Made by a program: the position numbers and the translations under genes | NCBI RefSeq assembly: GCF_013402875.1 | Contig: NZ_CP058579.1 | Coordinates: 806,001 to 870,000 of the forward strand | Length of the DNA: 64,000 nt | DNA from: Halorarum salinum | GTDB lineage: Archaea > Halobacteriota > Halobacteria > Halobacteriales > Haloferacaceae | Direction of reading: 5' to 3' | In this document: positions 1-64,000 of the stretch, piece by piece | Position numbering within the stretch: position 1 is the stretch's first letter | Layout: every line of letters starts with the position of its first letter | Notes under the pieces: model-generated | Databases searched by the model: none | The model's input: the letters and a program-made list of their open reading frames with translations, nothing else | What the model was told of the DNA's origin: nothing

Positions 1-614
1 TCGATCGGGCGCCAGTCGGACTGGACGAGGTCGGCATCGAGCCAGTCGGCCACCTCGTCGGCGTTGCCGACCGTCGCCGAGAGCGCGACGACCTGCAGGC
101 CGGGGTTGACCCGGCGGAGCTTCGCCAGCGTGACCTCCAGCGTCGGTCCCCGGTGGGAGTCGTCCACGAGGTGGACCTCGTCCGAGACGACGCAGGTGAG
201 GTCGTCGACCCACGCGGCGCCGTTGCGCACCAGCGAGTCGACCTTCTCGGAGGTGGCGACGATGACGTCGCGGGAGGCCAGCCACTCGCCGTCGGACTCG
301 TAGTTGCCCGTCGACACGCCCACGTCGACGCCGAACTCCTCCCAGCGCTCGAACTCGGCCTTCTTCTCGGAGGCGAGCGCCCGCAGCGGGACGATGTAGA
401 GCGCCTTCCCGCCGCGCTGGACCGCCGACAGCATCGCCAGTTCGGCGATCAACGTCTTGCCCGACGCCGTGGGGACGGAGGCGACGACGGACTCGCCGTC
501 GGCGACGCCGGCCTCCACCGCCTCGGCCTGGGGCGGGTAGAGCTCCTCGACCCCCTCGTCCTCCAGCGCCTCGGGGACGCCCGGCGGGAGGGTCGAGAGG
601 TCGGATGGCTTCAT
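1..614 (-). CDS. hel308: Hel308-type ATP-dependent DNA helicase, 5' part only
   Basis: Superfamily 2 Ski2/Hel308-like helicase, expected to unwind 3'-5' at stalled replication forks. The N-terminal ~204 residues are present; the gene continues past the left edge of the window. Visible motifs are a Q-motif-like [12 protein letters not shown] near residue 25, Walker A (TASGKT) near residue 50, and a DEVH box ([11 protein letters not shown]) near residue 145, followed by the SAT-type motif III (ALSATVGN). The ATG (minus strand, 614) is preceded by a TATA-like ggtttaaact 29 bases upstream, which fits a leaderless transcript. Motif order and the MKPSDL N-terminus match archaeal Hel308; another Ski2-like helicase is the main alternative. 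Confidence 0.88.
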
Positions 615-637
615 TGGGTGTTCTAGCGCCGTTCCGT

Positions 638-647
638 GGTTTAAACT
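638..647 (-). promoter_or_regulatory. TATA-like element for the helicase gene
   Basis: Palindromic AT-rich ggtttaaact in GC-rich surroundings, centred 29 bases upstream of the helicase ATG. This matches haloarchaeal leaderless promoter spacing. Confidence 0.5.
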
Positions 648-766
648 GTCGGACCCGGAGCGGAAGTGATTCTCGTTTGGGGTGGTTTTGTAATCTGGTT
701 TGCTCGGTCAACAAAGCGCCTACGGGTCTTGAGACTCAGAATTCAACTGTCCAACACCTCTGCAGG

Positions 767-780
767 TTTTAAGTAGAAAT
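767..780 (+). promoter_or_regulatory. TATA-like element for the 812 gene
   Basis: The sequence ttttaagtagaaat lies about 38 bases before the GTG start of the AT-rich membrane protein gene. The whole 660-1290 stretch is unusually AT-rich, so chance TATA matches are more likely here than elsewhere. Confidence 0.4.
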
Positions 781-811
781 AGGGACAATTAATTACCAAA
801 TTCTGACAGAG

Positions 812-1285
812 GTGGATTTGAGTGAGCTGGGACTGTTAGCAAGGACGATATGGAATTACCTCCAATTAGGGCTGGGTTTGTCTCTCATTGCGTATCCTAT
901 TCTCCAGGTATCCAATGAGATCTTTCGAAAGATAGGCGGTGAACCGTTGCCGCAAGAGACTTTCCAGAAGCCCTTCGATACGTTCTGTAACTGCCTCTTC
1001 CATCCTATCGAACAGGGAGTAGACGACTCCGGTCAGTCGATCTGGCGGTCTGAAATGGCCCTCAAGGGAGCGGTAGCAGTCACCGTTGTTTCCTTTGCTG
1101 TGATTTTGGAAGTCGTCTCTCTCACTACTGTAGCCGGAATCTCAATTGCCGGTGCTCACTTGATAGGTTGGGAGGTTGAATTCGCCACCCTTGGCTACAA
1201 GATCGTCGCTATCGTTGTCCTGCTCATAATTGCTTTGATGGACGCGAGGTATGATCGAATTAATCAAAAAATCAAAATCTCTTGA
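812..1285 (+). CDS. Hypothetical membrane protein in an AT-rich island
   Basis: I do not recognise a family. The 157-residue product has three hydrophobic stretches: residues ~12-35, a long one ~86-120 and ~128-145. An amphipathic segment (~40-85) contains Cys and His residues (FCNCLFHPIEQG), and the tail is basic (RYDRINQKIKIS). An acidic proteome like this one rarely ends proteins that way. The start is GTG at 812. Codon use is far more AT-rich than in neighbouring genes, pointing to recent transfer or a selfish/phage-derived origin. It stands alone between the helicase gene and a repeat-filled spacer. Function unknown. Confidence 0.6.
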   Translation: MDLSELGLLARTIWNYLQLGLGLSLIAYPILQVSNEIFRKIGGEPLPQETFQKPFDTFCNCLFHPIEQGVDDSGQSIWRSEMALKGAVAVTVVSFAVILEVVSLTTVAGISIAGAHLIGWEVEFATLGYKIVAIVVLLIIALMDARYDRINQKIKIS

Positions 1286-1831
1286 TTCACGTTCGGAATT
1301 CCCCTGAATCGCCTCACCCTTCCGTCTGCTTGGTCACCGACTTCAGTTTTTCATTGGAGTGGTACAGCACCGTAGTGCAAACCGCGAAAGCCCCCGCGGC
1401 TGTCGGCTCGGTGCGGCCGCTGCGCTCCTTGCGTTCACTCGCTCTGCTCGTTCCCGCTGCGGTGCTTGGCGGTCCGCGCCGTCGCCGACAGCCGCGGCCC
1501 CTTTCAGTCCCACCCGACAGCACCGCACCTCACCCTCCCCAGCCTCCTGCGCTCCTCGCGTTCACTCGCTTCGCTCGTTCACGCTCCGGTGCTCGTCCCT
1601 CGCGCGCGTATGCTCGCCCCACGAGGGGGCTCGCGTCGCGCGCGCCGATCGGCCGGTTCTCCGCGTGACATCCCCCCGAAAAATCCGGCCACGGCGTTTG
1701 CAGGGAGATCACGCCGGGACGGCCGACCCCGCCCGGGTTCGGGTTCCGAGGGCTCGGAGCGGTCGATTCCCCTCGCGTCCCGCCCGCCCGTCACCGGGCG
1801 GTTTACGGTCGCGCGGCCGCTCCGATAGCCC
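1286..1831. other. Intergenic spacer with dispersed repeat
   Basis: This 546-base gap holds no convincing gene: the open frames encode Arg/Pro/Ala-rich products quite unlike the acidic proteins around them. It contains the first copy of the window's dispersed intergenic repeat (about 1370-1660). The methyltransferase promoter (gcggtttacggtcg, 1798-1811) is at its right end. Confidence 0.6.
1370..1660 (+). repeat. Dispersed intergenic repeat, copy A
   Basis: The copy begins with an accgcgaaagccc module. Its 27 bases at 1385-1411 are identical to 13885-13911. A 13-base inverted repeat (1394-1406 with 1485-1497) bounds an inner segment. The following ccctttcagtcccaccc and ccctccccagcctcctgcg blocks recur in copy C near 25912-25950, where the inner segment is missing. 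The right part carries the ctcgtccctcgcgcgcg block seen in copies B and C. There is no coding capacity. Confidence 0.7.
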
Positions 1832-2560
1832 ATGAGCGTCCGCGAGGAGTTCGACGCGTGGGCGGCCGACGGCCGCGACAGGGGGATGGAGGAGCGCCAC
1901 TGGCACACGGCCAAGCACGTGCTCGCCCGGATGCCCGTGGAACCGGGCGAGACGGTGCTCGACCTGGGCACCGGGAGCGGCTACGCGCTCCGCGCGCTGG
2001 CGGACACGAAGGGGATCGGCCGCGGCTACGGCCTCGACGGCTCGCCCGAGATGGCCCGGAACGCCCGCGAGTACTCCCGCGAGGCGGACCCGGCCACGGA
2101 CCTCGGCGGAGAAACCGGAGCCGCCTCGGCCACCGATTTCGGCTTCGTCGTCGGCGACTTCGGCCACCTCCCGTTCGCGGACGACTCCGTCGACCACGCG
2201 TTCACGATGGAGGCGTTCTACTACTCGGCGGACCCCCACGAGACGCTCCGCGAGGTCGCCCGCGTGCTGCGGCCGGGCGGGACGTTCCACTGCGCGGTGA
2301 ACTACTACGAGGAGAACGTCCACAGCCACGCCTGGCAGGGGAACATCTCCGTCGAGATGACCCGCTGGGACGCCGAGCAGTACCGCGAGGCGTTCCGCGA
2401 GGCGGGGCTGGCGATCGCGACCCAGGACAACGTCCCGGACCGCGAGGTGGAGATCCCGCCGGCCGGGGAGTTCCCGACGGAGAACTGGGAGTCGCGCGAG
2501 GCGATGGTCGAGCGCTACCGGACCTACGGCACGCTGTTGACGGTCGGCGTGGCCCGCTGA
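1832..2560 (+). CDS. Class I SAM-dependent methyltransferase
   Basis: Rossmann-fold methyltransferase of the Methyltransf_11 type, 242 residues. Motif I is VLDLGTGSG near residues 43-51. An acidic residue ends strand 2 (YGLDGS), motif II/III is VVGDFGHLPFADDSVD near 107-122, and the post-motif is REVARVLRPGGTFHCAV. The C-terminal part resembles small-molecule (quinone- or sterol-type) methyltransferases, but the substrate cannot be read from the sequence. ATG 1832 follows a TATA-like gtttacgg at -27. It appears monocistronic, with the SGNH hydrolase gene following under its own promoter. Confidence 0.85.
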   Translation: MSVREEFDAWAADGRDRGMEERHWHTAKHVLARMPVEPGETVLDLGTGSGYALRALADTKGIGRGYGLDGSPEMARNAREYSREADPATDLGGETGAASATDFGFVVGDFGHLPFADDSVDHAFTMEAFYYSADPHETLREVARVLRPGGTFHCAVNYYEENVHSHAWQGNISVEMTRWDAEQYREAFREAGLAIATQDNVPDREVEIPPAGEFPTENWESREAMVERYRTYGTLLTVGVAR

Positions 2561-2640
2561 CGGCCGACGCCCTCGCCGACGATCGGGACCCGCCGACGGT
2601 CGGCGACGCGCGCCGCGACCCTGCACCGACCACGTCAAGG

Positions 2641-2648
2641 AATATATC
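2641..2648 (+). promoter_or_regulatory. TATA box for the SGNH hydrolase gene
   Basis: The sequence aatatatc lies 27-34 bases before ATG 2675, an AT-only island in GC-rich sequence. Confidence 0.6.
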
Positions 2649-2674
2649 GCCGGTCGCCGTCGGTACCCTCGTCG

Positions 2675-4027
2675 ATGGACGAGGACCGCGACGGGTCCGA
2701 CCGGAGCACCGGCGAGCGGTCGCGGCGCGACGTGCTGCGGGCGGGCGGCGTCCTGACCGGGGTCGCGCTGAGCGGCCCGGGCCTCGCGGCCGGCGTCCCG
2801 GCCGGGGACGCGGATCCGACCGACGACGAGGACGCGGACGAGGGGGGCACAATCGGGACGTGGGCGGCGAGCCCCCAGCAGCCGACGGACGACGCGGGTC
2901 ACGTCAGGGGGTTCCGCGACCGGACGATCAGGAACGTCGTCCGGACCAGCGTCGGCGGCGCCGGCGTTCGGGTGCGGTTCACGAACGCGTACGGCCGGGG
3001 GAGCCTCACGATCGACGACGCCTCGGTCGGGATCTGGGACGCGGACTCGCGGACCGTCCGCGGGGGGACCCGCCCGGTGCCGTTCGACGGCGACGGTTCG
3101 GTCACGATCCGACCGGGCGAGCGCGCGTACAGCGACCCGGTCCCGCTGGAGGTGGGACCCGAACGGGACGTCGCCGTGAGCCTCTACGCGGCGGCTCCGA
3201 CCGGGCCGCCGACGACCCACGAGGACGCCCGCAGGACCACCTATCTCGCCGCCGGCAACCGCGTCGACGACGCCGACGGCTCCGCGTTCTCTTCCCCGCC
3301 GGCGGGCGAGTCGGACGTCACGGCGTCGTGGTTCCTCCTGGAGGGGCTCGACGTCGTCGACCCCGCCCCCGACGTCGGCGGGTCGATCGTCTGTCTCGGC
3401 GACTCGATCACCGACGGCGTCGGCTCCTCGCTCGACGCGAACGCCACGTACCCCGACCGCCTCGCCGAACGGGTCAACGGCGACCCGGGCGTCCGGCGGT
3501 CCTTGCTCAACGCCGGCATCGGCGGGAACCGACTCCTCGACGACACCTCCTGCTGTGGCTCCGCCGCGGTCGAGCGCTTCGAGGACGACGTCCTCGCACG
3601 GCCCGGCGTGACCGACGTGGTCCTCCTCGCGGGGATCAACGACGTCGGGTACGCCGCGCGAAAACGGGCCGCGGACGTGACCGTCGACGACCTCGTCTCG
3701 GGGATGGAACGGATCGTCGAGGGGGCCCACGGGAACGGGGTGCGCGTCGTCGGCGGGACGCTCACGCCGTTCCGGGGGGCGTCGTACTACACCGCGGGGG
3801 GCGAGCGGGTACGCCGGACGGTCAACGAGTTCGTCCGGACGGGCGGCGCGTTCGACGGGGTGGTCGACTTCGACGAAGCGATCCGCGACCCCGACGACCC
3901 CCGGCGCCTCCGGCCGGCGTACGACAGCGGGGACCACCTCCACCCGAACGACGACGGCTACCGGGCGATGGCCGAGGCGGTCGATCTCGACCTGTTCCGG
4001 GACCTCGACGACGAGGAGGACGGGTAG
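2675..4027 (+). CDS. Secreted SGNH/GDSL-family hydrolase (Tat signal)
   Basis: Probable extracellular esterase of the SGNH hydrolase superfamily, 450 residues. The N-terminus has a twin-arginine motif (SRRDVL, residues 16-21), a hydrophobic stretch and an AAG cleavage region. The mature protein starts with an acidic DDEDADEG linker, then a beta-rich N-terminal domain. SGNH blocks: I, CLGDSITDG (nucleophile Ser near residue 242); II, NAGIGGNRL; III, LAGINDVGY; V, DHLHPNDDGY (catalytic Asp/His). This architecture resembles actinobacterial secreted GDSL esterases acting on polysaccharide acyl groups or lipids. The exact substrate is unknown. Tat export suits folding before secretion in high salt. 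Confidence 0.86.
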   Translation: MDEDRDGSDRSTGERSRRDVLRAGGVLTGVALSGPGLAAGVPAGDADPTDDEDADEGGTIGTWAASPQQPTDDAGHVRGFRDRTIRNVVRTSVGGAGVRVRFTNAYGRGSLTIDDASVGIWDADSRTVRGGTRPVPFDGDGSVTIRPGERAYSDPVPLEVGPERDVAVSLYAAAPTGPPTTHEDARRTTYLAAGNRVDDADGSAFSSPPAGESDVTASWFLLEGLDVVDPAPDVGGSIVCLGDSITDGVGSSLDANATYPDRLAERVNGDPGVRRSLLNAGIGGNRLLDDTSCCGSAAVERFEDDVLARPGVTDVVLLAGINDVGYAARKRAADVTVDDLVSGMERIVEGAHGNGVRVVGGTLTPFRGASYYTAGGERVRRTVNEFVRTGGAFDGVVDFDEAIRDPDDPRRLRPAYDSGDHLHPNDDGYRAMAEAVDLDLFRDLDDEEDG

Positions 4028-4057
4028 GATCGGGCGACGCGGCGGCGACGATCCGCC

Positions 4058-5239
4058 TCACTCGACGCCGACGACGTACGCGTCCGCGGGGTCGAACCCG
4101 AGGGTCACGGCGCCCGACAGGTTCCGGTCGGTCAGCGCCGTGAGCCGCGTCCCGTCCCAGTCGCAGTGGAGGCGGGTGGCGTCGCCGAGGAACTCCGCGC
4201 TGCGGACCGTCACGGCCAGGCGGTTCCCGGCGTCGGCGGCGGCCGCGGCGTCCGTGGCGTCCAGGACGTCCGCAGTGGCCCGGTCGCTCCCGGCGTCCAC
4301 GGCACGGAGGCGTTCCGGGCGGACGCTGACGACCGCGCGGTCGCCGACCGAGAGCGACCCGTCGGCGACGACGAGGTCGCGGCCGGCCACGTCGACGGTC
4401 GCCCGCCCGTCGTCGACGGCGAGCACCTCGCCCGAGAACACGTTGTTGTCGCCGAGGAACTCCGCGACGAACCGGGTCGCGGGCTGCCGGTACACGTCCC
4501 GGGGAGCCCCGACCTGCTCGACCCCGCCGTCGTTCATCACCGCGACGCGGTCGGAGACGGCGAGCGCCTCCTCCTGGTCGTGGGTGACGTAGACGGTCGT
4601 GATCGCGAGTTCCCGCTGGATCTCGCGGACCTGCACCCGGAGGCGCTCGCGCAGGCGGGCGTCCAGCGCGGACATCGGCTCGTCGAGCAGCAGCAGGCGT
4701 GGGCCGGGCGCGAGCGCCCTGGCGAGCGAGACGCGCTGGCGCTGGCCGCCCGACAGCGTCGACGGGTCTCGCTCCCCGAACCCGGGGAGGTCGACCAGGT
4801 CCAGCAGTTCGGCGACGCGCTCCTCGCGGCTCGCGCCCCCGGGCGGGTCAGCGAAGCGCAGGCCGTAGCCGACGTTCTCCGCGACGGTCATGTGCGGGAA
4901 CAGCGCGTAGTTCTGGAAGACGACGCCGACCCCGCGCGCCTCCGGCGGGACCCCGCGCATCGGCTCGCCGCCGATGGCGACCGATCCGCCCGTGGGCGAC
5001 TCGAACCCGGCGACCGCGCGCAGGGTGGTCGTCTTCCCGCAGCCCGACGGCCCGACGAGCGTGAAGAACTCGCCCGGCTCCACGTGGAGGTCGACGCCGT
5101 CGAGCGCGGTCGTCGAGCCGTACTCGACCCTGAGGTCCTCCAGGCGGACGTCGGCCGCGGCGCGCGTGCCGCGACCGGGCCGTCCGTCGCCGTCCGGGCG
5201 CCCGCCGGCCCGGGACCCCTCCTCAGCCACGGAACCCAC
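4058..5239 (-). CDS. thiQ: ABC transporter ATP-binding protein (thiamine-type importer)
   Basis: Cytoplasmic ATPase of an importer, 393 residues. Walker A is GPSGCGKTT near residue 65, the Q-loop is VVFQNYALFPHM, and the signature is LSGGQRQRVSLARAL. Walker B is LLLLDEPMSALD, the H-loop is YVTHDQEEAL, and a TOBE domain follows. The CysA/PotA/FbpC-like length is longer than bacterial ThiQ, as usual in haloarchaea. The GTG start at 5239 overlaps the permease end by 17 bases (a GTG at 5230 is also possible), so the genes are translationally coupled. It is the last gene of the binding protein-permease-ATPase operon. The role is inferred from the partner binding protein; iron or another substrate is possible. 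Confidence 0.85.
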   Translation of the reverse strand: MGSVAEEGSRAGGRPDGDGRPGRGTRAAADVRLEDLRVEYGSTTALDGVDLHVEPGEFFTLVGPSGCGKTTTLRAVAGFESPTGGSVAIGGEPMRGVPPEARGVGVVFQNYALFPHMTVAENVGYGLRFADPPGGASREERVAELLDLVDLPGFGERDPSTLSGGQRQRVSLARALAPGPRLLLLDEPMSALDARLRERLRVQVREIQRELAITTVYVTHDQEEALAVSDRVAVMNDGGVEQVGAPRDVYRQPATRFVAEFLGDNNVFSGEVLAVDDGRATVDVAGRDLVVADGSLSVGDRAVVSVRPERLRAVDAGSDRATADVLDATDAAAAADAGNRLAVTVRSAEFLGDATRLHCDWDGTRLTALTDRNLSGAVTLGFDPADAYVVGVE

Positions 5240-6941
5240 CTCCGACGCGCTCGATGACGACGAACGAGGCGGCCGTCACCGCGAGCAGCACCGTGCCCAT
5301 CGCGGTCGCGGGGCCGAGCCGTCGGCCGATGAACCGCTCCACGGCGACCGGCATCGTGTACACGTCGCCGCCCTCGGCGAGGATGACCGTCGCGTCGAAC
5401 TCGCCGACGCTGATGGCGAACGCGAACGCCGCGCCCGCGACGACCCCCGGCCAGACCAGCGGCAGTTCGACGTCCAGCAGCGCGCGGACCCGCGAGGCGC
5501 CGAGCGAGCGGGCCGACTCGACGAGCGTCCGGTCGAGGCCGTCCAGCCCCGGCGAGACGTTCCGGACGACGAACGGGTAGGCCGCGACGGCGTGGGCGGC
5601 GACGATGGCCGCCGGGCCCGAGGCCGTGAACCGGTAGCCGAACGCCTCGACGCCGAACACCAGCCCCCGGAGCAGGCCGAGGCCGACGACGATGCCCGAC
5701 ACGGCCAGCGGCGCCATCGACAGCGCGTCGACGAGCACCCGGCCGCGGAACCGTCGCGTGGTGAGCACGCCCATCGAGACGCCCATCGGGAGCGCGACGA
5801 CGAGCGTCGCGGCGCCGAACGCCAGCGAGTTCAGGACGGCCGGAAGCGGCCGGACCTGGAACGCCGCCCCCGACACCTGCCGGCGGAGCAGGAACCGGTA
5901 GGCGTCGAGGGTGAACCCCCCGTCCACCGTCAGACTCGCGTACACCATGCTGACGATGGGCCCGAGGAACACGACCAGCACTACCCCGGCGTAGCCGGCG
6001 ACCGCCAGCCGGGAGGCGAGTCGGTCGCGCGTCCAGGCGGTCGCATCGGTCCACCGCTCGGGGAGCAGTCGCTCCCGCGCGAGCGGGCGGACGTCCCGGC
6101 GCTCGGCGGTCTGCTCGCGCTCGTACCGGAGGTACACCGCCGTGAGCGTGAGCGAGACGGCGGATTCGACGGTCGCCAGCGCGGCCGCCTCGGCGTAGTC
6201 GAGCTGTCGGACCGCCGAGTAGACGAACACCTCGACGGTCGCGTACTCGAAGCCGCCGAGCGCGAGCACGATGGGGAAGGAGGCGAACGTGAACACGAAC
6301 GTCAGCGTCGCGCCCATCAGCACCGCCGGGAGGAGCTGTGGGACCACCACGTCCCGAAACGCCCGCGAGGGGGAGGCGCCGAGCGAGCGGGCCGTCTCGA
6401 CGGCGCCCGCGTCGACGGACTCCCAGGCCGCCGTCGTCACGCGGGTCACGAGCGGGGCGTTGTAGAAGGCGTGCGCGACGATTATCGCGCCGAGCGACGG
6501 GAGCAGGTCGAGCCGACGGAGGCCGAGCGCGCCGAGCAGGTCGTTGAGCGTCCCGCCCGCGCCGAAGGTGGCGTAGAAGCCGACCGCGACCATCACCGAG
6601 GGGAGCACGAACGGCACCATCGTCAGCGACTTCAGCGTCTCGCGCCCGCGGAACTCGAACCGGGAGAGCACCCACGCGCCCGGGAGGCCGAGCGCGACGC
6701 TCGCGAGCGTCGAGAGGAACGCCTGCCAGGCGGTAAAGCCGAACACGCGGACGACGTAGAACTCGTCGGTCAGCACCTCGACGAGCGGCCCGAACGTGAA
6801 CCGGCCCTCCTCCCGGACGGCCTCGACCAGCACCGTCGCCACGGGGTAGTAGAACAGCGCGACGAGGAGCAGGGCCGTCGCGACCGCCAGCAGGGGGAGC
6901 GCGCGCCGTTCGAGGACGCCGGTCCGTCCGGCCCGACTCAC
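5223..6941 (-). CDS. thiP: ABC transporter permease, two fused transport domains
   Basis: Integral membrane permease of ~572 residues with two binding-protein-dependent transport domains, as in ThiP/FbpB. EAA-type loops are visible twice: ETARSLGASPSRAFRDVVVPQLLPA in the first half and VESARSLGASRVRALLDVELPLVWPG in the second. About 12 hydrophobic segments alternate with short loops. I prefer GTG 6941 because it overlaps the binding-protein stop as GTGA, a coupling used elsewhere in this window. An in-frame ATG at 6977 would add 12 residues and overlap 40 bases. It forms the importer with the neighbouring lipoprotein and ATPase. Confidence 0.85.
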   Translation of the reverse strand: MSRAGRTGVLERRALPLLAVATALLLVALFYYPVATVLVEAVREEGRFTFGPLVEVLTDEFYVVRVFGFTAWQAFLSTLASVALGLPGAWVLSRFEFRGRETLKSLTMVPFVLPSVMVAVGFYATFGAGGTLNDLLGALGLRRLDLLPSLGAIIVAHAFYNAPLVTRVTTAAWESVDAGAVETARSLGASPSRAFRDVVVPQLLPAVLMGATLTFVFTFASFPIVLALGGFEYATVEVFVYSAVRQLDYAEAAALATVESAVSLTLTAVYLRYEREQTAERRDVRPLARERLLPERWTDATAWTRDRLASRLAVAGYAGVVLVVFLGPIVSMVYASLTVDGGFTLDAYRFLLRRQVSGAAFQVRPLPAVLNSLAFGAATLVVALPMGVSMGVLTTRRFRGRVLVDALSMAPLAVSGIVVGLGLLRGLVFGVEAFGYRFTASGPAAIVAAHAVAAYPFVVRNVSPGLDGLDRTLVESARSLGASRVRALLDVELPLVWPGVVAGAAFAFAISVGEFDATVILAEGGDVYTMPVAVERFIGRRLGPATAMGTVLLAVTAASFVVIERVGGGFRG

Positions 6942-8086
6942 CCGCCGGCGAAGCGCCGCGCCCACTGGTCGGTCCATTCGTCGACGTTCCCTTGCAACTC
7001 GTCGTACGTGAAGGTGACCGGTTCCGGCGGCTCCATCGCGTACTGCGAGTAGTCCTCCGGCAGCGGGGCGTCGTCGATGGCCGGGAAGGCGACGTTGCGC
7101 TGGGCGATGCCGGCCTGGACCTCCGGCCGGAGCATGAACGACATGAACTCCTCCGCGAGCCCCGGCGCGTCGCTGTCGGCGAACCGGGCCATCCCCTCGG
7201 GGTTGGCGTATCCCTGGTCGTTGAGGAACCGAACCTGGTGCTTCTGGAGGTCCTGGTCCTCCATCGCCGCGTACACCTGGTCGGTGGAGTAGGAGACGAC
7301 CATCGGCGCCTCCTCGCTCTCGTAGGCGCTGTAGGCGTCGGTCCAGCTCCCCAGCACGGTCACGCCGTTCTCGCGCAGGCGGTCCCAGTAGTCGAGGAAG
7401 CCGTCCGGCCCGTACTGCTTGACGGTGTGGAGCATGAACGCCTCGCCGGTCGCGGCGCTCGTGGGGTTCTGGGCGATGAGGTCCCCCTCGTACTCGGGTT
7501 CGGTCAGCCCCTCGAACGTCTCGGGGGCGGCGAACTCGCCGTCGTCCATCGTCGCGTTCCAGACGAGCGAGACGTAGCCGGTGTCGAACGGCACCGCCCG
7601 GTTCCGCGGGTCGAACTGGAGCCCCTCACGCAGGCGGTCGGTCCCCTCCAGATCGCCGGCCTCGGCGAACAGGGGGTCGGTGAGTTCGCCCTCGCCCTGC
7701 CGGCCGTCCGCGTCGATGAGCTGTCCGGTGTCGAGCCCGACGTACACGTCCGCCTCGAACTCGACGCCCTGGATGGCCCGCTCGAGGTAGTAGTTCAGCT
7801 CGCTGTCGGGCGTCTGGTAGACGAGCGTCGCGTCGAACTCCGACTCGAACTCCTCCTTGAGCCACGCGCCGGGGCTCGTGCTCGGCGCGTCGACGAACGG
7901 CGGGTACGTCGCCACGACGAGCGTGTCGGCCCCCTCGGGGGTTCCGGTCGTCGTCCCCGTCGGTTCGGTCCCGGCGTCGGCGGGGGTGTCGGTTCCCTCG
8001 TCGAGGGGTTCGGCCTGACAGCCCGCCAGGAGGGCGGTGCCGCCGGCCCCCGCGGCCGTCAGGAACTCGCGTCTCGTTCGGTTCAT
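6938..8086 (-). CDS. thiB: Thiamine-type ABC transporter substrate-binding lipoprotein
   Basis: Extracellular binding protein, 382 residues, of the ThiB/TbpA kind in the Fe3+/thiamine/polyamine-binding class. It has a Tat motif (TRREFL, residues 4-9) and a lipobox LLAGC with lipidated Cys23, then an acidic Thr-rich linker. ThiB-like features include LVVATYPPFVD at the start of the mature domain, VPFDTGYVSLVWN, SYSTDQVYAAM and the C-terminal RNVAFPAIDDAPLP. ATG 8086 precedes the Tat motif; a longer frame to 8236 would put 50 unlikely residues ahead of it. First gene of the importer operon. Thiamine is the best guess; other small cations are possible. Confidence 0.82.
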   Translation of the reverse strand: MNRTRREFLTAAGAGGTALLAGCQAEPLDEGTDTPADAGTEPTGTTTGTPEGADTLVVATYPPFVDAPSTSPGAWLKEEFESEFDATLVYQTPDSELNYYLERAIQGVEFEADVYVGLDTGQLIDADGRQGEGELTDPLFAEAGDLEGTDRLREGLQFDPRNRAVPFDTGYVSLVWNATMDDGEFAAPETFEGLTEPEYEGDLIAQNPTSAATGEAFMLHTVKQYGPDGFLDYWDRLRENGVTVLGSWTDAYSAYESEEAPMVVSYSTDQVYAAMEDQDLQKHQVRFLNDQGYANPEGMARFADSDAPGLAEEFMSFMLRPEVQAGIAQRNVAFPAIDDAPLPEDYSQYAMEPPEPVTFTYDELQGNVDEWTDQWARRFAGG

Positions 8087-8499
8087 TACCAGGTGGTCAC
8101 ACTCTGTGGTACTTAACGGGCGTGGTCCGTCGATGATTCGACCGGTTTCGCCGGTGCGAACCGAACGAGCCGTTCGTCCCGTCCCGTCACGACTGCGGCC
8201 GTGAAGCGACGGACCACTGCTCCGAGGGTGATACACCTTCCTCCAGTGAACTCGGTGACCTCCGGACTGTGTGGGTTCCGGACCGTATTCCTCCCGACCG
8301 AGTCCGTTCGATCGCCCGATCCCGTCGAATCCCTTAGCCGAAGATGGGGGTCCGAAAACCGTGCTGACTCGACGGGTGTTCCGCTATAGAGCGATACCAC
8401 CTCCCCGGTTGACGACGAGAGACGTCCTCCCCGATCCGTGTGCAAATATATCAATATTTCAATATCTTCAAGTGCCGCTCGGTGATTCGTTCACTCGCA
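8087..8499. other. Divergent promoter region between thiB and the PhoX gene
   Basis: This 413-base gap carries promoters in both directions. On the minus strand, cgttaagtacc near 8107-8120 is TATA-like upstream of thiB. On the plus strand, the very AT-rich 8441-8465 precedes the phosphatase gene. I found no TPP riboswitch core (CUGAGA / ACC-UGA-UC-GG) on the thiB side, and no gene. Confidence 0.5.
8445..8463 (+). promoter_or_regulatory. AT-rich promoter of the PhoX-like gene
   Basis: A 19-base AT-rich run (aatatatcaatatttcaat) lies 37-55 bases before ATG 8500. It marks the probable BRE/TATA region and makes the ATG at 8440, which lies inside it, an unlikely start. Confidence 0.6.
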
Positions 8500-10425
8500 A
8501 TGCGTCCTGAACTATCCCGGCGAGAAACGGTCGAAACGGCTGCACTGCTTGCGCTCGGCGGCCAGTTCGGCATCGGTGCCGTGGCCGCGGACGACGGGCG
8601 CGACGCGGACGACGAACACGGCGACGAGGGGGGTGCAAGCCTCAATCGATTCGCGACGACGATCATCGGCGCGGAGATCACGGGCATGTTCGTTACGGAG
8701 CGGGGGGAGTTCTTCTTCAACGTCCAGCACCCGGACGCGAACCTCGACGGGGAGAACGAGCCCGGTATCGTGGGCGTGGTCAACGGCGTGAACATGAACC
8801 GCCTCCCCGAGGACTTCCCGAGCGTCCAGATCCCGGAGGGCGACGACCACGATTACGCCGACGGCGGCGACGGGAACGCCGAGCCATACGACGCCCGCGT
8901 GCGGACGGCGCTCGGGAGCTACCAGACGCTCGCTCGAGGGGGCGATCCGACGGACGACGGGGAGGAGCTCGGGTCGGTATACACGCCGGACGACGAGTAC
9001 CTCACCGGCCGGATCAACCCGGACTTCAACGGCTTCGTCCGGTCGAGCGAGGACGACGACGAGGGGTACCTGTTCACCAACTGGGAGCACCGCCCGGGGA
9101 CCATGAGCCGGCTCCGCCTGAAGCGACGAGGCAGCGGTCGCTGGGACGTGCTCGGTCTGGAGAACGTCGACTTCTCCGACGTCGAGGGGACCTGGGTCAA
9201 CTGCTTCGGGACCGTCTCGCCGTGGGGGACTCCGCTCACCTCCGAAGAGAACTACTCCGTTCCCGACACGCCCGTCTGGAACGAGCCCGGCAACGACGAC
9301 GTGGAGCGTCTCGCCCGTCACCTCGGACACGAGGACCTCGAGGAGAACTACCCGAACCCGTACCGGTACGGGTACGTCGTCGAGATCACGGACCCCGAGG
9401 AGGATCCGACGCCCGAGAAACGGTTCGCCATCGGGCGATCGACCCACGAGAACGCGGTGGTCATGCCCGACGAACGAACCGTCTACGCCACCTCCGACGG
9501 GACGGCACGCGGGTTCTACAAGTTCATCGCCGACGAACCGGGCGACCTCTCCTCGGGCACCCTCTCTGCCGCGAAGGTAGCCCAGCAGGGCCCGATCGGC
9601 GGCGATCCGGCGGACGTGAGCTTCTCGCTGGAGTGGATCGAACTCGGCCACGCGAGCGACGACGAGATCGAATCGTGGATCGAGGAGTACGACGACGTCA
9701 CCCGGGCCGACTTCGTCGAGGGCGAGGACACCTACGACGCGAACAGCTACATCACCACGGCCGAGATGGACGCCTGGGCGAACGGAAACGCGGACGACGA
9801 CCGCGTCGCGTTCCTCCAGTCCCGCCAGGCCGCACGGCGAGTGGGCGCCACCGCCGAGTTCCGCAAGATGGAAGGCATCAACGTCCGCCGGAACGCGGAG
9901 CCGGGCGAGGACTACGCCTACGTCGCGATGTCGAACACGAACGCCACGATGGGCGACGACGAGGGCGACATCCGGCTCGACGGGGACGAGTGGGGCGCAG
10001 TCTATCGGATGAAGCTCGAAGAGCGGGGCGAGAACGGTGCGGCCCACGACTACGACGTCCGGTCGATGGAGCCGGTCGTGGTGGGCGGCCGGAACGCCAA
10101 CATCTGCGGCGGCTGCCCGATGGACGCCCGTCCGGACTCCGCCAGCGAGGTCTGCCGGGACTGCCAGTTCAACCCGACCAATGAGAGCGAGGACGGGGCA
10201 GTCGGTCGGGGGATGGAGGCGATCGAGACCGTCTTCACGCGGGAGAACTGGGGCGCCGACGCCGCGGAGACGACGATCGCCGAACCGGACAACATCGTGG
10301 TGATGGACGACGGTCGCGTCGTGATCGGCGAGGACACCGGAAACATGGGCCACGAGAACAACATGATCTGGATATACGATCCGGGGACTGACGGGAGCCG
10401 TGGCCGTGGTCGCGGAAACGACTGA
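8500..10425 (+). CDS. PhoX-type (DUF839) phosphatase-like secreted protein
   Basis: A 641-residue protein of the DUF839/PhoX family, whose bacterial members are Ca/Fe-dependent secreted alkaline phosphatases. Start chosen at ATG 8500, beginning MRPELSRRETV, a Tat-like twin arginine followed by a hydrophobic Ala/Leu/Gly run to AVAADD. PhoX-like segments include YLFTNWEHRPGTMSRL, GTWVNCFGTVSPWGTPLTSEE (the conserved CFGTxSPWGT region), VMPDERTVYATSD and NIVVMDDGRVVIGED. Cys residues cluster near the C-terminus (CGGCPMDARP..CRDCQFNP), possibly disulphide or metal sites. In-frame ATG 8440 lies within the promoter and is rejected. Probably scavenges phosphate from organophosphates at the cell surface. 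Confidence 0.85.
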   Translation: MRPELSRRETVETAALLALGGQFGIGAVAADDGRDADDEHGDEGGASLNRFATTIIGAEITGMFVTERGEFFFNVQHPDANLDGENEPGIVGVVNGVNMNRLPEDFPSVQIPEGDDHDYADGGDGNAEPYDARVRTALGSYQTLARGGDPTDDGEELGSVYTPDDEYLTGRINPDFNGFVRSSEDDDEGYLFTNWEHRPGTMSRLRLKRRGSGRWDVLGLENVDFSDVEGTWVNCFGTVSPWGTPLTSEENYSVPDTPVWNEPGNDDVERLARHLGHEDLEENYPNPYRYGYVVEITDPEEDPTPEKRFAIGRSTHENAVVMPDERTVYATSDGTARGFYKFIADEPGDLSSGTLSAAKVAQQGPIGGDPADVSFSLEWIELGHASDDEIESWIEEYDDVTRADFVEGEDTYDANSYITTAEMDAWANGNADDDRVAFLQSRQAARRVGATAEFRKMEGINVRRNAEPGEDYAYVAMSNTNATMGDDEGDIRLDGDEWGAVYRMKLEERGENGAAHDYDVRSMEPVVVGGRNANICGGCPMDARPDSASEVCRDCQFNPTNESEDGAVGRGMEAIETVFTRENWGADAAETTIAEPDNIVVMDDGRVVIGEDTGNMGHENNMIWIYDPGTDGSRGRGRGND

Positions 10426-10677
10426 CGCCGCGATCGGGGCCGTCGTCGCGCCGACCGACGCCGCCGACGTCCCTTCCCGACGGTCGTAGTTGCCGTGCTG
10501 CTGAACGTTGAAGGTGCATTCAGTGGCTCGGACCCGTCAGCATCGACGGCGTTCGCCACGACCCGTGCGGATCGGCGAGGGCCGTGTCGACGTCGCGGTT
10601 CAACGAAGCCGATCGAATCCGAGCGCCTCCCGGTCGGCGGAGAAACGGTTTTCCCCTGCCCCTGCGCCGGTGGACGT

Positions 10678-11808
10678 GTGCAGCCGAGTCGTCGGACCGT
10701 GCTCGCCGTGCTCCTGGCGGCGATGCTAGCGCTCACGGCGTTCGTGCTCGCGGGCGTGCTCGCCACCGTCGTGTTCGCCGTGACCGTCGCGTACGTGCTC
10801 TACCCCCTCCGACAGGAACTGCGGGCCCGGGGGTGCTCGGATCGGCTCGCGGCGCTCGCGGCGACTGCCGCGGCGTTCCTCGGCGTCGTCGCGCTCGCGG
10901 CGCCGCTCGGCTTCGTGCTCTACCGGCGCCGCTCGGAGTTCGTCGACTTCCTGCGTTCGGTCCCGCCGGGGATCCCGGTCGAACTCGGCGGGTTCTCCCT
11001 CGTCGTCGAGACGGCGCCGCTGCTCGACGCCGCCGTCGACGCGGTCCGCGCGCTGGCGGCGTCGACGGCCGCCGCCGCGCCGGTGTTCGCGCTCAAACTG
11101 CTCCTGTTCGTCCTGCTCGTCTACGGGCTGTTGTACGCGCCGGGGTCGCCCCGCGCGGCGCTGCTCCGGCTCTGTCCCGACGAGTACCACGACGTGCTGT
11201 TCGCGCTCCACCGCCGGACCGCACACACGCTCCGGGCGATCTACGTCCTCCAGGCGGCCACGGCGCTCGGGACGTTCGTCGTCGCGTTCGTCCTCTTCTG
11301 GCTGCTCGGCTACGGTTCGCCGTTCGCGCTGGCCGTCGTCGCGGGCGTGCTCCAGTTCGTCCCGGTGCTCGGCCCGAGCGCCGTCGTCGCCGGCCTCGCC
11401 GCGATGGATCTCGTCGCGGGCGAGGCGCTCCGGGCCGCGACGGTGCTCGTCCTCGGCCTCTTCCTCGTCGGCTTCGCCCCCGACGCGATCATCCGTCCCC
11501 GACTGGCCGGCGGCACGACCGACCTCCCGGTGTCGGTGTACTTCGTCGGCTTCGTCGGCGGCCTGCTCACGCTCGGCGCCATCGGCTTCGTGCTCGGCCC
11601 GCTCGTGGTCGCGCTGCTCGCCGAGGTGGTGAGCCTCCTCTCGGAGGGTCCCGTCTCCGAGGGGACCGCACCCTCGAACCGGCCCGCGGGCGAGGCGTCC
11701 GACCCGACGGCGGGCGAGTCGGTCGACGTCCCCCCCGACGGGAGCGCGCCCGGACCCGGGACCCCGCCCTCGGGCGCCGTCGACGTCACGGACTCGACGG
11801 ACGGCTGA
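10678..11808 (+). CDS. AI-2E/PerM family transporter
   Basis: A 376-residue polytopic membrane protein of the AI-2E exporter/PerM permease family. It has an N-terminal hairpin of two membrane helices (residues ~5-40), a third segment near 60-78, and a periplasmic-type loop. Then come five hydrophobic segments with the family's GVLQFVPVLGPSAV and PRLAGGTTDLPV blocks, and GFVLGPLVVALLAEV near the end. GTG 10678 is preferred: acggttttccc sits about 27 bases upstream, and the longer frame to 10495 adds Arg/Ser-rich residues through that promoter. The last ~60 residues are a Pro/Ser/Glu-rich tail. Substrate unknown; members range from Na+/H+ antiporters to signal exporters. Confidence 0.82.
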   Translation: MQPSRRTVLAVLLAAMLALTAFVLAGVLATVVFAVTVAYVLYPLRQELRARGCSDRLAALAATAAAFLGVVALAAPLGFVLYRRRSEFVDFLRSVPPGIPVELGGFSLVVETAPLLDAAVDAVRALAASTAAAAPVFALKLLLFVLLVYGLLYAPGSPRAALLRLCPDEYHDVLFALHRRTAHTLRAIYVLQAATALGTFVVAFVLFWLLGYGSPFALAVVAGVLQFVPVLGPSAVVAGLAAMDLVAGEALRAATVLVLGLFLVGFAPDAIIRPRLAGGTTDLPVSVYFVGFVGGLLTLGAIGFVLGPLVVALLAEVVSLLSEGPVSEGTAPSNRPAGEASDPTAGESVDVPPDGSAPGPGTPPSGAVDVTDSTDG

Positions 11809-11813
11809 TCCCG

Positions 11814-12593
11814 CTACGACCCGGTCTCCATCGCCCCGCCGCGCGCCTCCCACTCGGTGAGGCTCCCCTCGTAGAACGCGAGGTCCCCGTAGCCGAGGTG
11901 CCGGAGCACGAGGTACGTGTGGCTGATGCGCCGGGCCGTGTTGCAGTAGAGCAGGATTCGCTTCCCGGGGACGATGCCGCGGTCGGCGAGGGTCGCCTCC
12001 TGCTCGTCGCGGGGCTTCAGTCCGCGGGACTCGGCGTCCACCAGCTCCATCCAGTCGAGCTGGACGGCGCCGGGGAGGTGGCCCTCCTCGTACTCCCACG
12101 GCTCGCGGGTGTCGACGACGACGGTGTCGGGGTCCTCGAGCGCCGCCTCCACCGCCGCGAAGTCGACGAGCGGCGAGTCCGCGGGCTCGCGCGGCTCGTA
12201 CTCGGTCGCCTCGGGCTCGACCGGCTCGGTCGTCACCTCGCGCTGGCGGCTCCACGCGGAGTAGTCGCCGTCGAGCAGGTGGAGCTTCGCGGGGTCGTGT
12301 CCGTACAGCTCCGCAGTGACGAGAAAGCGTGCCGCGAACACGCCGTGGGTGTCGTCGTAGGCGACGACCTCGTCGTCCGCGTCGACGCCGGCCGACGAGA
12401 GCAGGTCGGCCCACCGATCGGCGCCGGGCAGCATCCCCTCGTCGCCGTCGGCGCTCCGGAACTCCCCGAACGGGATGGAGACGGCGCCGGGGAGGTGGCC
12501 GATGCCCTCGTACTCCCAGGCGTCGCGGACGTCCACCACCCGCACGTCGTCGAGTCGCTCGGCGAGCCAGTCGGCCGAGACGAATGCGTCCAT
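11814..12593 (-). CDS. Two-domain sulfurtransferase (rhodanese family)
   Basis: A 259-residue thiosulfate/mercaptopyruvate sulfurtransferase with an inactive N-terminal rhodanese domain (VVDVRDAWEYEGIGHLPGA, residues ~18-36) and a catalytic C-terminal one (DTREPWEYEEGHLPGA; active-site loop LLYCNTARRISH). Cys at the loop start is the expected persulfide carrier. ATG 12593 is chosen because residues before it in the longer frame are Arg/Pro-rich and non-homologous; gcgcttttcccc lies about 30 bases upstream. It is divergently arranged with a paralogue at 12868 and convergent with the AI-2E gene, six bases away. Likely role: sulfane-sulfur transfer or cyanide/thiosulfate detoxification in the cytoplasm. 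Confidence 0.86.
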   Translation of the reverse strand: MDAFVSADWLAERLDDVRVVDVRDAWEYEGIGHLPGAVSIPFGEFRSADGDEGMLPGADRWADLLSSAGVDADDEVVAYDDTHGVFAARFLVTAELYGHDPAKLHLLDGDYSAWSRQREVTTEPVEPEATEYEPREPADSPLVDFAAVEAALEDPDTVVVDTREPWEYEEGHLPGAVQLDWMELVDAESRGLKPRDEQEATLADRGIVPGKRILLYCNTARRISHTYLVLRHLGYGDLAFYEGSLTEWEARGGAMETGS

Positions 12594-12867
12594 ACGGGCC
12601 GTTTCGGCCGGGAGGGGAAAAGCGCCGCCGCACCGGCGAACCCGGACGGGCGTCGGAAACGGGGGCAACGTTTTCCGGATGCCCCGGGCCGTCCCCGACC
12701 GTCGCCGGTCGCTCCCCGGACGCCCTCCCCGTGGTGTCGGGTCGACGAGACGTCCCCCCGTCGCCGGCCGCGAGGAAGGGGCAACATGATCCTGTATATG
12801 GGATGAAAGGCCGGACATGCCGCGGCTACGGGTATTATGCTCCGGGGGGTCGTACGGGAGAGACGCA

Positions 12868-13731
12868 ATGACAGATTACGCCAAGGACGTGCTCGTGTCG
12901 GCGGACTGGGTGGAGGACCACCTCGACGAGTTCCAGTCGGACGACCCCGAGTACCGGCTGGTGGAGGTCGACGTGGACACCGAGGCCTACGGCACGGGCC
13001 ACGCGCCCGGTGCCATCGGCTTCAACTGGGAGACCCAGTTGCAGGACCAGACGCGACGCGACCTCCTGACGAAGGAGGACTTCGAGGAGCTGAACGCCTC
13101 CCACGGCATCAGCGACGACTCCACGGTCGTGCTGTACGGCGACTCCTCGAACTGGTTCGCGGCCTACACCTACTGGCAGTACAAGTACTACGGCCACGAC
13201 GACGTGCGCCTGCTCGACGGCGGCCGCGACTACTGGCTGGAGAACGACTACCCGCTCACCGAGGATGTGCCGGAGTTCCCCGAGACGACCTACGAGGCCG
13301 AGGAGCCCGACGAGTCCATTCGGGCGTACCGCCAGCAGGTCGAGGACGCCATCGACGCCGGCGTGCCGCTCGTCGACGTGCGCTCGCCCGAGGAGTTCCG
13401 CGGCGAGATCCTCGCGCCCCCGGGCCTGCAGGAGACCGCCCAGCGCGGCGGCCACATCCCCGGCGCCCGCAACATCTCGTGGGCGTCGACGGTGAACGAG
13501 GACGGGACGTTCAAGAGCGCCGACGAACTGCAGGAACTCTACGAGGAGGTCGTCGAGTCGGGCGACGACGAGATCGTCGCCTACTGCCGCATCGGCGAGC
13601 GCTCCTCGATCGCCTGGTTCGCGCTCCACGAACTGCTCGGCGAGGACCAGACCGTCAACTACGACGGCTCCTGGACCGAGTGGGGCAACCTCGTCGGCGC
13701 GCCCGTGGAGAAGGGCGAGGCCGAGCACTAG
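12868..13731 (+). CDS. Two-domain sulfurtransferase (rhodanese family), paralogue
   Basis: A 287-residue sulfurtransferase. The N-terminal domain has VEVDVDTEAYGTGHAPGAIGFNW and VVLYGDSSNWFAAYTYW, with Asp/Ser where a catalytic Cys would be. The C-terminal domain has VDVRSPEEFRGE and active-site loop YCRIGERSS, the classic CRxGxR[ST] of thiosulfate sulfurtransferases; Cys is near residue 237. A regular insertion around residues 185-205 (QETAQRGGHIPGARN) is typical of this family. Start ATG 12868, with gtattatgctcc about 30 bases upstream. Its active loop differs clearly from the neighbour's CNTARRIS, so the pair is unlikely to be fully redundant. Confidence 0.88.
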   Translation: MTDYAKDVLVSADWVEDHLDEFQSDDPEYRLVEVDVDTEAYGTGHAPGAIGFNWETQLQDQTRRDLLTKEDFEELNASHGISDDSTVVLYGDSSNWFAAYTYWQYKYYGHDDVRLLDGGRDYWLENDYPLTEDVPEFPETTYEAEEPDESIRAYRQQVEDAIDAGVPLVDVRSPEEFRGEILAPPGLQETAQRGGHIPGARNISWASTVNEDGTFKSADELQELYEEVVESGDDEIVAYCRIGERSSIAWFALHELLGEDQTVNYDGSWTEWGNLVGAPVEKGEAEH

Positions 13732-14172
13732 CGCGACACGACCGAGGCGCCGTCCTCGAGTTCGATTTCTTTCGCGGACCGTTCGGCTAGTACGTGGACC
13801 GGTTCGGCCGTCGCGGGATACCGTTCCGGAAAGCTCCTGCGGCTGTCGACTTCTGGGTCGGAGTCGTCGTCGCGGCGCATGCTCCGAAAGCCCCCGCGGC
13901 TGTCGGCTCGGGGACCGCAACTGTGCTCCTCGCCTCGGTCGCGCCGCTCCCTCGGCCGCGGTGCTCGTCCCTCGCGCGCGTCCGGCGGGCACTACCCGGG
14001 ACCTGCGGTCCCGTGCGGTCACCCTCGCTCGCACGCTCGCGTGACCGAGGCGCGGCCGCCGCGCGCCACTGCGGATGACTCACCCTCGACACCGAGGCGG
14101 ACACTTTGACCCGCCAGCGGCCGACCGGCGGTCGGGGATCTGCGACGATGACGGGCCAGCCTGTGCCGACGT
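13732..14172. other. Intergenic spacer with dispersed repeat copy B
   Basis: Between two convergent genes (sulfurtransferase and SpoIIM-like) there are 441 bases with no credible gene. Most of it (13829-14072) is repeat sequence. The flanks contain nothing I recognise. Confidence 0.6.
13829..14072 (+). repeat. Dispersed intergenic repeat, copy B
   Basis: A degenerate half-copy (13829-13850, gaaagctcctgcggctgtcg) stands just before the full module at 13885-13911, which is identical to copy A. Farther right, ctcgtccctcgcgcgcgtccgg and a triloop hairpin (cgggacc-tgc-ggtcccg) recur in copy C with a changed loop. The last 35 bases (14034-14068) are identical, in inverted orientation, to 27183-27217. 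Confidence 0.72.
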
Positions 14173-15696
14173 TCACCCCAGCACGAACGCCGCGATGCGG
14201 GGCGTCAGGAACGCCTCGACGAACGAGGCGACGACGAGAACCAGCGCGAGGCCGACGAGCACCATCGTCGCGCGGCGGAGTTCGGCGGCCACGGCGGCCG
14301 CGTCCGCGCGCCCCCGGAGCCCCCGCCAGCCGACGGCGCCGAGGTGGAGGCCGAGTCCGCCGGCGACGGCGACGGCCGGGAGTTCGAGGACGCCGTGGGG
14401 CGCGACGAGCGCGAGGAACGCGACCCGGTCGAACACGCCCGCGAGTGCGCCGATCAGGGCGCCGTTGAACAGCAGCGAGGCGGCCGCCGGGACGCCGATC
14501 GCCAGCCCGCCGAACGCGGTGCCCGCCGAGACGAGCCAGTTGTTCGCCGCGATGTTGACGAACGGGCCGACCGGCACCGCGCCGAACACCAGCCCCACGT
14601 CCTCGGGCGGCGGGACCGAGACGCCCGTCGGCGCCGTGAGCGCGTACCCGCCCGCCGCGCCCGCGGCGACGAACAGCGCCCCGAGGACGTTCGCGGCCGG
14701 GTGCCCCCGGACGAACCGCCCGAGCTCGCGCACGCCGCCGCCCAGCCCGGTCCGGATGCGGGTCCGGACCGGCCGACGCTCCCGCGCGGGGAGCCCCCGC
14801 CCGGCGTACAGCGCCGTGGCGAACGTGTCGAGGACGGGCGCGACCGCGAGCGAGAGCACCGGCGCGCCGGCCCGCCCGGCGCCGGCGACGTTCAGCAGGG
14901 CCACGAGGGTCGAGACGCCGACGTAGACGCCGGCGGCGACGAACGCGAAGGCGCCCGTCGCGATCGGGCGTCGGCGGACGAAGCCGGCGCTCCGGCGGAC
15001 GGCCGTCGACGCGCCCGCGTCGTCGACGACGACGGCCGGCCTCGCGAACGCGAGCAGGAGCGTCACGACCAGGAGCACCAGCAGTCCCCCGAGTCCGAGC
15101 ACCCCGCCGACGACGAGGCCCGGGAGCCCCCCGACGGCGATCCCCGCGACGACGGGGACGCCCACGGCCGGGACGACGACGCCGACGCGGACGAGCAACA
15201 GGCCGAGGTACGACCGCCACCGGCCCGCCGCGGCGACGCCGTCCTCCAGCGGCGGCCGGCCGTCGAGCGCCGCCCAGAGGGTGCCGTAGGCCACGGCGCT
15301 CGCGACCGCCCGCGCGAGCGCGCCGACGAGCAGGGCGGCGAGGACGCCGGCGAGGAGGAGCAGTCCGACCTCCGGGAGGAGGACGCCCTCGATCGCCGAC
15401 CCGAGTTCGGGCGAGACCGCCCCCTCCGGGCCGCCGAACTCGCCGCCGCCGCCGTCGCTGCCGTCCCGGACGACGGCTGCTTCGTCAGCCAGCGCCTCGA
15501 CGAGCGGTTCGACGCGCCCGGCCGAGTCGAGCAGGACGACCGCGCCGGCGAGGGCGACGAGGAACGGGACGCGCGCGACGGGGAGGACTGCCACCCCGAG
15601 GAGGTACGCGGACACGACGGAGAGGGGATGGTCCGCGAGCACGCGGCCCGCGGCGGTGAGCGCCCCCGAGACGGAGGGGGACCGGTCGGTGGACAT
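14173..15696 (-). CDS. SpoIIM-like (stage II sporulation protein M family) membrane protein
   Basis: A 507-residue polytopic protein. The C-terminal ~200 residues match the SpoIIM domain found widely in non-sporulating prokaryotes. Visible segments are HPAANVLGALFVAAGAAGGY, the NIAANNWLVSAGTAFGG helix, LLFNGALIGALAG, and VAPHGVLELPAVAVAGGLGLHLG, where HGVxELPA is the characteristic SpoIIM motif. The N-terminal ~300 residues form a second membrane module of about six helices with an acidic loop (VVRDGSDGGGGEFGGPEGA). There is no sporulation role here. In archaea such proteins often sit near RDD or DUF58/MoxR membrane genes, but no such partner is adjacent. Start ATG 15696. Confidence 0.8.
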   Translation of the reverse strand: MSTDRSPSVSGALTAAGRVLADHPLSVVSAYLLGVAVLPVARVPFLVALAGAVVLLDSAGRVEPLVEALADEAAVVRDGSDGGGGEFGGPEGAVSPELGSAIEGVLLPEVGLLLLAGVLAALLVGALARAVASAVAYGTLWAALDGRPPLEDGVAAAGRWRSYLGLLLVRVGVVVPAVGVPVVAGIAVGGLPGLVVGGVLGLGGLLVLLVVTLLLAFARPAVVVDDAGASTAVRRSAGFVRRRPIATGAFAFVAAGVYVGVSTLVALLNVAGAGRAGAPVLSLAVAPVLDTFATALYAGRGLPARERRPVRTRIRTGLGGGVRELGRFVRGHPAANVLGALFVAAGAAGGYALTAPTGVSVPPPEDVGLVFGAVPVGPFVNIAANNWLVSAGTAFGGLAIGVPAAASLLFNGALIGALAGVFDRVAFLALVAPHGVLELPAVAVAGGLGLHLGAVGWRGLRGRADAAAVAAELRRATMVLVGLALVLVVASFVEAFLTPRIAAFVLG

Positions 15697-15800
15697 GTCC
15701 CTCCCGTCACGTCCCTGCCACCTAACCCTGCCGTCGTGGCCGCCGCGCCGAGGCGCTCGTCTCCGGGGGTTTCAAGCGCGCCACCGCCGTACCCCGTACC

Positions 15801-16427
15801 ATGGACGCCGACACCTTTCTCTCGGACCTGCGTGCCGACAACGAGACGCCCCTCTCGCGGCTCGGCTCCTCGAAGTCGCTGTACGCCCTGACGGGCGGCG
15901 AGATGACCGCCGACGCGGTCCGCGAGGCCGCCGCCGCGGAGGCCGACGCGGCCGCCGACCGGTTCGAGGCCTGGAGCGCCGACGAGGCGAGCGGCGACGC
16001 GGCGGCCCTGTTCGGGTCGGTCGCGGAGGACGCCCGCGACCACCGGGAGGCGGTCGCGCCGGAGGGGTTCGACCCGGACGGGACCCGCGAGTTCCCGGAG
16101 TACGACGCCCTCGCCGGCCTGAAATCGACGCCGGCCCGCGCGGGCGGCCTGCTGGCCCGCTGCGTGCTCGCGGACGCCCGCGTGGGCCAGATGGTCGGCT
16201 TCTTCGTCGGCAGCGCCGACCCGAGGGCGGCCGACGACTTCCGGTCGCTCCGGGGCGACGTCTCGGACCGCCTCGACGACGCGGCCGATCTGCTCGACGC
16301 CGTCTGCGAGAACGACGGGGAGTGGGCCGAGGCGCGGGAGGCGGCCGACGCCGTGCTCGAGGCGGCCTACGACGACTACGTCGAGACGCTGGAGGGGATG
16401 GGCGTGAAGCCGAAGAACGTCTGTTAG
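15801..16427 (+). CDS. Conserved haloarchaeal helical protein
   Basis: A 208-residue, strongly acidic, predicted all-helical protein. It looks like a four-helix bundle: KSLYALTGGEMTADAVREAAAAEADAA, then a DHREAV segment, an LARCVLADARVGQMVGFFVG helix and a C-terminal EAAYDDYVETLEGMGVKPKNVC. I recall similar haloarchaeal proteins being grouped with rubrerythrin/ferritin-like folds. The ExxH iron-ligand pairs of true rubrerythrins are not evident, so metal binding is doubtful. Two Cys are present, one as the last residue. ATG 15801 is the only good start. Function not assigned. Confidence 0.65.
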   Translation: MDADTFLSDLRADNETPLSRLGSSKSLYALTGGEMTADAVREAAAAEADAAADRFEAWSADEASGDAAALFGSVAEDARDHREAVAPEGFDPDGTREFPEYDALAGLKSTPARAGGLLARCVLADARVGQMVGFFVGSADPRAADDFRSLRGDVSDRLDDAADLLDAVCENDGEWAEAREAADAVLEAAYDDYVETLEGMGVKPKNVC

Positions 16428-16466
16428 GGCTCGCCCGCCCGGAACGCTCGCGGATCGACCCCCGGC

Positions 16467-16736
16467 TCAGACGCCGGGAACGGTCTCCCGGTAGGCGTTG
16501 ATCCGCTCCACGGCGTCGTCGACGTGCTCTCGCCCCTCCTCGTCCAGTTCCTCGCCGAGTTCGCGGACGACGTGCGTGTGCCGGTCGAGCCACCCGTGGT
16601 CCGGGCCGCTCTCGCGGCTCGCTGCGTCCGCGAAGCGCTGTGACTGTTCGGCGAGTTTCTCCCGGGTTTCCCCCTCGGCGGTCTCGGCTGCCCGTCGGAG
16701 GTGGCCGCTGGCCTCCTCGAGTTCCTCTCGACTCAT
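16467..16736 (-). CDS. Small conserved haloarchaeal helical protein
   Basis: An 89-residue acidic protein, MSREELEEASGHLRRAAETA to the end, predicted to form two or three amphipathic helices with coiled-coil character. It contains a His-rich turn (DHGWLDRHTHVVREL). Haloarchaea carry a widespread family of this length and pattern without known function. ATG 16736 is chosen: upstream codons in the same frame are Arg/Pro-rich and run through the intergenic region. It ends 40 bases from the convergent 15801 gene. Confidence 0.65.
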   Translation of the reverse strand: MSREELEEASGHLRRAAETAEGETREKLAEQSQRFADAASRESGPDHGWLDRHTHVVRELGEELDEEGREHVDDAVERINAYRETVPGV

Positions 16737-17096
16737 GCACGGTGGTTCTTCCCCGAGCGACAAAACCGTACGGACTCGTTCGTGGTTGTGACACGCGGTT
16801 CGGACGGCGGACGGTGGTGGCCTCGAAAGCCCCGCGTGAGCCACGCACGAGCGGCCGCGCGGGGCGCGGCCGACTCCGGACTCCGGCGAGGGTTTATCGG
16901 TGATACCGGGACCAGACCCCCCGTGACGTGACCGACGTCGCGGGGCGAAGCGCGGTTGCGCGGCACACCGCCCCGCCAGCGGGTCCCGGAGGGCTCGCGG
17001 CCGCTGCCCGGTCGGACGCCGGCAAACTGGCCACCCGTGCCGCCTGCAAGCACCCCAACCGCGTCCGTCAAGTGACTCGGGCACCTGACTCCGTCA
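16737..17096. other. Spacer before uvrB, with possible long leader
   Basis: This 360-base gap contains a repeat-like cctcgaaagccccgcg (16820-16835), a strong GC hairpin (about 16852-16870) and a TATA-like gggtttatcgg (16890-16900). The last could start a transcript with a ~170-base leader for uvrB; closer to the ATG there is only weak AT content. The frame starting at 16928 overlaps uvrB and has non-haloarchaeal composition. Confidence 0.4.
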
Positions 17097-19166
17097 ATGA
17101 GCGAATCGCAGGGTCCGCTGTCGCCGGACCGCCCCGGGCTCGACCGTCCCCTCCGCGTCGACGCCCCGTTCGACCCGGCCGGCGACCAGCCCGAGGCCAT
17201 CGAGCGGCTCGTGGACGGCTACCGGCAGGGGATGGACGAACAGACCTTGCTCGGAGTGACCGGGTCCGGTAAGACGAACACCGTCTCGTGGGTCGCCGAG
17301 CAGCTCGACCGACCGATGCTGGTGCTCGCGCACAACAAGACCCTCGCCGCACAGCTGTACGAGGAGTTCAAGACCCTCTTCCCCGACAACGCCGTCGAGT
17401 ACTTCGTCTCCTACTACGACTACTACCAGCCGGAGGCGTACGTCGAGCAGACGGACACCTTCATCGACAAGGAGATGTCGCTCAACGAGGAGATCGACCG
17501 GCTGCGCCACTCGGCGACCCGGTCGCTTCTCACCCGGGACGACGTCATCGTCGTCGCCTCCGTCTCGGCCATCTACGGGCTCGGCGACCCGGCCAACTAC
17601 CGGGAGATGTCGCTCGAACTCGCGGTCGGCGAGGGGATCGGCCGCGACGACCTGCTCGCGCGGCTGGTCGACCTGAACTACGAGCGCAACGACGTCGACT
17701 TCCAGCAGGGCACGTTCCGCGTCCGGGGTGACACCGTGGAGATCTTCCCGATGTACGGCCGCTACGCCGTGCGGGTCGAACTCTGGGGCGACGAGATCGA
17801 CCGCATGACGAAGGTCGACCCGATGCAGGGCGAGGTCGTCTCCCAGGAGCCGGCCGTGATGATCCACCCCGCGGAGCACTACTCCATCCCCCAGCAGCGG
17901 CTGGAGACGGCGGTCGAGGAGATCGAGGACCTGATGGAGAAGCGCGTGCGCCACTTCGAGCGGAACGGCGACCTCGTCGCCGCCCAGCGCATCGAGGAGC
18001 GCACCACCTTCGACTTGGAGATGCTCCAGGAGGCCGGCTACTGCTCGGGCATCGAGAACTACTCGGTCCACCTCTCGAACCGCGAGTCGGGCGAGGCGCC
18101 CTACACCCTCCTCGACTACTTCCCGGACGACTTCCTCACGGTGATCGACGAGTCACACCAGACCATCCCGCAGATCAAGGGTCAGTTCGCGGGCGACAAG
18201 TCCCGGAAGGACTCGCTCGTCGAGAACGGCTTCCGGCTCCCCACGGCCTACGACAACCGTCCGCTCACCTTCGAGGAGTTCGAGGAGAAGACCGACCGAA
18301 CCCTCTACGTGAGCGCGACGCCGGGCGAGTACGAGCGCGAGCACTCGGAGCGAGTGGTCGAACAGATCGTCCGCCCGACCCACCTCGTCGACCCGGAGGT
18401 CGAGGTCACGTCCGCGACGGGGCAGGTGGACGACCTCATGGACCGCATCGACGGCCGCATCGAGCGCGGCGAGCGCACGCTCGTCACCACGCTCACCAAG
18501 CGGATGGCCGAGGACCTCACCGAGTACCTCGAGGAGGCCGGCGTCGACGTCGCGTACATGCACGACGAGACCGACACGCTCGAACGCCACGAACTCGTCC
18601 GGTCGCTCCGCCTCGGCGACATCGACGTGCTCGTCGGCATCAACCTCCTCCGGGAGGGACTCGACATCCCCGAGGTGAGCCTCGTCGCCATCCTCGACGC
18701 CGACCAGGAGGGCTTCCTCCGCTCGGAGACGACGCTCGTCCAGACGATGGGCCGTGCGGCACGGAACGTCAACGGCGAGGTCGTCCTGTACGCGGACGAG
18801 ACGACCGACTCCATGTCGGCCGCCATCGAGGAGACGCAACGCCGTCGCCGCATCCAGCGCGAGTTCAACGAGGAGCACGGCTACGAGCCAAGGACGATCG
18901 AGAAGGAGATCGGCGAGACGAACCTCCCGGGGTCGAAGACGGACACCTCCGGAATCGCGGGCAGCGACGTCGCCGACGAGGAGGAGGCGGGGGCCCGCAT
19001 CCGGGCGCTCGAAGAGCGGATGCAGGAGGCCGCGAACAACCTCGAGTTCGAACTCGCGGCCGACATCCGCGACCGGGTGCAGGAACTCCGACGGGAGTTC
19101 GAACTGGAACGCGAGGACGAGGGCGTCGCGCCGCCGGAGGCGGGCGTCGAGGACGCCGAGTTCTGA
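17097..19166 (+). CDS. uvrB: UvrABC excision repair helicase subunit UvrB
   Basis: Complete 689-residue UvrB, the damage-verifying subunit that loads UvrC in nucleotide excision repair. Seen in order: GVTGSGKT Walker A (residues 53-60), the damage-probing beta-hairpin region [11 protein letters not shown] (~105-115), and [15 protein letters not shown]. Then TVIDESH (DExH box), VSATPGEYE, the helicase C-terminal [27 protein letters not shown], and a C-terminal UVR coiled-coil ([19 protein letters not shown]) that contacts UvrC. Length and motifs are those of bacterial UvrB; archaeal copies are known to derive from bacteria. uvrA and uvrC are not in the window. Confidence 0.98.
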
Positions 19167-19194
19167 CAGGGCGGCGACGCGCCCGAGCGGAGCC

Positions 19195-20598
19195 TCAGTC
19201 TGCCGTTCCCACGCCCGACACGGCGTTCGCGGCCCGCCGGAGCATCCCGTTGTCCGTCGAGTACCGGAAGTACGCACAGAGGCCGACCGCCGCGACGACG
19301 TTCGAGACGGTGACCGCCCAGAACGGTCCGAGCGCGCCGTAGCCGAACCCGAACGCGAGGATCGCCGCGACGGGGACGCGCACCGTCCAGTACTGCAGCA
19401 TCGTGGAGTACATCGAGATCCTCGTCTTGCCGGCGCCGTTGAAGCCGGCCTCGACGGTGTAGATGGCGCCGAGCGCCCAGTAGCCCAGCGCGAGGATCTG
19501 CAGGTACGCGATCGTGTACTCGAGCGTCTGCCCCGAGATGCCCGGGACGAACACCTCCGCGAGGAGGCCGGGGACGAACCACTGGACGACCCCGAGGACG
19601 CCGACGCCGACCGCGCCGACCCCCACGCCGAGCCACGTCGCCCGCGTGGCCCGGTCGGGGCGCTGTGCGCCGAGGTTCTGCCCCACCAGCGTCGTCCCGG
19701 CGGAGCCGACCGCCCCCGCCGGAACGAAGGCGACGGTGGAGATGCGCGCGCCGACGGTGTAGGCCGCGAGCGCGGCGCCCCCGCCCGTCACGGAGATGAC
19801 GGCGACCATGACGAGGCGGGCGACCTGCCGGGCCGCCCCCTGCCCGGCCTTGGGGGCGCCGACGTCGACCAGTTCGCGGAACTCGTCCGCGTCGAGGCCG
19901 ACGGCGGCACGGGTCATGTGGAATCCGCCGCGGTTCGAGACGGCGACGGCGAGCGCGATGGCCAGTCCGACCGCGTACGCGATGAGGGTGGCGTAGGCGG
20001 CGCCCGCGATGCCGTAGGCGTCGAAGCGCCACCAGCCGAACATGAGGAACGGGTCGAGGACGACGTTCACGACGACGGCGACGAGGTTCACGACGAGCGG
20101 CGTCCGGGAGTCGCCCGATCCCACGAACGCGGCCTCCATCGCGTCGCTCATGCCGCTGACGGTGAAGGAGAACACCATCGTTCCGAGGTAGATCGCGGCG
20201 AGGACGGCCACCTCCCCCTCGGGGTTGAACAGTCGGGTGACGTCGAGCGCGAAGACGTTGACCAGGGTCGCGAGCGACGCCCCGACCACGCCGGCGCCGA
20301 CGAGCCCGTGGAACGCGGCCCGGCGCGCCCCCGCCACGTCGCCGCGCCCGACGCGCTGGGAGACGACGATCTGGCTCCCCAGGAACACGGCCATCGTCCC
20401 GGCGCCGAACAGGCCCAGAACCGGCATGACGAGCCCGACGGCCGCGACCGCGTCCCCGCCGAGCCGGCCGATCCAGAACACGTCGATCACCTGCTGGGCG
20501 ACCAGCGCGAGCTGCTGGGCGACGATCGGTATCGAGAGGTAGGCGAGCGCTCTCCCCAGCGAGCCCTCGGTGATGTCCTCCGACGAGACGTCGAGCAT
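19195..20598 (-). CDS. MATE family efflux transporter
   Basis: A 467-residue, 12-helix multidrug and toxic compound extrusion (MATE) exporter. It has the two-fold MATE repeat: N-half IPIVAQQLALVAQQVIDVFWIGRLGGDAVAAVG and C-half GAPKAGQGAARQVARLVMVAVISVTGGGAALAAYTVG. The family's GQNLGA element appears as VGQNLGAQRP. Expected to extrude cationic drugs or metabolites using Na+ or H+. ATG 20598 begins MLDVSSEDITEG; a TATA-like tttattgatg lies about 27-36 bases upstream on the minus strand. Tail-to-tail with uvrB, 28 bases apart. Confidence 0.92.
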   Translation of the reverse strand: MLDVSSEDITEGSLGRALAYLSIPIVAQQLALVAQQVIDVFWIGRLGGDAVAAVGLVMPVLGLFGAGTMAVFLGSQIVVSQRVGRGDVAGARRAAFHGLVGAGVVGASLATLVNVFALDVTRLFNPEGEVAVLAAIYLGTMVFSFTVSGMSDAMEAAFVGSGDSRTPLVVNLVAVVVNVVLDPFLMFGWWRFDAYGIAGAAYATLIAYAVGLAIALAVAVSNRGGFHMTRAAVGLDADEFRELVDVGAPKAGQGAARQVARLVMVAVISVTGGGAALAAYTVGARISTVAFVPAGAVGSAGTTLVGQNLGAQRPDRATRATWLGVGVGAVGVGVLGVVQWFVPGLLAEVFVPGISGQTLEYTIAYLQILALGYWALGAIYTVEAGFNGAGKTRISMYSTMLQYWTVRVPVAAILAFGFGYGALGPFWAVTVSNVVAAVGLCAYFRYSTDNGMLRRAANAVSGVGTAD

Positions 20599-20810
20599 CC
20601 GGTATCATTCGTGACTCCAGCACCATCAATAAATCAGTGTCGATACGTGCCACACTTTAGGAAGTTCACATTTGCTGCTGTCATGTCCCGGTGGCTCGAC
20701 CTTCCGGCGCCGACGATCGAGTCGGCGGTCTTCGGGGCGTCCGGCCACGCTCGACGCCCGGCCACCCCGGACATCCGCACCCTTTTGCCGCAGGCCACGA
20801 AGTGATTCGT

Positions 20811-21761
20811 ATGAGCAGTCGGCGCCGCAAGCCTGACTGGCTGAAGATGCGCCCGCCCGCGGGCCAGCGCTTCACCGACATCAAGTCGACCCTCCGCGAG
20901 CACGACCTCCACACAGTGTGTGAGGAGGCCAACTGCCCGAACCTGGGGGAGTGCTGGTCGGGAGGCGAGGGCCCCGGCTCCGGCCCGGGCACGGCGACGT
21001 TCATGCTGATGGGCGACCGGTGCTCGCGCGGCTGCAACTTCTGTGACGTGGAGACCGGCGGGATGGAGCCGCTCGACCCCGACGAGCCGGCGAACGTCGC
21101 GAAGGCGGTCGCCGAGATCGGCCTCGAGTACGTCGTGCTCACCTCCGTCGACCGGGACGACCTCGCGGACGGCGGCAGCGCTCACTTCGCCGAGACCGTT
21201 CGGGAGATCAAGCGGCGCGACCCGGGGACGCTCGTCGAGGTGCTCGTCCCGGACTTCGGCGGCGACGAGGCCGCGGTTCGCCGCATCGTCGAGGCCGAAC
21301 CGGACGTGATCGCGCACAACGTCGAGACGGTCGAGCGCCTGCAGTGGCCGGTCCGCGACCGGCGGGCGAACTACGGCCAGACGCTCGACGTGCTCGAACA
21401 GGTGAGCCTGGAGTCGGACGTCTATACCAAGACGAGCGTGATGCTCGGCCTCGGCGAGTACGACCACGAGGTGTACCGGACGCTGCGGGACCTGCGGGAG
21501 GCCGACGTGGACATCGTCACCCTCGGCCAGTACCTCCAGCCGTCCCGCTCGCACCTCGACGTGTTCGAGTACGTCCACCCGGACGTCTTCGAGACGTGGC
21601 GCCGGGTCGCGGAGTCGGAACTCGGGTTCCTCTACTGTGCCTCCGGGCCGATGGTCCGCTCCTCGTACAAGGCCGGCGAGTTCTTCGTCGAGGCGCTGGT
21701 CCGCGAGGGCCGGAGCGTCGAGGAGGCGCGGGCGCACGCCCGCGCCGCGAGCGGCGATTGA
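20811..21761 (+). CDS. lipA: Lipoyl synthase (radical SAM)
   Basis: A 316-residue lipoyl synthase that inserts two sulfurs into the octanoyl chain on lipoyl domains. The auxiliary [4Fe-4S] motif is CEEANCPNLGEC (Cys37, 42, 48) and the radical-SAM motif is CSRGCNFC (Cys71, 75, 78). The C-terminal substrate region ends SSYKAGEFFVEALV, including the family's RSSY serine that binds the auxiliary cluster. Start ATG 20811; the longer frame to 20691 is Pro/His/Arg-rich and unrelated, and ccttttgcc lies ~27 bases upstream of the chosen start. Position just ahead of the E1/E2 genes fits its job of activating the E2 lipoyl domain. Confidence 0.96.
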   Translation: MSSRRRKPDWLKMRPPAGQRFTDIKSTLREHDLHTVCEEANCPNLGECWSGGEGPGSGPGTATFMLMGDRCSRGCNFCDVETGGMEPLDPDEPANVAKAVAEIGLEYVVLTSVDRDDLADGGSAHFAETVREIKRRDPGTLVEVLVPDFGGDEAAVRRIVEAEPDVIAHNVETVERLQWPVRDRRANYGQTLDVLEQVSLESDVYTKTSVMLGLGEYDHEVYRTLRDLREADVDIVTLGQYLQPSRSHLDVFEYVHPDVFETWRRVAESELGFLYCASGPMVRSSYKAGEFFVEALVREGRSVEEARAHARAASGD

Positions 21762-22004
21762 CGAGTCTTCCGGCGTCCATCCGACCCGCGTCCGCTCCCG
21801 CTTCTCACGTCCGGTTCGCTCCCGCTCGCCCCCCTGCGCCTCCTCCCGCTCGCTCTCATCCATCGTTTGTCAAAAATCAGGCGGGATTTCTCACCGTCGG
21901 TCGACGAGGCGGCGCTCCGACCGCCCAGAACTTTACACCGTGTGATTTTCGCGCCCTACGATGGACAGGTCGGCGTGCCGAGGCAGTATTTCTGCCCACA
22001 GTAA

Positions 22005-22014
22005 ACTATTTACG
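22005..22014 (+). promoter_or_regulatory. TATA box of the E1-alpha/E1-beta/E2 operon
   Basis: The sequence actatttacg within a longer AT-rich run (22001-22020) predicts transcription start near 22035-22040 and a leader of about 30 bases. Confidence 0.55.
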
Positions 22015-22053
22015 AAAACACTATTGCGAGGGCGGGCAAGGTTTCTCGTATGC

Positions 22054-22062
22054 GAAGGAGGG
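22054..22062 (+). promoter_or_regulatory. Shine-Dalgarno sequence for the E1-alpha GTG start
   Basis: The sequence gaaggaggg, complementary to the anti-SD at the 3' end of the 16S gene in this window (cacctcct), lies four bases before GTG 22067. It fixes that start in a long upstream-open frame. Good SDs are the exception in this mostly leaderless genome. Confidence 0.75.
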
Positions 22063-22066
22063 CACC

Positions 22067-23182
22067 GTGAGTACGCTCGAGCGCGACCCCCGCGAGAGCA
22101 TGGTCCAGGTCCTCGACGAGGACGGGAGCGTCGTCGGAGACGTCCCCGACGTCGGCGACGACGAACTCGTCGAGATGTACCACAACATGAAGCTCGCCCG
22201 GCACTTCGACACGCGGGCCGTCTCCCTCCAGCGGCAGGGCCGCATGGGGACGTATCCGCCCCTGTCGGGCCAGGAGGGCGCCCAGGTCGGCTCCGCGATG
22301 GCGCTCGCGGAGGGCGACTGGACGATCCCCTCCTACCGCGAACACGCCGCCAACCTCGTCCGTGGCATGGGTCTCGAACGGACGCTGCGCTACTGGATGG
22401 GCGACGAGCGCGGCAACTCGCCGCCGGAGGGCGTCAACGTCTTCACGGCAGCGGTCCCGATCGCCTCCCAGATCCCGCACGCGACGGGGATGGCGTGGGC
22501 GGACAAGCTGAAGCACGGCGGCGACCCGGAGAACGCCTACATCTGCTACTTCGGCGACGGCGCGACCTCGGAGGGCGACTTCCATGAGGGGTTGAACTTC
22601 GCGGGCGTCTTCGACACGCCGAACGTCTTCTTCTGTAACAACAACCAGTGGGCCATCTCGGTCCCGCGCGAACGACAGACCGCCTCCGAGACGCTCGCCC
22701 AGAAGGCCGTCGCGTACGGCTTCGAGGGCGTCCGCGTCGACGGGATGGACCCGCTCGCCGTCTACTCGGTGACGTCCGACGCGCTCGAGAAGGCGAAGTC
22801 GCCCGGCGAGGGCGAGCGCCGGCCGACGCTCGTCGAGGCCGTACAGTACCGCTACGGCGCACACACCACCGCCGACGACCCGTCGGTGTACCGGACCGAC
22901 GAGGAGGTCGAGCGGTGGAAGGCGAAGGACCCGATCCCGCGGCTGGAGGCGTTCCTCCGGAACCAGGGGCTGCTCGACGACGAGCGGGTCGACGCCATCG
23001 AGGAGGCCGTCGAGGAGGAGGTCGCGGCCGCCATCGAGGAGGCCGAATCGACCGCCCGCCCCGACCCGAGCACGATGTTCGAGCACGTGTTCGAGGAGGC
23101 ACCCCCGGACCTGGCCGAGCAGGCCGAGGAGTTCGCGGCGATCCGCGAGAAGTACGGCGACGAGGCGTTCCTCGAGGAGTGA
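22067..23182 (+). CDS. pdhA: Pyruvate/2-oxoacid dehydrogenase E1 component, alpha subunit
   Basis: A 371-residue TPP-dependent E1-alpha. With E1-beta it decarboxylates a 2-oxoacid and transfers the acyl group to E2 lipoate. The TPP motif runs from GDGATSEG (163-170) to CNNNQWAIS (190-198). The catalytic loop region YRYGAHTTADDPSVYR (with the phosphorylation-loop-like HTTADD) is present. GTG 22067 is supported by an ideal Shine-Dalgarno; the frame is open far upstream but that part is non-homologous. Two bases separate it from E1-beta. Haloarchaea carry several such complexes whose substrate (pyruvate or branched-chain) cannot be told from sequence. lipA upstream fits any of them. Confidence 0.92.
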   Translation: MSTLERDPRESMVQVLDEDGSVVGDVPDVGDDELVEMYHNMKLARHFDTRAVSLQRQGRMGTYPPLSGQEGAQVGSAMALAEGDWTIPSYREHAANLVRGMGLERTLRYWMGDERGNSPPEGVNVFTAAVPIASQIPHATGMAWADKLKHGGDPENAYICYFGDGATSEGDFHEGLNFAGVFDTPNVFFCNNNQWAISVPRERQTASETLAQKAVAYGFEGVRVDGMDPLAVYSVTSDALEKAKSPGEGERRPTLVEAVQYRYGAHTTADDPSVYRTDEEVERWKAKDPIPRLEAFLRNQGLLDDERVDAIEEAVEEEVAAAIEEAESTARPDPSTMFEHVFEEAPPDLAEQAEEFAAIREKYGDEAFLEE

Positions 23183-23184
23183 CA

Positions 23185-24186
23185 ATGAGCACCCAAGAAT
23201 CCGAAGCGACGCAGAACCTCACGCTGGTACAGTCGGTCCGGGACGCGCTCGCGACCGAGATGGAACGGGACGACGACGTCCTGGTCATGGGCGAGGACGT
23301 CGGCAAGAACGGCGGCGTCTTCCGGGCGACGGAGGGGCTCTGGAAGGAGTTCGGCGAGGACCGCGTCATCGACACGCCGCTCGCCGAGTCGGGCATCATC
23401 GGCACGGCCGTCGGCATGGCCGCGATGGGGTTGAAGCCGGTGCCGGAGATCCAGTTCTCCGGGTTCATGTACCCCGGCTTCGACCAGATCGTCTCGCACA
23501 TGGCGCGTCTGCGCACCCGGTCGCGGAGCCGGTTCACCCTCCCGATGGTGCTGCGGGCGCCCTACGGCGGCGGCATCCGCGCGCCGGAACACCACTCGGA
23601 GTCGAAGGAGGCGTTCTACGCTCACGAGGCCGGGCTGAAGGTGGTCATCCCCTCGACGCCGTACGACACGAAGGGGCTGCTCACCTCGGCCATCCGCGAC
23701 CCGGACCCGGTCGTCTTCCTCGAGCCGAAGCTCATCTACCGCGCGTTCCGGGGCGACGTGCCCGAGGGGGACTACGAGGTGCCCATCGGCGAGGCGTCGG
23801 TCCGCCGCGAGGGGAGCGACGTGTCGGTGTTCACCTACGGCGCGATGACCCGGCCGAGCCTGGAGGCCGCCGAGGAGCTCGCCGAGGAGGGCGTCGACGC
23901 CGAGGTCGTCGACCTCCGGACCGTCTCGCCGATGGACCGCGAGGCCATCGTCGAGTCGTTCAAGAAGACCGGCCGCGCGTGCGTCGTCCACGAGGCGCCA
24001 AAGACCGGCGGGCTGGCGGGCGAGATCACCGCCACCCTGCAGGAGGAGGCGCTGCTGTACCAGGAGGCGCCGATACAGCGCGTGACGGGCTACGACGTGC
24101 CGTACCCGCTGTACGCGATGGAGGACTACTACATGCCCAACGCGGCCCGCGTGGCCGAGGGAATCAAGGACGCCGTGGAGTTCTGA
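23185..24186 (+). CDS. pdhB: Pyruvate/2-oxoacid dehydrogenase E1 component, beta subunit
   Basis: A 333-residue transketolase-like beta subunit pairing with the upstream alpha subunit. Family blocks: VLVMGEDVGKNGGVFRATEGL (residues ~32-52, with the Glu that activates TPP), DTPLAESGIIGTAVGMA, PEIQFSGFMYPGFDQI, LRAPYGGGIRAPEHHSES, and the C-terminal DVPYPLYAMEDYYMPN. A C-terminal transketolase domain has VIDLRT-like VVDLRTVSPMD. ATG 23185 follows the alpha stop by two bases, and the next gene starts one base after this stop: tightly coupled translation. Confidence 0.94.
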   Translation: MSTQESEATQNLTLVQSVRDALATEMERDDDVLVMGEDVGKNGGVFRATEGLWKEFGEDRVIDTPLAESGIIGTAVGMAAMGLKPVPEIQFSGFMYPGFDQIVSHMARLRTRSRSRFTLPMVLRAPYGGGIRAPEHHSESKEAFYAHEAGLKVVIPSTPYDTKGLLTSAIRDPDPVVFLEPKLIYRAFRGDVPEGDYEVPIGEASVRREGSDVSVFTYGAMTRPSLEAAEELAEEGVDAEVVDLRTVSPMDREAIVESFKKTGRACVVHEAPKTGGLAGEITATLQEEALLYQEAPIQRVTGYDVPYPLYAMEDYYMPNAARVAEGIKDAVEF

Positions 24187-24187
24187 G

Positions 24188-25819
24188 ATGGCGACGAAGG
24201 AGTTCAAACTCCCCGACGTCGGCGAGGGCGTCGCCGAGGGGGAGCTGGTAAACTGGCTCGTCGCGCCCGGCGACGCGGTCTCGGAGGACCAGCCGGTCGC
24301 CGAGGTCGAGACGGACAAGGCGCTCGTCGAGGTGCCGAGCCCGTACGACGGCACCGTGAAGGAACTGCTCGCCGAGGAGGGCGAGATAGTGCCCGTAGGG
24401 GAGGTCATCATCACGTTCACCGTCGGCGACGACGGCGACGCCGCCGGGGCGGGCGAGGAACCCGAGGAGGCGGAACCGGCCGCGGAGCCGGACTCGGAGG
24501 GTGAGACCGCCCCCGAATCGGTGCCGGAAGCCGAGGCGGAGGAGACGGCGCCGGCCGAGACCGACGCCCCCGAACCGACCGAGGGCCGCGTGTTCGCGCC
24601 GCCGTCGGCCCGTCGCCTCGCGCGGGAACTCGGCGTGGACGTCGCGGCGGTCGACGGCAGCGGCCCGGGCGGCCGCGTCACCGACGCCGACGTGCGCGCC
24701 CACGTCGAGTCCGGCGGGACGGCCGACGCGGCCGACGCCGACGCGGAGGCCGAGTCCGCGGGGCCCAAGGACGTCGACGTTGGGTCGTCCGAACCGGCCG
24801 CGACGCCCCGCGACACCGACGGTGCGGCGGGTGGAACGAGCGCGGGCGACGGGGCCGCGTCCGCCGCCTCGACGTCGCCGGCGGGGCGCGAGCGAACCCT
24901 CGCGGCGCCCGCGACCCGGCGGGCCGCCGAGGAGGCGGGCGTCGACCTGGACGACGTGCCGACCGACGAGACGCGCGAGGGCGAGGCGTTCGTCACGGCC
25001 GAGCAGGTGCAGCAGTACGCCGACGCGGTGACGGCCGCGAAGGAGGCCGATGCGGGCGCTGCAGGCGCCGCGGACGCGACGGCCGGTGCCGGCGCCGCTG
25101 CCGGCGAAGGGGCCGCGGCCGGCGGCGACGAGACGGTGCCGTACCGCGGCGTCCGCCGGACCATCGGGAGGCAGATGGAGGAGTCGAAGTACACCGCGCC
25201 GCACGTCTCCCACCACGACACGGCCGTCATCGACGACCTCGTGGAGGCGCGTGCGGAGCTGAAGGAGCGCGCCGCCGAGCGGGACGTGAAGCTCACCTAC
25301 CTCCCGTTCGTGATGAAGGCGCTCGTGGCCGGGCTGAAGGAGTTCCCGTACCTCAACTCCGAGCTCCGGGAGGACGACGAGGAGATCGTCCTGAAGAAGG
25401 AGTACAACGTGGGCGTCGCGGTCGCCACCGACGCCGGACTGATGGTGCCGGTGGTGAAGGACGTGGACGGGAAATCGCTGCTCGAACTCGCCGAGGAGGT
25501 CACCGACTTCGCGGACAGGGCGCGGGAGCGGAAGCTCTCCCGCTCGGAGATGCAGGGCGGGACGTTCACCGTCACGAACTTCGGCGCCGTCGGCGGCGAG
25601 TACGCCACGCCGATCATCAACTACCCCGAGACGGCGATCATGGGGCTGGGCGCCATCGAGCAGCGCCCCGTCGTGGAGGACGGCGAGGTCGTGGCCGCCC
25701 ACACGCTCCCGCTCTCGCTGTCGATCGACCACCGCGTCATCGACGGCGCGGTCGCCGCGCGGTTCACGAACTACGTGATGGAGTATCTGGAGAACCCGCA
25801 GCTCTTATTGCTGGAGTAA
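24188..25819 (+). CDS. pdhC: Dihydrolipoamide acyltransferase (E2)
   Basis: A 543-residue E2 core. The N-terminal lipoyl domain has the lipoylation site ETDKALVEV (Lys44). It is followed by an Ala/Glu-rich linker and a peripheral subunit-binding domain at ~135-172 (PSARRLARELGVDVAAVDGSG). A second PSBD-like segment lies at ~236-282 (APATRRAAEEAGVDLDDV), again flanked by Ala/Gly linkers. The catalytic domain ends in SIDHRVIDGA, the HxxxDG active site. Usual E2 proteins have one binding domain. The start overlaps the E1-beta region by context (atggcg one base after tga). The E3 gene (lpdA), normally next, is absent here. Confidence 0.94.
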   Translation: MATKEFKLPDVGEGVAEGELVNWLVAPGDAVSEDQPVAEVETDKALVEVPSPYDGTVKELLAEEGEIVPVGEVIITFTVGDDGDAAGAGEEPEEAEPAAEPDSEGETAPESVPEAEAEETAPAETDAPEPTEGRVFAPPSARRLARELGVDVAAVDGSGPGGRVTDADVRAHVESGGTADAADADAEAESAGPKDVDVGSSEPAATPRDTDGAAGGTSAGDGAASAASTSPAGRERTLAAPATRRAAEEAGVDLDDVPTDETREGEAFVTAEQVQQYADAVTAAKEADAGAAGAADATAGAGAAAGEGAAAGGDETVPYRGVRRTIGRQMEESKYTAPHVSHHDTAVIDDLVEARAELKERAAERDVKLTYLPFVMKALVAGLKEFPYLNSELREDDEEIVLKKEYNVGVAVATDAGLMVPVVKDVDGKSLLELAEEVTDFADRARERKLSRSEMQGGTFTVTNFGAVGGEYATPIINYPETAIMGLGAIEQRPVVEDGEVVAAHTLPLSLSIDHRVIDGAVAARFTNYVMEYLENPQLLLLE

Positions 25820-25821
25820 CC

Positions 25822-25865
25822 GGTTTCTGCTTCCGTTAGTTGTTCTCCTCTTCATCTCTCTCCTT
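25822..25865 (+). terminator. T/C-rich terminator of the E1-E2 operon
   Basis: Directly after the E2 stop the coding strand carries repeated T-tracts (tttctgcttcc, gttgttctcctcttc). This is the kind of U-rich signal archaeal RNA polymerase uses without a hairpin. Confidence 0.4.
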
Positions 25866-25887
25866 CCGTCCTCGATAGTACCGTAGT

Positions 25888-26075
25888 GACGACCGCGAAA
25901 GCCCACGCGGCCCCTTTCAGTCCCACCCTGCCTCGCCCTCCCCAGCCTCCTGCGATGCTCGCTCGCTCCACTCGCTGCGCTTCTCGTCCCTCGCACGCGT
26001 CCGGCTGACACTACCCGGGACCGAAGGTCCCGTGAGATCACCCTCGCTCGCGTGATCGAAGGTCAGCCGGCACGT
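25888..26075 (+). repeat. Dispersed intergenic repeat, copy C
   Basis: Begins accgcgaaagccc like copy A but joins directly to the ccctttcagtcccaccct block, lacking A's inner segment. It then shares ctcgtccctcgc-cgcgtccggc and the cgggacc-triloop-ggtcccg hairpin (loop gaa) with copy B, followed by a second, longer pairing (gatcaccctcgctcgcgtgatc). Confidence 0.7.
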
Positions 26076-26116
26076 GCCACCGCGGTGTCACTACGTTTCC
26101 CACCGCGAGGGAGGGA

Positions 26117-26338
26117 GGCGGGGCGAAGCCCCGCCGACCGAGCGAGCGGCCTTTTGGCACCGACGAGCAAAGCTCGTCTTGCGGCCAGAAACCGTCGGTT
26201 TCTGGCAGCATTACGGGAAATCTTCGATCTCCCGTCAGCAGTGGGATTCCGGAGGAATCCCACAGCATGAACGGGTTTTGCCGGGGGTCGACGAGCGAGC
26301 GCGCCTCCGGCGCGCGAGCGAGGACGCCCCCGGCAAAA
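26117..26338. repeat. Row of six triloop hairpins inside a larger inverted repeat zone
   Basis: Six near-perfect hairpins, each with exactly three loop bases. In order: 26117-26135 (8-bp stem, loop gaa); 26162-26178 (7 bp, aaa); 26184-26206 (10 bp, gtc); 26214-26234 (9 bp with one mismatch, ttc); 26241-26263 (10 bp, gga); 26299-26315 (7 bp, tcc). The last sits inside an outer 12-bp stem (ttttgccggggg near 26275-26286 with its complement 26326-26337). All stems differ in sequence, so structure rather than sequence is repeated. Confidence 0.75.
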
Positions 26339-26347
26339 GAGGTTCGT

Positions 26348-27082
26348 TCAGAATCCCTCGACGTGCGGCCGGAGGTCCAGTTCCAGCGTCCACGCGCTCC
26401 GGTCCTGCTCCACGAGCCGCCAGTACGTCTCGGCGATGGCGTCGGGGTCGAGGTACTCGTCGGCGTCGTCCGACGCGCCGGGCGGGCGGATGCCGCCGTC
26501 GACGACGACGTGCGCGACGTGGATCCCGTCGGGCCCGAGTTCGCGCGCCATCGACTCCGCGAGGCCGCGCGACCCGAACTTCGCCATCGAGAAGCCGACC
26601 GCGCCCTTCCGCCCGCGGACGGACGTGGTCGCGCCCGTGAAGATGATCGTTCCGCCGTCGCCGTCGCCGGTTCCGCCGGGATTCGCCCGGCTCTCCGGGG
26701 CGCTCCGCGCCTCGCCGAGCATGTCCCGCACCGCCTCCCGCGAGCAGAGGAACCCCGCCCGCGGGCCGACCTCGTACGCCCGGTCGAACGCCTCGCGGTC
26801 GGTCTCCAGCAGCCCGGTCCACGATGCGACGCTCGCGTTGTTCACCAGCACGTCCACCGGGCCCAGTTCGTCCCGGACCGTCTCGAACGCCGCCTCGATC
26901 TCGTCGGGTTCGGAGAGGTCCGTCGGCACGGCGACCGCCTCGGTCGGGAGGTCGTCGGAGAGGTCGCGGAGGAAGCCCCCGCTGCGGGCGAGCAGCGCGA
27001 GCCGACAGCCCTCGTCCGCGAACGTCCGCGCGATCGACTCCCCGAGGCCGGGCCCGACGCCGGCGATGACAGCCGTCTGCAT
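26348..27082 (-). CDS. SDR-fold oxidoreductase-like protein, catalytic Tyr replaced by Phe
   Basis: A 244-residue Rossmann protein of the short-chain dehydrogenase/reductase superfamily. The nucleotide-binding GVGPGLG is at residues 8-14 and NNAS at 81-84. The catalytic tetrad is altered: the usual YxxxK appears as Phe164-S-M-A-Lys168 (GFSMAKFG), preceded by FTGATTSVRG. I recall a bacterial SDR subgroup with FxxAK and the same HVAHVVVDGGI ending, so the change is probably shared by the subfamily rather than a recent mutation. Activity cannot be assumed. ATG 27082 precedes the Rossmann motif directly; the longer frame is repeat sequence. Confidence 0.82.
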   Translation of the reverse strand: MQTAVIAGVGPGLGESIARTFADEGCRLALLARSGGFLRDLSDDLPTEAVAVPTDLSEPDEIEAAFETVRDELGPVDVLVNNASVASWTGLLETDREAFDRAYEVGPRAGFLCSREAVRDMLGEARSAPESRANPGGTGDGDGGTIIFTGATTSVRGRKGAVGFSMAKFGSRGLAESMARELGPDGIHVAHVVVDGGIRPPGASDDADEYLDPDAIAETYWRLVEQDRSAWTLELDLRPHVEGF

Positions 27083-27182
27083 GGTCGTTCGGTGGCGCGC
27101 GGACGGCAAAGCCGTTCGGGCGCTCGCGACCCGTGCCCGGTCGCGCTCGAACGACGTAGGTCGGACGCGTCGGCAGCGGGGG

Positions 27183-27217
27183 TGGCGCGCGGCGGCCGCG
27201 CCTCGGTCACGCGAGCG
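27183..27217 (-). repeat. Dispersed intergenic repeat, fragment D (inverted)
   Basis: These 35 bases are the exact reverse complement of 14034-14068 in copy B, 13 kb away; homology fades on both sides. Confidence 0.8.
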
Positions 27218-27473
27218 GGGTGAGTTCCGAGGAGCTCGCTCCGAGGTAACTGGCGGACTCCATCCTGTAAGCAGTAGTGATCTGCCCCCTGCACCAGCCG
27301 ACCTGACCGAAAACCAGTCCGGAGACACGAGCGAGCGAATCGGCTGGGGAGGATTGGGGCTCCCATCACGCTCGGGAGTAGTGACTCGTTTGTTCACACG
27401 GAAACTGGAGACGCGCTCCTCGAGGACCCTCCGACCGGCCTCGACCGCGCCACGGACTCCCGAACAATCGAGC

Positions 27474-27483
27474 GGTTTAACAG
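27474..27483 (+). promoter_or_regulatory. TATA-like element of valS
   Basis: The sequence ggtttaacag is centred about 31 bases before ATG 27510, consistent with leaderless transcription. Confidence 0.55.
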
Positions 27484-27509
27484 CGGCTCGCGGGTACTAC
27501 CTCCCACGA

Positions 27510-30191
27510 ATGCCCAGTGGAGACTACGACCCCGAGGCCGTCGAGCCGAAGTGGCAGCGGCGCTGGGTCGAGACCGACACCTACGCCTACGACGAGGACG
27601 CGGCGACGGACCCGAACACGACCTTCTCCATCGACACGCCGCCGCCGACCGTATCGGGCAGCCTCCACTGGGGCCACGTGTACGGCTCCATCCTCCAGGA
27701 CACCGTCGCGCGGTACAACCGCATGCGGGGCCAGGAGGTGTTCTTCCCGTTCGGCTACGACGACAACGGCATCGCCTCCGAGCGGCTGACCGAGGAGGAA
27801 CTCGACGTTCGCCACCAGAACTACGAGCGACGGGAGTTCCAGCAGCTCTGCCGCGAGGTCTGTGAGGGGTACGAGGCCGAGTTCACCGAGAAGATGCAGG
27901 AGCTCGGCATCTCCATCGACTGGAACCAGACGTACCGGACCATCGAGCCGCGGGTCCAGCGCATCTCGCAGCTCTCCTTCATCGACCTGTACGAGCAGGG
28001 CCGCGAGTACCGCGAGAAGGCGCCCGCCATCTGGTGTCCCGAGTGCGAGACGGCCATCTCGCAGGTCGAGACCGAGGACGACGAGCGGGACAGCCACTTC
28101 CACGACATCGAGTTCACCACGGTCCGCGAGGGCGAGCCGTTCACCATCTCCACGACTCGGCCGGAGCTCCTGCCCGCCTGCGTCGCCGTGTTCGTCCACC
28201 CGGACGACGACGAGAACCAGCACCTCGTCGGGGAGGAGGCGACGATCCCGCTGTTCGGTCAGGAGGTGCCCATCATCGCCGACGACCGCGTGGACATGGA
28301 GACTGGTTCCGGCATCGTGATGTGCTGTACGTTCGGGGACCAGACCGACATCGAGTGGTACCAGGCCCACGACCTCGACCTCCGAATCGCCATCGATGAG
28401 TCGGGCCACATGACCGGCGTCGCGGAGGAGTACGAGGGGCTCGGTTCCGCGGAGGCCCGCGAGGCCATCGTGGCGGATCTGGAGGAGGCCGGCGCGCTGC
28501 TCGACCGCCGCGCCATCACCCACACCGTCAACGTCCACGAGCGCTGCGGGACGGGCGTCGAGTTCCTCGTCACCGAGCAGTGGTACGTGAAGATCCTCGA
28601 CCGGACCGACGAGTACCTCCGGGCGGGCCGGGAGATGGAGTGGTTCCCCGAGAAGATGTTCACCCGCTACCAGCACTGGATCGAGGGGCTCCAGTGGGAT
28701 TGGCTCATCTCGCGCCAGCGCTCCTCGGGCATCCCGTTCCCGGTCTGGTACTGCGGGGAGTGCGGCGGGGTCGTCGTCGCCGAGAAGGCCGACCTGCCGG
28801 TCGACCCGCTCTCGGACGACCCGCCGGTCGACGCCTGTCCCGAGTGCGGGGGCGAGGGGTTCGAACCCGAGGACGACGTGCTCGACACGTGGGCGACCTC
28901 CAGCCTGACGCCGCTCATCAATTCGGGCTGGGACTGGAACGAGGAATCCGAGCGGTTGGAGATGGCCCACCCCGAGCTGTATCCGATGGACGTGCGCCCC
29001 CAGGGCCACGACATCATCAGCTTCTGGCTGTTCCACACCGTCATCAAGTGCTACGAGCACACCGGCGAGGTGCCGTTCGAGTCGACCATGATCAACGGGA
29101 TGGTGCTCGACGAGAACCGCGAGAAGATGTCCAAGTCGAAGGGGAACGTCGTCGCGCCCGACGAGGTGCTCGCGAAGTACCCCGTCGACGCCGCGCGCTA
29201 CTGGGCGACCGGCTCGGCGGTCGGCGACGACCTCCCGTACCAGGAGAAGGGGCTACGCGCGGGCGAGAAGCTGATGCAGAAGCTCTGGAACGCCTCGAAG
29301 CTCGTCGACTCGCTCACCCCCGACGAGGACCCCGACCTCGCCCCCGAGGACCTCCGGGAGCTCGACCGCTGGCTGCTCGCCGAACTCGACGACCTCGTCG
29401 GGACGCTCACCGACCAGTTCGAGCGCCGCGAGTTCTCGAAGGCCCGCGACGGCCTCCGGAGCTTCTTCTGGCACACGTTCTGTGACGACTACCTCGAAGT
29501 GGCGAAGACGCGGGTCCGGGACGCGGACGACGATTCCGAGGCGGCAACGGACGCCGCAGGGGGCGACCCGGCCGCCCAGTACACCCTCCGGGTCGCCCAC
29601 CGGCGGTTCCTGAAGCTGTTCGCGCCGTTCCTCGCCCACGAGACGGAGGAGCTGTGGCAGGAACTGTACGCGGACGCCGGCGTGGAGGAGGGCGGCTCCG
29701 TCCACCGGGCCGACTGGCCCGAACCGCTCGGGGTCGAGGCCGACCGGGCCGCGGGGCGGACCGCGACGGCGGTCATCGGGGCGCTGCGGCGGTACAAGAG
29801 CGAGCGCGGCCTCCCGCTGAACGCCGAACTCGGCCGCGTCGAGGTGTGGGGCGAGGGCGACGTCGCCGCCTTCGCCGACGACGTGCGCGGCGTGATGAAC
29901 GTCGCGGACCTCGACGTGCTGGCCGAGGAGCCCGAGATCGAGTCGGTCGTGACCGGCGTCGACCTCGACTACTCGCGGGTCGGCCCGCAGTTCGGCTCGA
30001 AGGTCGGCGACATCGACGCGGCCATCGCCGACGGCGAGTACGAGGTGGAGGACGGCGACCTCCGCGTCGCGGGCGAGACGCTCGGCCCCGAGCTGTTCGA
30101 GATCGAGCGCGAGCGACGGTACGCCGGCGAGGGCGACCTGCTCGAGGCGGGCGACGCGATCGTCGTCGTCCACGGCGACGGCGGGAACTGA
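27510..30191 (+). CDS. valS: Valyl-tRNA synthetase
   Basis: An 893-residue class Ia synthetase charging tRNA-Val. HIGH motif as HWGH (SGSLHWGHVYG, ~residue 50); CP1 editing domain with STTRPELLPACVAVFVHP and TGSGIVMCCTFGDQTD, which hydrolyses mischarged Thr; KMSKS at about 539-543 (REKMSKSKGN). Zinc ribbons: WCPECE..., and CGECGG paired with CPECGG. The anticodon-binding domain (SKARDGLRSFFWHTFCDDYLEVAKTRV) and a C-terminal extension follow. ATG 27510 gives the standard archaeal N-terminus (DYDPEAVEPKWQRRW); the frame is open upstream through non-coding sequence. Confidence 0.97.
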   Translation: MPSGDYDPEAVEPKWQRRWVETDTYAYDEDAATDPNTTFSIDTPPPTVSGSLHWGHVYGSILQDTVARYNRMRGQEVFFPFGYDDNGIASERLTEEELDVRHQNYERREFQQLCREVCEGYEAEFTEKMQELGISIDWNQTYRTIEPRVQRISQLSFIDLYEQGREYREKAPAIWCPECETAISQVETEDDERDSHFHDIEFTTVREGEPFTISTTRPELLPACVAVFVHPDDDENQHLVGEEATIPLFGQEVPIIADDRVDMETGSGIVMCCTFGDQTDIEWYQAHDLDLRIAIDESGHMTGVAEEYEGLGSAEAREAIVADLEEAGALLDRRAITHTVNVHERCGTGVEFLVTEQWYVKILDRTDEYLRAGREMEWFPEKMFTRYQHWIEGLQWDWLISRQRSSGIPFPVWYCGECGGVVVAEKADLPVDPLSDDPPVDACPECGGEGFEPEDDVLDTWATSSLTPLINSGWDWNEESERLEMAHPELYPMDVRPQGHDIISFWLFHTVIKCYEHTGEVPFESTMINGMVLDENREKMSKSKGNVVAPDEVLAKYPVDAARYWATGSAVGDDLPYQEKGLRAGEKLMQKLWNASKLVDSLTPDEDPDLAPEDLRELDRWLLAELDDLVGTLTDQFERREFSKARDGLRSFFWHTFCDDYLEVAKTRVRDADDDSEAATDAAGGDPAAQYTLRVAHRRFLKLFAPFLAHETEELWQELYADAGVEEGGSVHRADWPEPLGVEADRAAGRTATAVIGALRRYKSERGLPLNAELGRVEVWGEGDVAAFADDVRGVMNVADLDVLAEEPEIESVVTGVDLDYSRVGPQFGSKVGDIDAAIADGEYEVEDGDLRVAGETLGPELFEIERERRYAGEGDLLEAGDAIVVVHGDGGN

Positions 30192-30213
30192 GCCGGCGTC
30201 TCGAACCCCTCTT

Positions 30214-31272
<1,059 letters not shown>

Positions 31273-31332
31273 CGGCCACACCCACGGCTGGCGGGGGTTT
31301 GAACGCGCCGACTCCGTCCTCGGGGTCCGCTC

Positions 31333-31530
31333 TCAGAAGTCGTGTTCGACCTCGTCCGGGTCCGCGGCCTGGATGATGATCTTCCCGTCGCGGACCCGAA
31401 CGAACACCTCGTCGCCGATCTCGAGGCCCGCAACGGCGAGTTCGTCCTCGTGCAGGTTGACGTGGACGTTGTGGTACTCGCCGTTCTCGTCTTTGGCGCC
31501 ACTCGGGCTGAGCGTCTTTTTCCGGACCAT
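31333..31530 (-). CDS. Small AbrB-like (SpoVT/AbrB fold) protein
   Basis: A 65-residue acidic protein whose NLHEDELAVAGLEIGDEVFVRVRDGKIII core has the swapped-hairpin AbrB pattern (alternating beta strand, LxxGDxVxV, then a second strand). In AbrB proteins this fold forms DNA-binding dimers or antitoxins. The basic start (MVRKKTLSPSGAK) could contact DNA. No toxin gene is adjacent: pyrD lies 60 bases downstream and MC1 diverges upstream. A TATA-like cacttatgtattcc lies about 31-44 bases upstream on the minus strand. Regulator of unknown target. Confidence 0.75.
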   Translation of the reverse strand: MVRKKTLSPSGAKDENGEYHNVHVNLHEDELAVAGLEIGDEVFVRVRDGKIIIQAADPDEVEHDF

Positions 31531-31719
31531 CGGCTTGGTTACACCACGCTTCGCCGCACGGAATACATAAGTGTTGTTTCCGGCACGGAGCCGACGAACG
31601 GCGCGCGCGAGCGAGGCGGGCCGCCGTACCCCGTCCTCGGCGCCGGGTTTCCGGGTCGAATCGACCGACGGCGCCTCCCTAGTACAAAAAACTTTCTTCG
31701 AATAGCCCTCACTTCCCCG

Positions 31720-31732
31720 ATATATTTATAAC
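31720..31732 (+). promoter_or_regulatory. Strong TATA box of the MC1 gene
   Basis: The sequence atatatttataac is the most canonical TATA element in the window and predicts a start near 31755. Consistent with high expression of an abundant chromatin protein. Confidence 0.7.
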
Positions 31733-31768
31733 ATAGTGTGTGCTGGCGTCACACGGAGGCGAAAAACC

Positions 31769-32077
31769 ATGGTACGAGAGGACGGTAAGCGAAATTTCGC
31801 ACTGCGCGAGACTGACGGTGGCGAGGAGAGCGTCTACTCGGGAAACACCCCGAGGCAGGCCGCGCTGAAGGCCGCACGGCGGCTCGACCCCGGCAGCTCG
31901 GAGGACGCGGCCGACCGGACGGAGCTCCGTCTCCGCGAGAAGGGGACCGACAAGGTCCACATCTACGACGGATGGGCCTGGCGCGAGACCGCGCCGGACA
32001 ACAAGCCGGACTGGATGCCCAGCGAGATCACGGAGGCGAACGTCTCGAAGAAGGGCATCGAACACCTCGAGAGTTAG
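31769..32077 (+). CDS. Non-histone chromosomal protein MC1
   Basis: A 102-residue architectural DNA-bending protein of the MC1 family known from Methanosarcina and haloarchaea. Conserved blocks: KRNFALRETDGGEE, VYSGNTPRQAALKAARRL (the PRQAALKAA signature), LRLREKGTDKVHIYDGWAW, and NKPDWMPSEI...VSKKGIEHLE. MC1 binds DNA as a monomer and kinks it sharply. ATG 31769 directly precedes MVREDGKRN; an ATG at 31736 lies too close to the TATA box to be translated. Situated just upstream of the rRNA operon on the same strand, with an independent promoter. Confidence 0.93.
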   Translation: MVREDGKRNFALRETDGGEESVYSGNTPRQAALKAARRLDPGSSEDAADRTELRLREKGTDKVHIYDGWAWRETAPDNKPDWMPSEITEANVSKKGIEHLES

Positions 32078-32340
32078 CCGCCACGGTCTAGTTGTTCTTT
32101 GCGTACGCGTGAGCGATCCGTGACCGGTCGGTGTACCGGGAGGCCCCGTGCGTCGCGACGCCGTCGAGCGCCGCGTTCGAGACGCCGCCCGTCGGGGCTT
32201 CGCGAGCGGCGGTCGCGCCCGGCGGGACCGTGTACACGTTCGCGCGCCGTCCGCGTCCGGGCGCGTGCCGACCGCCCGGTTCTACACGAACCCCCATGAG
32301 TAGGGACCCCATGAAACCGCATGACGGTGTGCCGGTGAAA

Positions 32341-32390
32341 CGACGGCCTTTTACGTTACTCTGCCATCCGAATGAATGCGAAGGTCGCGC
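32341..32390 (+). promoter_or_regulatory. rRNA promoter P1
   Basis: cgacggccttttacg followed about 20 bases on by gaatgaatgcgaag. This is the first of four units sharing cgacg(c/g)c-ctt-Ta and a downstream tgcgaa-type initiator. Confidence 0.55.
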
Positions 32391-32442
32391 CGGGAGCGCC
32401 CGGCCGACACGGCACGCCCCTTCGGGGCGATGTCGAAGATCG

Positions 32443-32492
32443 ATCCGACGCCCTTAAGTTCACGAGGCGACTTCGAACGAAGTGTGAACGGC
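32443..32492 (+). promoter_or_regulatory. rRNA promoter P2
   Basis: tccgacgcccttaagttcacgag, then gaacgaagtgtgaacgg. The ccgacgccctta block is identical to P3. Confidence 0.65.
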
Positions 32493-32520
32493 AGCCCCCG
32501 TCGGGGTGCTGCCGGGACGC

Positions 32521-32570
32521 TTCCGACGCCCTTATGTACTCGAGGGCACTCGGATCGAATGCGAAAGACA
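32521..32570 (+). promoter_or_regulatory. rRNA promoter P3
   Basis: ttccgacgcccttatgtactcgag, then ggatcgaatgcgaaagac. The TATA-like cttatgta sits ~27 bases before the tgcgaa initiator. Confidence 0.68.
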
Positions 32571-32611
32571 CTGCGCGAACCCGTTCGGTTCACCCCGAAC
32601 GCGCTCGCCGA

Positions 32612-32672
32612 CTTCGACGAGGTTCGAAGGGCTTATGACCCTCCCGCGCCTTCGTTGAAATCCGCAAGAAAT
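32612..32672 (+). promoter_or_regulatory. rRNA promoter P4
   Basis: cttcgacgaggttcgaagggcttatgacc, then gttgaaatccgcaagaaatg. Closest promoter to the 16S gene. Confidence 0.55.
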
Positions 32673-32738
32673 GAGGATTCCGCCCCTGCGGTCCGCCGCA
32701 AGACGGTATCTGATGTTAGCCTCGATAGTTCGGTGACA

Positions 32739-32766
32739 CCCGATCGGTGTCACCGAGCTCGGACCA
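32739..32766 (+). other. 16S processing stem, 5' arm (bulge-helix-bulge)
   Basis: cccgatcggtgtcaccgagc...ggacca is complementary, with short bulges, to 34401-34424 beyond the 16S 3' end. This is where the archaeal splicing endonuclease should cut. Confidence 0.72.
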
Positions 32767-32888
32767 CGCAATACAGCGGATCGCATCTTCGGATGTGATC
32801 CATTGGTGATTCACGTCTTACGACGTGATCTTGGTGAACCACGTTTCACAACGTGATTCCCGCCACCCCGCTCCCGTCAGGGAGCGAC

Positions 32889-34360
<1,472 letters not shown>

Positions 34361-34400
34361 ACTGACCGGGACCAGGGCGACGCCCTGGCCCACTTCGTTT

Positions 34401-34424
34401 GGTCCGGCTCGTGACGCCGATCGG
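34401..34424 (+). other. 16S processing stem, 3' arm
   Basis: ggtccggctcgtgacgccgatcgg pairs with 32739-32766, closing the 16S precursor loop. Confidence 0.72.
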
Positions 34425-34467
34425 GCACCTTCGAACTATCGAGGCTACGATCCCCCCGACAGGGGGT

Positions 34468-34539
34468 GGGCCCATAGCTCAGCGGTAGAGTGCCTCCTTT
34501 GCAAGGAGGATGCCCTGGGTTCGAATCCCAGTGGGTCCA
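34468..34539 (+). tRNA. tRNA-Ala (anticodon UGC) in the 16S-23S spacer
   Basis: A 72-base tRNA: acceptor gggccca...tgggtcc with discriminator A, D-arm gctcagcggtagagt, anticodon arm cctcc-ttTGCaa-ggagg (anticodon 34500-34502), T-arm ctgggttcgaatcccag. No intron and no encoded CCA. Its place in the spacer is the haloarchaeal norm. Confidence 0.97.
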
Positions 34540-34683
34540 TGTCCTCGGGGCTCGTCGTGAACCGCTCCCCTTAAGTGTGGGACGGCGCAACGAAGAGTCC
34601 CGAAGCAAGACCGATGCACCATCCCGCGAGAGCGCGGTTGGGAAGGGTCGAACACGGACGCGGAAGACACCGCGACGTGTGAT

Positions 34684-34742
34684 GAGACCGTGTGTACGTG
34701 CAATCCAGACGCCCACTGGACCCGTTCATCGGGTCACAGTGA
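34684..34742 (+). other. 23S processing stem, 5' arm (bulge-helix-bulge)
   Basis: gagaccgt...gtacgtgcaatccag...tggacccgttc...gggtc is complementary over ~50 bases to 37670-37730 beyond 23S. The bulged acgcccac / ttaacgcc segments are the likely endonuclease sites. Confidence 0.75.
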
Positions 34743-34753
34743 TTACACATCAA

Positions 34754-37663
<2,910 letters not shown>

Positions 37664-37669
37664 TCATCT

Positions 37670-37730
37670 GCACTGCGACCCGTGAACGGGTCCAGGCGTT
37701 AACTGGATTGCACGTACATTACGGTCTCAG
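37670..37730 (+). other. 23S processing stem, 3' arm
   Basis: cactgcgacccgtgaacgggtcca, ctggattgcacgtac and acggtctc pair in order with the arm upstream of 23S. Confidence 0.75.
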
Positions 37731-37773
37731 ACCGACGCAGGCGTTACATCGGATCGTTCCCGATGGTCGGCCT

Positions 37774-37895
37774 CGAGGCGGCCACAGCGGCGGTGACACA
37801 CCCGTACCCATCCCGAACACGGCAGTTAAGCCCGCCAGCGTTCCGGCGAGTACTGGAGTGCGCGAGCCTCTGGGAAAACTGGTTCGCCGCCTACC
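37774..37895 (+). rRNA. 5S ribosomal RNA
   Basis: About 122 bases, from aggcggcc to gttcgccgcctacc, whose ends pair as helix I. Contains cccgtacccatcccgaacacgg and gtactggagtgcgcgagcctctggg, diagnostic of haloarchaeal 5S. Ends ±3 bases. Confidence 0.95.
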
Positions 37896-37908
37896 ACTCA
37901 TATCCAAA

Positions 37909-37940
37909 GCCCACCAGCACCGCGCTGGTGGGCTTTCTTC
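37909..37940 (+). terminator. Terminator after 5S rRNA
   Basis: Perfect 10-bp stem gcccaccagc / gctggtgggc with a five-base loop, followed by tttcttc. It lies 14 bases after the 5S gene and ends the rRNA operon. Confidence 0.7.
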
Positions 37941-37976
37941 ATTTGCGGAGCGGGACGAGAAGCGGTGAATCCGCTA

Positions 37977-37987
37977 GGCTTAAGCGC
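37977..37987 (+). promoter_or_regulatory. Promoter of tRNA-Cys
   Basis: The sequence ggcttaagcgc lies ~29 bases before the tRNA 5' end. It indicates tRNA-Cys is transcribed separately from the rRNA operon, whose terminator lies between. Confidence 0.6.
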
Positions 37988-38010
37988 GCCAGCCGTCACA
38001 ATTCAGGTGC

Positions 38011-38086
38011 GCCAAGGTGGCAGAGTTCGGTCAGACGCGACGGCCTGCAGAGCCGTTCTACGCCGGTTCAAATCCGGCCCTTGGCT
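38011..38086 (+). tRNA. tRNA-Cys (anticodon GCA)
   Basis: A 76-base tRNA: acceptor gccaagg / ccttggc with discriminator T (as needed for tRNA-Cys). D-arm gcagagttcggtcagacgc; anticodon arm acggc-ctGCAga-gccgt (anticodon 38047-38049); T-arm gccggttcaaatccggc. No intron. Position after 5S is common in haloarchaea. Confidence 0.96.
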
Positions 38087-38187
38087 CATACCAACTTCCT
38101 CACGATCCGACCCCAGAGCGGCGGCCGCGTCCCGCGGCCGGCGAGTCCCGGCGGCCGATGCGACGGGCGCGCCGGCCCTTCGGGTCC

Positions 38188-38622
38188 CTACTCGGAACGC
38201 TGCTCCCCCTCGACGGGTTTCTCCTCCTGGTCGACGAGCGCGAACAGTTCGTTCCAGTCGTCGGCGGGGGCGATCTGGTCCCGCAGGTCCTCGATCGCAC
38301 CAGTCGTGACCGCGTCGTCCACGACGTCCAGCACGACCCGCGCGTGGTGGACGGCCTCCCCCCGATCGTCCTCGGGGCCGTACTCGCCCGCCTCGACGAC
38401 CCGGTCGACGAACCCGTCCCACTCGAACGACTCGGTCGCGTCGTCCTCCGCGAGGAACCGTCCGATCTCCTCGGGGAGCTGTGCCGCGAGGTTCCCCGCC
38501 ACGCCCTCGTCGACGCGCCGCCCGAGCGGCTCGAGCGTGATCCGCGTCGCACGAAGCGCGTCCTCGCGCGACGGGAGCCGTGCGCGGTTCTGCACCTCGC
38601 CGACGAACGTGTCGTAGTCCAT
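38188..38622 (-). CDS. DUF2267 family protein
   Basis: A 144-residue acidic protein with the DUF2267 pattern: two similar helical halves. The first is MDYDTFVGEVQNRARLPSREDALRATRITLEPLGRRV...LAAQLPEEI; the second is FEWDGFVDRVVEAGE...AVHHARVVLDVVDDAV...DLRDQIAPADDWNELFALV. Each half contains the helix-turn pattern 'A...a...tL..L..ri..g.a..l..qLP'. Function of the family is unknown. Start ATG 38622 lies ahead of the first half; the longer frame to 39657 is rejected on composition. Its C-terminal tail is Glu-rich. Confidence 0.85.
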   Translation of the reverse strand: MDYDTFVGEVQNRARLPSREDALRATRITLEPLGRRVDEGVAGNLAAQLPEEIGRFLAEDDATESFEWDGFVDRVVEAGEYGPEDDRGEAVHHARVVLDVVDDAVTTGAIEDLRDQIAPADDWNELFALVDQEEKPVEGEQRSE

Positions 38623-38767
38623 GCCGTCTCCCAGTCGGTCGCGAACTTCAATAGGCACTTTGGCAGTACGTCGAACTCCGTCGCGACGCCGTTCCCCCCG
38701 AGCCACGGGTGCGGCGTCGTCTCCGGCGAGGCCTCGCCGCCCGCCAGGGGGGCGAAATCCGGACAAA

Positions 38768-38778
38768 CGTTTATACGA
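38768..38778 (+). promoter_or_regulatory. TATA-like element of the oxidase-linked membrane operon
   Basis: The sequence acgtttatacg is centred about 36 bases before ATG 38809 and predicts a short leader. Confidence 0.5.
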
Positions 38779-38808
38779 GATGGCACCTACACCCCGATAA
38801 CGATTCAC

Positions 38809-39249
38809 ATGCAAGTGAGCGTCTATCTCCTGAGCGGGCTGTTGATGGGGGTCGTCCTGCTCGGCACGGTCGCGCTCCTCACGCGGTCCCGGCGGTGGCG
38901 GCACTACTCCCCCACGAACGACGGCCCCGACGCGGGGGCCGCCCTCGAGCGCCTGGTCGAACACCCGGCGACGTGGACCGTCGGGTTCCTCGCGCTCGCG
39001 CTGGGGCTGGGCCTCGGCGCCGTCGCGTTCGTCGGCGGCTTTCCGATCCCCGCCGCCGTCCGCAGCGCGGCCGGCACGGCGATGCTGCTGGTCGTCCTCG
39101 CGGTGCTCGCGGGCTACACGTTCCTCGGCGTCTACCAAGCCGTCCGCTACCGGGGGCTCTACCGCTCGCAGGCGGCCGCCGCGGGGATCTGGATCGTCGG
39201 CGTGCTCGCGGTCGCGGGGATCGCCGTGATGCTGCTCACGGCCGGCTGA
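38809..39249 (+). CDS. Membrane protein, oxidase-linked operon, first gene
   Basis: A 146-residue protein with four predicted membrane helices (residues ~3-23, 55-76, 84-106, 120-143) and a hydrophilic loop (RSRRWRHYSPTNDGPDAG). No family is recognised with certainty. It heads a run of four genes joined by a 3-base gap and two 4-base overlaps, converging on the cox operon. A role in oxidase assembly or in a halocyanin/copper pathway is inference from position only. Confidence 0.7.
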   Translation: MQVSVYLLSGLLMGVVLLGTVALLTRSRRWRHYSPTNDGPDAGAALERLVEHPATWTVGFLALALGLGLGAVAFVGGFPIPAAVRSAAGTAMLLVVLAVLAGYTFLGVYQAVRYRGLYRSQAAAAGIWIVGVLAVAGIAVMLLTAG

Positions 39250-39252
39250 GCC

Positions 39253-39930
39253 GTGAGCGTCAGCTTCGCCCGCCTCGCCGACGTCGACCTCCGGGGTCGA
39301 CACGGGTGGCTCCTCGGGGTCGTCGCGCTCGAACTCCTCTCGGTCGTGGCCTACTTCGGGCTCACGCCGGCCCGGCCGACGGGCCTCCGGTACGTCCTCT
39401 ACCCGTTCGTCTGGATCACGGTCGGGCTCTGGGCGGTCGCGGCCGTCGACGTCCGCCCCGACGCGCCGCGGAGCCACCGCGTCGCGGCCGCGTTCGTCGC
39501 GGTCGCCTACTTCCTCGTGCTCGCCTGGCTGGCCGGACTCGTCGCCGTCTACGCGGGGAGTCACGCGCACAGCCACGCGTACGTCCACGGCTTCCAGGTG
39601 TCGATGGCCGCCCCCGGGTGGGGACCGCGGATCGCCTACGTCACCCACGCGTTCCACGTCTACTTCGTCCCGTACCGCGTGCTCGGCTTCCTCGCGCTCG
39701 CGTACCTCGTGTACGCGACGGTCCTCGACGCGACCGCCGCGGCCCTCTCGGGCACGCTGGGGCTCGCGGCCTGCGTCGGCTGTACGTTCCCCGTCTTCGC
39801 GTCGTTCGTCGCGGGCGTCGTCGGGCCGGGCGTCGCCACGTCCGTGACCGGGCTCTCGGTCGACATCTCGACGGCGGTGTATCTCGTGGCCGTCGGCCTG
39901 CTCGTGGTCCGGCCGGGGTTCCGACGGTGA
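39253..39930 (+). CDS. Six-helix membrane protein with CxxC in a helix, oxidase-linked
   Basis: A 225-residue protein, GTG start three bases after the previous stop. About six hydrophobic segments are visible. The fifth carries LAACVGCTFPVFASFVAG, a CxxC next to a conserved-looking Pro, a possible copper or disulphide site. A His-rich loop (YAGSHAHSHAYVHGFQ) sits between helices 3 and 4, and HAFHVYF follows. His/Cys in membrane loops beside cytochrome oxidase genes suggests metal handling; this is inference. I do not recognise the family by name. Confidence 0.72.
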   Translation: MSVSFARLADVDLRGRHGWLLGVVALELLSVVAYFGLTPARPTGLRYVLYPFVWITVGLWAVAAVDVRPDAPRSHRVAAAFVAVAYFLVLAWLAGLVAVYAGSHAHSHAYVHGFQVSMAAPGWGPRIAYVTHAFHVYFVPYRVLGFLALAYLVYATVLDATAAALSGTLGLAACVGCTFPVFASFVAGVVGPGVATSVTGLSVDISTAVYLVAVGLLVVRPGFRR

Positions 39931-41387
39931 CCCGGACGGTCGGACGGTCTGACGACCCCGCGGACGGATACGAGGGCGGGTGTGAGGACGGGGTCCCGGG
40001 ATCGACGGCCGCGCGGTGGCGTCGTTCCGTCGCGTTCGGACTCGCCGGCGTCCTCGCGCTCGCGCTCGTCCCGGGCGTCCGCGCGCACGTCGGGGGGCTC
40101 GGCGGGACGATGGAGCCCGCGGCGGTGCCGACGTGGCTCGTCGTCGTCACCGGCGGGGGCGTGGTCGGCGCCTCGTTCCTCTTCACCAGCCTGCTCACGG
40201 ACCGCGGGCCGATGCACGCGGTGGCAGGAGCGCGCGCTCGTCCGACCTCCCCGCGCGGTCTCGCCGGGGGCCTCGCTCGCGCGGGGAGGCGGGCGTTCCA
40301 GCTGGTCGGCCTCCTCGCGCTCCTGGCGGTCCTCGTCGCCGGTCTGGTCGGGCCGCTCACGCCCACCGCGAACCTCGCCGTCCTGCTCGTGTGGGCGGGC
40401 TGGTGGGCCGGCTACACGATGACGGTGTACCTCGCGGCCGACACCTGGCCGGCGGTGAACCCCTGGCGGACGCTGGCGGGACTGCTTCCGAGTCCGGACC
40501 GTGAGTACCCCGCACGGCTCGGCGCCTGGCCGAGCGTCGTCGGCCTGCTGGGGCTGGTGTGGCTCGAGGTCACCAGCCCGGTCACCGACGAGCCGCGGTT
40601 CCTCGCCGCGCTCGTCCTGGGCTACACGGCCGTCACGCTCGCGGGCGCCGCGACGTTCGGCCGCGAGGCGTGGTTCGGCGCCGTCGACCCCGTCTCCCGG
40701 GTATTCCGCTGGTACGGCAAACTCGCGCCGGTACGGCGGACCGACGACGGCCTCGAACTCGTCGTCCCGGGCGCGGCGCTCGTCGAGACGCGTCCCGACC
40801 GCGACGACTCCGCGTTCGTCGTGGCGCTGCTGTGGGCGACGACGTTCGACGGGCTGGTCTCGACGCCGCCGTGGGCGGCCGTCGCGGGGCCGCTCGTCGA
40901 GGCGGGGGTGCCCTCGGCGCTGCTCTCGCTCGTCGCGCTGGCGGCCGGGTTCGGCCTGTTCTACGCCGCGCTCGTGGCCGCCTCGCGGCGCTCCCGCCGC
41001 ACCGCGGACACGTACGTCACCGCGGGCCACCTCCGGCGCACCCTTGCGCCGTCGCTGGTCCCCATCGCGGCCGGCTACCACCTCGCGCACTACCTGGGCT
41101 ACTTCCTGGGGCTGGCGCCGGCGCTGCTCGTCGCGCTGGCGAACCCCCTCGGCGGGGCCGGGACCCCGCCGACGCTGCTGCTCCCGGAGTGGTTCGGGGC
41201 GCTCAGGCTCTCGTTCATCGTGCTCGGCCACCTCGCGGCGGTGGGGGTCGCCCACGTCGTCGCCTTCGAGACCTTCCCCGGGCGGCTCCAGCCGATCCGG
41301 AGCCAGTTCCCCTTCATCGTCATCATGATCGCCTACACCGTGACCAGCATGTGGATCGTCACCCAGCCGTACGTGGAGCCGGTATGA
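39927..41387 (+). CDS. Large polytopic membrane protein, oxidase-linked
   Basis: A 486-residue protein with about 11-12 hydrophobic segments. GTG 39927 overlaps the previous stop (GTGA). The N-terminus has a signal-like helix ending VRAHVGG. Notable are the WWAGYTMTVYLAADTWPAVNPWRTLAG segment, GREAWFGAVDPVSRVF, and IAAGYHLAHYLGYFLG with paired His in a helix, plus VAHVVAFETF. Haloarchaeal and actinobacterial proteins of this look are annotated only as hypothetical membrane proteins. His residues inside helices could bind heme or metal. Gene order implies a function tied to respiration. Confidence 0.75.
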   Translation: MTRTVGRSDDPADGYEGGCEDGVPGSTAARWRRSVAFGLAGVLALALVPGVRAHVGGLGGTMEPAAVPTWLVVVTGGGVVGASFLFTSLLTDRGPMHAVAGARARPTSPRGLAGGLARAGRRAFQLVGLLALLAVLVAGLVGPLTPTANLAVLLVWAGWWAGYTMTVYLAADTWPAVNPWRTLAGLLPSPDREYPARLGAWPSVVGLLGLVWLEVTSPVTDEPRFLAALVLGYTAVTLAGAATFGREAWFGAVDPVSRVFRWYGKLAPVRRTDDGLELVVPGAALVETRPDRDDSAFVVALLWATTFDGLVSTPPWAAVAGPLVEAGVPSALLSLVALAAGFGLFYAALVAASRRSRRTADTYVTAGHLRRTLAPSLVPIAAGYHLAHYLGYFLGLAPALLVALANPLGGAGTPPTLLLPEWFGALRLSFIVLGHLAAVGVAHVVAFETFPGRLQPIRSQFPFIVIMIAYTVTSMWIVTQPYVEPV

Positions 41388-41785
41388 CCGACGCGAGCCA
41401 CTCCGGCGGGGTGGACGCACCACCCGCGGCGGGGACTGATCCGGCGTCCGGAACCGGCGCCGACGTCCGGGAGGTCGACGACCAGCGGGGCGCGCTGGAC
41501 CCGGCCGACCCGGGCCGGGACGTCGACACCCGGGTCCCCGCCGGGGAGGACCCGGCGGCCCGGTGCCCGTACTGCGACCGCCCGTTCCGGACCGGCCGCC
41601 TGCGGGACCTCCACGTCGGACAGGTCCACGCCGAGGGGTGTTCCGAGGCCGAGCGGGAGGCGTACGAGGAGGCCGACGAGGCGGAACTGGACGACCTGTT
41701 CTTCTACCACATCAAGGTCGTCGTCCTCATCGGCCTGCTGTTCTCGGCGTTCGTGCTGGGCTATACGGTCGTTCTGAGCGGGTAG
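41384..41785 (+). CDS. Zinc-finger protein with C-terminal membrane anchor
   Basis: A 133-residue protein, ATG overlapping the previous stop (ATGA). The N-terminal ~55 residues are acidic and disordered. Then comes a C2H2-like site, CPYCDRPFRTGRLRDLHVGQVH (CxxC-x12-HxxxxH), an acidic helix (EAEREAYEEADEAELDD), and one C-terminal membrane helix (VVVLIGLLFSAFVLGYTVVL). A soluble metal-binding head tethered to the inner face is the likely topology. Last gene of the operon; convergent with coxD 118 bases away. Confidence 0.75.
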   Translation: MTDASHSGGVDAPPAAGTDPASGTGADVREVDDQRGALDPADPGRDVDTRVPAGEDPAARCPYCDRPFRTGRLRDLHVGQVHAEGCSEAEREAYEEADEAELDDLFFYHIKVVVLIGLLFSAFVLGYTVVLSG

Positions 41786-41902
41786 GTCGGGTTAGTGTGG
41801 AGTTAGTGCGGACCGGCCGGCTACTACGATGGCCGGCCGCGAAACGCCCGCCGATCGCAAAAACGCCGACCGAAACCGCCCACGGACCCCGGGACCCCGG
41901 AA

Positions 41903-42166
41903 TCAGAGGATCGAGTACGACGCGGCCACGGTCAGCGCGAGCGCCGCAGTCAGCCCCCCGAGCACCACGTACGTCACCGCCCGCGGCTCCGAGCGCAGGT
42001 GCTGGTAGTAGCCCGCGACCACGACCGCCTTCACCGTCGAGACGATCATGATGATCGCGAAGGCTGTCCAGTAGGTGAACCCCTCGAACTGCTCGATGAG
42101 CACCTGCCCCGTCGCGAGGACGAACAGGACCACGTATATCGCCGTGTACAGTTTTGTTGACGTCAT
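41903..42166 (-). CDS. coxD: Cytochrome c oxidase subunit IV-type small subunit
   Basis: An 87-residue protein with three membrane helices, matching prokaryotic oxidase subunit IV: LYTAIYVVLFVLATGQVLIEQ, FAIIMIVSTVKAVVVAGYYQHLRSE (the VKAxxVAxYYMHL-like signature) and a C-terminal hydrophobic helix. It stabilises the subunit I/III core. Ten bases downstream of the fused subunit gene in the cox operon. Confidence 0.86.
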   Translation of the reverse strand: MTSTKLYTAIYVVLFVLATGQVLIEQFEGFTYWTAFAIIMIVSTVKAVVVAGYYQHLRSEPRAVTYVVLGGLTAALALTVAASYSIL

Positions 42167-42176
42167 CTTGGATCAC

Positions 42177-44837
42177 CTAGAGGATGTAGAACAGCGGGAA
42201 CAGGAACAGCCAGACGATGTCCACGAAGTGCCAGTACAGCCCGAAGTACTCCACCGGGCGCTCGTCGTCGAGGTACGCCCCCTTCACGGCCCGGCCCAAC
42301 ATGTACAGCGTGATGAGCAGGCCGACGGCGACGTGGGCGCCGTGGAGCCCCGTCGTCAGGTAGAACGTCGACGACGCGACGTTCGTCGACAGCTCCCAGC
42401 CGTTCGGGAACGCCTCCGAGTGGACGTGGAACAGGTGCTGCCACTCCAGGGCCTTGTTGATGAGGAAGCCGACCCCGAGCAGGAACGTCGCCCCGAGGCC
42501 GCCGACCACGCCCCAGCGCTTCCCCTTCTCGGCCGCGACCAGCGCGAGCACGACCGTGAAGCTGCTCGTGAGGAGCAGGTACGTGTTGATGAGCCCCGGG
42601 AGCGCGACGTGTTCGGCCGGGACGAGGTGGTGCCAGTCCCGCCACCCCTCCGCGACGCGGATGAACACGTACGAGCCGATGAACGCCCCGAACAGCACCA
42701 CGTCGGAGGCCAGGAAGATCCACAGCCCGAGCTTGGGGTTCTCGATGTTCGCGAACGGCCAGCTCGACCCGAACGGCCCAGTCAACCCCTCGAACGGCTC
42801 GCGGGTGAGCCCAACCAGCCCGTAGCCGAGGACGACGGCCCCGACCGCCAGCGTGGCGCCGTACGCGCCGCCGGCGACGCCGCCGACGAAGCTCCCCTCG
42901 CGGATGCCGGTGAGCCCCAGCAGCGTGAAGAAGCCGCCGAGGCCGACGACGAACGGCCAGATGCTCGCGTGGTCCGGCCCCTCCTCGTGGGACGCCTCGT
43001 GGTCCTGCGTGAGGGGGCTGTCGTGGCGGGTCGCGACGTCGCCGCCGGCCCCGGACCCGTGCCCGTGGGCGGTGGCGGCCTCCGCGCTCACCCCGCCGTC
43101 GGCGACGCTCGCGCCCTCGAGTTCGGGCCGGGAGCCGTACTCCTCGACGAACTCCAGCGACCCGCTCGCGTAGCTCGCCCGCCCCGGAAAGTTCTCCAGG
43201 GGCGGCGGCGAGTCGACCGCCCACTCGGCGGTCGTGGCGTACTCCCACGGGTTTCCGGGCGCGGGCTCGCCGGCCCAGAGGCTCTTCGTGAGGTTCCAGA
43301 ACATGATCAGGAACGACCCCCCGAGCATGAACGCCCCAAGGGTCGCGAGCTGGTGCCACGGGGTGAACGCCGCCGAGTAGTCGAAGACGCGCCGCGGCGT
43401 CTCCCAGACGATGAACATCGGGAAGTAGAGCACGTTGAACCCCACGAAGTACAGCGCGAAGTGGAGCTTCCCGAGCCGGCGGTCGTACATCCGCCCGGAC
43501 ATCTTCGGGTACCAGTAGTACAGCGCGCCGATGAGCGCGGTGACCCCGCCGACCATCACGTAGTGGAAGTGCGCGACGACCCAGTAGGTGCCGCGGAACT
43601 CGTAGTCGAGCACGACCGCGCCGAGGAACACCCCGGTGATGCCCCCGAGGATGAACACGATCAGCCCGCCGAACGCGAACAGGAACGGCGTCGTGAAGCG
43701 GATTCGCCCCTTGATGGTCGTGTAGATGAGCGCGAACACCATCAGGTCGAACGGCAGCGAGATGCCGATGGTGGTCGCCATGAACAGCGTCTTGATCTCG
43801 AGGTTGATCGCCGTGAGGAACATGTGGTGCATCCAGACGACGAAGCTCTGGAGCGCGACAAGCAGCATCGCCGCGATGAACCACTTCCGGCCGACGATGC
43901 GCCGCCCGGTGAACGTCTGGAAGATCTCCGCCATCGCCCCCAGCGCCGGGAAGAAGACGATGTACACCTCCGGGTGGCCGAAGAACCAGAACAGGTGGGC
44001 CCACAGCAGCGACCCGCCCGCGCTCTCGGCCGCGAAGTAGGTCGTCCCGAGCAGCCGGTCGGAGGTGAGGATCATCATCGCGGCCAGAAGCGCCGCGAAC
44101 GCGAACAGCATCATCCAGACGGTGAGCAGGATGGAGATGCTGAACAGCGGCATGTCCCGCATCCGCATCCCCTCCGCGCGCATGCGGTGCATCGTGGTGA
44201 GGAAGTTCACCGACGACACCGTCACCGAGGCGACGAACATGATCATCGCGAGCACCGTCGTCGTCGCGCCCGGTTCGGGCGTGTAGAACGGGATGTTCAG
44301 CGGCGCGTACATCGTCCACCCGCCCGCGTACGTCCCGCCCTGGAAGAACGAGATGCCGAACAGCACCCCCGAGAACAGGTAGAGCCAGTACGAGAGCGCG
44401 TTCAGCCGGGGGAACGCCAGGTCCTTCGCGCCGATCTGGAGCGGGACGACGTAGTTCGCGAAGCCGAACGCGAACGGCGAGAGGAACCAGAACACCATCA
44501 TCAGCCCGTGGGCCGAGACGGCCTGGTTGTAGGCGTTAGCCGACATGATCTCGACGGCGGGCGTCCAGAGCTGCGCCCGCATGAGCATCGCCAGCACCCC
44601 GCCGAAGACGAGGAAGAACAGCGCCGTCACGGTGTAGAGGATGCCGACGTCCTTGTGGTTCGTCGTCACGAACCAGCGGGTGAGCGTCTCCGCGGCCGGG
44701 AGCCCGTGGTGGTCCGCGTGCGCGGCGGCCGCGTCGTGGCCGCCGTCGGCCTCCGCCTCGCCGGCGCGAACGTCGGCGGAGTCGCCGCCGTCGGTCGCGG
44801 CTTCGGGATCGCCGCCCGCGTCGTCGCGCGTGGTCAT
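42177..44837 (-). CDS. coxAC: Fused cytochrome oxidase subunits I and III
   Basis: An 886-residue fusion. The subunit I part (to ~590) has heme a ligands His110 and His425, heme a3 ligand His423, CuB ligands His288, His337 and His338, and the cross-linking Tyr292 in GHPEVY. Glu290 (A1-type D-channel end), Asp139 and Asn146 of the D-channel entry are present. The K-channel motif PTGxKxF is replaced by PFDLMVF (362-368): Thr becomes Phe and Lys becomes Met366. After a His/Glu-rich linker (HGHGSGAGG...) comes subunit III (~640-886; ending HGAHVAVGL, YWHFVDIVWLFLFPLFY). ATG overlaps the coxB stop (ATGA). Terminal oxidase of aerobic respiration. Confidence 0.95.
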   Translation of the reverse strand: MTTRDDAGGDPEAATDGGDSADVRAGEAEADGGHDAAAAHADHHGLPAAETLTRWFVTTNHKDVGILYTVTALFFLVFGGVLAMLMRAQLWTPAVEIMSANAYNQAVSAHGLMMVFWFLSPFAFGFANYVVPLQIGAKDLAFPRLNALSYWLYLFSGVLFGISFFQGGTYAGGWTMYAPLNIPFYTPEPGATTTVLAMIMFVASVTVSSVNFLTTMHRMRAEGMRMRDMPLFSISILLTVWMMLFAFAALLAAMMILTSDRLLGTTYFAAESAGGSLLWAHLFWFFGHPEVYIVFFPALGAMAEIFQTFTGRRIVGRKWFIAAMLLVALQSFVVWMHHMFLTAINLEIKTLFMATTIGISLPFDLMVFALIYTTIKGRIRFTTPFLFAFGGLIVFILGGITGVFLGAVVLDYEFRGTYWVVAHFHYVMVGGVTALIGALYYWYPKMSGRMYDRRLGKLHFALYFVGFNVLYFPMFIVWETPRRVFDYSAAFTPWHQLATLGAFMLGGSFLIMFWNLTKSLWAGEPAPGNPWEYATTAEWAVDSPPPLENFPGRASYASGSLEFVEEYGSRPELEGASVADGGVSAEAATAHGHGSGAGGDVATRHDSPLTQDHEASHEEGPDHASIWPFVVGLGGFFTLLGLTGIREGSFVGGVAGGAYGATLAVGAVVLGYGLVGLTREPFEGLTGPFGSSWPFANIENPKLGLWIFLASDVVLFGAFIGSYVFIRVAEGWRDWHHLVPAEHVALPGLINTYLLLTSSFTVVLALVAAEKGKRWGVVGGLGATFLLGVGFLINKALEWQHLFHVHSEAFPNGWELSTNVASSTFYLTTGLHGAHVAVGLLITLYMLGRAVKGAYLDDERPVEYFGLYWHFVDIVWLFLFPLFYIL

Positions 44838-45622
44838 GCCGTCCCCACGAGCCTCGCGGACTCGTTACCCGTGGCGTCGTTCCCGCCGTCGGTTTCGTTC
44901 CCGCCGTCGGTCTCGTTCTCGGCCGTCGTGTTCGCGTACCAGTCGTCGTACTCGTCCTGGGGCATCACCTTCACCTCGGCGGTCATGTCGGAGTGGCCGA
45001 CGCCACACAGCTCGTAGCACTCGGCGATGTAGGTCCCCGTCCGCTCGCCGATGAACCACGTCTCGGTGGTCTGGCCCGGGATGGCGTCGGACTTCACCCG
45101 GAGCTCCCGGACGCCGATGTTGTGGAACACGTCCCGGGAGGTCACCGTGAGCTCGACGGGGGTGTCGACGGGGACCCTGAGCGTCGAGTCGGTGTGGCCG
45201 TTCGGGTAGGTGAACTCCCACCCGAACTGGTAGCCGGTGACCTCGACCTCGATGGCGTCCTCGCCGTCGAGGGCGGGGTTGTCCTCGACGAACGCCAGCG
45301 CCCCGTACGTCCAGGCGATGAGCGAGATCACGATGACGGCGCTCAGCGTGAACGAGAGGAACAGTTTGCGGCCGCCGCCCCCGCCCGTGGGGAGCTCCCC
45401 CAGCGTCGGAAGCTCGTCCTCCTCGCCCCGGTAGACGTCCTCGGCGCCGTCGCGGTACTTGTACGCGTTGTACAGCATGTACCCGATGACGACGACGCCG
45501 ACGAGCGTCCCCAGCACCAGGAAGAACTCGTAGATCTGCTGAAATATCTCTACCCGTGACCCCCGCGGAACGATGCCGGTCTGGAGCGGCGTGACCCCCG
45601 CCCTGCTGATTTCGCGAATCAT
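44834..45622 (-). CDS. coxB: Cytochrome oxidase subunit II (CuA)
   Basis: A 262-residue subunit II with two N-terminal membrane helices (~27-52 and 88-111) and a cupredoxin domain. CuA ligands: His167 (VFHNIG), Cys202, Glu204, Cys206, His210, Met213 in CYELCGVGHSDM. YQFGWEFTYP is the conserved aromatic patch for electron entry. No heme c motif, so the donor is probably halocyanin. The C-terminal tail has a short tandem repeat (NETDGG twice). First gene of the cox operon; AT-rich ataagtaatc lies about 45 bases upstream on the minus strand. Confidence 0.95.
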   Translation of the reverse strand: MIREISRAGVTPLQTGIVPRGSRVEIFQQIYEFFLVLGTLVGVVVIGYMLYNAYKYRDGAEDVYRGEEDELPTLGELPTGGGGGRKLFLSFTLSAVIVISLIAWTYGALAFVEDNPALDGEDAIEVEVTGYQFGWEFTYPNGHTDSTLRVPVDTPVELTVTSRDVFHNIGVRELRVKSDAIPGQTTETWFIGERTGTYIAECYELCGVGHSDMTAEVKVMPQDEYDDWYANTTAENETDGGNETDGGNDATGNESARLVGTA

Positions 45623-45971
45623 GCCATCCGTTAACTCTGCACGGTGAAACCAATCACCACCATGATTACTTATTCATTGCGGCGAGCGCGGCCGGCCGCC
45701 GTTCCGCGGCGACGCGTCCGTGGTTCCCGCCGTGGCCCCCGCTCGGGCTTTCTCTCGCCGTTTCTCGATCCGAAGCGGGATATGTTCGACGGTAACTTAC
45801 CGCACGGTCGTCGTCCGGCTTTCACGCCCTCGTCTGGCCGAACGTCCCCCTCGCCGTCACGCCCCCGTCGTCACGCCAGCGTCCCCTCGTCGTCACGCCG
45901 ACGTGCCCCCGTCGCCGCACCGGTGTGCCGACTTAGCAACCGTTAAACGCCGGGCGCCCCGTCCTCCCGGT
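45623..45971. other. Spacer between coxB and the 45972 gene
   Basis: 349 bases without a gene. The left end holds the coxB promoter, the right end a TATA-like cgttaaacgc (45941-45950) ~27 bases before ATG 45972. Between them are short tandem repeats (listed separately). Confidence 0.5.
45843..45930 (+). repeat. Imperfect tandem repeat, ~22-base unit
   Basis: About four decayed copies of cgtcgtcacgcc(n)(a/g)cgt(c/g)cccc in a row: cgccgtcacgcc, cgtcgtcacgccagcgtcccct, cgtcgtcacgccgacgtgcccc and gtcgccgcaccggtgtgcc. Non-coding. Confidence 0.55.
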
Positions 45972-46490
45972 ATGCAACGACGCGCCGCAGCCATCTACGT
46001 CGCGTTCTTCCTCGTCGTGGGGGCGGTGTCGTTCTCGCTCATCGCGACCGCCAGCGCGCCGGAGCTCTCCTTCGAGAACCCGGAGCACGAACTCGGGCAG
46101 GGCGACACGTTCACCGTCGACGGCACCGAGTACACCGTCGCGAGCATCGACGCGGAGATGTCCGGCGGGGGCGGTGGCGGTCACGGGGGCGGCGGCGGCG
46201 CCGCCCTCGAGCGCTCCGCGACGCTGAACGCGACCGACGAGTCGGGCAACACCACCGAGGTGAGCGTCGACGACGAGGCGAACGTGACCCTCGGGGAGAC
46301 GACGTACTTCGCGCACTTCCCGGACAACAGCACGCTGGTGCTGACCCAGGAGTTCGACCAGTACCGGGCCTACCAGGAGCAGACGGTCCAGCAGAAGAAG
46401 CACACGGACGGGCTCTGGGGCGTCACGCTCCTGAGTAGCCTCGTCGCGGTGTTCATGGTCGGGCTGGCGTTCCTCCCCTCGCGCTACTGA
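45972..46490 (+). CDS. Membrane-anchored protein with Gly/His-rich loop, near cox genes
   Basis: A 172-residue protein with an N-terminal membrane helix (~5-27) and a C-terminal one (~150-168) around an outward domain of ~120 residues. That domain contains a low-complexity loop with six Gly, a His and five Gly (near residues 62-74), flanked by VDGTEYTVASIDAEMSG and a beta-rich TTEVSVDDEANVTLGETTYF part. No family recognised. It lies divergent to coxB, 349 bases away. A similar gene near oxidase genes would support a respiratory role. Confidence 0.68.
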   Translation: MQRRAAAIYVAFFLVVGAVSFSLIATASAPELSFENPEHELGQGDTFTVDGTEYTVASIDAEMSGGGGGGHGGGGGAALERSATLNATDESGNTTEVSVDDEANVTLGETTYFAHFPDNSTLVLTQEFDQYRAYQEQTVQQKKHTDGLWGVTLLSSLVAVFMVGLAFLPSRY

Positions 46491-46702
46491 CCGGGCCGTC
46501 TCCCGGTTCCGCGTTCCGACTCATTCCCCGCATCCCGGCTCCGTCCTCGCCTCTCGTCTCCTTCTCCTCTCGGCTACCCACGGCTTTCCCCGCTCGCCGC
46601 CGTCGCCGTCCGGGTGCCGTACCCCGGAAACGCCCGTGGCGACCCGGATTCGAGTAAGCGCCGAATACTAAACTCCCCGTCGATGCACGGTGACCGTATC
46701 GA

Positions 46703-47818
46703 ATGGCGTCGACGCTCGACGGGGCCGTAATCAGACCGTACCGCCCGGCCGACAGGGACCGGTTCCTCTCCCTGTACGAACGCGTCTGGGGGCGTAGGAA
46801 GGGAGTGGACTGGTTCGAGTGGCGGTTCGAACGCAACCCCTACGCCGACGGCGTCGAGATGGTCGTCGCCGAGCGGGACGGCCGACTCGTCGGCGCCGAA
46901 CCGTTGCTCCCGTTGCGGCTCCGCGTCGACGACGCCGAGTTGCGCGCCCACCAGCCGGTCGACTGGATCGTCGACCCGGACCACCGCCGGCAGGGCCTGT
47001 TCACCCGCATGACCGAGCGGCTCCTCGACCGCTACGCGGAGTCGGCCGACCTGCTGTTCAACTTCCCGAGCGACCAGCTCCTCCCGGGCCTGGAGAAGTT
47101 CGACTGGCGCCGCGTGGGCCCGGTTCCGCAGGTGTATCGCGTCCAGAACCCCCCCGCGCTGCTGGCCCACAAGGCGGGCGGGACGGTCCGCCCCGGAGGA
47201 TCGCTGCTCGCGAGGCTCTCCGCGCCGGCGGTGGACGGCTGGCTGCGCGCGCTCGACGCGCTCGACCGGGGGACCGGCGGGGTCGAAGTCGAGCGACACG
47301 ACGCCGTCCCCGTGGCCGACCTCGTGGCCCTCGCTGCCGAGGGGCGCCCCGACGCCGTCCACGTGGCCCGGGACGCGGCGTTCTACGGGTGGCGGTTCGG
47401 GAACCCCCGCTGGGAGACCACGACGTATCTCGCCCGGCGGGCCGGCGACCCCGTCGCGGCCGTCGTCGCCGCGACCGAACGCGTCGACGGCGTCGACTGC
47501 ACGTCGCTGCTCGACGTCCAGCCGATGGACGGCCGCCGCGACCGGGCCGGGGCGGTCGCGGCCCTGCTGCGTGCGGTCGTCGCCGACGGCCGGGAGGCGG
47601 ACGTGCTGAAGGCGGTCGCGGGGCCGTACGCGCGCCCCCTGTCCCGGAGGGGGTTCCGGCGCGACGACGGGTTCCCCCTCTCGCGGGTCGCGACCCGCAC
47701 GACCCAGGTCGTCCGCCCGCTCTCGGCCGACGGGGAGCCGGACTGGACGTGCCGGGGCCGCGACCTCACCGACCCGGACAACTGGCGGCTCGCGCTGGCG
47801 GACCTCGACGTCGAGTGA
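46703..47818 (+). CDS. GNAT family N-acetyltransferase
   Basis: A 371-residue protein with an N-terminal GNAT fold. IRPYRPADRDRFLSLYERVWG leads in, MVVAERDGRLVGAEPLLPL follows, and the acetyl-CoA-binding motif A is VDPDHRRQGLFTRMTERLLDRY (Q/RxxGxF type, ~95-115). After that comes FNFPSDQLLPGLEKFDWRRVG. The C-terminal ~200 residues form a second GNAT-like half (FYGWRFGNPRWETTTYLARR), as in Eis-like or FemAB-like acyltransferases. Substrate unknown. A TATA-like aatactaaac lies ~31-40 bases upstream of ATG 46703. Confidence 0.82.
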   Translation: MASTLDGAVIRPYRPADRDRFLSLYERVWGRRKGVDWFEWRFERNPYADGVEMVVAERDGRLVGAEPLLPLRLRVDDAELRAHQPVDWIVDPDHRRQGLFTRMTERLLDRYAESADLLFNFPSDQLLPGLEKFDWRRVGPVPQVYRVQNPPALLAHKAGGTVRPGGSLLARLSAPAVDGWLRALDALDRGTGGVEVERHDAVPVADLVALAAEGRPDAVHVARDAAFYGWRFGNPRWETTTYLARRAGDPVAAVVAATERVDGVDCTSLLDVQPMDGRRDRAGAVAALLRAVVADGREADVLKAVAGPYARPLSRRGFRRDDGFPLSRVATRTTQVVRPLSADGEPDWTCRGRDLTDPDNWRLALADLDVE

Positions 47819-47915
47819 CGGCCACCGGGTAGCGGGAGGCGTCCGACGGAGAAGGGATCACGGAGGGCCGAAGGCGGGGCCCGCGTCGTCGCGCTGCCGG
47901 GGTCCGCCCGCGCGG

Positions 47916-48662
47916 TCAGTCGGCGCCGTCGCGGAGGGCCGACGCGGCCACCTCGTGACGGTCGGCGGCCGCGACATCCAGCGCCGCCAGACGGGCGTCC
48001 GGGAGCGTCCCGGGCGAGACCGTCCTCTCGTCCGCGTCGTACTCGACGACGCCGACGTCCGCGAGTTTCGGGAGGTGCGAGTGGTGGAGCGAGACGGCCG
48101 TGGACGTGACGGCCCGCTCGGAGGGGCCGGGCGGCCCCTCGTGCTCGGCCTCTGCCACGGCCGTCGCGACGTCGTCGAGCGCGAGCGGGCCGTCCGCCTC
48201 CCCGAGCAACTCCGCGACGTGTGCCCGCCGCGGGTCGGCGAGCAGCGCGGTGACCGCCTCGCCGGCCCCTTCCTCCCGGACCGCCGCCTCGACGGCCTCG
48301 GTCCAGTCGCCGTCGCTGACGGACGTGGTGGGGCGGACGACCGCCGACTCGCTCCTGCCGGCGCGGTCGACCGCGCCGGCCTCGGCGAGTTTCGGGACGT
48401 GCGTGTGGTGGAGCGAGATCAGCACCGACTCGTGTCGGTCGTCGCTCACCTCGGCCGGCTCGACCCCCCGTTCGCGGGCGGCGACCCGGGTCGCCAGCTC
48501 CGTCAGCGGGAGCCCGCCGGCGGTCCGGAGCGTCGCGAGCACCGCGCGACGGCGCGGGCTCCGCATCGACGCCGCGAGAAGCTCGAGTTCCCGCCGCGGA
48601 ACGGCCGCGAGGCCGGGACCCTCGTCCACCTCGGTACGCGTTGACTCGGGGGTCTCACGCAT
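47916..48662 (-). CDS. Transcriptional regulator with duplicated winged-helix domains
   Basis: A 248-residue protein with two homologous winged-helix domains of the haloarchaeal DUF7344 type. Domain 1 is ELLAASMRSPRRRAVLATL...LTELATRVA...SLHHTHVPKLAEAGAVDRAG. Domain 2 is ALLADPRRAHVAELLGE...LDDVATAVA...SLHHSHLPKLADVGVVEYDAD. The paired SLHH(T/S)H(V/L)PKLA(E/D) helices show internal duplication. ATG 48662 is preferred over 48698; both precede the first domain. It is downstream of, and co-directional with, the three-gene signalling operon but 180 bases away. Targets unknown. Confidence 0.82.
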   Translation of the reverse strand: MRETPESTRTEVDEGPGLAAVPRRELELLAASMRSPRRRAVLATLRTAGGLPLTELATRVAARERGVEPAEVSDDRHESVLISLHHTHVPKLAEAGAVDRAGRSESAVVRPTTSVSDGDWTEAVEAAVREEGAGEAVTALLADPRRAHVAELLGEADGPLALDDVATAVAEAEHEGPPGPSERAVTSTAVSLHHSHLPKLADVGVVEYDADERTVSPGTLPDARLAALDVAAADRHEVAASALRDGAD

Positions 48663-48841
48663 ACCCGTACCGGAGCCACTCCGTTCCCATAGGCGCACGG
48701 CCTAATCGTTTAGTGAAGGGGTCGTCGACGCGAAGCGTGTTCGCGCGTCGTACGCGCGTCGTCCGTGCGTCCTTCGCGTGTCGTTCGCACGTCATCACCC
48801 CGCCGTCCTGCGTCGCCGCCGACCCGTCCCCCCGCTCGGGC

Positions 48842-50995
48842 TCACGAACTCGCGTCCTCCGTCTCGAACATCGCCTCCATGAGCTTCCGCTCGGCGACCC
48901 GGAGGTGCTGGTGGAACGTCGGCGCGGAGACGTCGAGCGTCTCGGCGACCTCCTCGCCGGAGCTGTCGCGGGGCCACTCGAAGAAGCCCGAAAAGTACGC
49001 CGTCTCCAGGGCGTTCCGCTGGCGGGGCGTCAGCTTGTCGTCGACGAGCCCCTGAACGTCCGGCCGCGGCTCAGGGGACCGCTGGGTGCGCCGCTGGGCG
49101 ATGACGCGGGCCCGCGGGTAGGCCTCCCGCATCGAGTCGACGACCGACCGCACGTCGGCGTCCGGCGGGAGGTGAACCATCGCGCGGAGCTCCGTCCCCT
49201 CCACGCTCGCGCGCTGCATCCGCCCGCCGCGCGAGGCGACCTTCGAGAGCACCGGTGACTCCGTGAGCTCGAGTTCGAAGCGCGTCCTGCCGTCGCGTTC
49301 CGCGACGACGGTCACGTCCTCCCACGCCGAGACCCGGTCGGCGAGCGCCCGGACCGTGTCGACCGCGTCCCCGGTCGCGGTCCCGTACACGACGTGGCGC
49401 CCCCCGCTGAGCGGCACCACCCGGTCGTAGGTGATCGAGCCCTCCTCGGGCGGTTCGACGTCGAAGCCGTCGAGGTAGCCCTGGACGAGGAACTCGATCT
49501 CGACGACCTCCTCGCTCATCAGCGCCTGCTTCCGCTCGATGGCCGTGAGGGCGTGCCCGATGACCTCGCCGAGCTGGCCGACGACCGCGCGCTCGTCGTC
49601 GTCGAAGGCGTACGGCCGCTCCGAGTAGACGTTCAGCACGCCGTACAGCGTGTCCTCGTGGGTGATGGGGATCGCGGCCGACGAGCGGAAGCCGTATCGC
49701 TCGGCCTGGTCCCACCACGGCTCGAAGTCGGGGTTCTCGAGGATGTTCCGGGCGACCTGCATCTCCCCGGTCCGGATCGCCCGGCCCGTCGGTCCCTGCC
49801 CCTCGGGGTCGTCGCCGACCGTGATCCGGGCGTCGTCGGGGTAGCCGTCGACGCCGGCCTTCGTCCGCACGAGAACCTCCTCGCTCGTGGAGTCGATCTC
49901 GCCGATCCAGGCGAACAGGTAGGCGTCGGTGCCGGCGAGGCGCCGACAGACGGACTCCTCGAGGTCCGTCCGCGTCGTCGACTCGATGATCGCGTGGGTG
50001 AGCTCCTGGACGACGCCGTTCAGCTGGTTCAGCGCGGCGAGCTCCTCGCGCTGCTGGGCCAGCTGCTCCTCGCGACGTTTCCGCTCCGTGACGTCCCGGC
50101 TGTACAGGACGACGCCGTCGACGAGCGGGTCGTCCCGGAGGTCCCGCCCCCGCGCTTCGAGGACGACCCACGAGCCGTCCGCGTGTTCGTACCTGAACTC
50201 CATGGGAACGAGCTCCCCGCCCTCGAGCACCCGGCCGAACTCCTCGGCGGCCGCGTCCACGTCGTCGGGGTGGATCCGCTCGAAGGCGTTCTCGCCGATC
50301 AGTTCCTCGGGCGCGTACCCCAGCACGCTCTCGACCGACGGAGTGAGAAAGCGGAACGTCCCGTCGGCGCCCAGCACGGCGTTGACGTCGGTGGACTCCT
50401 CGACGAGCACCTCGTGTCGTTTCAGCTCGCGCTCGTGTTCCCGGCGCTCCATGGCGTGGTACAGCGACCGGACCAGCAGGTCGCTGTTGATCTCGTCCTT
50501 CACGAGGTACTCGTCGGCCCCCTCCCGGAGCGCGCGACGCCCGACCGACCGATCGCTGACGCCCGTGAGCACGACCACCGGCACGTCGGTCGCCTCCGCC
50601 GCGGTCGTGAGCGTCTCGATCCCCTCGCTGTCGGGCAGGTTGAGGTCGAGCAACACCACGTCGATCGCCCCCTCGCGGAGCCGTTCCAGCCCGTCCGCGA
50701 GCCTGGTCTCGTGGACGAGTTCCGGGGCCACCTCCTCGCTTCTGGCGCCGAGCCCGCCGTCGTTCCCGGACGCGGTCGGTCCGCCGGTCCCCGCCGTGCT
50801 CGCTCCGAGGCTCCCCGGCGTGGTTTCCCCGTAGCTCCGCCCGGCGGTGGCTTCGTGTCCCCGCCGGACGGCGTCCTCGTTGCTCATCACCCGCGCGGAG
50901 AGTTCGGACGCCTCCCGGAGCAGTTCCTCGATGTACCGGGCGTCCCCCGGGTTGTCCTCGACGAGCAGCACCGTCAGACGGTGGGTTCCGGACAT
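48842..50995 (-). CDS. Bat-type regulator: receiver-PAS-GAF-HTH
   Basis: A 717-residue signal-responsive transcription factor. A receiver domain (~8-180; Asp117 in VVLLDLNLPDSEG, Lys166) is interrupted by a Gly/Ser/Thr-rich insert at ~42-92. A PAS domain (~200-310), a GAF domain (~345-500, GPTGRAIRTGE...PITHEDTLYGVLNVYSE) and a bacterio-opsin-activator output region follow. The end is the HTH_10 helix-turn-helix (LTPRQRNALETAYFSGFFEWPRDSSGEEVAETLDVSAPTFHQHL). Start: ATG 50995, three bases past the receiver gene's stop; a GTG at 51001 overlapping that stop is also possible. Probably the output of the kinase operon. Confidence 0.9.
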   Translation of the reverse strand: MSGTHRLTVLLVEDNPGDARYIEELLREASELSARVMSNEDAVRRGHEATAGRSYGETTPGSLGASTAGTGGPTASGNDGGLGARSEEVAPELVHETRLADGLERLREGAIDVVLLDLNLPDSEGIETLTTAAEATDVPVVVLTGVSDRSVGRRALREGADEYLVKDEINSDLLVRSLYHAMERREHERELKRHEVLVEESTDVNAVLGADGTFRFLTPSVESVLGYAPEELIGENAFERIHPDDVDAAAEEFGRVLEGGELVPMEFRYEHADGSWVVLEARGRDLRDDPLVDGVVLYSRDVTERKRREEQLAQQREELAALNQLNGVVQELTHAIIESTTRTDLEESVCRRLAGTDAYLFAWIGEIDSTSEEVLVRTKAGVDGYPDDARITVGDDPEGQGPTGRAIRTGEMQVARNILENPDFEPWWDQAERYGFRSSAAIPITHEDTLYGVLNVYSERPYAFDDDERAVVGQLGEVIGHALTAIERKQALMSEEVVEIEFLVQGYLDGFDVEPPEEGSITYDRVVPLSGGRHVVYGTATGDAVDTVRALADRVSAWEDVTVVAERDGRTRFELELTESPVLSKVASRGGRMQRASVEGTELRAMVHLPPDADVRSVVDSMREAYPRARVIAQRRTQRSPEPRPDVQGLVDDKLTPRQRNALETAYFSGFFEWPRDSSGEEVAETLDVSAPTFHQHLRVAERKLMEAMFETEDASS

Positions 50996-50997
50996 GA

Positions 50998-51450
50998 TCA
51001 CTCCGAGGTGGGCGGAAGCCGGACTAGCGTGAACCAGAAGTCCTCGAACGACCGGACGAGGTCGACGAACTCGTCCGGGCTGATCGGCTTCGTGAGGTAG
51101 GCGTTCGTGTGCAGTTCGTAGCTCCTGACGACGTCCTCCTCCGCCTCGGAACTCGTCAGGACGATCACCGGGATCGACGTCAGGTCGGGGGCGTCCCGGA
51201 TCTCCTCCAGCACCTCCAGGCCGTCGACCTTCGGGAGGTTCAGGTCCAGTAGCACGAGCGCGGGGCGCGGGGCCGACTCGTGGTCGCCCCGCCGGTGCAG
51301 GAAGTCCAGCGCCTCAGCGCCGTCGGTGGCGACGTGCAGGGTGTTGTTGAGGCGGGCCTCGGCGAACGCCTCCTCCGTGAGCCGAACGTCGCCGGGGTTG
51401 TCCTCGACGAGCAGGATGTCGATCGGCTCGCCGTCGAGCGAGTCGCTCAC
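50998..51450 (-). CDS. Stand-alone response regulator receiver
   Basis: A 150-residue single-domain receiver of the Rcp1-like kind. Acidic pocket Glu16/Asp17 (LLVEDNPGD), phosphoacceptor Asp69 (LVLLDLNLP), Thr99 (VIVLTSS) and Lys121 (YLTKPISPDEF) are all present. No output domain. Encoded between the histidine kinase and the Bat-type regulator, it may act as phosphate shuttle or sink. Confidence 0.92.
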   Translation of the reverse strand: MSDSLDGEPIDILLVEDNPGDVRLTEEAFAEARLNNTLHVATDGAEALDFLHRRGDHESAPRPALVLLDLNLPKVDGLEVLEEIRDAPDLTSIPVIVLTSSEAEEDVVRSYELHTNAYLTKPISPDEFVDLVRSFEDFWFTLVRLPPTSE

Positions 51451-51582
51451 GGACGCCCCTCGTCACGGTTCGCGGTCCCGGGACGTCCCCCCGCCGCCCT
51501 CGCGGGGCGCCGCGCCGCCGGGCGTCCCGCTCGACGCCCCGCGGGCTCAGTCGGCCGCCGCGTCGTCGCCATCCGACCCGTG

Positions 51583-54500
51583 CTATCGGTCATCGCCACC
51601 ATCGTATGGGATAGTGAAGTAAAAGCACGACCCTTCACCCACCGTCGACTCGACCCAGATGCGGCCGCCGTGCCGCTCGACGATCCGCTCACAGAGCGCG
51701 AGCCCGATCCCCGTTCCCGGGTACTCCTCCCGGGTGTGGAGCCGGTCGAACACGTCGAAGATGCGGTCGGCCTGCACGGGGTCGATGCCGATGCCGTTGT
51801 CAGACACCCGGAACCGCCACGCGCCGTCCCGCCGCTCGGCGTCGACCTCGATCCGGGGCGGCTCCTCGCCACGGTACTTGAGCGCGTTCGAGACCAGGTT
51901 CTGGAACACCTGCTCGAGTTGCTTGTCGTCGGCCGTGACCGTCGGGAGGTCCCCGCGGACGACCTCGGCGTCCTCCTCCTCGATCTTGAGCCGGAGCCCC
52001 CCGAGCACGCGGTCGAACACCGCCCCGCTGTCGGTCGGCTCGAACGGCTCGGCCTTCGTGTCCACCCGCGAGTACGAGAGGAGGTCGTCGATCATCTCCC
52101 GCATCCGCTCGGCCCCGTCGACGGCGTAGTCGATGAACTCGCGGGCGTCGTCGTCGAGTTCGTCCCGGTACCGCCGCTCCAGCAACTGGAGGTAGCTCGA
52201 GACCATCCGCAGCGGCTCCTGCAGGTCGTGGGAGGCGATGTAGGCGAACTGTTCGAGCCGCTCGTTCGACGTCCGCAGTTCCTCCACCGTCTCGTTGAGC
52301 CGCTCCTCGTACTCGGTCCGCTCGATCGCCGTCGTCAGGACGTTCGCCACGCTCCTAACGAAGCTGACCTCGTTGGGGGTGAACTCGCGTCGGTCCGCGT
52401 CGTGGGTGCCGAGCACGCCCCACGGGTCGTCCGGCGGGCCGACGACCGTGCTGATGCCGGCCGAGACGTCGTGGTCGGTCGGCAGCGCAGGGCCGTCGAA
52501 CCGCGACTCGGTCGCGAGGTCCTCGACGACCACCGGCGTCGTCGAGTCCAGCGTGAACCCCGCCTGCGAGTCGGGGTCGACCTCGACGGTCGCCTCGCCG
52601 ACGACCCCCTCCCGCAAGCCGACGCCCGAGCGCACCAGCAGTTCGTCGTCCGCCCGGCGTTCGCAGATCGCCGCACAGTCGGTTCCGAGCGTGTCCGCGA
52701 CCGCCCGGACCGCCTCGTCGAACAGGTCGTCGACGGAGGGGGACCCGAGCGCCCGCTGACCGAACTCCGCGACGACGTCCTGCTGGCGCGCGCGCGTCTC
52801 CAGTTCCCGCTCGTACGCCTTCCGCTCGGTCAGGTCGCGGACGACGCCGACCGAGCCCCGGAACCCGTCCCCGTCCGACGGGAGCACGGTGAACTTGCTC
52901 TCGGCCGGAACCCGCCCGCCGCCGGCGGTCAGCACGTCGGCCTCGAGGGTCGCGCTGCCGCGGCCCCCGCCGGCCAGTTCCCCCGTGAGGTCGGCGACGA
53001 CCGACGAGACCTCCTCCCCCACCGTCAGCGAGCAGTGCTCGCCGGCGAGTTCCGCCTTCGAACGTCCGGCCATCTCCGCGTACGCGTCGTTCACCTCGGC
53101 GAAGCGGAACTCCGAGTCGAGGACGAACACGCCGTCGTCGACGGTGGCGAAGACGGTCTCGTACCGCTCGAGCGCCTGTTCGCGCTCCTTCCGCTCCGTG
53201 ATGTCGACGAGGACGGTCTGTGCGGCCGGCTCCCCGTCGTCGGTGATCGGCAGGCTCGTGACGAGCACGTGCTTCACCGCGCCGTCGGCGGTGACGAGCC
53301 GCGTCTCGTTCGGCCGGACCGGCTCCCGGTCCTCCAGCATCTGCCGGATCCGTCGGGCCGCCTCCTCGCGCTCCTCGGGGTGGATGAACTCGACGGCCGA
53401 CCGCCCGTGCAGTTCCTCGGGGTCGTCCACGCCGGCGAGCTCCGCCGTCGCGGGGTTCGCGAACCCGACGTCGCCGTCCGCGTCGTAGGTCACGATCGGC
53501 ACCGGCGCGACGTCGACGAGCCGGCGGTACCGCTCGCGCTGCTCCTCGATCTCCCGCTCCCGCTCGACCCTGTCGGTGACGTCCCGGACCACGAGCATGC
53601 CGGCGTACGGCTCGTCCTCGGCGTTCCGCACGGGGAGGGTGTACGCCGACAGGTGGCGGCCGCGGTAGTCGACCTCGAACGAGGCGGTCTTCCCCTCGAG
53701 GGCCCCGTGGAAGTGGGGTTCGACCTCGGCGAGGAGGTCGTCCGGGTAGCGGTCCCGGATGGTCGACCCGACGACCTCGTCCGTCTCGATCCCCAGGGCG
53801 TCGACGAGCTCCCCGCCGGCGGCCGTGTACCTGAACTCCTCGTCGAACAGCGCGACGACGCCGTCCGGGAAGTTCTCGGCCAGCGTGCGGTACCGGCGCT
53901 CGCTCTCCTCCAGTTCGCGCTCGTACGCCTTCCGCTCGCTCACGTCGCGGACGACGCCGATGCGGTCGTACTCGTCCCCCTCGTCGGGCAGGTTCGCGAA
54001 GGTGGCCTCCGCCGCCAGCGTCCCGCCGTCGGCGGTGTGGACGTCAGCCTCGAGCCGCATCGTCTCCCGCTCGCCCGAGGGGAGGTTCCCGTACGTCTCC
54101 CGGGCGGCCTCGGCGGTCTCCCGGTCGACGACCTTCGTGACGTCCGCGCCGATCAGCTCCTCCCGGGGGTACCCCGTCATCTCGGCGTACGCCTCGTTGA
54201 CCATCGTGAACTCGCCGTCCGAGTCGACGACGTAGACGCCGTCCTCGACCGTCTCGACGATGGTCCGGTACCGCTCCAGTTCGCGCTCACGTCGCTTCCG
54301 CTCGGTGACGTCCTGGGACATCCCCATCGCGGCGAACACCTCGCCGCCCGCGTCCCTGATGGGGGCCGTGTGGACCACCCACTCCCGGTCGGCGTAGGTC
54401 ACTTCGATCCTGCCGCGTTCGCCCTCGAGCGCGGCACGGTAGGCGGGTTCGATCGCGTCGGCGGTTCCGTCGCCGTACGCCTCCCGGAGCGTCAGCCCCT

Positions 54501-56055
54501 CCATCTCCGCCGACTCGACGTCGCGGTCCTCGAACGCCCTTCCCTCGGCGAGCGTGAGCCGAAGCTCCCCGTCGACCATGACGACCGCCCCGTTCGGGAA
54601 GTTCTCGGCCAGCGTCCGGTAGCGCTGTTCCGACTCGGCCAGCGCCCGCTCGCGTCGCTTCCGCTCGGTGACGTCCTGGAAGTACACCGATAGCCCGGTC
54701 TCCGAGGGGTAGGCGTTGAGCTCGAACCAGCCGTCGAGCGTCTCGAGGAACAGTTCGAAGCTGACCGGCTCCTGGGCGTCCATCGCCCGCCGGTACTGCT
54801 CGCGTATCCGCCCGTCCGCCGCCTCGGGGAACTCGTCCCAGATGGACTCGCCCAGCAACTCGTCCGCGTCGCGCCGGAGCGTCTCCGCGGCCCGATCGTT
54901 GACGTGGGTGAACCGCCACTCCTCGTCGAGCGCGTAGAACGCGTCCGAGATCCGGCCGAGAACCTCGCTCAGTTCGGTCTCGAGCTCCCGCGCGCGCTCC
55001 TTCAATTCGGTGACGTCGTCGCCGGTGCTGACGACCCGTTCGACCTCGCCGTCCCCGTTCGTGAGCGGGACGGCGTTCACCGAGAGCCACCGCCTGGTCC
55101 CGTCCGGCCGCTCGAGCTGCAACACCTCGTCGTACACCGGCTCGCCCGTCTCCAGCACCCGCGCGAACGGGTGCGCCTCGGTCGGCAGCGGCCGCCCGTC
55201 CTCGCCGTAGATCTGTCGGGTGCCCGGCGTGTACGCCTCGCGGTCCTCCCTGCTCGGGATGCCGAGTATCTCGCCGGCCGCGTCGTTGACGAGCGAGGCC
55301 TCCCCGTCCGCGTCGGTGATGATGATGCCGACCTGGCTGGCGTCGAGAACCCTGTCGAGGAGGCCGCGCTCGGCCTCGAGGCTCCGCTCGTACTCGCGGC
55401 GCTGCGTCAGGTCGCGCGTCACCTTCGTGAACCCCCGCAGGGAGCCGTCGTCGTCGTGGACCGCGGTGATGACCACGTCCGCCCGGAACCGGGTGCCGTC
55501 CTTCCGGACGCGCCACCCCTCGTCCTCGACGCGCCCCTCGGCCGCGGCGGTCCGCAGGTTCTCCTCGGGGACGCCCCGCTCGAGGTCCTCCTCGGTGTAG
55601 AAGGCGGAGACGTGTTTGCCGACGACCTCGTCCCCGTCGTACCCCTTGATCCGCGCGGCCCCCTCGTTCCAGCTGGAGACGACGCCGTCGGCGTCGAGCG
55701 TGAAGATGGCGTAGTCCTCGACGGCGCGCACGAACTCCCGGAACTGTTCCGGCGTCGCCCCCTCGCTCCCGCTCCCGGCGGGCACGCCGGCGTCACCCGC
55801 CCGCCCGGCCGCGTCCCGCCGGTCGAGCGCGTCCATCGGGCGCCACCAGACGCGGCTCCGCGCGTCGATCCGCCTGCTCACGAGGGCGCCCCGCTCGGCG
55901 AGTTCCCCCAGCTTCCGGCGTGCGATCTGCCGCGTACAGTCGAGTTCCGCGGCGATCTCGTCGGTCGTCAGCGGCGTGCACGGTCGTTCCAACTGCGCGA
56001 AGACCCCCAGCGCGTCCTCCGGCGCGCCGTTGGAGGCTGGCCCCGGCGTTCCCAT
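51583..56055 (-). CDS. Giant multi-PAS histidine kinase with N-terminal winged helix
   Basis: 1490 residues. Order: winged-helix domain (~18-80; PLTTDEIAAELDCTRQIARRKLGELAERGALVSR), eight PAS domains (~105-1040) joined by ERKRRERE-type linkers, then GAF (~1065-1220). HisKA follows with His1276 (YIASHDLQEPLRM), then a HATPase_c domain (NLVSNALKY, DNGIGI, TGIGLALCERIVERHGG). PAS4/PAS6 share YRTLAENFP(N/D)G and PAS5/PAS8 share GVVRD(V/L)(S/T)ERKAYERELE, so part of the array arose by duplication. No membrane helix: a cytoplasmic sensor. ATG 56055 has a TATA-like gcgtaatagg ~27 bases upstream. Signals unknown. Confidence 0.92.
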   Translation of the reverse strand: MGTPGPASNGAPEDALGVFAQLERPCTPLTTDEIAAELDCTRQIARRKLGELAERGALVSRRIDARSRVWWRPMDALDRRDAAGRAGDAGVPAGSGSEGATPEQFREFVRAVEDYAIFTLDADGVVSSWNEGAARIKGYDGDEVVGKHVSAFYTEEDLERGVPEENLRTAAAEGRVEDEGWRVRKDGTRFRADVVITAVHDDDGSLRGFTKVTRDLTQRREYERSLEAERGLLDRVLDASQVGIIITDADGEASLVNDAAGEILGIPSREDREAYTPGTRQIYGEDGRPLPTEAHPFARVLETGEPVYDEVLQLERPDGTRRWLSVNAVPLTNGDGEVERVVSTGDDVTELKERARELETELSEVLGRISDAFYALDEEWRFTHVNDRAAETLRRDADELLGESIWDEFPEAADGRIREQYRRAMDAQEPVSFELFLETLDGWFELNAYPSETGLSVYFQDVTERKRRERALAESEQRYRTLAENFPNGAVVMVDGELRLTLAEGRAFEDRDVESAEMEGLTLREAYGDGTADAIEPAYRAALEGERGRIEVTYADREWVVHTAPIRDAGGEVFAAMGMSQDVTERKRRERELERYRTIVETVEDGVYVVDSDGEFTMVNEAYAEMTGYPREELIGADVTKVVDRETAEAARETYGNLPSGERETMRLEADVHTADGGTLAAEATFANLPDEGDEYDRIGVVRDVSERKAYERELEESERRYRTLAENFPDGVVALFDEEFRYTAAGGELVDALGIETDEVVGSTIRDRYPDDLLAEVEPHFHGALEGKTASFEVDYRGRHLSAYTLPVRNAEDEPYAGMLVVRDVTDRVEREREIEEQRERYRRLVDVAPVPIVTYDADGDVGFANPATAELAGVDDPEELHGRSAVEFIHPEEREEAARRIRQMLEDREPVRPNETRLVTADGAVKHVLVTSLPITDDGEPAAQTVLVDITERKEREQALERYETVFATVDDGVFVLDSEFRFAEVNDAYAEMAGRSKAELAGEHCSLTVGEEVSSVVADLTGELAGGGRGSATLEADVLTAGGGRVPAESKFTVLPSDGDGFRGSVGVVRDLTERKAYERELETRARQQDVVAEFGQRALGSPSVDDLFDEAVRAVADTLGTDCAAICERRADDELLVRSGVGLREGVVGEATVEVDPDSQAGFTLDSTTPVVVEDLATESRFDGPALPTDHDVSAGISTVVGPPDDPWGVLGTHDADRREFTPNEVSFVRSVANVLTTAIERTEYEERLNETVEELRTSNERLEQFAYIASHDLQEPLRMVSSYLQLLERRYRDELDDDAREFIDYAVDGAERMREMIDDLLSYSRVDTKAEPFEPTDSGAVFDRVLGGLRLKIEEEDAEVVRGDLPTVTADDKQLEQVFQNLVSNALKYRGEEPPRIEVDAERRDGAWRFRVSDNGIGIDPVQADRIFDVFDRLHTREEYPGTGIGLALCERIVERHGGRIWVESTVGEGSCFYFTIPYDGGDDR

Positions 56056-56281
56056 GTATTCCGGCCCAGGTGGCCGAGCGTAATAGGTGGTCCGTCGGGG
56101 GTGCAGTCCGGATAGCTGCCATTACTGTCCGAATCGGTTCGGTTGGCCGACCCTCGCGCTCCATCCCGACCGGGTCGGCCGACGGTCGTTCTCGTCCCCT
56201 CCCGGCGGACCGGAGGCGGCGCTGAACGACCCGCCGGAGAGCCACTTTCGGTATCGGACAACGATGGGTTGGCCCGAACGA

Positions 56282-56290
56282 CTATCATAC
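56282..56290 (+). promoter_or_regulatory. TATA-like element of the GntP permease gene
   Basis: The sequence ctatcatac is centred 27 bases before ATG 56312, exactly leaderless spacing. This favours that ATG over the in-frame one at 56264. Confidence 0.5.
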
Positions 56291-56311
56291 GCCGACGGCA
56301 CATCGATTCCG

Positions 56312-57676
56312 ATGGTGTTCGCGAACCCACTCGTTCCGTTCCTGATCGGCGTCGCGGCCGTCGTCCTGCTACTGGTTCGACTGAAGCTCCCGGCGTTCGT
56401 CGGGCTGATCATCGCGGCGATGACGATCGGGGTGTTCACGACCGAGGTGCCGTTCGGCGACGTCCCCGCGGAGGTGGCGTCGTCGTTCGGCGACGTGATG
56501 GTGAGCATCGGGATCCCGATCCTGATGGCGGCGATCATCGGGAAGACGCTGATGGACAGCGGCGCAGCCGAACGCATCGTCAGGGGGTTCCTCTCGCTCA
56601 CCGGACGGGAGCGCTCCGAGTACGCCCTGCTCGGGAGCAGTTACGTGCTATCGATCCCGGTGTTCTTCGACAACGTGTTCTACCTGCTGGCGCCGCTCGG
56701 CCGGTCGATGAAGGCCAGGACGGGCGTGAAACTGTCGCTGTACATCTCGGTGCTGGCGGCCGGCGCGCTCTCGACGCACATGCTCGTCCCGCCGACGCCG
56801 GGTCCGCTGGCGATGGCCGACGAACTGGGCGTCGACCTGGGGATCGCGATCCTCGTCGGCGCGACCCTGGCGCTCCCCTCGTCGGCGCTCGCGGGGATCG
56901 TCTACGGCCGGTTCCTCCACAGCCGGGAGGACTTCCCGCTCAGGGAGGCGATGGGCGCCACCGCCGAGAACCTCCGGAAGAAGGCCGAGGCCGACCTCTC
57001 GGAACTGCCGAGCCTGTTCGAGTCGCTGCTGCCGATCCTGCTCCCCGTCGTCCTCATCGCCTCGAACACGATCGCCGGCACGCTGTACGAGGGCGGCACC
57101 CTGGTCGCGGCGACGTCGTTCCTCGGCGACCCCAACTTCGCGCTGACGGCGGCGGCGCTGACGTCGGCGTACACGTTCTACCGGCTGGAGACGGGCGGCG
57201 ACCTCGACCTGTTCAACACGGAACTGACCGAGGCGATCAAGTCCGGCGGCAACATCATCGCCATCACCGCCGCCGGCGGCACCTTCGGCGCGATGCTCGC
57301 CGCGGCCGGCGTGGGCGAGTACATCGCCGGCGGGCTCGAGAACATGGGGCTCGGCCTCCTCGTCACCGGCTGGCTCATCGCGGCGATCGTCCGCGTCGCG
57401 CAAGGGTCCGGGACCGTCGCGATCCTCACCGGCGCGTCGATCATGGCGCCGCTCGCGAGCGGCCTCACGGTGAACCCGGTGTATCTCATGATGGCCGTCG
57501 GCTTCGGCGGGATGATCGCGCCGTGGTTCAACGACAGCGGCTTCTGGATCATCAGCGAGACGGCCGGCATCACCCCGATGGAGACGTTCAAGACCTACGG
57601 CGCGGTCGCGACGATCATGTCCACCAGCGGGCTGGTGATGGTGCTGATCATGTCGACGCTCCTACCGCTGAACTGA
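56312..57676 (+). CDS. GntP family sugar-acid permease
   Basis: A 454-residue, ~12-helix transporter of the gluconate:H+ symporter family. Family segments: LKLPAFVGLIIAAMTIGV, MAAIIGKTLMDSGAAERI, IPVFFDNVFYLLAPL (the GntP FFDxVFF signature), HMLVPPTPGPLAMADELG, VRVAQGSGTVAILTG and the end GFGGMIAPWFNDSGFWI. ATG 56312 is preferred because a TATA element lies at -27; ATG 56264 would add 16 hydrophilic residues. It ends 63 bases from the LarA-like gene on the opposite strand. It probably imports the acid sugar used by the 57740-61366 operon. Confidence 0.9.
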   Translation: MVFANPLVPFLIGVAAVVLLLVRLKLPAFVGLIIAAMTIGVFTTEVPFGDVPAEVASSFGDVMVSIGIPILMAAIIGKTLMDSGAAERIVRGFLSLTGRERSEYALLGSSYVLSIPVFFDNVFYLLAPLGRSMKARTGVKLSLYISVLAAGALSTHMLVPPTPGPLAMADELGVDLGIAILVGATLALPSSALAGIVYGRFLHSREDFPLREAMGATAENLRKKAEADLSELPSLFESLLPILLPVVLIASNTIAGTLYEGGTLVAATSFLGDPNFALTAAALTSAYTFYRLETGGDLDLFNTELTEAIKSGGNIIAITAAGGTFGAMLAAAGVGEYIAGGLENMGLGLLVTGWLIAAIVRVAQGSGTVAILTGASIMAPLASGLTVNPVYLMMAVGFGGMIAPWFNDSGFWIISETAGITPMETFKTYGAVATIMSTSGLVMVLIMSTLLPLN

Positions 57677-57739
57677 GTCGGCGCCGTCGACGGAACCCCG
57701 TCCGTCGTACGCGGTCGGCGGCCCTCCCTGGCGGGCCTC

Positions 57740-59056
57740 TCAGTGTTCCCCGTCGGTCAGGTCGCCGTCCTCGAAGGAGAGGCGACGCGGCTCACCGAGC
57801 GTCACGCCCTCCCGTACTTCGAGCTCCGGGACCAGCGGCTCCGACACGAGGAGCCGTCCCGGCTCCATCGTGTTCGGGATGCGCGCGATCCGCAGCTCCC
57901 CGGGGTCGGGGGTTCCCGTGACGGAGGGCGCCAGCAGCAGCGCGCTGGCGTCGTCGGGGACGACGAGGGGGATCCTCGCCCGGTCGGTCTCCCCGCTCGT
58001 CGCGACGTTGACGTACGTGTCGCCCAGGTCGAGGTCGGCGACCAGGTCGGCGTGCACCACGTCCGCCAGCCCGATCCCGAGGCCGTTCCCGTGGGAGGGC
58101 GGCGTGAGCGACCGGACGTAGATCCGCGTGTAGTCCGGGCGGTCGGGCTCGGGCTCCCCCCGGAAGCACGTCCGCCCGATGACGTTGGTGTCCATGCCGG
58201 TTCCGCTCACCTCCTTCCCCATCTCGTCGACGATCAGCAGGTCCAGGTCGTCGACCGGCAGCGTCGGCAACTCGCCGTAGGCCCGCTCCAGCAGCTCGGG
58301 CTCGCGGTCGAGTATCCCGTCGACCGGGACGCCCTCGACGTGTGTCGCCCGGTCGGTCGCGTCCTCGATCAGGGCGATCCCGCCCACGACCGGCAGTTCC
58401 TCGAACAGGATCCGGGCGCGTCCGCGGATCTCCGCGCCCATGTCGCCCCGCAGCGCCGCGTTGTGCATCATCTCGGCCCCGCGGTGTTTCCCCATGCCGA
58501 TGACCGCCATCTTGCAGAGGCCGGACTCGATCCGGTCCGAGAAGTCCGTGTGGGGCTTGATCCGGTTGGCCAGGAGGACCGCGTCCGCCTCGGCGGCGTT
58601 CCGGTCGGCGTACACGGGGTCCCCGTCGTACTCGCCCGCCTCCACGACCTCCATCGACGACCGCACCGGGCAGCCGAGCGACTCCTCGGTCATCCCGAGG
58701 TCCGCGAGCACCCGGCGCTGGCCCTCCGCGGTCGCGCCGCCGTGGCTCCCCATCGACGGGAAGACGAACGGCTCACAGCCCGCCTCCTGCAGCCGCTCGA
58801 TCGCCCCCTCGATCATCGCGGGGAAGTCGTGGATGCCGCGGCTCCCGGCGGTCACGGCGACGGTCGCGCCGTCCCGAAGCCCCTCCGCCGCGAGCAGGTC
58901 GGCGGCCGCGTCCCGTCCCGCCGCGCGCACGTCGGGGACGGGGTCCGTCTCCCACTCGACCGCCGCCGGCACGAACCGGGGCAGGTCGGCGACGGTCGCG
59001 TCGTTGACCGTCGCCAGGCGCTCGGCGTCCGGGACGTCGAAGGGGAGCCCGGTCAC
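57740..59056 (-). CDS. LarA-like (DUF2088) nickel-pincer racemase/epimerase homologue
   Basis: A 438-residue protein of the lactate racemase superfamily. Residues matching those that bind the nickel-pincer nucleotide in Lactobacillus LarA are all visible: Arg73 (GSRG), His105 (SHGG), His169 (IKPHTDF), Lys182 (GLCKMAV, covalent anchor) and His198 (EMMHN); reference positions there are 75, 108, 174, 184, 200. The superfamily also includes malate, hydroxyglutarate and gluconate epimerases. Its start overlaps the PdxA2 stop by four bases, so a C4 acid-sugar 2-epimerase role is likely but inferred. lactate racemization is the alternative. Cofactor genes larB/C/E are not in the window. Confidence 0.8.
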   Translation of the reverse strand: MTGLPFDVPDAERLATVNDATVADLPRFVPAAVEWETDPVPDVRAAGRDAAADLLAAEGLRDGATVAVTAGSRGIHDFPAMIEGAIERLQEAGCEPFVFPSMGSHGGATAEGQRRVLADLGMTEESLGCPVRSSMEVVEAGEYDGDPVYADRNAAEADAVLLANRIKPHTDFSDRIESGLCKMAVIGMGKHRGAEMMHNAALRGDMGAEIRGRARILFEELPVVGGIALIEDATDRATHVEGVPVDGILDREPELLERAYGELPTLPVDDLDLLIVDEMGKEVSGTGMDTNVIGRTCFRGEPEPDRPDYTRIYVRSLTPPSHGNGLGIGLADVVHADLVADLDLGDTYVNVATSGETDRARIPLVVPDDASALLLAPSVTGTPDPGELRIARIPNTMEPGRLLVSEPLVPELEVREGVTLGEPRRLSFEDGDLTDGEH

Positions 59057-60057
59057 GGGCCCGCTCCCGTCATCTCGACGGCGACCTCGACCGCGTCGAC
59101 CATGCTGCGCTCGGAGGCGACCCCCTCGCCGGCGATGTCGAAGGCGGTCCCGTGGTCGACGCTCGTCCGGACGATCGGGAGCCCGATCGTCACGTTCACG
59201 CCCGAGACGGCGTCGCCGCCGGCGAACCCGAGCATCTTGATTGGGATGTGGCCCTGATCGTGGTACATCGAGACGACGCAGTCGAACTCGCCGCGGGCCG
59301 CCCGGACGTACACCGTGTCAGGCGACTCCGGGCCGGTCGCGTCGATCCCCTCCCCCCGGGCGCGCTCGACCGCGGGTTCGATCTCCGCGCCGTCCTCGTC
59401 GCCGAGCAGGCCGCCGTCGCTGGCGTGCGGGTTCAACCCGGCGACGCCGACCGACGGCGAGTCGACGCCGAGGTCGCGCAGCGCCGCGTCGGTCAGCCGG
59501 ATCGTCTCCAGCACGGCGTCCTCGGTGACCAGGTCGCAGGCCTCCCGCAGCGGGACGTGCGTGCTCACGTGGGTGACGCGGAGGTCGTCCTCGACGAGCA
59601 TCATGGAGTAACTGTCGGTGTCGGTGTAGTCGGCCAGCATGCCGGTGTGGCCGGCGTACTCGCTGCCGGCGAGCTTCGTCGCCTGCTTGTTGATCGGGGC
59701 GGTCACGATGGCGTCGATCCCGCCGTCCCGCGCGAGTTCGATGGCGCGCTCGACGTACGCGAGGCTCGCGGCGCCGTACTCCTCGCGGACCTCGCCCCGG
59801 ACGAGTTCGTCCACGTTGTCGAGGTCGAGCACCGGCACGCTGTCGGGATCGAACCGCGCCCCCGCGGGGTCGTCGACGCGTTCGACCGAGAGCGACAGCC
59901 CGCAGACGTCGATCGCCGCAGCCAGGACGTCCGCGTCGCCGACGACGACGGGCCGCGCCGCGTCGCGAACCGCCGGATACGCCTTCGCGATCACCTCCGG
60001 ACCGATGCCGCCCGGGTCCCCCATCGTGATGCCGACGAGGGGTGCGTGCTCACTCAT
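59053..60057 (-). CDS. pdxA2: PdxA2-type 4-phosphothreonate/erythronate dehydrogenase
   Basis: A 334-residue NAD- and metal-dependent dehydrogenase of the PdxA family. Motifs: ITMGDPGGIGPEV (residues 10-22), APINKQATKLAG, the metal-binding His in GHTGMLADYT, VAGLNPHASDGG, and SMYHDQGHIPIKM with metal His. RTSVDHGTAFDIAG follows. PdxA2 proteins next to DUF1537 kinases oxidise 4-phospho-D-threonate or -erythronate and release CO2 to give dihydroxyacetone phosphate. Archaea lack the PdxA-dependent vitamin B6 route, so catabolism is the sensible reading. Overlaps the kinase end by eight bases and the LarA-like start by four. Confidence 0.88.
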   Translation of the reverse strand: MSEHAPLVGITMGDPGGIGPEVIAKAYPAVRDAARPVVVGDADVLAAAIDVCGLSLSVERVDDPAGARFDPDSVPVLDLDNVDELVRGEVREEYGAASLAYVERAIELARDGGIDAIVTAPINKQATKLAGSEYAGHTGMLADYTDTDSYSMMLVEDDLRVTHVSTHVPLREACDLVTEDAVLETIRLTDAALRDLGVDSPSVGVAGLNPHASDGGLLGDEDGAEIEPAVERARGEGIDATGPESPDTVYVRAARGEFDCVVSMYHDQGHIPIKMLGFAGGDAVSGVNVTIGLPIVRTSVDHGTAFDIAGEGVASERSMVDAVEVAVEMTGAGP

Positions 60058-61366
60058 CGAACCGACCTACCGCCTCCAGGGAGTTAACGATGGTTTCCCG
60101 CGCCCCGAACCCGCCCGCCTTCGTGACGACCGGCGTCCCGGCGCCGATCCCGTCGACGAGTCGGCCGACGGGGACCCCGGCTCCGACGTCCTCGCCGGTC
60201 AGTTCGACGGTCGTCGCGCCGAGGGACCGGAGCACGGCGACCGCGACGTCCCCGCCCGTGAGCACCAGCCCCGACGGCTCGCCCTCCCGGACGGCGAGCG
60301 CCGCCACGTCCGCGAGCCCGTCGGCCACGCGCTCGCGAACCTCCTCGGTCGGGAGCCCCCGGTCCCGACCGGCCGCGACGGTTCGATCGACGGCCGCACG
60401 GTCGGTCGCGGCGGTCAGGACGGCGGGCCGGCCCGCCCGGAGGGTCTCGACGGCCTCGCTCGCGGTCCCGTCGGGTCCCGTCCCCTCCTCGGCGAGGAGT
60501 TCCGTGGGGTCGAGTTCCACGACGGCCTCGTCGGGAACCGCCTCGAGCTGTGCGAGCGTCGTCGCGTTCACGCTGCCGACGACGCCCAGGGGCGCGCCCG
60601 TCGTCGACTGGCGCGCCGAGCGGTCCCCGCGGGTGCCAGCAGCGGGTTCGTCCGCATCGACCGAGGGAACGGGAACGTCGACGTGTGCCGCCAGCCCGCC
60701 GCTGCCGACGTAGAGCGTCCCCCCCTCGACCGCCCCCCCGGCCGCGGCAACCGTCGCCAGGTGTCCCTCCTCAGTCGCGTCGGGGACGACGATCGGCGCT
60801 CGCTCGCTCCGTTCGACCGCGGTTTCGAGCTCGGCGGCGACGCGCTCCGGCCCGGCCTCGACGGCCTCGAGCGGAACCGTGACGACCGGGCGGTCGAGCC
60901 CCGCGAACGACTCGGGCAGCGACGAGGACGCCGGGCCCTTCTCGTCGTCCCCGTACTCCGTCCCCGCGACCGGCGTGCCCTCGACTCGGTGGACCCCGCC
61001 CTCGGTCGTCCGTGCGGCGGCCGGGAACGCCGGGGCGACCAGCGCGACGGCCGCGCCCGAGGCCGCGAGCGCGGCGTCGACCTCCGCGGCCAAGTTCCCC
61101 CGGAGCGTCGAGTCGACCTTCTTGTAGACGGCGTCGGCTGGAACCGACTCGACGACCCCCCGGACTGCCGCGGCCGCGTCCCCCTCGTCGGCGTACCTGC
61201 TGTCGGTGTTCACCCCGAGCACGGTCGCTTCGGCGCGCTCCGCGCCCGCCGCCCCGTCGGACGACGGGATCGCGACGACCGAGGCGTCGTGGCCGCGGAC
61301 CGCGAACCCGTGTGCGGTGTCCATCGCCCCCGTGAGGTCGTCGGCGACGACGACGGCCGAGTACAT
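60050..61366 (-). CDS. dtnK: Four-carbon acid-sugar kinase (DUF1537; threonate/erythronate kinase)
   Basis: A 438-residue kinase. N-terminal DUF1537 domain: VVVADDLTGAMDTA (7-20), GVNTDSR, and KKVDSTLRGN, the sugar-acid-binding block, at ~84-93. C-terminal nucleotide-binding domain: GVVGSVNATTLAQ and LVLTGGDVAVAVLRSLGA, ending GAGTPVVTKAGGFG. DtnK/DenK-type enzymes phosphorylate D-threonate or D-erythronate at O4. Which stereoisomer is used here cannot be told. ATG 61366 has a TATA-like gcgtttttaccc centred ~25 bases upstream on the minus strand. First gene of the kinase-PdxA2-LarA-like operon. Confidence 0.88.
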   Translation of the reverse strand: MYSAVVVADDLTGAMDTAHGFAVRGHDASVVAIPSSDGAAGAERAEATVLGVNTDSRYADEGDAAAAVRGVVESVPADAVYKKVDSTLRGNLAAEVDAALAASGAAVALVAPAFPAAARTTEGGVHRVEGTPVAGTEYGDDEKGPASSSLPESFAGLDRPVVTVPLEAVEAGPERVAAELETAVERSERAPIVVPDATEEGHLATVAAAGGAVEGGTLYVGSGGLAAHVDVPVPSVDADEPAAGTRGDRSARQSTTGAPLGVVGSVNATTLAQLEAVPDEAVVELDPTELLAEEGTGPDGTASEAVETLRAGRPAVLTAATDRAAVDRTVAAGRDRGLPTEEVRERVADGLADVAALAVREGEPSGLVLTGGDVAVAVLRSLGATTVELTGEDVGAGVPVGRLVDGIGAGTPVVTKAGGFGARETIVNSLEAVGRFDE

Positions 61367-61384
61367 GGGGGGCCTTGTTCGGGT

Positions 61385-61396
61385 GAGGGTAAAAAC
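61385..61396 (-). promoter_or_regulatory. TATA-like element of the acid-sugar operon
   Basis: Minus-strand gcgtttttaccc lies 19-30 bases upstream of ATG 61366, the only AT-rich spot nearby. Confidence 0.5.
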
Positions 61397-61521
61397 GCCG
61401 TCGACTCCGACGGCGGGCCGCGTCCCGATCGTCCGCCCCGCTCGCGGTTCCACCCCGCCTCGCGGGCGGGACGACGCTCCCTCGCTCCACGCTTATCCCC
61501 GCGTGTCCCGTACGGGTCCCG

Positions 61522-62277
61522 ATGGCGCACCTCTACGCGCGGGAAGAACTCGAGTCGGCCCTCGCCGGGGGCGACCTCCCCGAGTGGAAACGACGGCGCT
61601 ACGAGGCCTTCCACCGAACCATGACGGACGAGGACCCGCCGTACCCCTGTTACTTCGCCGTCGACGCCCACCGGGACGGCGACCTCCGCTACCTGTTCGC
61701 GCCGTCCGCGTCGACCGACGACGGGAGGGCCGCCTTCGCGGACGGGCTCGGAACGTACCTCGACGGGGCCCGCGACGTCGCCGACGTCACCGCGCTGGCC
61801 GCCCTCTTCGAACCCCCATCGGAGCCGCTTCCGTTCGACGCGTACTGGGACCGATTCTGGGGCCTCCTCGCGCACCTCCACCGCCACGATCCGGCGCCGT
61901 GGCCCGACGGGATCCCGATCGACCCCACCGATCCCGAGTGGGAGTTCTGCTACGCCGGCGAGCCGATCTTCCTCGTGGCGCGGGCGCCGTGTTTCGAGCG
62001 TCGACACAGCAGACACGCCCCGCACGGTCTCGAAGTCACCGTCCAGCCGCGGTGGGTGTTCGACGGGTTCGAAGCCGGCACCGAGGCGGGGGAGCGCGCC
62101 CGCCGCACGATCCGCGAGCGACTGGAGGAGTACGACGACGTGCCGCGCCACCCCGACGTCGGCGACTACGGGGCGCCCGGCGTCCGCGAGTGGGAGCAGT
62201 ACATGCTCCCCGATTCCAACGAAGCGCGGCCGGAGGACTTTCCCATCGCCGGTTGGCCCCGGGAGTCCGCCGAGTAG
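61522..62277 (+). CDS. YqcI/YcgG family protein
   Basis: A 251-residue protein of the YqcI/YcgG family (function unknown). Diagnostic segments: the early PPYPCYFAVDAHRDGDLRYLF, WDRFWGLLAHLHRHD, and EWEFCYAGEPIFLVARAPCFERRHSRHAPHGLEVTVQPRWVF, the family's GEPxF...RRSR...QPR block. The C-terminus has EWEQYMLPDSN. Several Cys/His (Cys33, Cys140, Cys153) might bind a cofactor; some family members occur beside heme or NO-related genes. ATG 61522 has acgcttatcccc ~25-34 bases upstream. Divergent from the acid-sugar operon; no evidence of a shared function. Confidence 0.85.
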   Translation: MAHLYAREELESALAGGDLPEWKRRRYEAFHRTMTDEDPPYPCYFAVDAHRDGDLRYLFAPSASTDDGRAAFADGLGTYLDGARDVADVTALAALFEPPSEPLPFDAYWDRFWGLLAHLHRHDPAPWPDGIPIDPTDPEWEFCYAGEPIFLVARAPCFERRHSRHAPHGLEVTVQPRWVFDGFEAGTEAGERARRTIRERLEEYDDVPRHPDVGDYGAPGVREWEQYMLPDSNEARPEDFPIAGWPRESAE

Positions 62278-62314
62278 TACGGGCGCGCCCGCTCCCGCTA
62301 CCGCTCGACCGCTA

Positions 62315-62395
62315 GGCGCGACGGGATTCGAACCACGCCCGGACGCGCTCGCTATCGCTGCTCGCGCCCGGTCTAGTTCGAGTCCCGCCCGCCGG
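62315..62395. repeat. tRNA-derived fragment pair
   Basis: 62315-62334 repeats exactly the 20 bases at the tRNA-Arg 3' end (62426-62445). About 50 bases later, gttcgagtcccgcc (62377-62390) is the same T-arm on the opposite strand with one change. The unit is therefore an inverted pair of T-arm fragments around a cgctcgc-rich loop. It cannot fold into a tRNA. Confidence 0.65.
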
Positions 62396-62423
62396 TTCGC
62401 TCGTCGCTTCGCTCCTCGCTGTA

Positions 62424-62529
62424 CGGGCGCGACGGGATTCGAACCCGCGACCGTCGGATGGCTCCCCCCACCCGGAACCGGATGCGGTTAGAAGTCCGAC
62501 GCTCTGAATCCGGACTGAGCTACGCGCCC
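62424..62529 (-). tRNA. tRNA-Arg (anticodon UCU) with a 29-base intron
   Basis: Acceptor gggcgcg / cgcgccc with discriminator G; D-arm gctcagtccggattcagagc; anticodon stem tcgga / tccga; anticodon TCT at 62490-62492. T-arm cgcgggttcgaatcccg. An intron of 29 bases (62460-62488) interrupts the loop at the canonical 37/38 position and can form the usual bulge-helix-bulge; mature length would be 77. A TATA-like gtttttgg lies ~30 bases upstream on the minus strand. Confidence 0.88.
62460..62488 (-). other. Intron of tRNA-Arg(UCU)
   Basis: 29 bases between A37 and A38 on the minus strand. The exact boundaries could shift by one base because an A flanks both sides. Confidence 0.78.
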
Positions 62530-62629
62530 TCGTTCGAGGACGGGCGGGGCAGCGCCAAAAACGACCCGGTTCACCCGACCGGTTCGGCTCCCGCAGGCCT
62601 TAACACCGCCAGCGGCGAACCGGGGAGCG

Positions 62630-63295
62630 ATGCGAGTCATCGGAACCGTCGGGCTCCCCGGCAGCGGCAAGGGCGAGGCGGCCGCCGTCGCCGAGGAGCG
62701 GGGCGTCCCGGTCGTGACGATGGGGGACGTCATCCGCGAGGAGTGCCGCCGTCGGGGGCTCGACCCCGCCGAGCACCACGGCGCGGTCGCGAAGGCGCTC
62801 CGCGAGGAGGAGGGCCCCGCCGCGATCGCCGACCGCACCGTCCCGGCCGTGAACGACGCCGCGGCCGCGGCCGACGCGGACGTCGTCCTCGTCGACGGCC
62901 TCCGGTCGACGGTCGAACTGGAGCGCTTCCGCGAGGCGTTCGGCGAGGGGTTCCTGCTCGTCGCCGTCGAGGCGCCGTTCGACCTCCGCGCGGAGCGGCT
63001 GGGCGCCCGCGGGCGCGACGACTCGGACGTGGACGTCGAGGCGCTCCGGAAGCGCGAGGAGCGCGAACTCGCGTTCGGCATGGGCGAGGTGATCGACGCC
63101 GCGGACGTGACGATCGACAACACGGGCACGCTGGCGGCGTTCCGCCGCCGGGTCGCCGACCTGCTGGACGGGGAGCGTGGCCGCACCGACGGCGCGCCCG
63201 AGGCGGACCGGGCCCGGGGGAGCGGAACCCGCGAGGCCGACGGGGCGCGGGAGACGAACGGGACGCGGGAGGCGGACGCCGGTGGTCGGCCGTGA
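62630..63295 (+). CDS. UPF0200 family P-loop nucleoside kinase-like protein
   Basis: A 221-residue P-loop protein related to adenylate/dephospho-CoA kinases. Walker A is GLPGSGKGE (residues 8-16), then VTMGDVIREECRRRGL, DVVLVDGLRSTVELERF, and VAVEAPFDLRAERLGARGRDDD-like lid residues. Archaeal UPF0200 proteins are universally conserved but uncharacterised. The last ~40 residues are a low-complexity tail with a six-residue repeat (GTREAD GARETN GTREAD). TATA-like ccttaacacc sits ~27 bases before ATG 62630. Overlaps the next gene by four bases. Confidence 0.87.
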   Translation: MRVIGTVGLPGSGKGEAAAVAEERGVPVVTMGDVIREECRRRGLDPAEHHGAVAKALREEEGPAAIADRTVPAVNDAAAAADADVVLVDGLRSTVELERFREAFGEGFLLVAVEAPFDLRAERLGARGRDDSDVDVEALRKREERELAFGMGEVIDAADVTIDNTGTLAAFRRRVADLLDGERGRTDGAPEADRARGSGTREADGARETNGTREADAGGRP

Positions 63296-63723
63296 CGACC
63301 GTCTACAGCATCGACGCCCGCATCCGGGTGCCGGTCCGGGACACGGAGGTGACCGACCGGGTCGCCGACGCCGTGTCGAACCTCTTCCCGAACGCCGAAC
63401 TCGAACACGAACCGGGCGAACTCGTCGCCGAGACCCACACCCTCGACCCGTTCTCGGACCTGCTCCACGAGCAGGAGATCCTCGACACCGCCCGCCGGGA
63501 GTTCGCGAAGGGAACCACGGAGGACGGCTTCTCGTTCGCGCTGAAGAAGCAGGCCGCCTTCCAGGGCGTCGTCAACTTCGCCGTCGGCGAACCCGACGAA
63601 CTCGGCGACGTCGAGGTGACGGTGACCGTCCGCGAACCGAGCGTGGAGGCGTACATCGACCACATCGCCCCGCCGACGGAGGACGGGACGCCGATCGACC
63701 CGGACGGCGGGCGTCGGCGGTAG
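63292..63723 (+). CDS. UPF0201 family RNA-binding-like protein
   Basis: A 143-residue protein, GTG start inside the previous stop (GTGA). The UPF0201 pattern is complete: YSIDARIRVPVRDTEVTDRVADAVSNLFPNAE, an LFHEQEILDTARREF-like LLHEQEILDTARREF, KKQAAFQGVVNFA and VTVREPSVEAYIDHIAP. The fold resembles the ribosomal protein L5 type, hence the RNA-binding label often given. Pairing with the UPF0200 kinase-like gene is conserved in archaea and suggests a joint, still unknown, task. Confidence 0.88.
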   Translation: MTTVYSIDARIRVPVRDTEVTDRVADAVSNLFPNAELEHEPGELVAETHTLDPFSDLLHEQEILDTARREFAKGTTEDGFSFALKKQAAFQGVVNFAVGEPDELGDVEVTVTVREPSVEAYIDHIAPPTEDGTPIDPDGGRRR

Positions 63724-63833
63724 CTCGACCGACTCGCCTCCGCTACTCCCCCCGCCGTCGGTCCACGGGACTCACCCGTCTCGACCTCCCCGTACCGGTT
63801 CGTCGGCGCGCCGGCCGCGGCTCCCCGACCGCG

Positions 63834-64000
63834 CTACGCGCCCGACAGGTGCACGTGGACGACCCGATCACAGCCCCGTTCGCCGCAGACGGGACACTCC
63901 CCGCCGTCGCCGGCCGACTCGTAGGCGTCCGCGAGCGCCGCGGCGCCCTCCGGGTCCAGATCGCCCGCCGCGAGCACGACGCGTTCGCCGGCGTGACCCA
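63834..64000 (-). CDS. 3' end of a gene for a Cys-rich, zinc-knuckle-like protein
   Basis: Only the C-terminal ~55 residues are inside the window, ending VVHVHLSGA. They read through GHAGERVVLAAGDLDPEGAA and an acidic helix to ECPVCGERGCDRVVHVHL. The CPxCGxxxC and two His could bind zinc. The open frame has good haloarchaeal composition and a tag stop at 63834-63836. Family not identified. Confidence 0.6.
   Translation of the reverse strand, partial: GHAGERVVLAAGDLDPEGAAALADAYESAGDGGECPVCGERGCDRVVHVHLSGA

Follow-up and report, generated by a model that had tools for sequence, protein, structure and literature searches.

The locus described here lies in a window of 64,000 nucleotides (the whole stretch of Halorarum salinum DNA that was analysed), between a short-chain dehydrogenase gene and a convergent frame that presumably encodes a relative of dihydrolipoamide acyltransferase (E2) (Table 1). 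A preliminary description of this DNA had reported six consecutive triloop hairpins between the two and had judged them to be beyond chance. Both points were confirmed by reading of the sequence and a scan for perfect stems: five hairpins have perfect stems of 7-10 bp, the sixth contains one mismatch, and all have 3-nt loops. The last is, as described, nested in a 12-bp outer stem (TTTTGCCGGGGG/CCCCCGGCAAAA). This block contains five triloop stems of 7 bp or more, whereas 1000 dinucleotide shuffles gave 0.035 on average and never more than 1. The fold of positions 26100-26360 has a z-score of -8.7 (RNA parameters) or -8.2 (DNA parameters), and none of 200 shuffles was equally stable. Across the whole window, element included, triloops make up 24 of the 128 stems of at least 7 bp and the distribution of loop lengths is flat. 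A coding region was considered and rejected because the frames overlapping the element are short and, by eye, specify no recognisable protein, in agreement with the non-coding character proposed earlier.

Table 1. Features of the hairpin locus, in window coordinates.
Feature	Position	Strand	Details
Convergent left neighbour	24188-25819	+	543-aa frame
Whole element, window copy	26103-26345		Left hairpin, T4, variable hairpin cassettes, long right hairpin
Left module	26103-26155	+	CCGC...GCGG hairpin, inner stem GGCGGGGC(GAA)GCCCCGCC, then T4 (26152-26155)
Variable hairpin cassettes	26156-26264	+	Triloop hairpins 26162-26178, 26184-26206, 26213-26235, 26241-26263
Perfect triloop stems	26117-26135, 26162-26178, 26184-26206, 26241-26263, 26299-26315		From stem scan
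Sixth triloop hairpin	26213-26235		3-nt loop, one A.C mismatch in stem
Right module	26265-26345	+	Outer helix GAAC (26269-26272)/GTTC (26342-26345)
Right module, inner parts			GGG/GAG internal loop; T4 (26276-26279)/A4 (26335-26338); GC stem
12-bp outer stem	26276-26287 (TTTTGCCGGGGG)		Pairs with CCCCCGGCAAAA; encloses last perfect hairpin
Right module, variable triloop tip	26299-26315	+	
Stop codon (TGA) of anchored gene	26348-26350	-	2 nt past element edge
Anchored gene, short-chain dehydrogenase	26348-27082	-	Pfam PF00106, E-value 2.9e-30; start picked from reading frame

A different repeat is present at 25880-26005, immediately after the stop codon of the left neighbour, and has matches in many genomes across the family and the order (among the matches listed); part of it is retained at the orthologous site in the congeneric genome G001. 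By eye, positions 27265-27390 of the window are bounded by GTAGTGA-like motifs and resemble the flanks of the repeat at 25880-26090.

When positions 25800-26380 were used as a DNA query, many more places in the same genome and in relatives were found (among the matches listed) to carry all or part of 26100-26350. The hairpin block is one copy of a repeat family, with its right edge 2 nt from a stop codon. The elements are approximately 140-250 bp in length, and each of three congeneric genomes carries about 15-25 of them. A covariance model of the right module (E ≤ 1e-3) matched these genomes at least 27, 19 and 16 times, a few of these matches being one place on opposite strands; conservation in close strains, on which the preliminary description had let its reading depend, was therefore found. 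Across the taxonomic family the same model matched at least 27 of 170 genomes, with strong matches (among those listed) in the genus of the window, Halobaculum, Candidatus Halobonum and Halolamina, the latter three having fewer copies. Order-wide, 32 of 293 genomes matched at E ≤ 1e-5, many of them belonging to the taxonomic family f7, for which plasmid records point to Natrialbaceae; the Natrialbaceae relatives are low-copy. Because copies were collected by similarity to the window's right module, the set is biased towards intact right ends. Three matches (L105, L126 and L115) were left out for lack of a recognisable right edge, and L127+ and L131 for lack of an anchor.

All 101 matches listed for nine multi-contig genomes, from the window's genus and from Halobaculum, were on the largest contig, and about 12 would be expected elsewhere based on length (a hand count using rounded genome sizes, with three same-place rows removed). 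Relatives of the element in Natrialbaceae and one Halobellus are found on plasmids as well. A virus or plasmid origin of the window element was rejected, as the frame pattern occurred in none of the viral contigs and the element had no match among plasmid and phage records; an f7 relative used as query matched seven plasmid records and no phage records.

The copies can be described with respect to a general + strand order: a CCGC...GCGG hairpin with a triloop tip, one or two bases, TTTT-GGCA, zero to about five cassettes (usually AGCA-ended) and the right module, which itself reads TGAACGGG-TTTT, GC stem, variable tip hairpin and AAAA-GAG-GTTC. In the window copy the linkers between cassettes mostly end in GCA. 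Short copies have no middle hairpins, TTTTGGCA being joined directly to TGAACGGG, and loci L113, L163, L166 and L169 have cassettes other than those of the window. The cassette stems are unrelated in sequence to each other yet recur across copies: the ATCAGAACCGC and GTCAGAACGC cassettes of L113, from the window's genus, are also found in L163 and L166, with diverged versions in L169; these three loci belong to other families. Triloops close 113 of the 124 element stems of at least 6 bp, a count of stems from related copies that are not independent, and 90 of these 113 loops are GNA or TNC. Copies with the same cassette stem differ in their loop letters, but the loop length stays at three. Additional rearrangements were seen at individual loci. 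Extra palindromes nested in the right-module tip of L127 (2251-2380) extend it to approximately 130 nt, the whole interior of the right hairpin is inverted in L091 (1920-2001) and L097, the left hairpin is inverted in one L121 (-) copy, and tip loops occur in both orientations (GAA/TTC and GGA/TCC).

Covariance analysis, which the preliminary description had proposed, indicates that these stems covary, with paired changes exceeding both shuffled and slid controls. In alignment A1 (59 right modules, omitting L090-, L089 and L113 as fragments or odd parses), 94.5% of the tested helix cells are paired, and both sides have changed in 65 cells, compared with a mean of 19.3 in column shuffles and 5-13 in slid alignments. 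When rows from other families were added (A2), 97.8% were paired and 27 double changes were counted versus 1-3 in slid alignments. The edge helix, for example, is GAAC/GTTC in most rows, CGAC/GTCG in five and, in the 12 f7 and f4 rows, CAAC/GTTG with a single CAGC/GTTG. The block had been suggested to be a structured RNA, a cruciform substrate or a mobile-element remnant. It is structured, dispersed, covarying and present or absent between species, but it is not a degraded remnant, because 94.5% of helix cells still pair over 59 copies.

One part of the helix behaves differently. The four T-A pairs show no double changes in 59 rows, whereas columns 16, 18 and 21 of the same helix show 10, 12 and 19. 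Because of this difference from neighbouring pairs, TTTT and AAAA are fixed as sequence, and their constancy places a T tract on each strand. A T stretch with a hairpin, as in haloarchaeal terminators, is thus found both in the left module, where T4 directly follows the hairpin, and in the T4/A4 of the right module. The earlier statement that the hairpins are not a terminator row is unsupported by these T tracts, which are the non-covarying part of the element.

The fold is also strand-specific. On the + strand, the arms outside the tip pair through GA/AG steps in both left and right modules: counting Watson-Crick, GU and GA pairs, 82% (left) and 80% (right) of positions pair, compared with 53% for shuffled arms and with 49% (left) and 58% (right) on the - strand (percentages are sums of rounded fractions, with three mis-parsed left modules omitted). 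With RNA parameters the + strand is the more stable one in 51 of the 59 right modules and in 50 of the 52 left modules; with DNA parameters the counts are 53 and 45. GNA triloops, like tandem G.A steps, are particularly stable in DNA. The + strand, which folds better, runs antisense to the anchored gene.

Of the 65 copies with a recognised right edge (a subset of the covariance-model matches), 45 have this edge (GAGGTTC) at -2 to +5 nt relative to the neighbouring gene's stop codon, counting stops of converging frames of 110 codons or more. Fifteen further copies lie at +6 to +20, so that 60 of 65 are within 20 nt and five have no stop; random positions at the same loci gave 175 of 9368 (1.9%). 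Of the 15 copies at +6 to +20, 14 have a second GTTC adjoining the stop, resembling a newer edge placed next to the footprint left by an earlier one. At L121 and L129, older right-end remnants (GGACCCC...AAAAG) are present between the intact element and the stop, which looks like nested replacement. An annotated record points the same way: in that of Haloterrigena turkmenica pHTUR01, the base directly following the match is the last of a CDS. For families f7 and f4, the stop is at +2 in two of 12 inspected loci and at +18 in one more. Restriction of the element to convergent gene pairs was ruled out by the mixed left neighbours (27 convergent, 37 tandem and 1 unclear, based on a crude frame score).

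The anchored genes are ordinary, 18 of 20 proteins having a Pfam match, and have no obvious common theme. Their products include short-chain dehydrogenase, enoyl-CoA hydratase family, AMMECR1, KaiC-like, 2-oxoacid oxidoreductase beta, CarA, polyprenyl synthetase, aldehyde ferredoxin oxidoreductase, DNA polymerase subunit B domain, Cdc48, PhoU, ETF alpha, arginase family and TFB proteins. This diversity bears on whether the + strand might give rise to a regulatory non-coding RNA antisense to the anchored gene. Such an RNA would account for the better folding of that strand, its conserved GGG/GAG internal loop and its tandem G.A steps, but it is improbable given the lack of a theme among the genes and an Rfam scan of 20000-32000 in which no family reached gathering score. 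A known RNA family was rejected on the same scan, whose one hit, elsewhere, is at chance level.

The genes on the right flank fall into 28 groups, of which 20 have copies from at least two genomes. At the Cdc48-like and PhoU genes, elements are kept in several genomes even though the left flank of the window genome's copies is unmatched. Right modules at orthologous sites are 76.7% identical (33 pairs), compared with 75.3% for unrelated copies between genomes and 76.6% within genomes; for left modules, the values are 73.0% (orthologous), 71.6% (other between-genome) and 77.3% (within-genome). The flanking gene stretches of the right-flank groups are 78-96% identical (76-79% for a paralogous gene, L087). 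The best paralog exceeded the ortholog in 37 of 42 right and 29 of 35 left modules, but we rely on the mean identities because this count, which picks the highest of many paralogs, is biased. Position and fold therefore persist at the same gene and the sequence turns over.

Some of this turnover could be a passive by-product of replication, in which palindrome correction and template switching sharpen or flip inverted repeats in GC-rich intergenic DNA whose presence is unselected. The two orientations of the tip loops and the inverted hairpin interiors in L091, L097 and one L121 copy are of the kind that such events would leave. As an account of the whole element we consider it unlikely: dispersal with fixed frame sequences, the stop anchor, the constancy of T4/A4 and the cassettes common to different families (L113, L163) are left unexplained, and it is strained by the covariation and anchor data, so that it accounts for only part of the sequence turnover.

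Gains or losses were seen at three loci. In G001 the element is absent at the window locus, where the dehydrogenase stop aligns and the flank diverges immediately; no dehydrogenase orthologue was found in the second congeneric genome, G002. Two other copies of the window's genome, L080 (beside AMMECR1) and L095, are absent from both congeneric relatives. No clear target duplication is visible at the empty sites. These differences would be expected of a repeat that is mobile but non-autonomous (REP-, PATE- or MITE-like) and relies on a transposase acting in trans and recognising the folded + strand, in which case the stop position would reflect target choice or survival and the host would gain no function. 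Also consistent with mobility are the window's right module, 98% and 96% alike to two other copies in its genome, a strand-specific fold such as would be expected with single-stranded DNA transposases, the second GTTC footprints beside stops, and the plasmid-borne relatives in Natrialbaceae and Halobellus. On the other hand, a Y1_Tnp gene (PF01797) was found in none of the three genomes of the genus in a search whose positive controls worked, the matches keep to the largest contig (all 101, with about 12 expected elsewhere), and elements are retained for long periods at the same genes. Moreover, similarity among the 12 f7 and f4 relatives is limited to about -109 to +99 relative to the right module, except for a coding stretch common to L163 and L172; no common non-coding flank extends beyond the element, and a longer autonomous parent was rejected. 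Taken together, a purely mobile repeat is possible but rather less than likely.

The reading we favour, to which we give an even chance, is that the block, a member of a non-coding, modular, strongly structured repeat family at haloarchaeal gene 3' ends, serves as a bidirectional 3'-end module. The T4 on both strands would release RNA polymerase arriving from either side, and the hairpins would act as a barrier to RNA read-through and to 3' nucleases; with its base 0-5 nt from the stop, a hairpin could also retain a terminating ribosome or a 3' nuclease. In this way the element would shield the end of the gene and define where its mRNA ends, like bacterial REP/BIME, and copies may be renewed by recombination between copies or by re-insertion. 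Several observations count against a 3'-end module. The better-folding strand is antisense, which is odd for action in the gene's own mRNA, and most inspected f7 and f4 copies are not stop-anchored. The 3' UTR of Haloferax has a median length of 97 nt (PMC7237163, accessible part), so a T4 approximately 5-12 nt after the stop would be unusual. Finally, a plain selfish repeat could yield dispersal and gains without function.

Several described systems share features with this family. REP/BIME sequences of enterobacteria and pseudomonads are likewise multi-copy intergenic palindromic repeats, some near stops (accessible parts of PMC12306157 and PMC3733652); E. coli REPs no more than 15 nt from the stop are reported to reduce translation, and REP structures to protect mRNA (PMC12306157, accessible part). 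The copies described here occupy a similar position (45 of 65 at -2 to +5, 60 of 65 within 20 nt), but they are archaeal, modular units of 140-250 bp with an edge at the stop, triloops, GA-step helices and cassette arrays. A GTAG or CGTC tag is absent from the right-module consensus of 59 copies, and membership among REPs with RAYT was rejected because the three genus genomes have no Y1 (RAYT) gene. BOX elements of pneumococcus are modular as well, with a module at either end and middle units that vary in number; the middle units of the present family are hairpins of unrelated sequence. REP/BIME near stops and modular BOX repeats are closest in behaviour.

Going by the accessible part of PMC3119063, the nearest described haloarchaeal class is the PATEs of Haloquadratum walsbyi, which are also non-coding and palindrome-bearing without terminal inverted repeats. 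The edges CCGCGAG and GAGGTTC, with palindromes close to them, are similarly not mutual inverted repeats, and the window copy lacks the terminal inverted repeat that is a feature of MITEs. PATEs are, however, tied to IS605-type ends (same source), whereas the family described here has no Y1 in the genus, many internal hairpins and a stop anchor. At L164, the element is preceded by GATCAGTACAGC and followed by GCTGTACTGATC, which together make an inverted repeat (weaker at L161), possibly a terminal or target palindrome of the Natrialbaceae form. Terminators of Haloferax volcanii have T stretches and sometimes upstream hairpins but are single-site signals (PMC7237163, accessible part), in contrast to a homologous dispersed family with cassettes. 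Bacterial hairpin-cluster terminators also lie shortly downstream of stops, but in the accessible part of PMC8355165 they are neither a homologous repeat family nor archaeal. No description of this element family was found in the literature searched, which was mostly outside subscription papers.

A more tentative proposal, which we regard as doubtful, is that these elements form a class delivered to and rebuilt at stop codons, with inheritance of position and of the single-strand fold (triloops and tandem G.A helices of the antisense strand), whereas the sequence at a given gene is exchanged from species to species. As the targets have, by eye, no obvious motif in common but the stop, delivery would need to respond to where translation or the transcript ends. 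We know of no transposon that does so. The family provides a countable case of a repeat locked to archaeal gene ends, where 3'-end formation is poorly understood, and the paradox of same gene, same fold and different sequence offers a direct test between selection on structure at the stop and repeated re-delivery.

Follow-up and report, generated by a model that had tools for sequence, protein, structure and literature searches.

A predicted operon in Halorarum salinum coupling a putative LarA group-22 epimerase to a DUF1537 kinase and a PdxA2-like dehydrogenase

Gene content of the locus

The window (i.e., the whole 64,000-nucleotide stretch of Halorarum salinum DNA that was analyzed) carries the four open reading frames listed in Table 1, whose positions and identities are as given in a preliminary description of this DNA. 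The overlaps reported there are likewise present, with the kinase and PdxA reading frames sharing 8 bases and the PdxA and LarA reading frames sharing 4; we infer that these three genes (57740-61366) are transcribed as one operon. The GntP permease gene converges on this operon from the other strand, as described, with 63 bases separating its stop from that of the LarA-like gene.

Table 1. Genes of the locus, with positions numbered within the window
Gene product	Position	Strand	Details
DUF1537 four-carbon acid-sugar kinase	60050..61366	-	438 aa; first gene of predicted operon; Pfam SBD_N + NBD_C
PdxA2-like dehydrogenase (putative 4-phospho-threonate/erythronate dehydrogenase)	59053..60057	-	334 aa; Pfam PdxA
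LarA-superfamily nickel-pincer isomerase, group 22 (putative sugar-acid C2-epimerase)	57740..59056	-	438 aa; NF052515
GntP-family permease (probable sugar-acid importer)	56312..57676	+	454 aa; Pfam GntP 325 bits; convergent with operon

The kinase meets the Pfam cut-offs for both of its domains (SBD_N, 153 bits vs. 25; NBD_C, 93 bits vs. 28.3) and matches the solved DUF1537 structures 4xfm and 4xfr. Among NCBIfam models, it is nearer to D-threonate kinase (NF047819, 225 bits, under the curated cut-off of 450) than to 3-oxo-tetronate kinase (NF043035, 81 bits). The PdxA-like protein (Pfam PdxA, 352 bits) scores 274 bits against D-threonate 4-phosphate dehydrogenase (6e85) and 270 bits against PdxA2 (2hi1), compared to 169 bits against Escherichia coli PdxA (1ps6); judged by sequence, it is thus closer to PdxA2 than to PdxA, while remaining under the curated cut-off of the D-threonate 4-phosphate dehydrogenase model NF002891 (300 vs. 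583 bits). In bacteria, D-threonate kinase and 4-phospho-D-threonate dehydrogenase together lead to DHAP (PMC10079672).

The LarA-like protein and its cofactor

The LarA-like protein matches the NCBIfam model NF052515 ("NPN isomerase group 22") at 482.3 bits, above the cut-off of 400, and lies below the Pfam Lar_N gathering score (14.1 vs. 23.3 bits); this score is passed by other group-22 members, including one from Bacillota (39 bits) and another copy in the H. salinum genome. A PHROGs search made during the follow-up of the operon returned no match, and no group-22 enzyme with a reported activity was found in the literature searched. Comparison with solved LarA structures by sequence alone (phmmer, hmmsearch) yielded nothing significant, and the fold was therefore predicted instead. 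The resulting AF2 model (pLDDT 92.8) matched LarA in Foldseek with an E-value of 7e-11, and its top 12 PDB rows were all LarA-family proteins (Z 18.6-20.9; next Z 7.2). With ~14% identity in the structural match, the family is far from lactate racemase. By this model, the protein has the two-domain fold of LarA.

The residues proposed in the preliminary description as equivalents of LarA Arg75, His108, His174, Lys184, and His200 (here R73, H105, H169, K182, and H198) are invariant in 95/95 aligned relatives. Residues equivalent to LarA R75, H108, and H174 are placed by hhalign (Prob 94, E 1.4e-7), in which K182 is not aligned opposite LarA K184. Assignment of K182 and H198 to K184 and H200 is less certain, as its basis is residue spacing together with a weak 9q2u alignment (HMMER). 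The distance from H169 to K182 is 13 residues, vs. 10 in LarA. In canonical LarA, Asp72 binds the cofactor ribose, though it is not a defining residue of the whole superfamily; no Asp counterpart was found at positions 67-72 of the H. salinum protein across the 95 aligned sequences.

All three genes for nickel-pincer biosynthesis are present in the genome, on the same contig as the operon and above cut-offs (larC, 423 bits; larE, 294 bits; larB, 221 bits). The case considered adverse in the preliminary description, i.e., a genome with no such genes, thus does not hold. Relatives of larB, larC, and larE have also been noted in Haloferax volcanii, where they are without a known user (PMC8305020).

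Genomic linkage in haloarchaea and bacteria

In a survey of 292 Halobacteria genomes, with linkage defined as PdxA within 5 kb of a LarA gene, 20/32 window-type LarA genes were linked compared to 2/118 other group-22 genes (Fisher 1e-14, kinship of genomes ignored). PdxA was encoded in 30 of the 31 genomes with a window-type LarA vs. 44/292 genomes overall (p 5e-29, kinship again ignored). The 12 window-type genes with no PdxA within 5 kb include the two closest relatives of the H. salinum gene. Gene order in Haladaptatus is LarA-DUF1537-cupin-PdxA, and at three loci (L119, L123, and L128) the order is rearranged with the set kept together; the operon is conserved across haloarchaea as a gene set. 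A GntP orthologue (66-78% identical) adjoins it at 9 of the 31 other clade loci retrieved. Distances between the kinase, PdxA, and LarA proteins correlate (r 0.84-0.96); i.e., the three diverge in step.

The kinase-pdxA-larA set was also detected in Rubrobacter indicoceani, and the three genes are clustered in contigs from Bacillaceae, Ruminiclostridium, Synergistaceae, and Bacteroidetes, with GntP near several of these bacterial clusters. In Alkalihalobacillus macyae, the set is adjoined by larE/larB/larC. With Rubrobacter and Bacillaceae also having kinase, pdxA, and larA side by side, the designation of the pathway as haloarchaeal in the preliminary description needs correcting: it is specific neither to haloarchaea nor to archaea.

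Certain gene neighborhoods point to lactate or glycerate metabolism, in which case the LarA-like protein would be a racemase of one of these acids that is merely clustered with a threonate kinase and dehydrogenase. In R. indicoceani, lutABC-like lactate utilization genes lie directly upstream of kinase-pdxA-larA, and group-22 genes of Haloarcula and Haloferax have LUD-domain and DUF4147 glycerate kinase genes in their vicinity. However, such neighbors occur mainly with other haloarchaeal group-22 branches, whereas the window branch is accompanied by PdxA in nearly every genome and its divergence tracks that of PdxA and the kinase, rendering this reading improbable.

The distribution of PdxA also bears on a service to vitamin B6 synthesis, in which the DUF1537 kinase would phosphorylate 4-hydroxythreonine for use by PdxA in making pyridoxal phosphate. 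DUF1537 kinases can phosphorylate this compound, and PdxA2 can perform the PdxA reaction (PMC7954711, PMC9997740), but the restriction of PdxA to so few haloarchaeal genomes and the lack of any use for a LarA enzyme in the route make this reading exceedingly improbable. A vitamin B6 role for PdxA was rejected: no PdxJ was found in the genome, and the alternative PLP synthase PdxS is present (334 bits).

A proposed route for both C2 epimers

Taken together, we propose that the operon serves the catabolism of a C4 acid sugar along with that of its C2 epimer, with a probability of roughly 0.6. The sugar acid would be imported by GntP. The group-22 protein would carry the nickel-pincer nucleotide, which LarB, LarE, and LarC would supply from genes at other sites of the genome, and, as its fold and catalytic residues suggest, would invert the C2 hydroxyl via proton-coupled hydride transfer. 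D-Erythronate is (2R,3R) and D-threonate is (2S,3R); inversion at C2 would interconvert the two, in a direction that is provisional, and we infer that they are the most likely substrate pair. By analogy with the bacterial D-threonate pathway, the DUF1537 kinase would then phosphorylate O4 of the accepted epimer, followed by oxidation of C3 by the PdxA2-like enzyme and loss of CO2 to yield DHAP. The epimerase would thus allow a single kinase/dehydrogenase pair to serve both epimers.

The preliminary description held that the epimerase makes the kinase substrate from an otherwise unusable 2-epimer. Of the readings weighed, an epimerase feeding the kinase accounts best for the genomic linkage, with the substrate itself being the presumptive part of that claim. 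LarA homologues are known to C2-epimerize 4-deoxy-threonate/erythronate (PMC11770544). Desguin 2020 (PMC7583248) warns that an activity cannot always be read from context.

Epimerization might instead take place after the kinase step, on 4-phospho-erythronate/4-phospho-threonate. Phosphorylated and free acids are chemically equivalent at C2, the gene order kinase-PdxA-LarA leaves the order of steps unfixed, and a phosphorylated ligand has been speculatively modeled in a different LarA group (PMC12611868). Characterized LarA homologues in the literature searched nevertheless use free acids, and we accord this order of events a small likelihood.

A further reading concerns chain length; i.e., the LarA protein would epimerize C2 of a pentonate, hexonate, or branched acid, with the kinase and PdxA homologue acting on a derivative. 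Among window-type relatives, L118 and L120 adjoin MR/MLE dehydratase or DHDPS-type aldolase genes and L101 adjoins an aldehyde dehydrogenase gene, while the L102 operon contains a DHDPS-type gene after LarA; such neighbors and the L102 gene suggest that a chain beyond C4 is possible. Group-22 LarA genes of Loktanella, Sporomusa, and Pseudosulfitobacter adjoin altronate dehydratase (UxaA) family genes, and the LarA homologues GntE1/GntE2 are D-gluconate 2-epimerases (PMC7583248). Weighing against a longer acid, the H. salinum kinase and PdxA pair best match D-threonate enzymes, and the neighborhood of the operon within the window contained no recognizable dehydratase or aldolase gene; we thus regard a longer acid as conceivable but unlikely.

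In its widest form, our proposal is that a group-22 tetronate C2-epimerase, a DUF1537 kinase, and PdxA2 work together in an entry route that is redox-neutral and takes in both C2 epimers of a C4 acid, that this system extends over haloarchaea and several bacterial phyla, and that the nickel-pincer cofactor thereby has a physiological role in haloarchaea; we consider the odds of this to be even. It offers a substrate hypothesis for the large LarA group 22, which has no assigned substrate, and a testable role for the cofactor in haloarchaea. If true, tetronates would be a new substrate class for a nickel enzyme, and there would be another solution, beside the oxidation/isomerization routes, to the stereochemical problem that C4 acid sugars pose at C2. 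No pathway joining a nickel-pincer LarA-type enzyme with a DUF1537 kinase and PdxA was found in the literature searched; the supplementary gene-context tables of Desguin 2020, arranged by LarA group, were outside that search, and an earlier record of the link between PdxA/DUF1537 and group 22 is therefore possible. The parts are known, and their combination appears to be undescribed.

To our knowledge, no LarA-type epimerase belongs to the bacterial D-threonate pathway. As cited in PMC10079672, that pathway (Zhang et al. 2016) shares with the H. salinum locus the kinase family, a PdxA2-type dehydrogenase, neighboring genes, and a nearby sugar-acid permease; here, by contrast, the enzymes are archaeal and both score under the specific model cut-offs. 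The D-erythronate/L-threonate pathways (LtnD or DenD, OtnI, OtnK, and OtnC; Zhang et al. 2016, as cited in PMC12540250 and PMC10580937) share the DUF1537 kinase and the DHAP product but, as represented there, handle C2 stereochemistry by NAD-dependent oxidation and isomerization, for which no gene was recognized in the H. salinum operon. GntE1/GntE2 (LarAH19 and LarAH20; PMC7583248) are nickel-pincer enzymes of the LarA superfamily that serve, as proposed here, as sugar-acid C2-epimerases, but they belong to other LarA groups and act on a hexonate, with group 22 being very remote from canonical LarA in sequence. The NF052515 family, of which the window protein is a member, carries a name without a substrate, and the kinase/PdxA link lies outside its definition. 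Finally, LarA(Bw) and LarA(Sp) of the His-to-Asn subfamily (PMC12611868) are similarly diverged, linked to carbohydrate genes, and of the same fold (9q3k, Z 20.1); there, the second catalytic histidine is replaced by Asn, whereas group 22 retains both histidines.

The candidate operon and its LarA-like protein

The preliminary description had read a DUF1537 kinase, a PdxA2-like dehydrogenase and a LarA-like protein, together with a converging GntP permease, as a route for C4 acid sugars, and all four genes are in place. The reading frames of the three-gene set (57740-61366, - strand) overlap by 8 and 4 bases, suggesting translational coupling in a candidate operon, and 63 bases separate the GntP stop codon from the nearest operon stop. 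Beyond GntP (51583-56055, - strand) lies a gene for a 1490-aa histidine kinase that carries a GAF domain as well as approximately eight PAS domains and whose N-terminus weakly matches an HTH.

Genes of the candidate operon and the adjoining permease (window coordinates)
Gene	Position	Strand	Remarks
DUF1537 kinase	60050-61366	-	ATG start
PdxA homologue	59053-60057	-	
LarA-like protein	57740-59056	-	GTG start
GntP permease	56312-57676	+	converges on the three-gene set

In Pfam, Lar_N scored the LarA-like protein at 14.1 bits, below its cut-off of 23.3, with DUF362 scoring slightly higher; the NCBIfam model for group 22 ("nickel pincer cofactor-dependent isomerase") matched it at 482 bits (cut-off 400). 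As sequence searches of solved structures returned no significant match, the fold was predicted from the protein and 64 relatives taken from genome_contigs. For the resulting model (pLDDT 92.8), all 12 best structure matches were members of the LarA family, lactate or malate racemases among them (Z 18.6-20.9; next row 7.2), in agreement with Foldseek. Profile comparison against canonical LarA from bacterial genomes (eight sequences; probability 94, E 1.4e-7) aligned R73, H105 and H169 with R75, H108 and H174 of LarA; a weak alignment pairs K182 with the lysine of 9q2u and H198 with its nickel-binding histidine, and the two residues keep the 16-residue spacing found in LarA. All five residues are invariant in 95 aligned sequences, upholding the earlier claim that the LarA active-site residues are kept. 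The protein has no equivalent of Asp72, and H169 and K182 are 13 residues apart versus 10 in LarA. Because Lar_N misses this protein and RefSeq often names group-22 members "DUF362 domain-containing protein", Pfam-based surveys may undercount LarA in haloarchaea.

Proposed function and cofactor genes

The window kinase scores 225 bits with the D-threonate kinase model versus 81 with 3-oxo-tetronate kinase, and the window PdxA, compared with structures, scores 274 bits with D-threonate 4-phosphate dehydrogenase and 270 with PdxA2 versus 169 with E. coli PdxA, neither protein reaching the cut-off of its specific model. A B6 role for this PdxA is unlikely, since the genome lacks PdxJ and has PdxS.

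Only the configuration at C2 distinguishes D-threonate from D-erythronate, and this centre is lost once C3 is oxidised and CO2 leaves, so a LarA-type epimerase would open both acids to a single kinase/dehydrogenase pair. Inversion at C2 of a 2-hydroxy acid is the reaction of the characterised LarA homologues considered, and some LarA homologues invert C2 of 4-deoxy-threonate/erythronate (PMC11770544). In bacteria, D-threonate is known to be converted to DHAP by a DUF1537 kinase together with PdxA2, according to a statement in PMC10079672 citing Zhang et al. 2016. Chemistry and gene context thus render a C2-epimerase feeding the kinase/PdxA2 pair plausible, its substrate being unproven; the underlying gene arrangement is more strongly supported than the preliminary description knew.

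That reading had been tied to the presence of nickel-pincer cofactor biosynthesis genes, and all three were found in the genome, outside the window and above curated cut-offs: larB (C1:586282, C1 being the genome's own contig), larE (C1:728137) and larC (C1:1522798). These probably serve several enzymes, since the genome holds six group-22 LarA copies (C1:863743, 1733611, 1898453, 3697248 and two more). Among the four copies examined, only that in the window adjoins a kinase and PdxA; neither gene lies within ~9 kb of the three others fetched (L131-L133). Several group-22 copies also occur in some other haloarchaea.

Linkage in haloarchaea and other possible substrates

Group 22 is present in 129 of 292 Halobacteria genomes and PdxA in 44. 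Window-type LarA (at least 54% identical) comprises 32 copies in 31 genomes, 30 of which have PdxA (p 5e-29, kinship between genomes ignored); PdxA lies within 5 kb of 20/32 copies versus 2/118 other listed group-22 genes (Fisher p 1e-14, likewise ignoring kinship). The commonest order is DUF1537-PdxA-LarA; LarA comes first at one locus (L119), faces DUF1537 and PdxA at two (L123, L128), and in Haladaptatus halobius the order is LarA-DUF1537-cupin-PdxA, followed by ABC transporter genes. Orthologous GntP (66-78% identical) adjoins the operon in nine other clade loci. The set is kept together while its order varies, beyond what the kinship-blind tests show, and conservation of the operon across haloarchaea is thereby borne out.

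For 12 window-type genes, among them the window protein's two closest relatives, PdxA is not within 5 kb; the kinase is still adjacent in one such genome (G265), and PdxA is 19 kb away in another (G188). Several of these genes adjoin MR/MLE dehydratase, DHDPS-type aldolase or aldehyde dehydrogenase genes, and within the operon at L102 a DHDPS-family aldolase gene (L102:10617-11504) sits between LarA and GntP, where L104, L105, L108 and L116 have an unannotated gap equal in size. Given these neighbours, some or all window-type loci may handle an acid longer than C4, or the enzyme may be broad.

Elsewhere, group-22 LarA genes of Haloarcula, Haloferax and Halomicrobium (L145:6456-12195, L147:3312-8140, L150:3444-7177) have DUF4147 glycerate kinase and/or LUD-domain genes as neighbours, suggesting a branch of lactate or glycerate racemases. 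Bacterial group-22 LarA adjoining altronate dehydratase (UxaA) family genes (L146, L148, L149) is possibly a hexonate or pentonate epimerase; larC accompanies UxaA-linked LarA in Loktanella and Pseudosulfitobacter, and in Loktanella it is joined by larB and a larE-like gene. With such lactate/glycerate-like or altronate-like neighbours in other branches, group 22 overall probably comprises several isomerases acting on sugar acids and hydroxy acids.

Bacterial counterparts and correlated divergence

Initially described as haloarchaeal, the DUF1537-PdxA-LarA grouping does occur across haloarchaea and is not confined to archaea. A Rubrobacter indicoceani plasmid carries kinase-pdxA-larA in the window's order, and a genome_contigs scan placed DUF1537 and PdxA with group-22 LarA in further Rubrobacter, in Ruminiclostridium, in bins of Synergistaceae, Bacteroidetes and Bacillota, and in Oceanobacillus, Domibacillus, Bacillus, Alkalihalobacillus, Fredinandcohnia, Peribacillus and Neobacillus. 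Several of these bacterial clusters lie near GntP or a larE-like gene, and that of Alkalihalobacillus macyae has larE, larB and larC all within 6 kb.

Pairwise distances of kinase, PdxA and LarA correlate at r 0.92-0.96 over 38 sets, at 0.84-0.89 within haloarchaea and at 0.92-0.95 within bacteria, a level reached by 0/2000 permutations and as expected for joint inheritance of the three proteins. The PdxA and kinase trees split the haloarchaeal sets from the bacterial ones as two groups and thus give no sign of recent transfer between them. The LarA tree requires the linkage label to change 14 times; linkage has therefore often been gained or lost. The literature searched seems to hold no description of the combination (the gene-context table in the supplement to Desguin 2020 lying outside that search), while its constituents, i.e., the kinase, PdxA and LarA, each belong to a known family.
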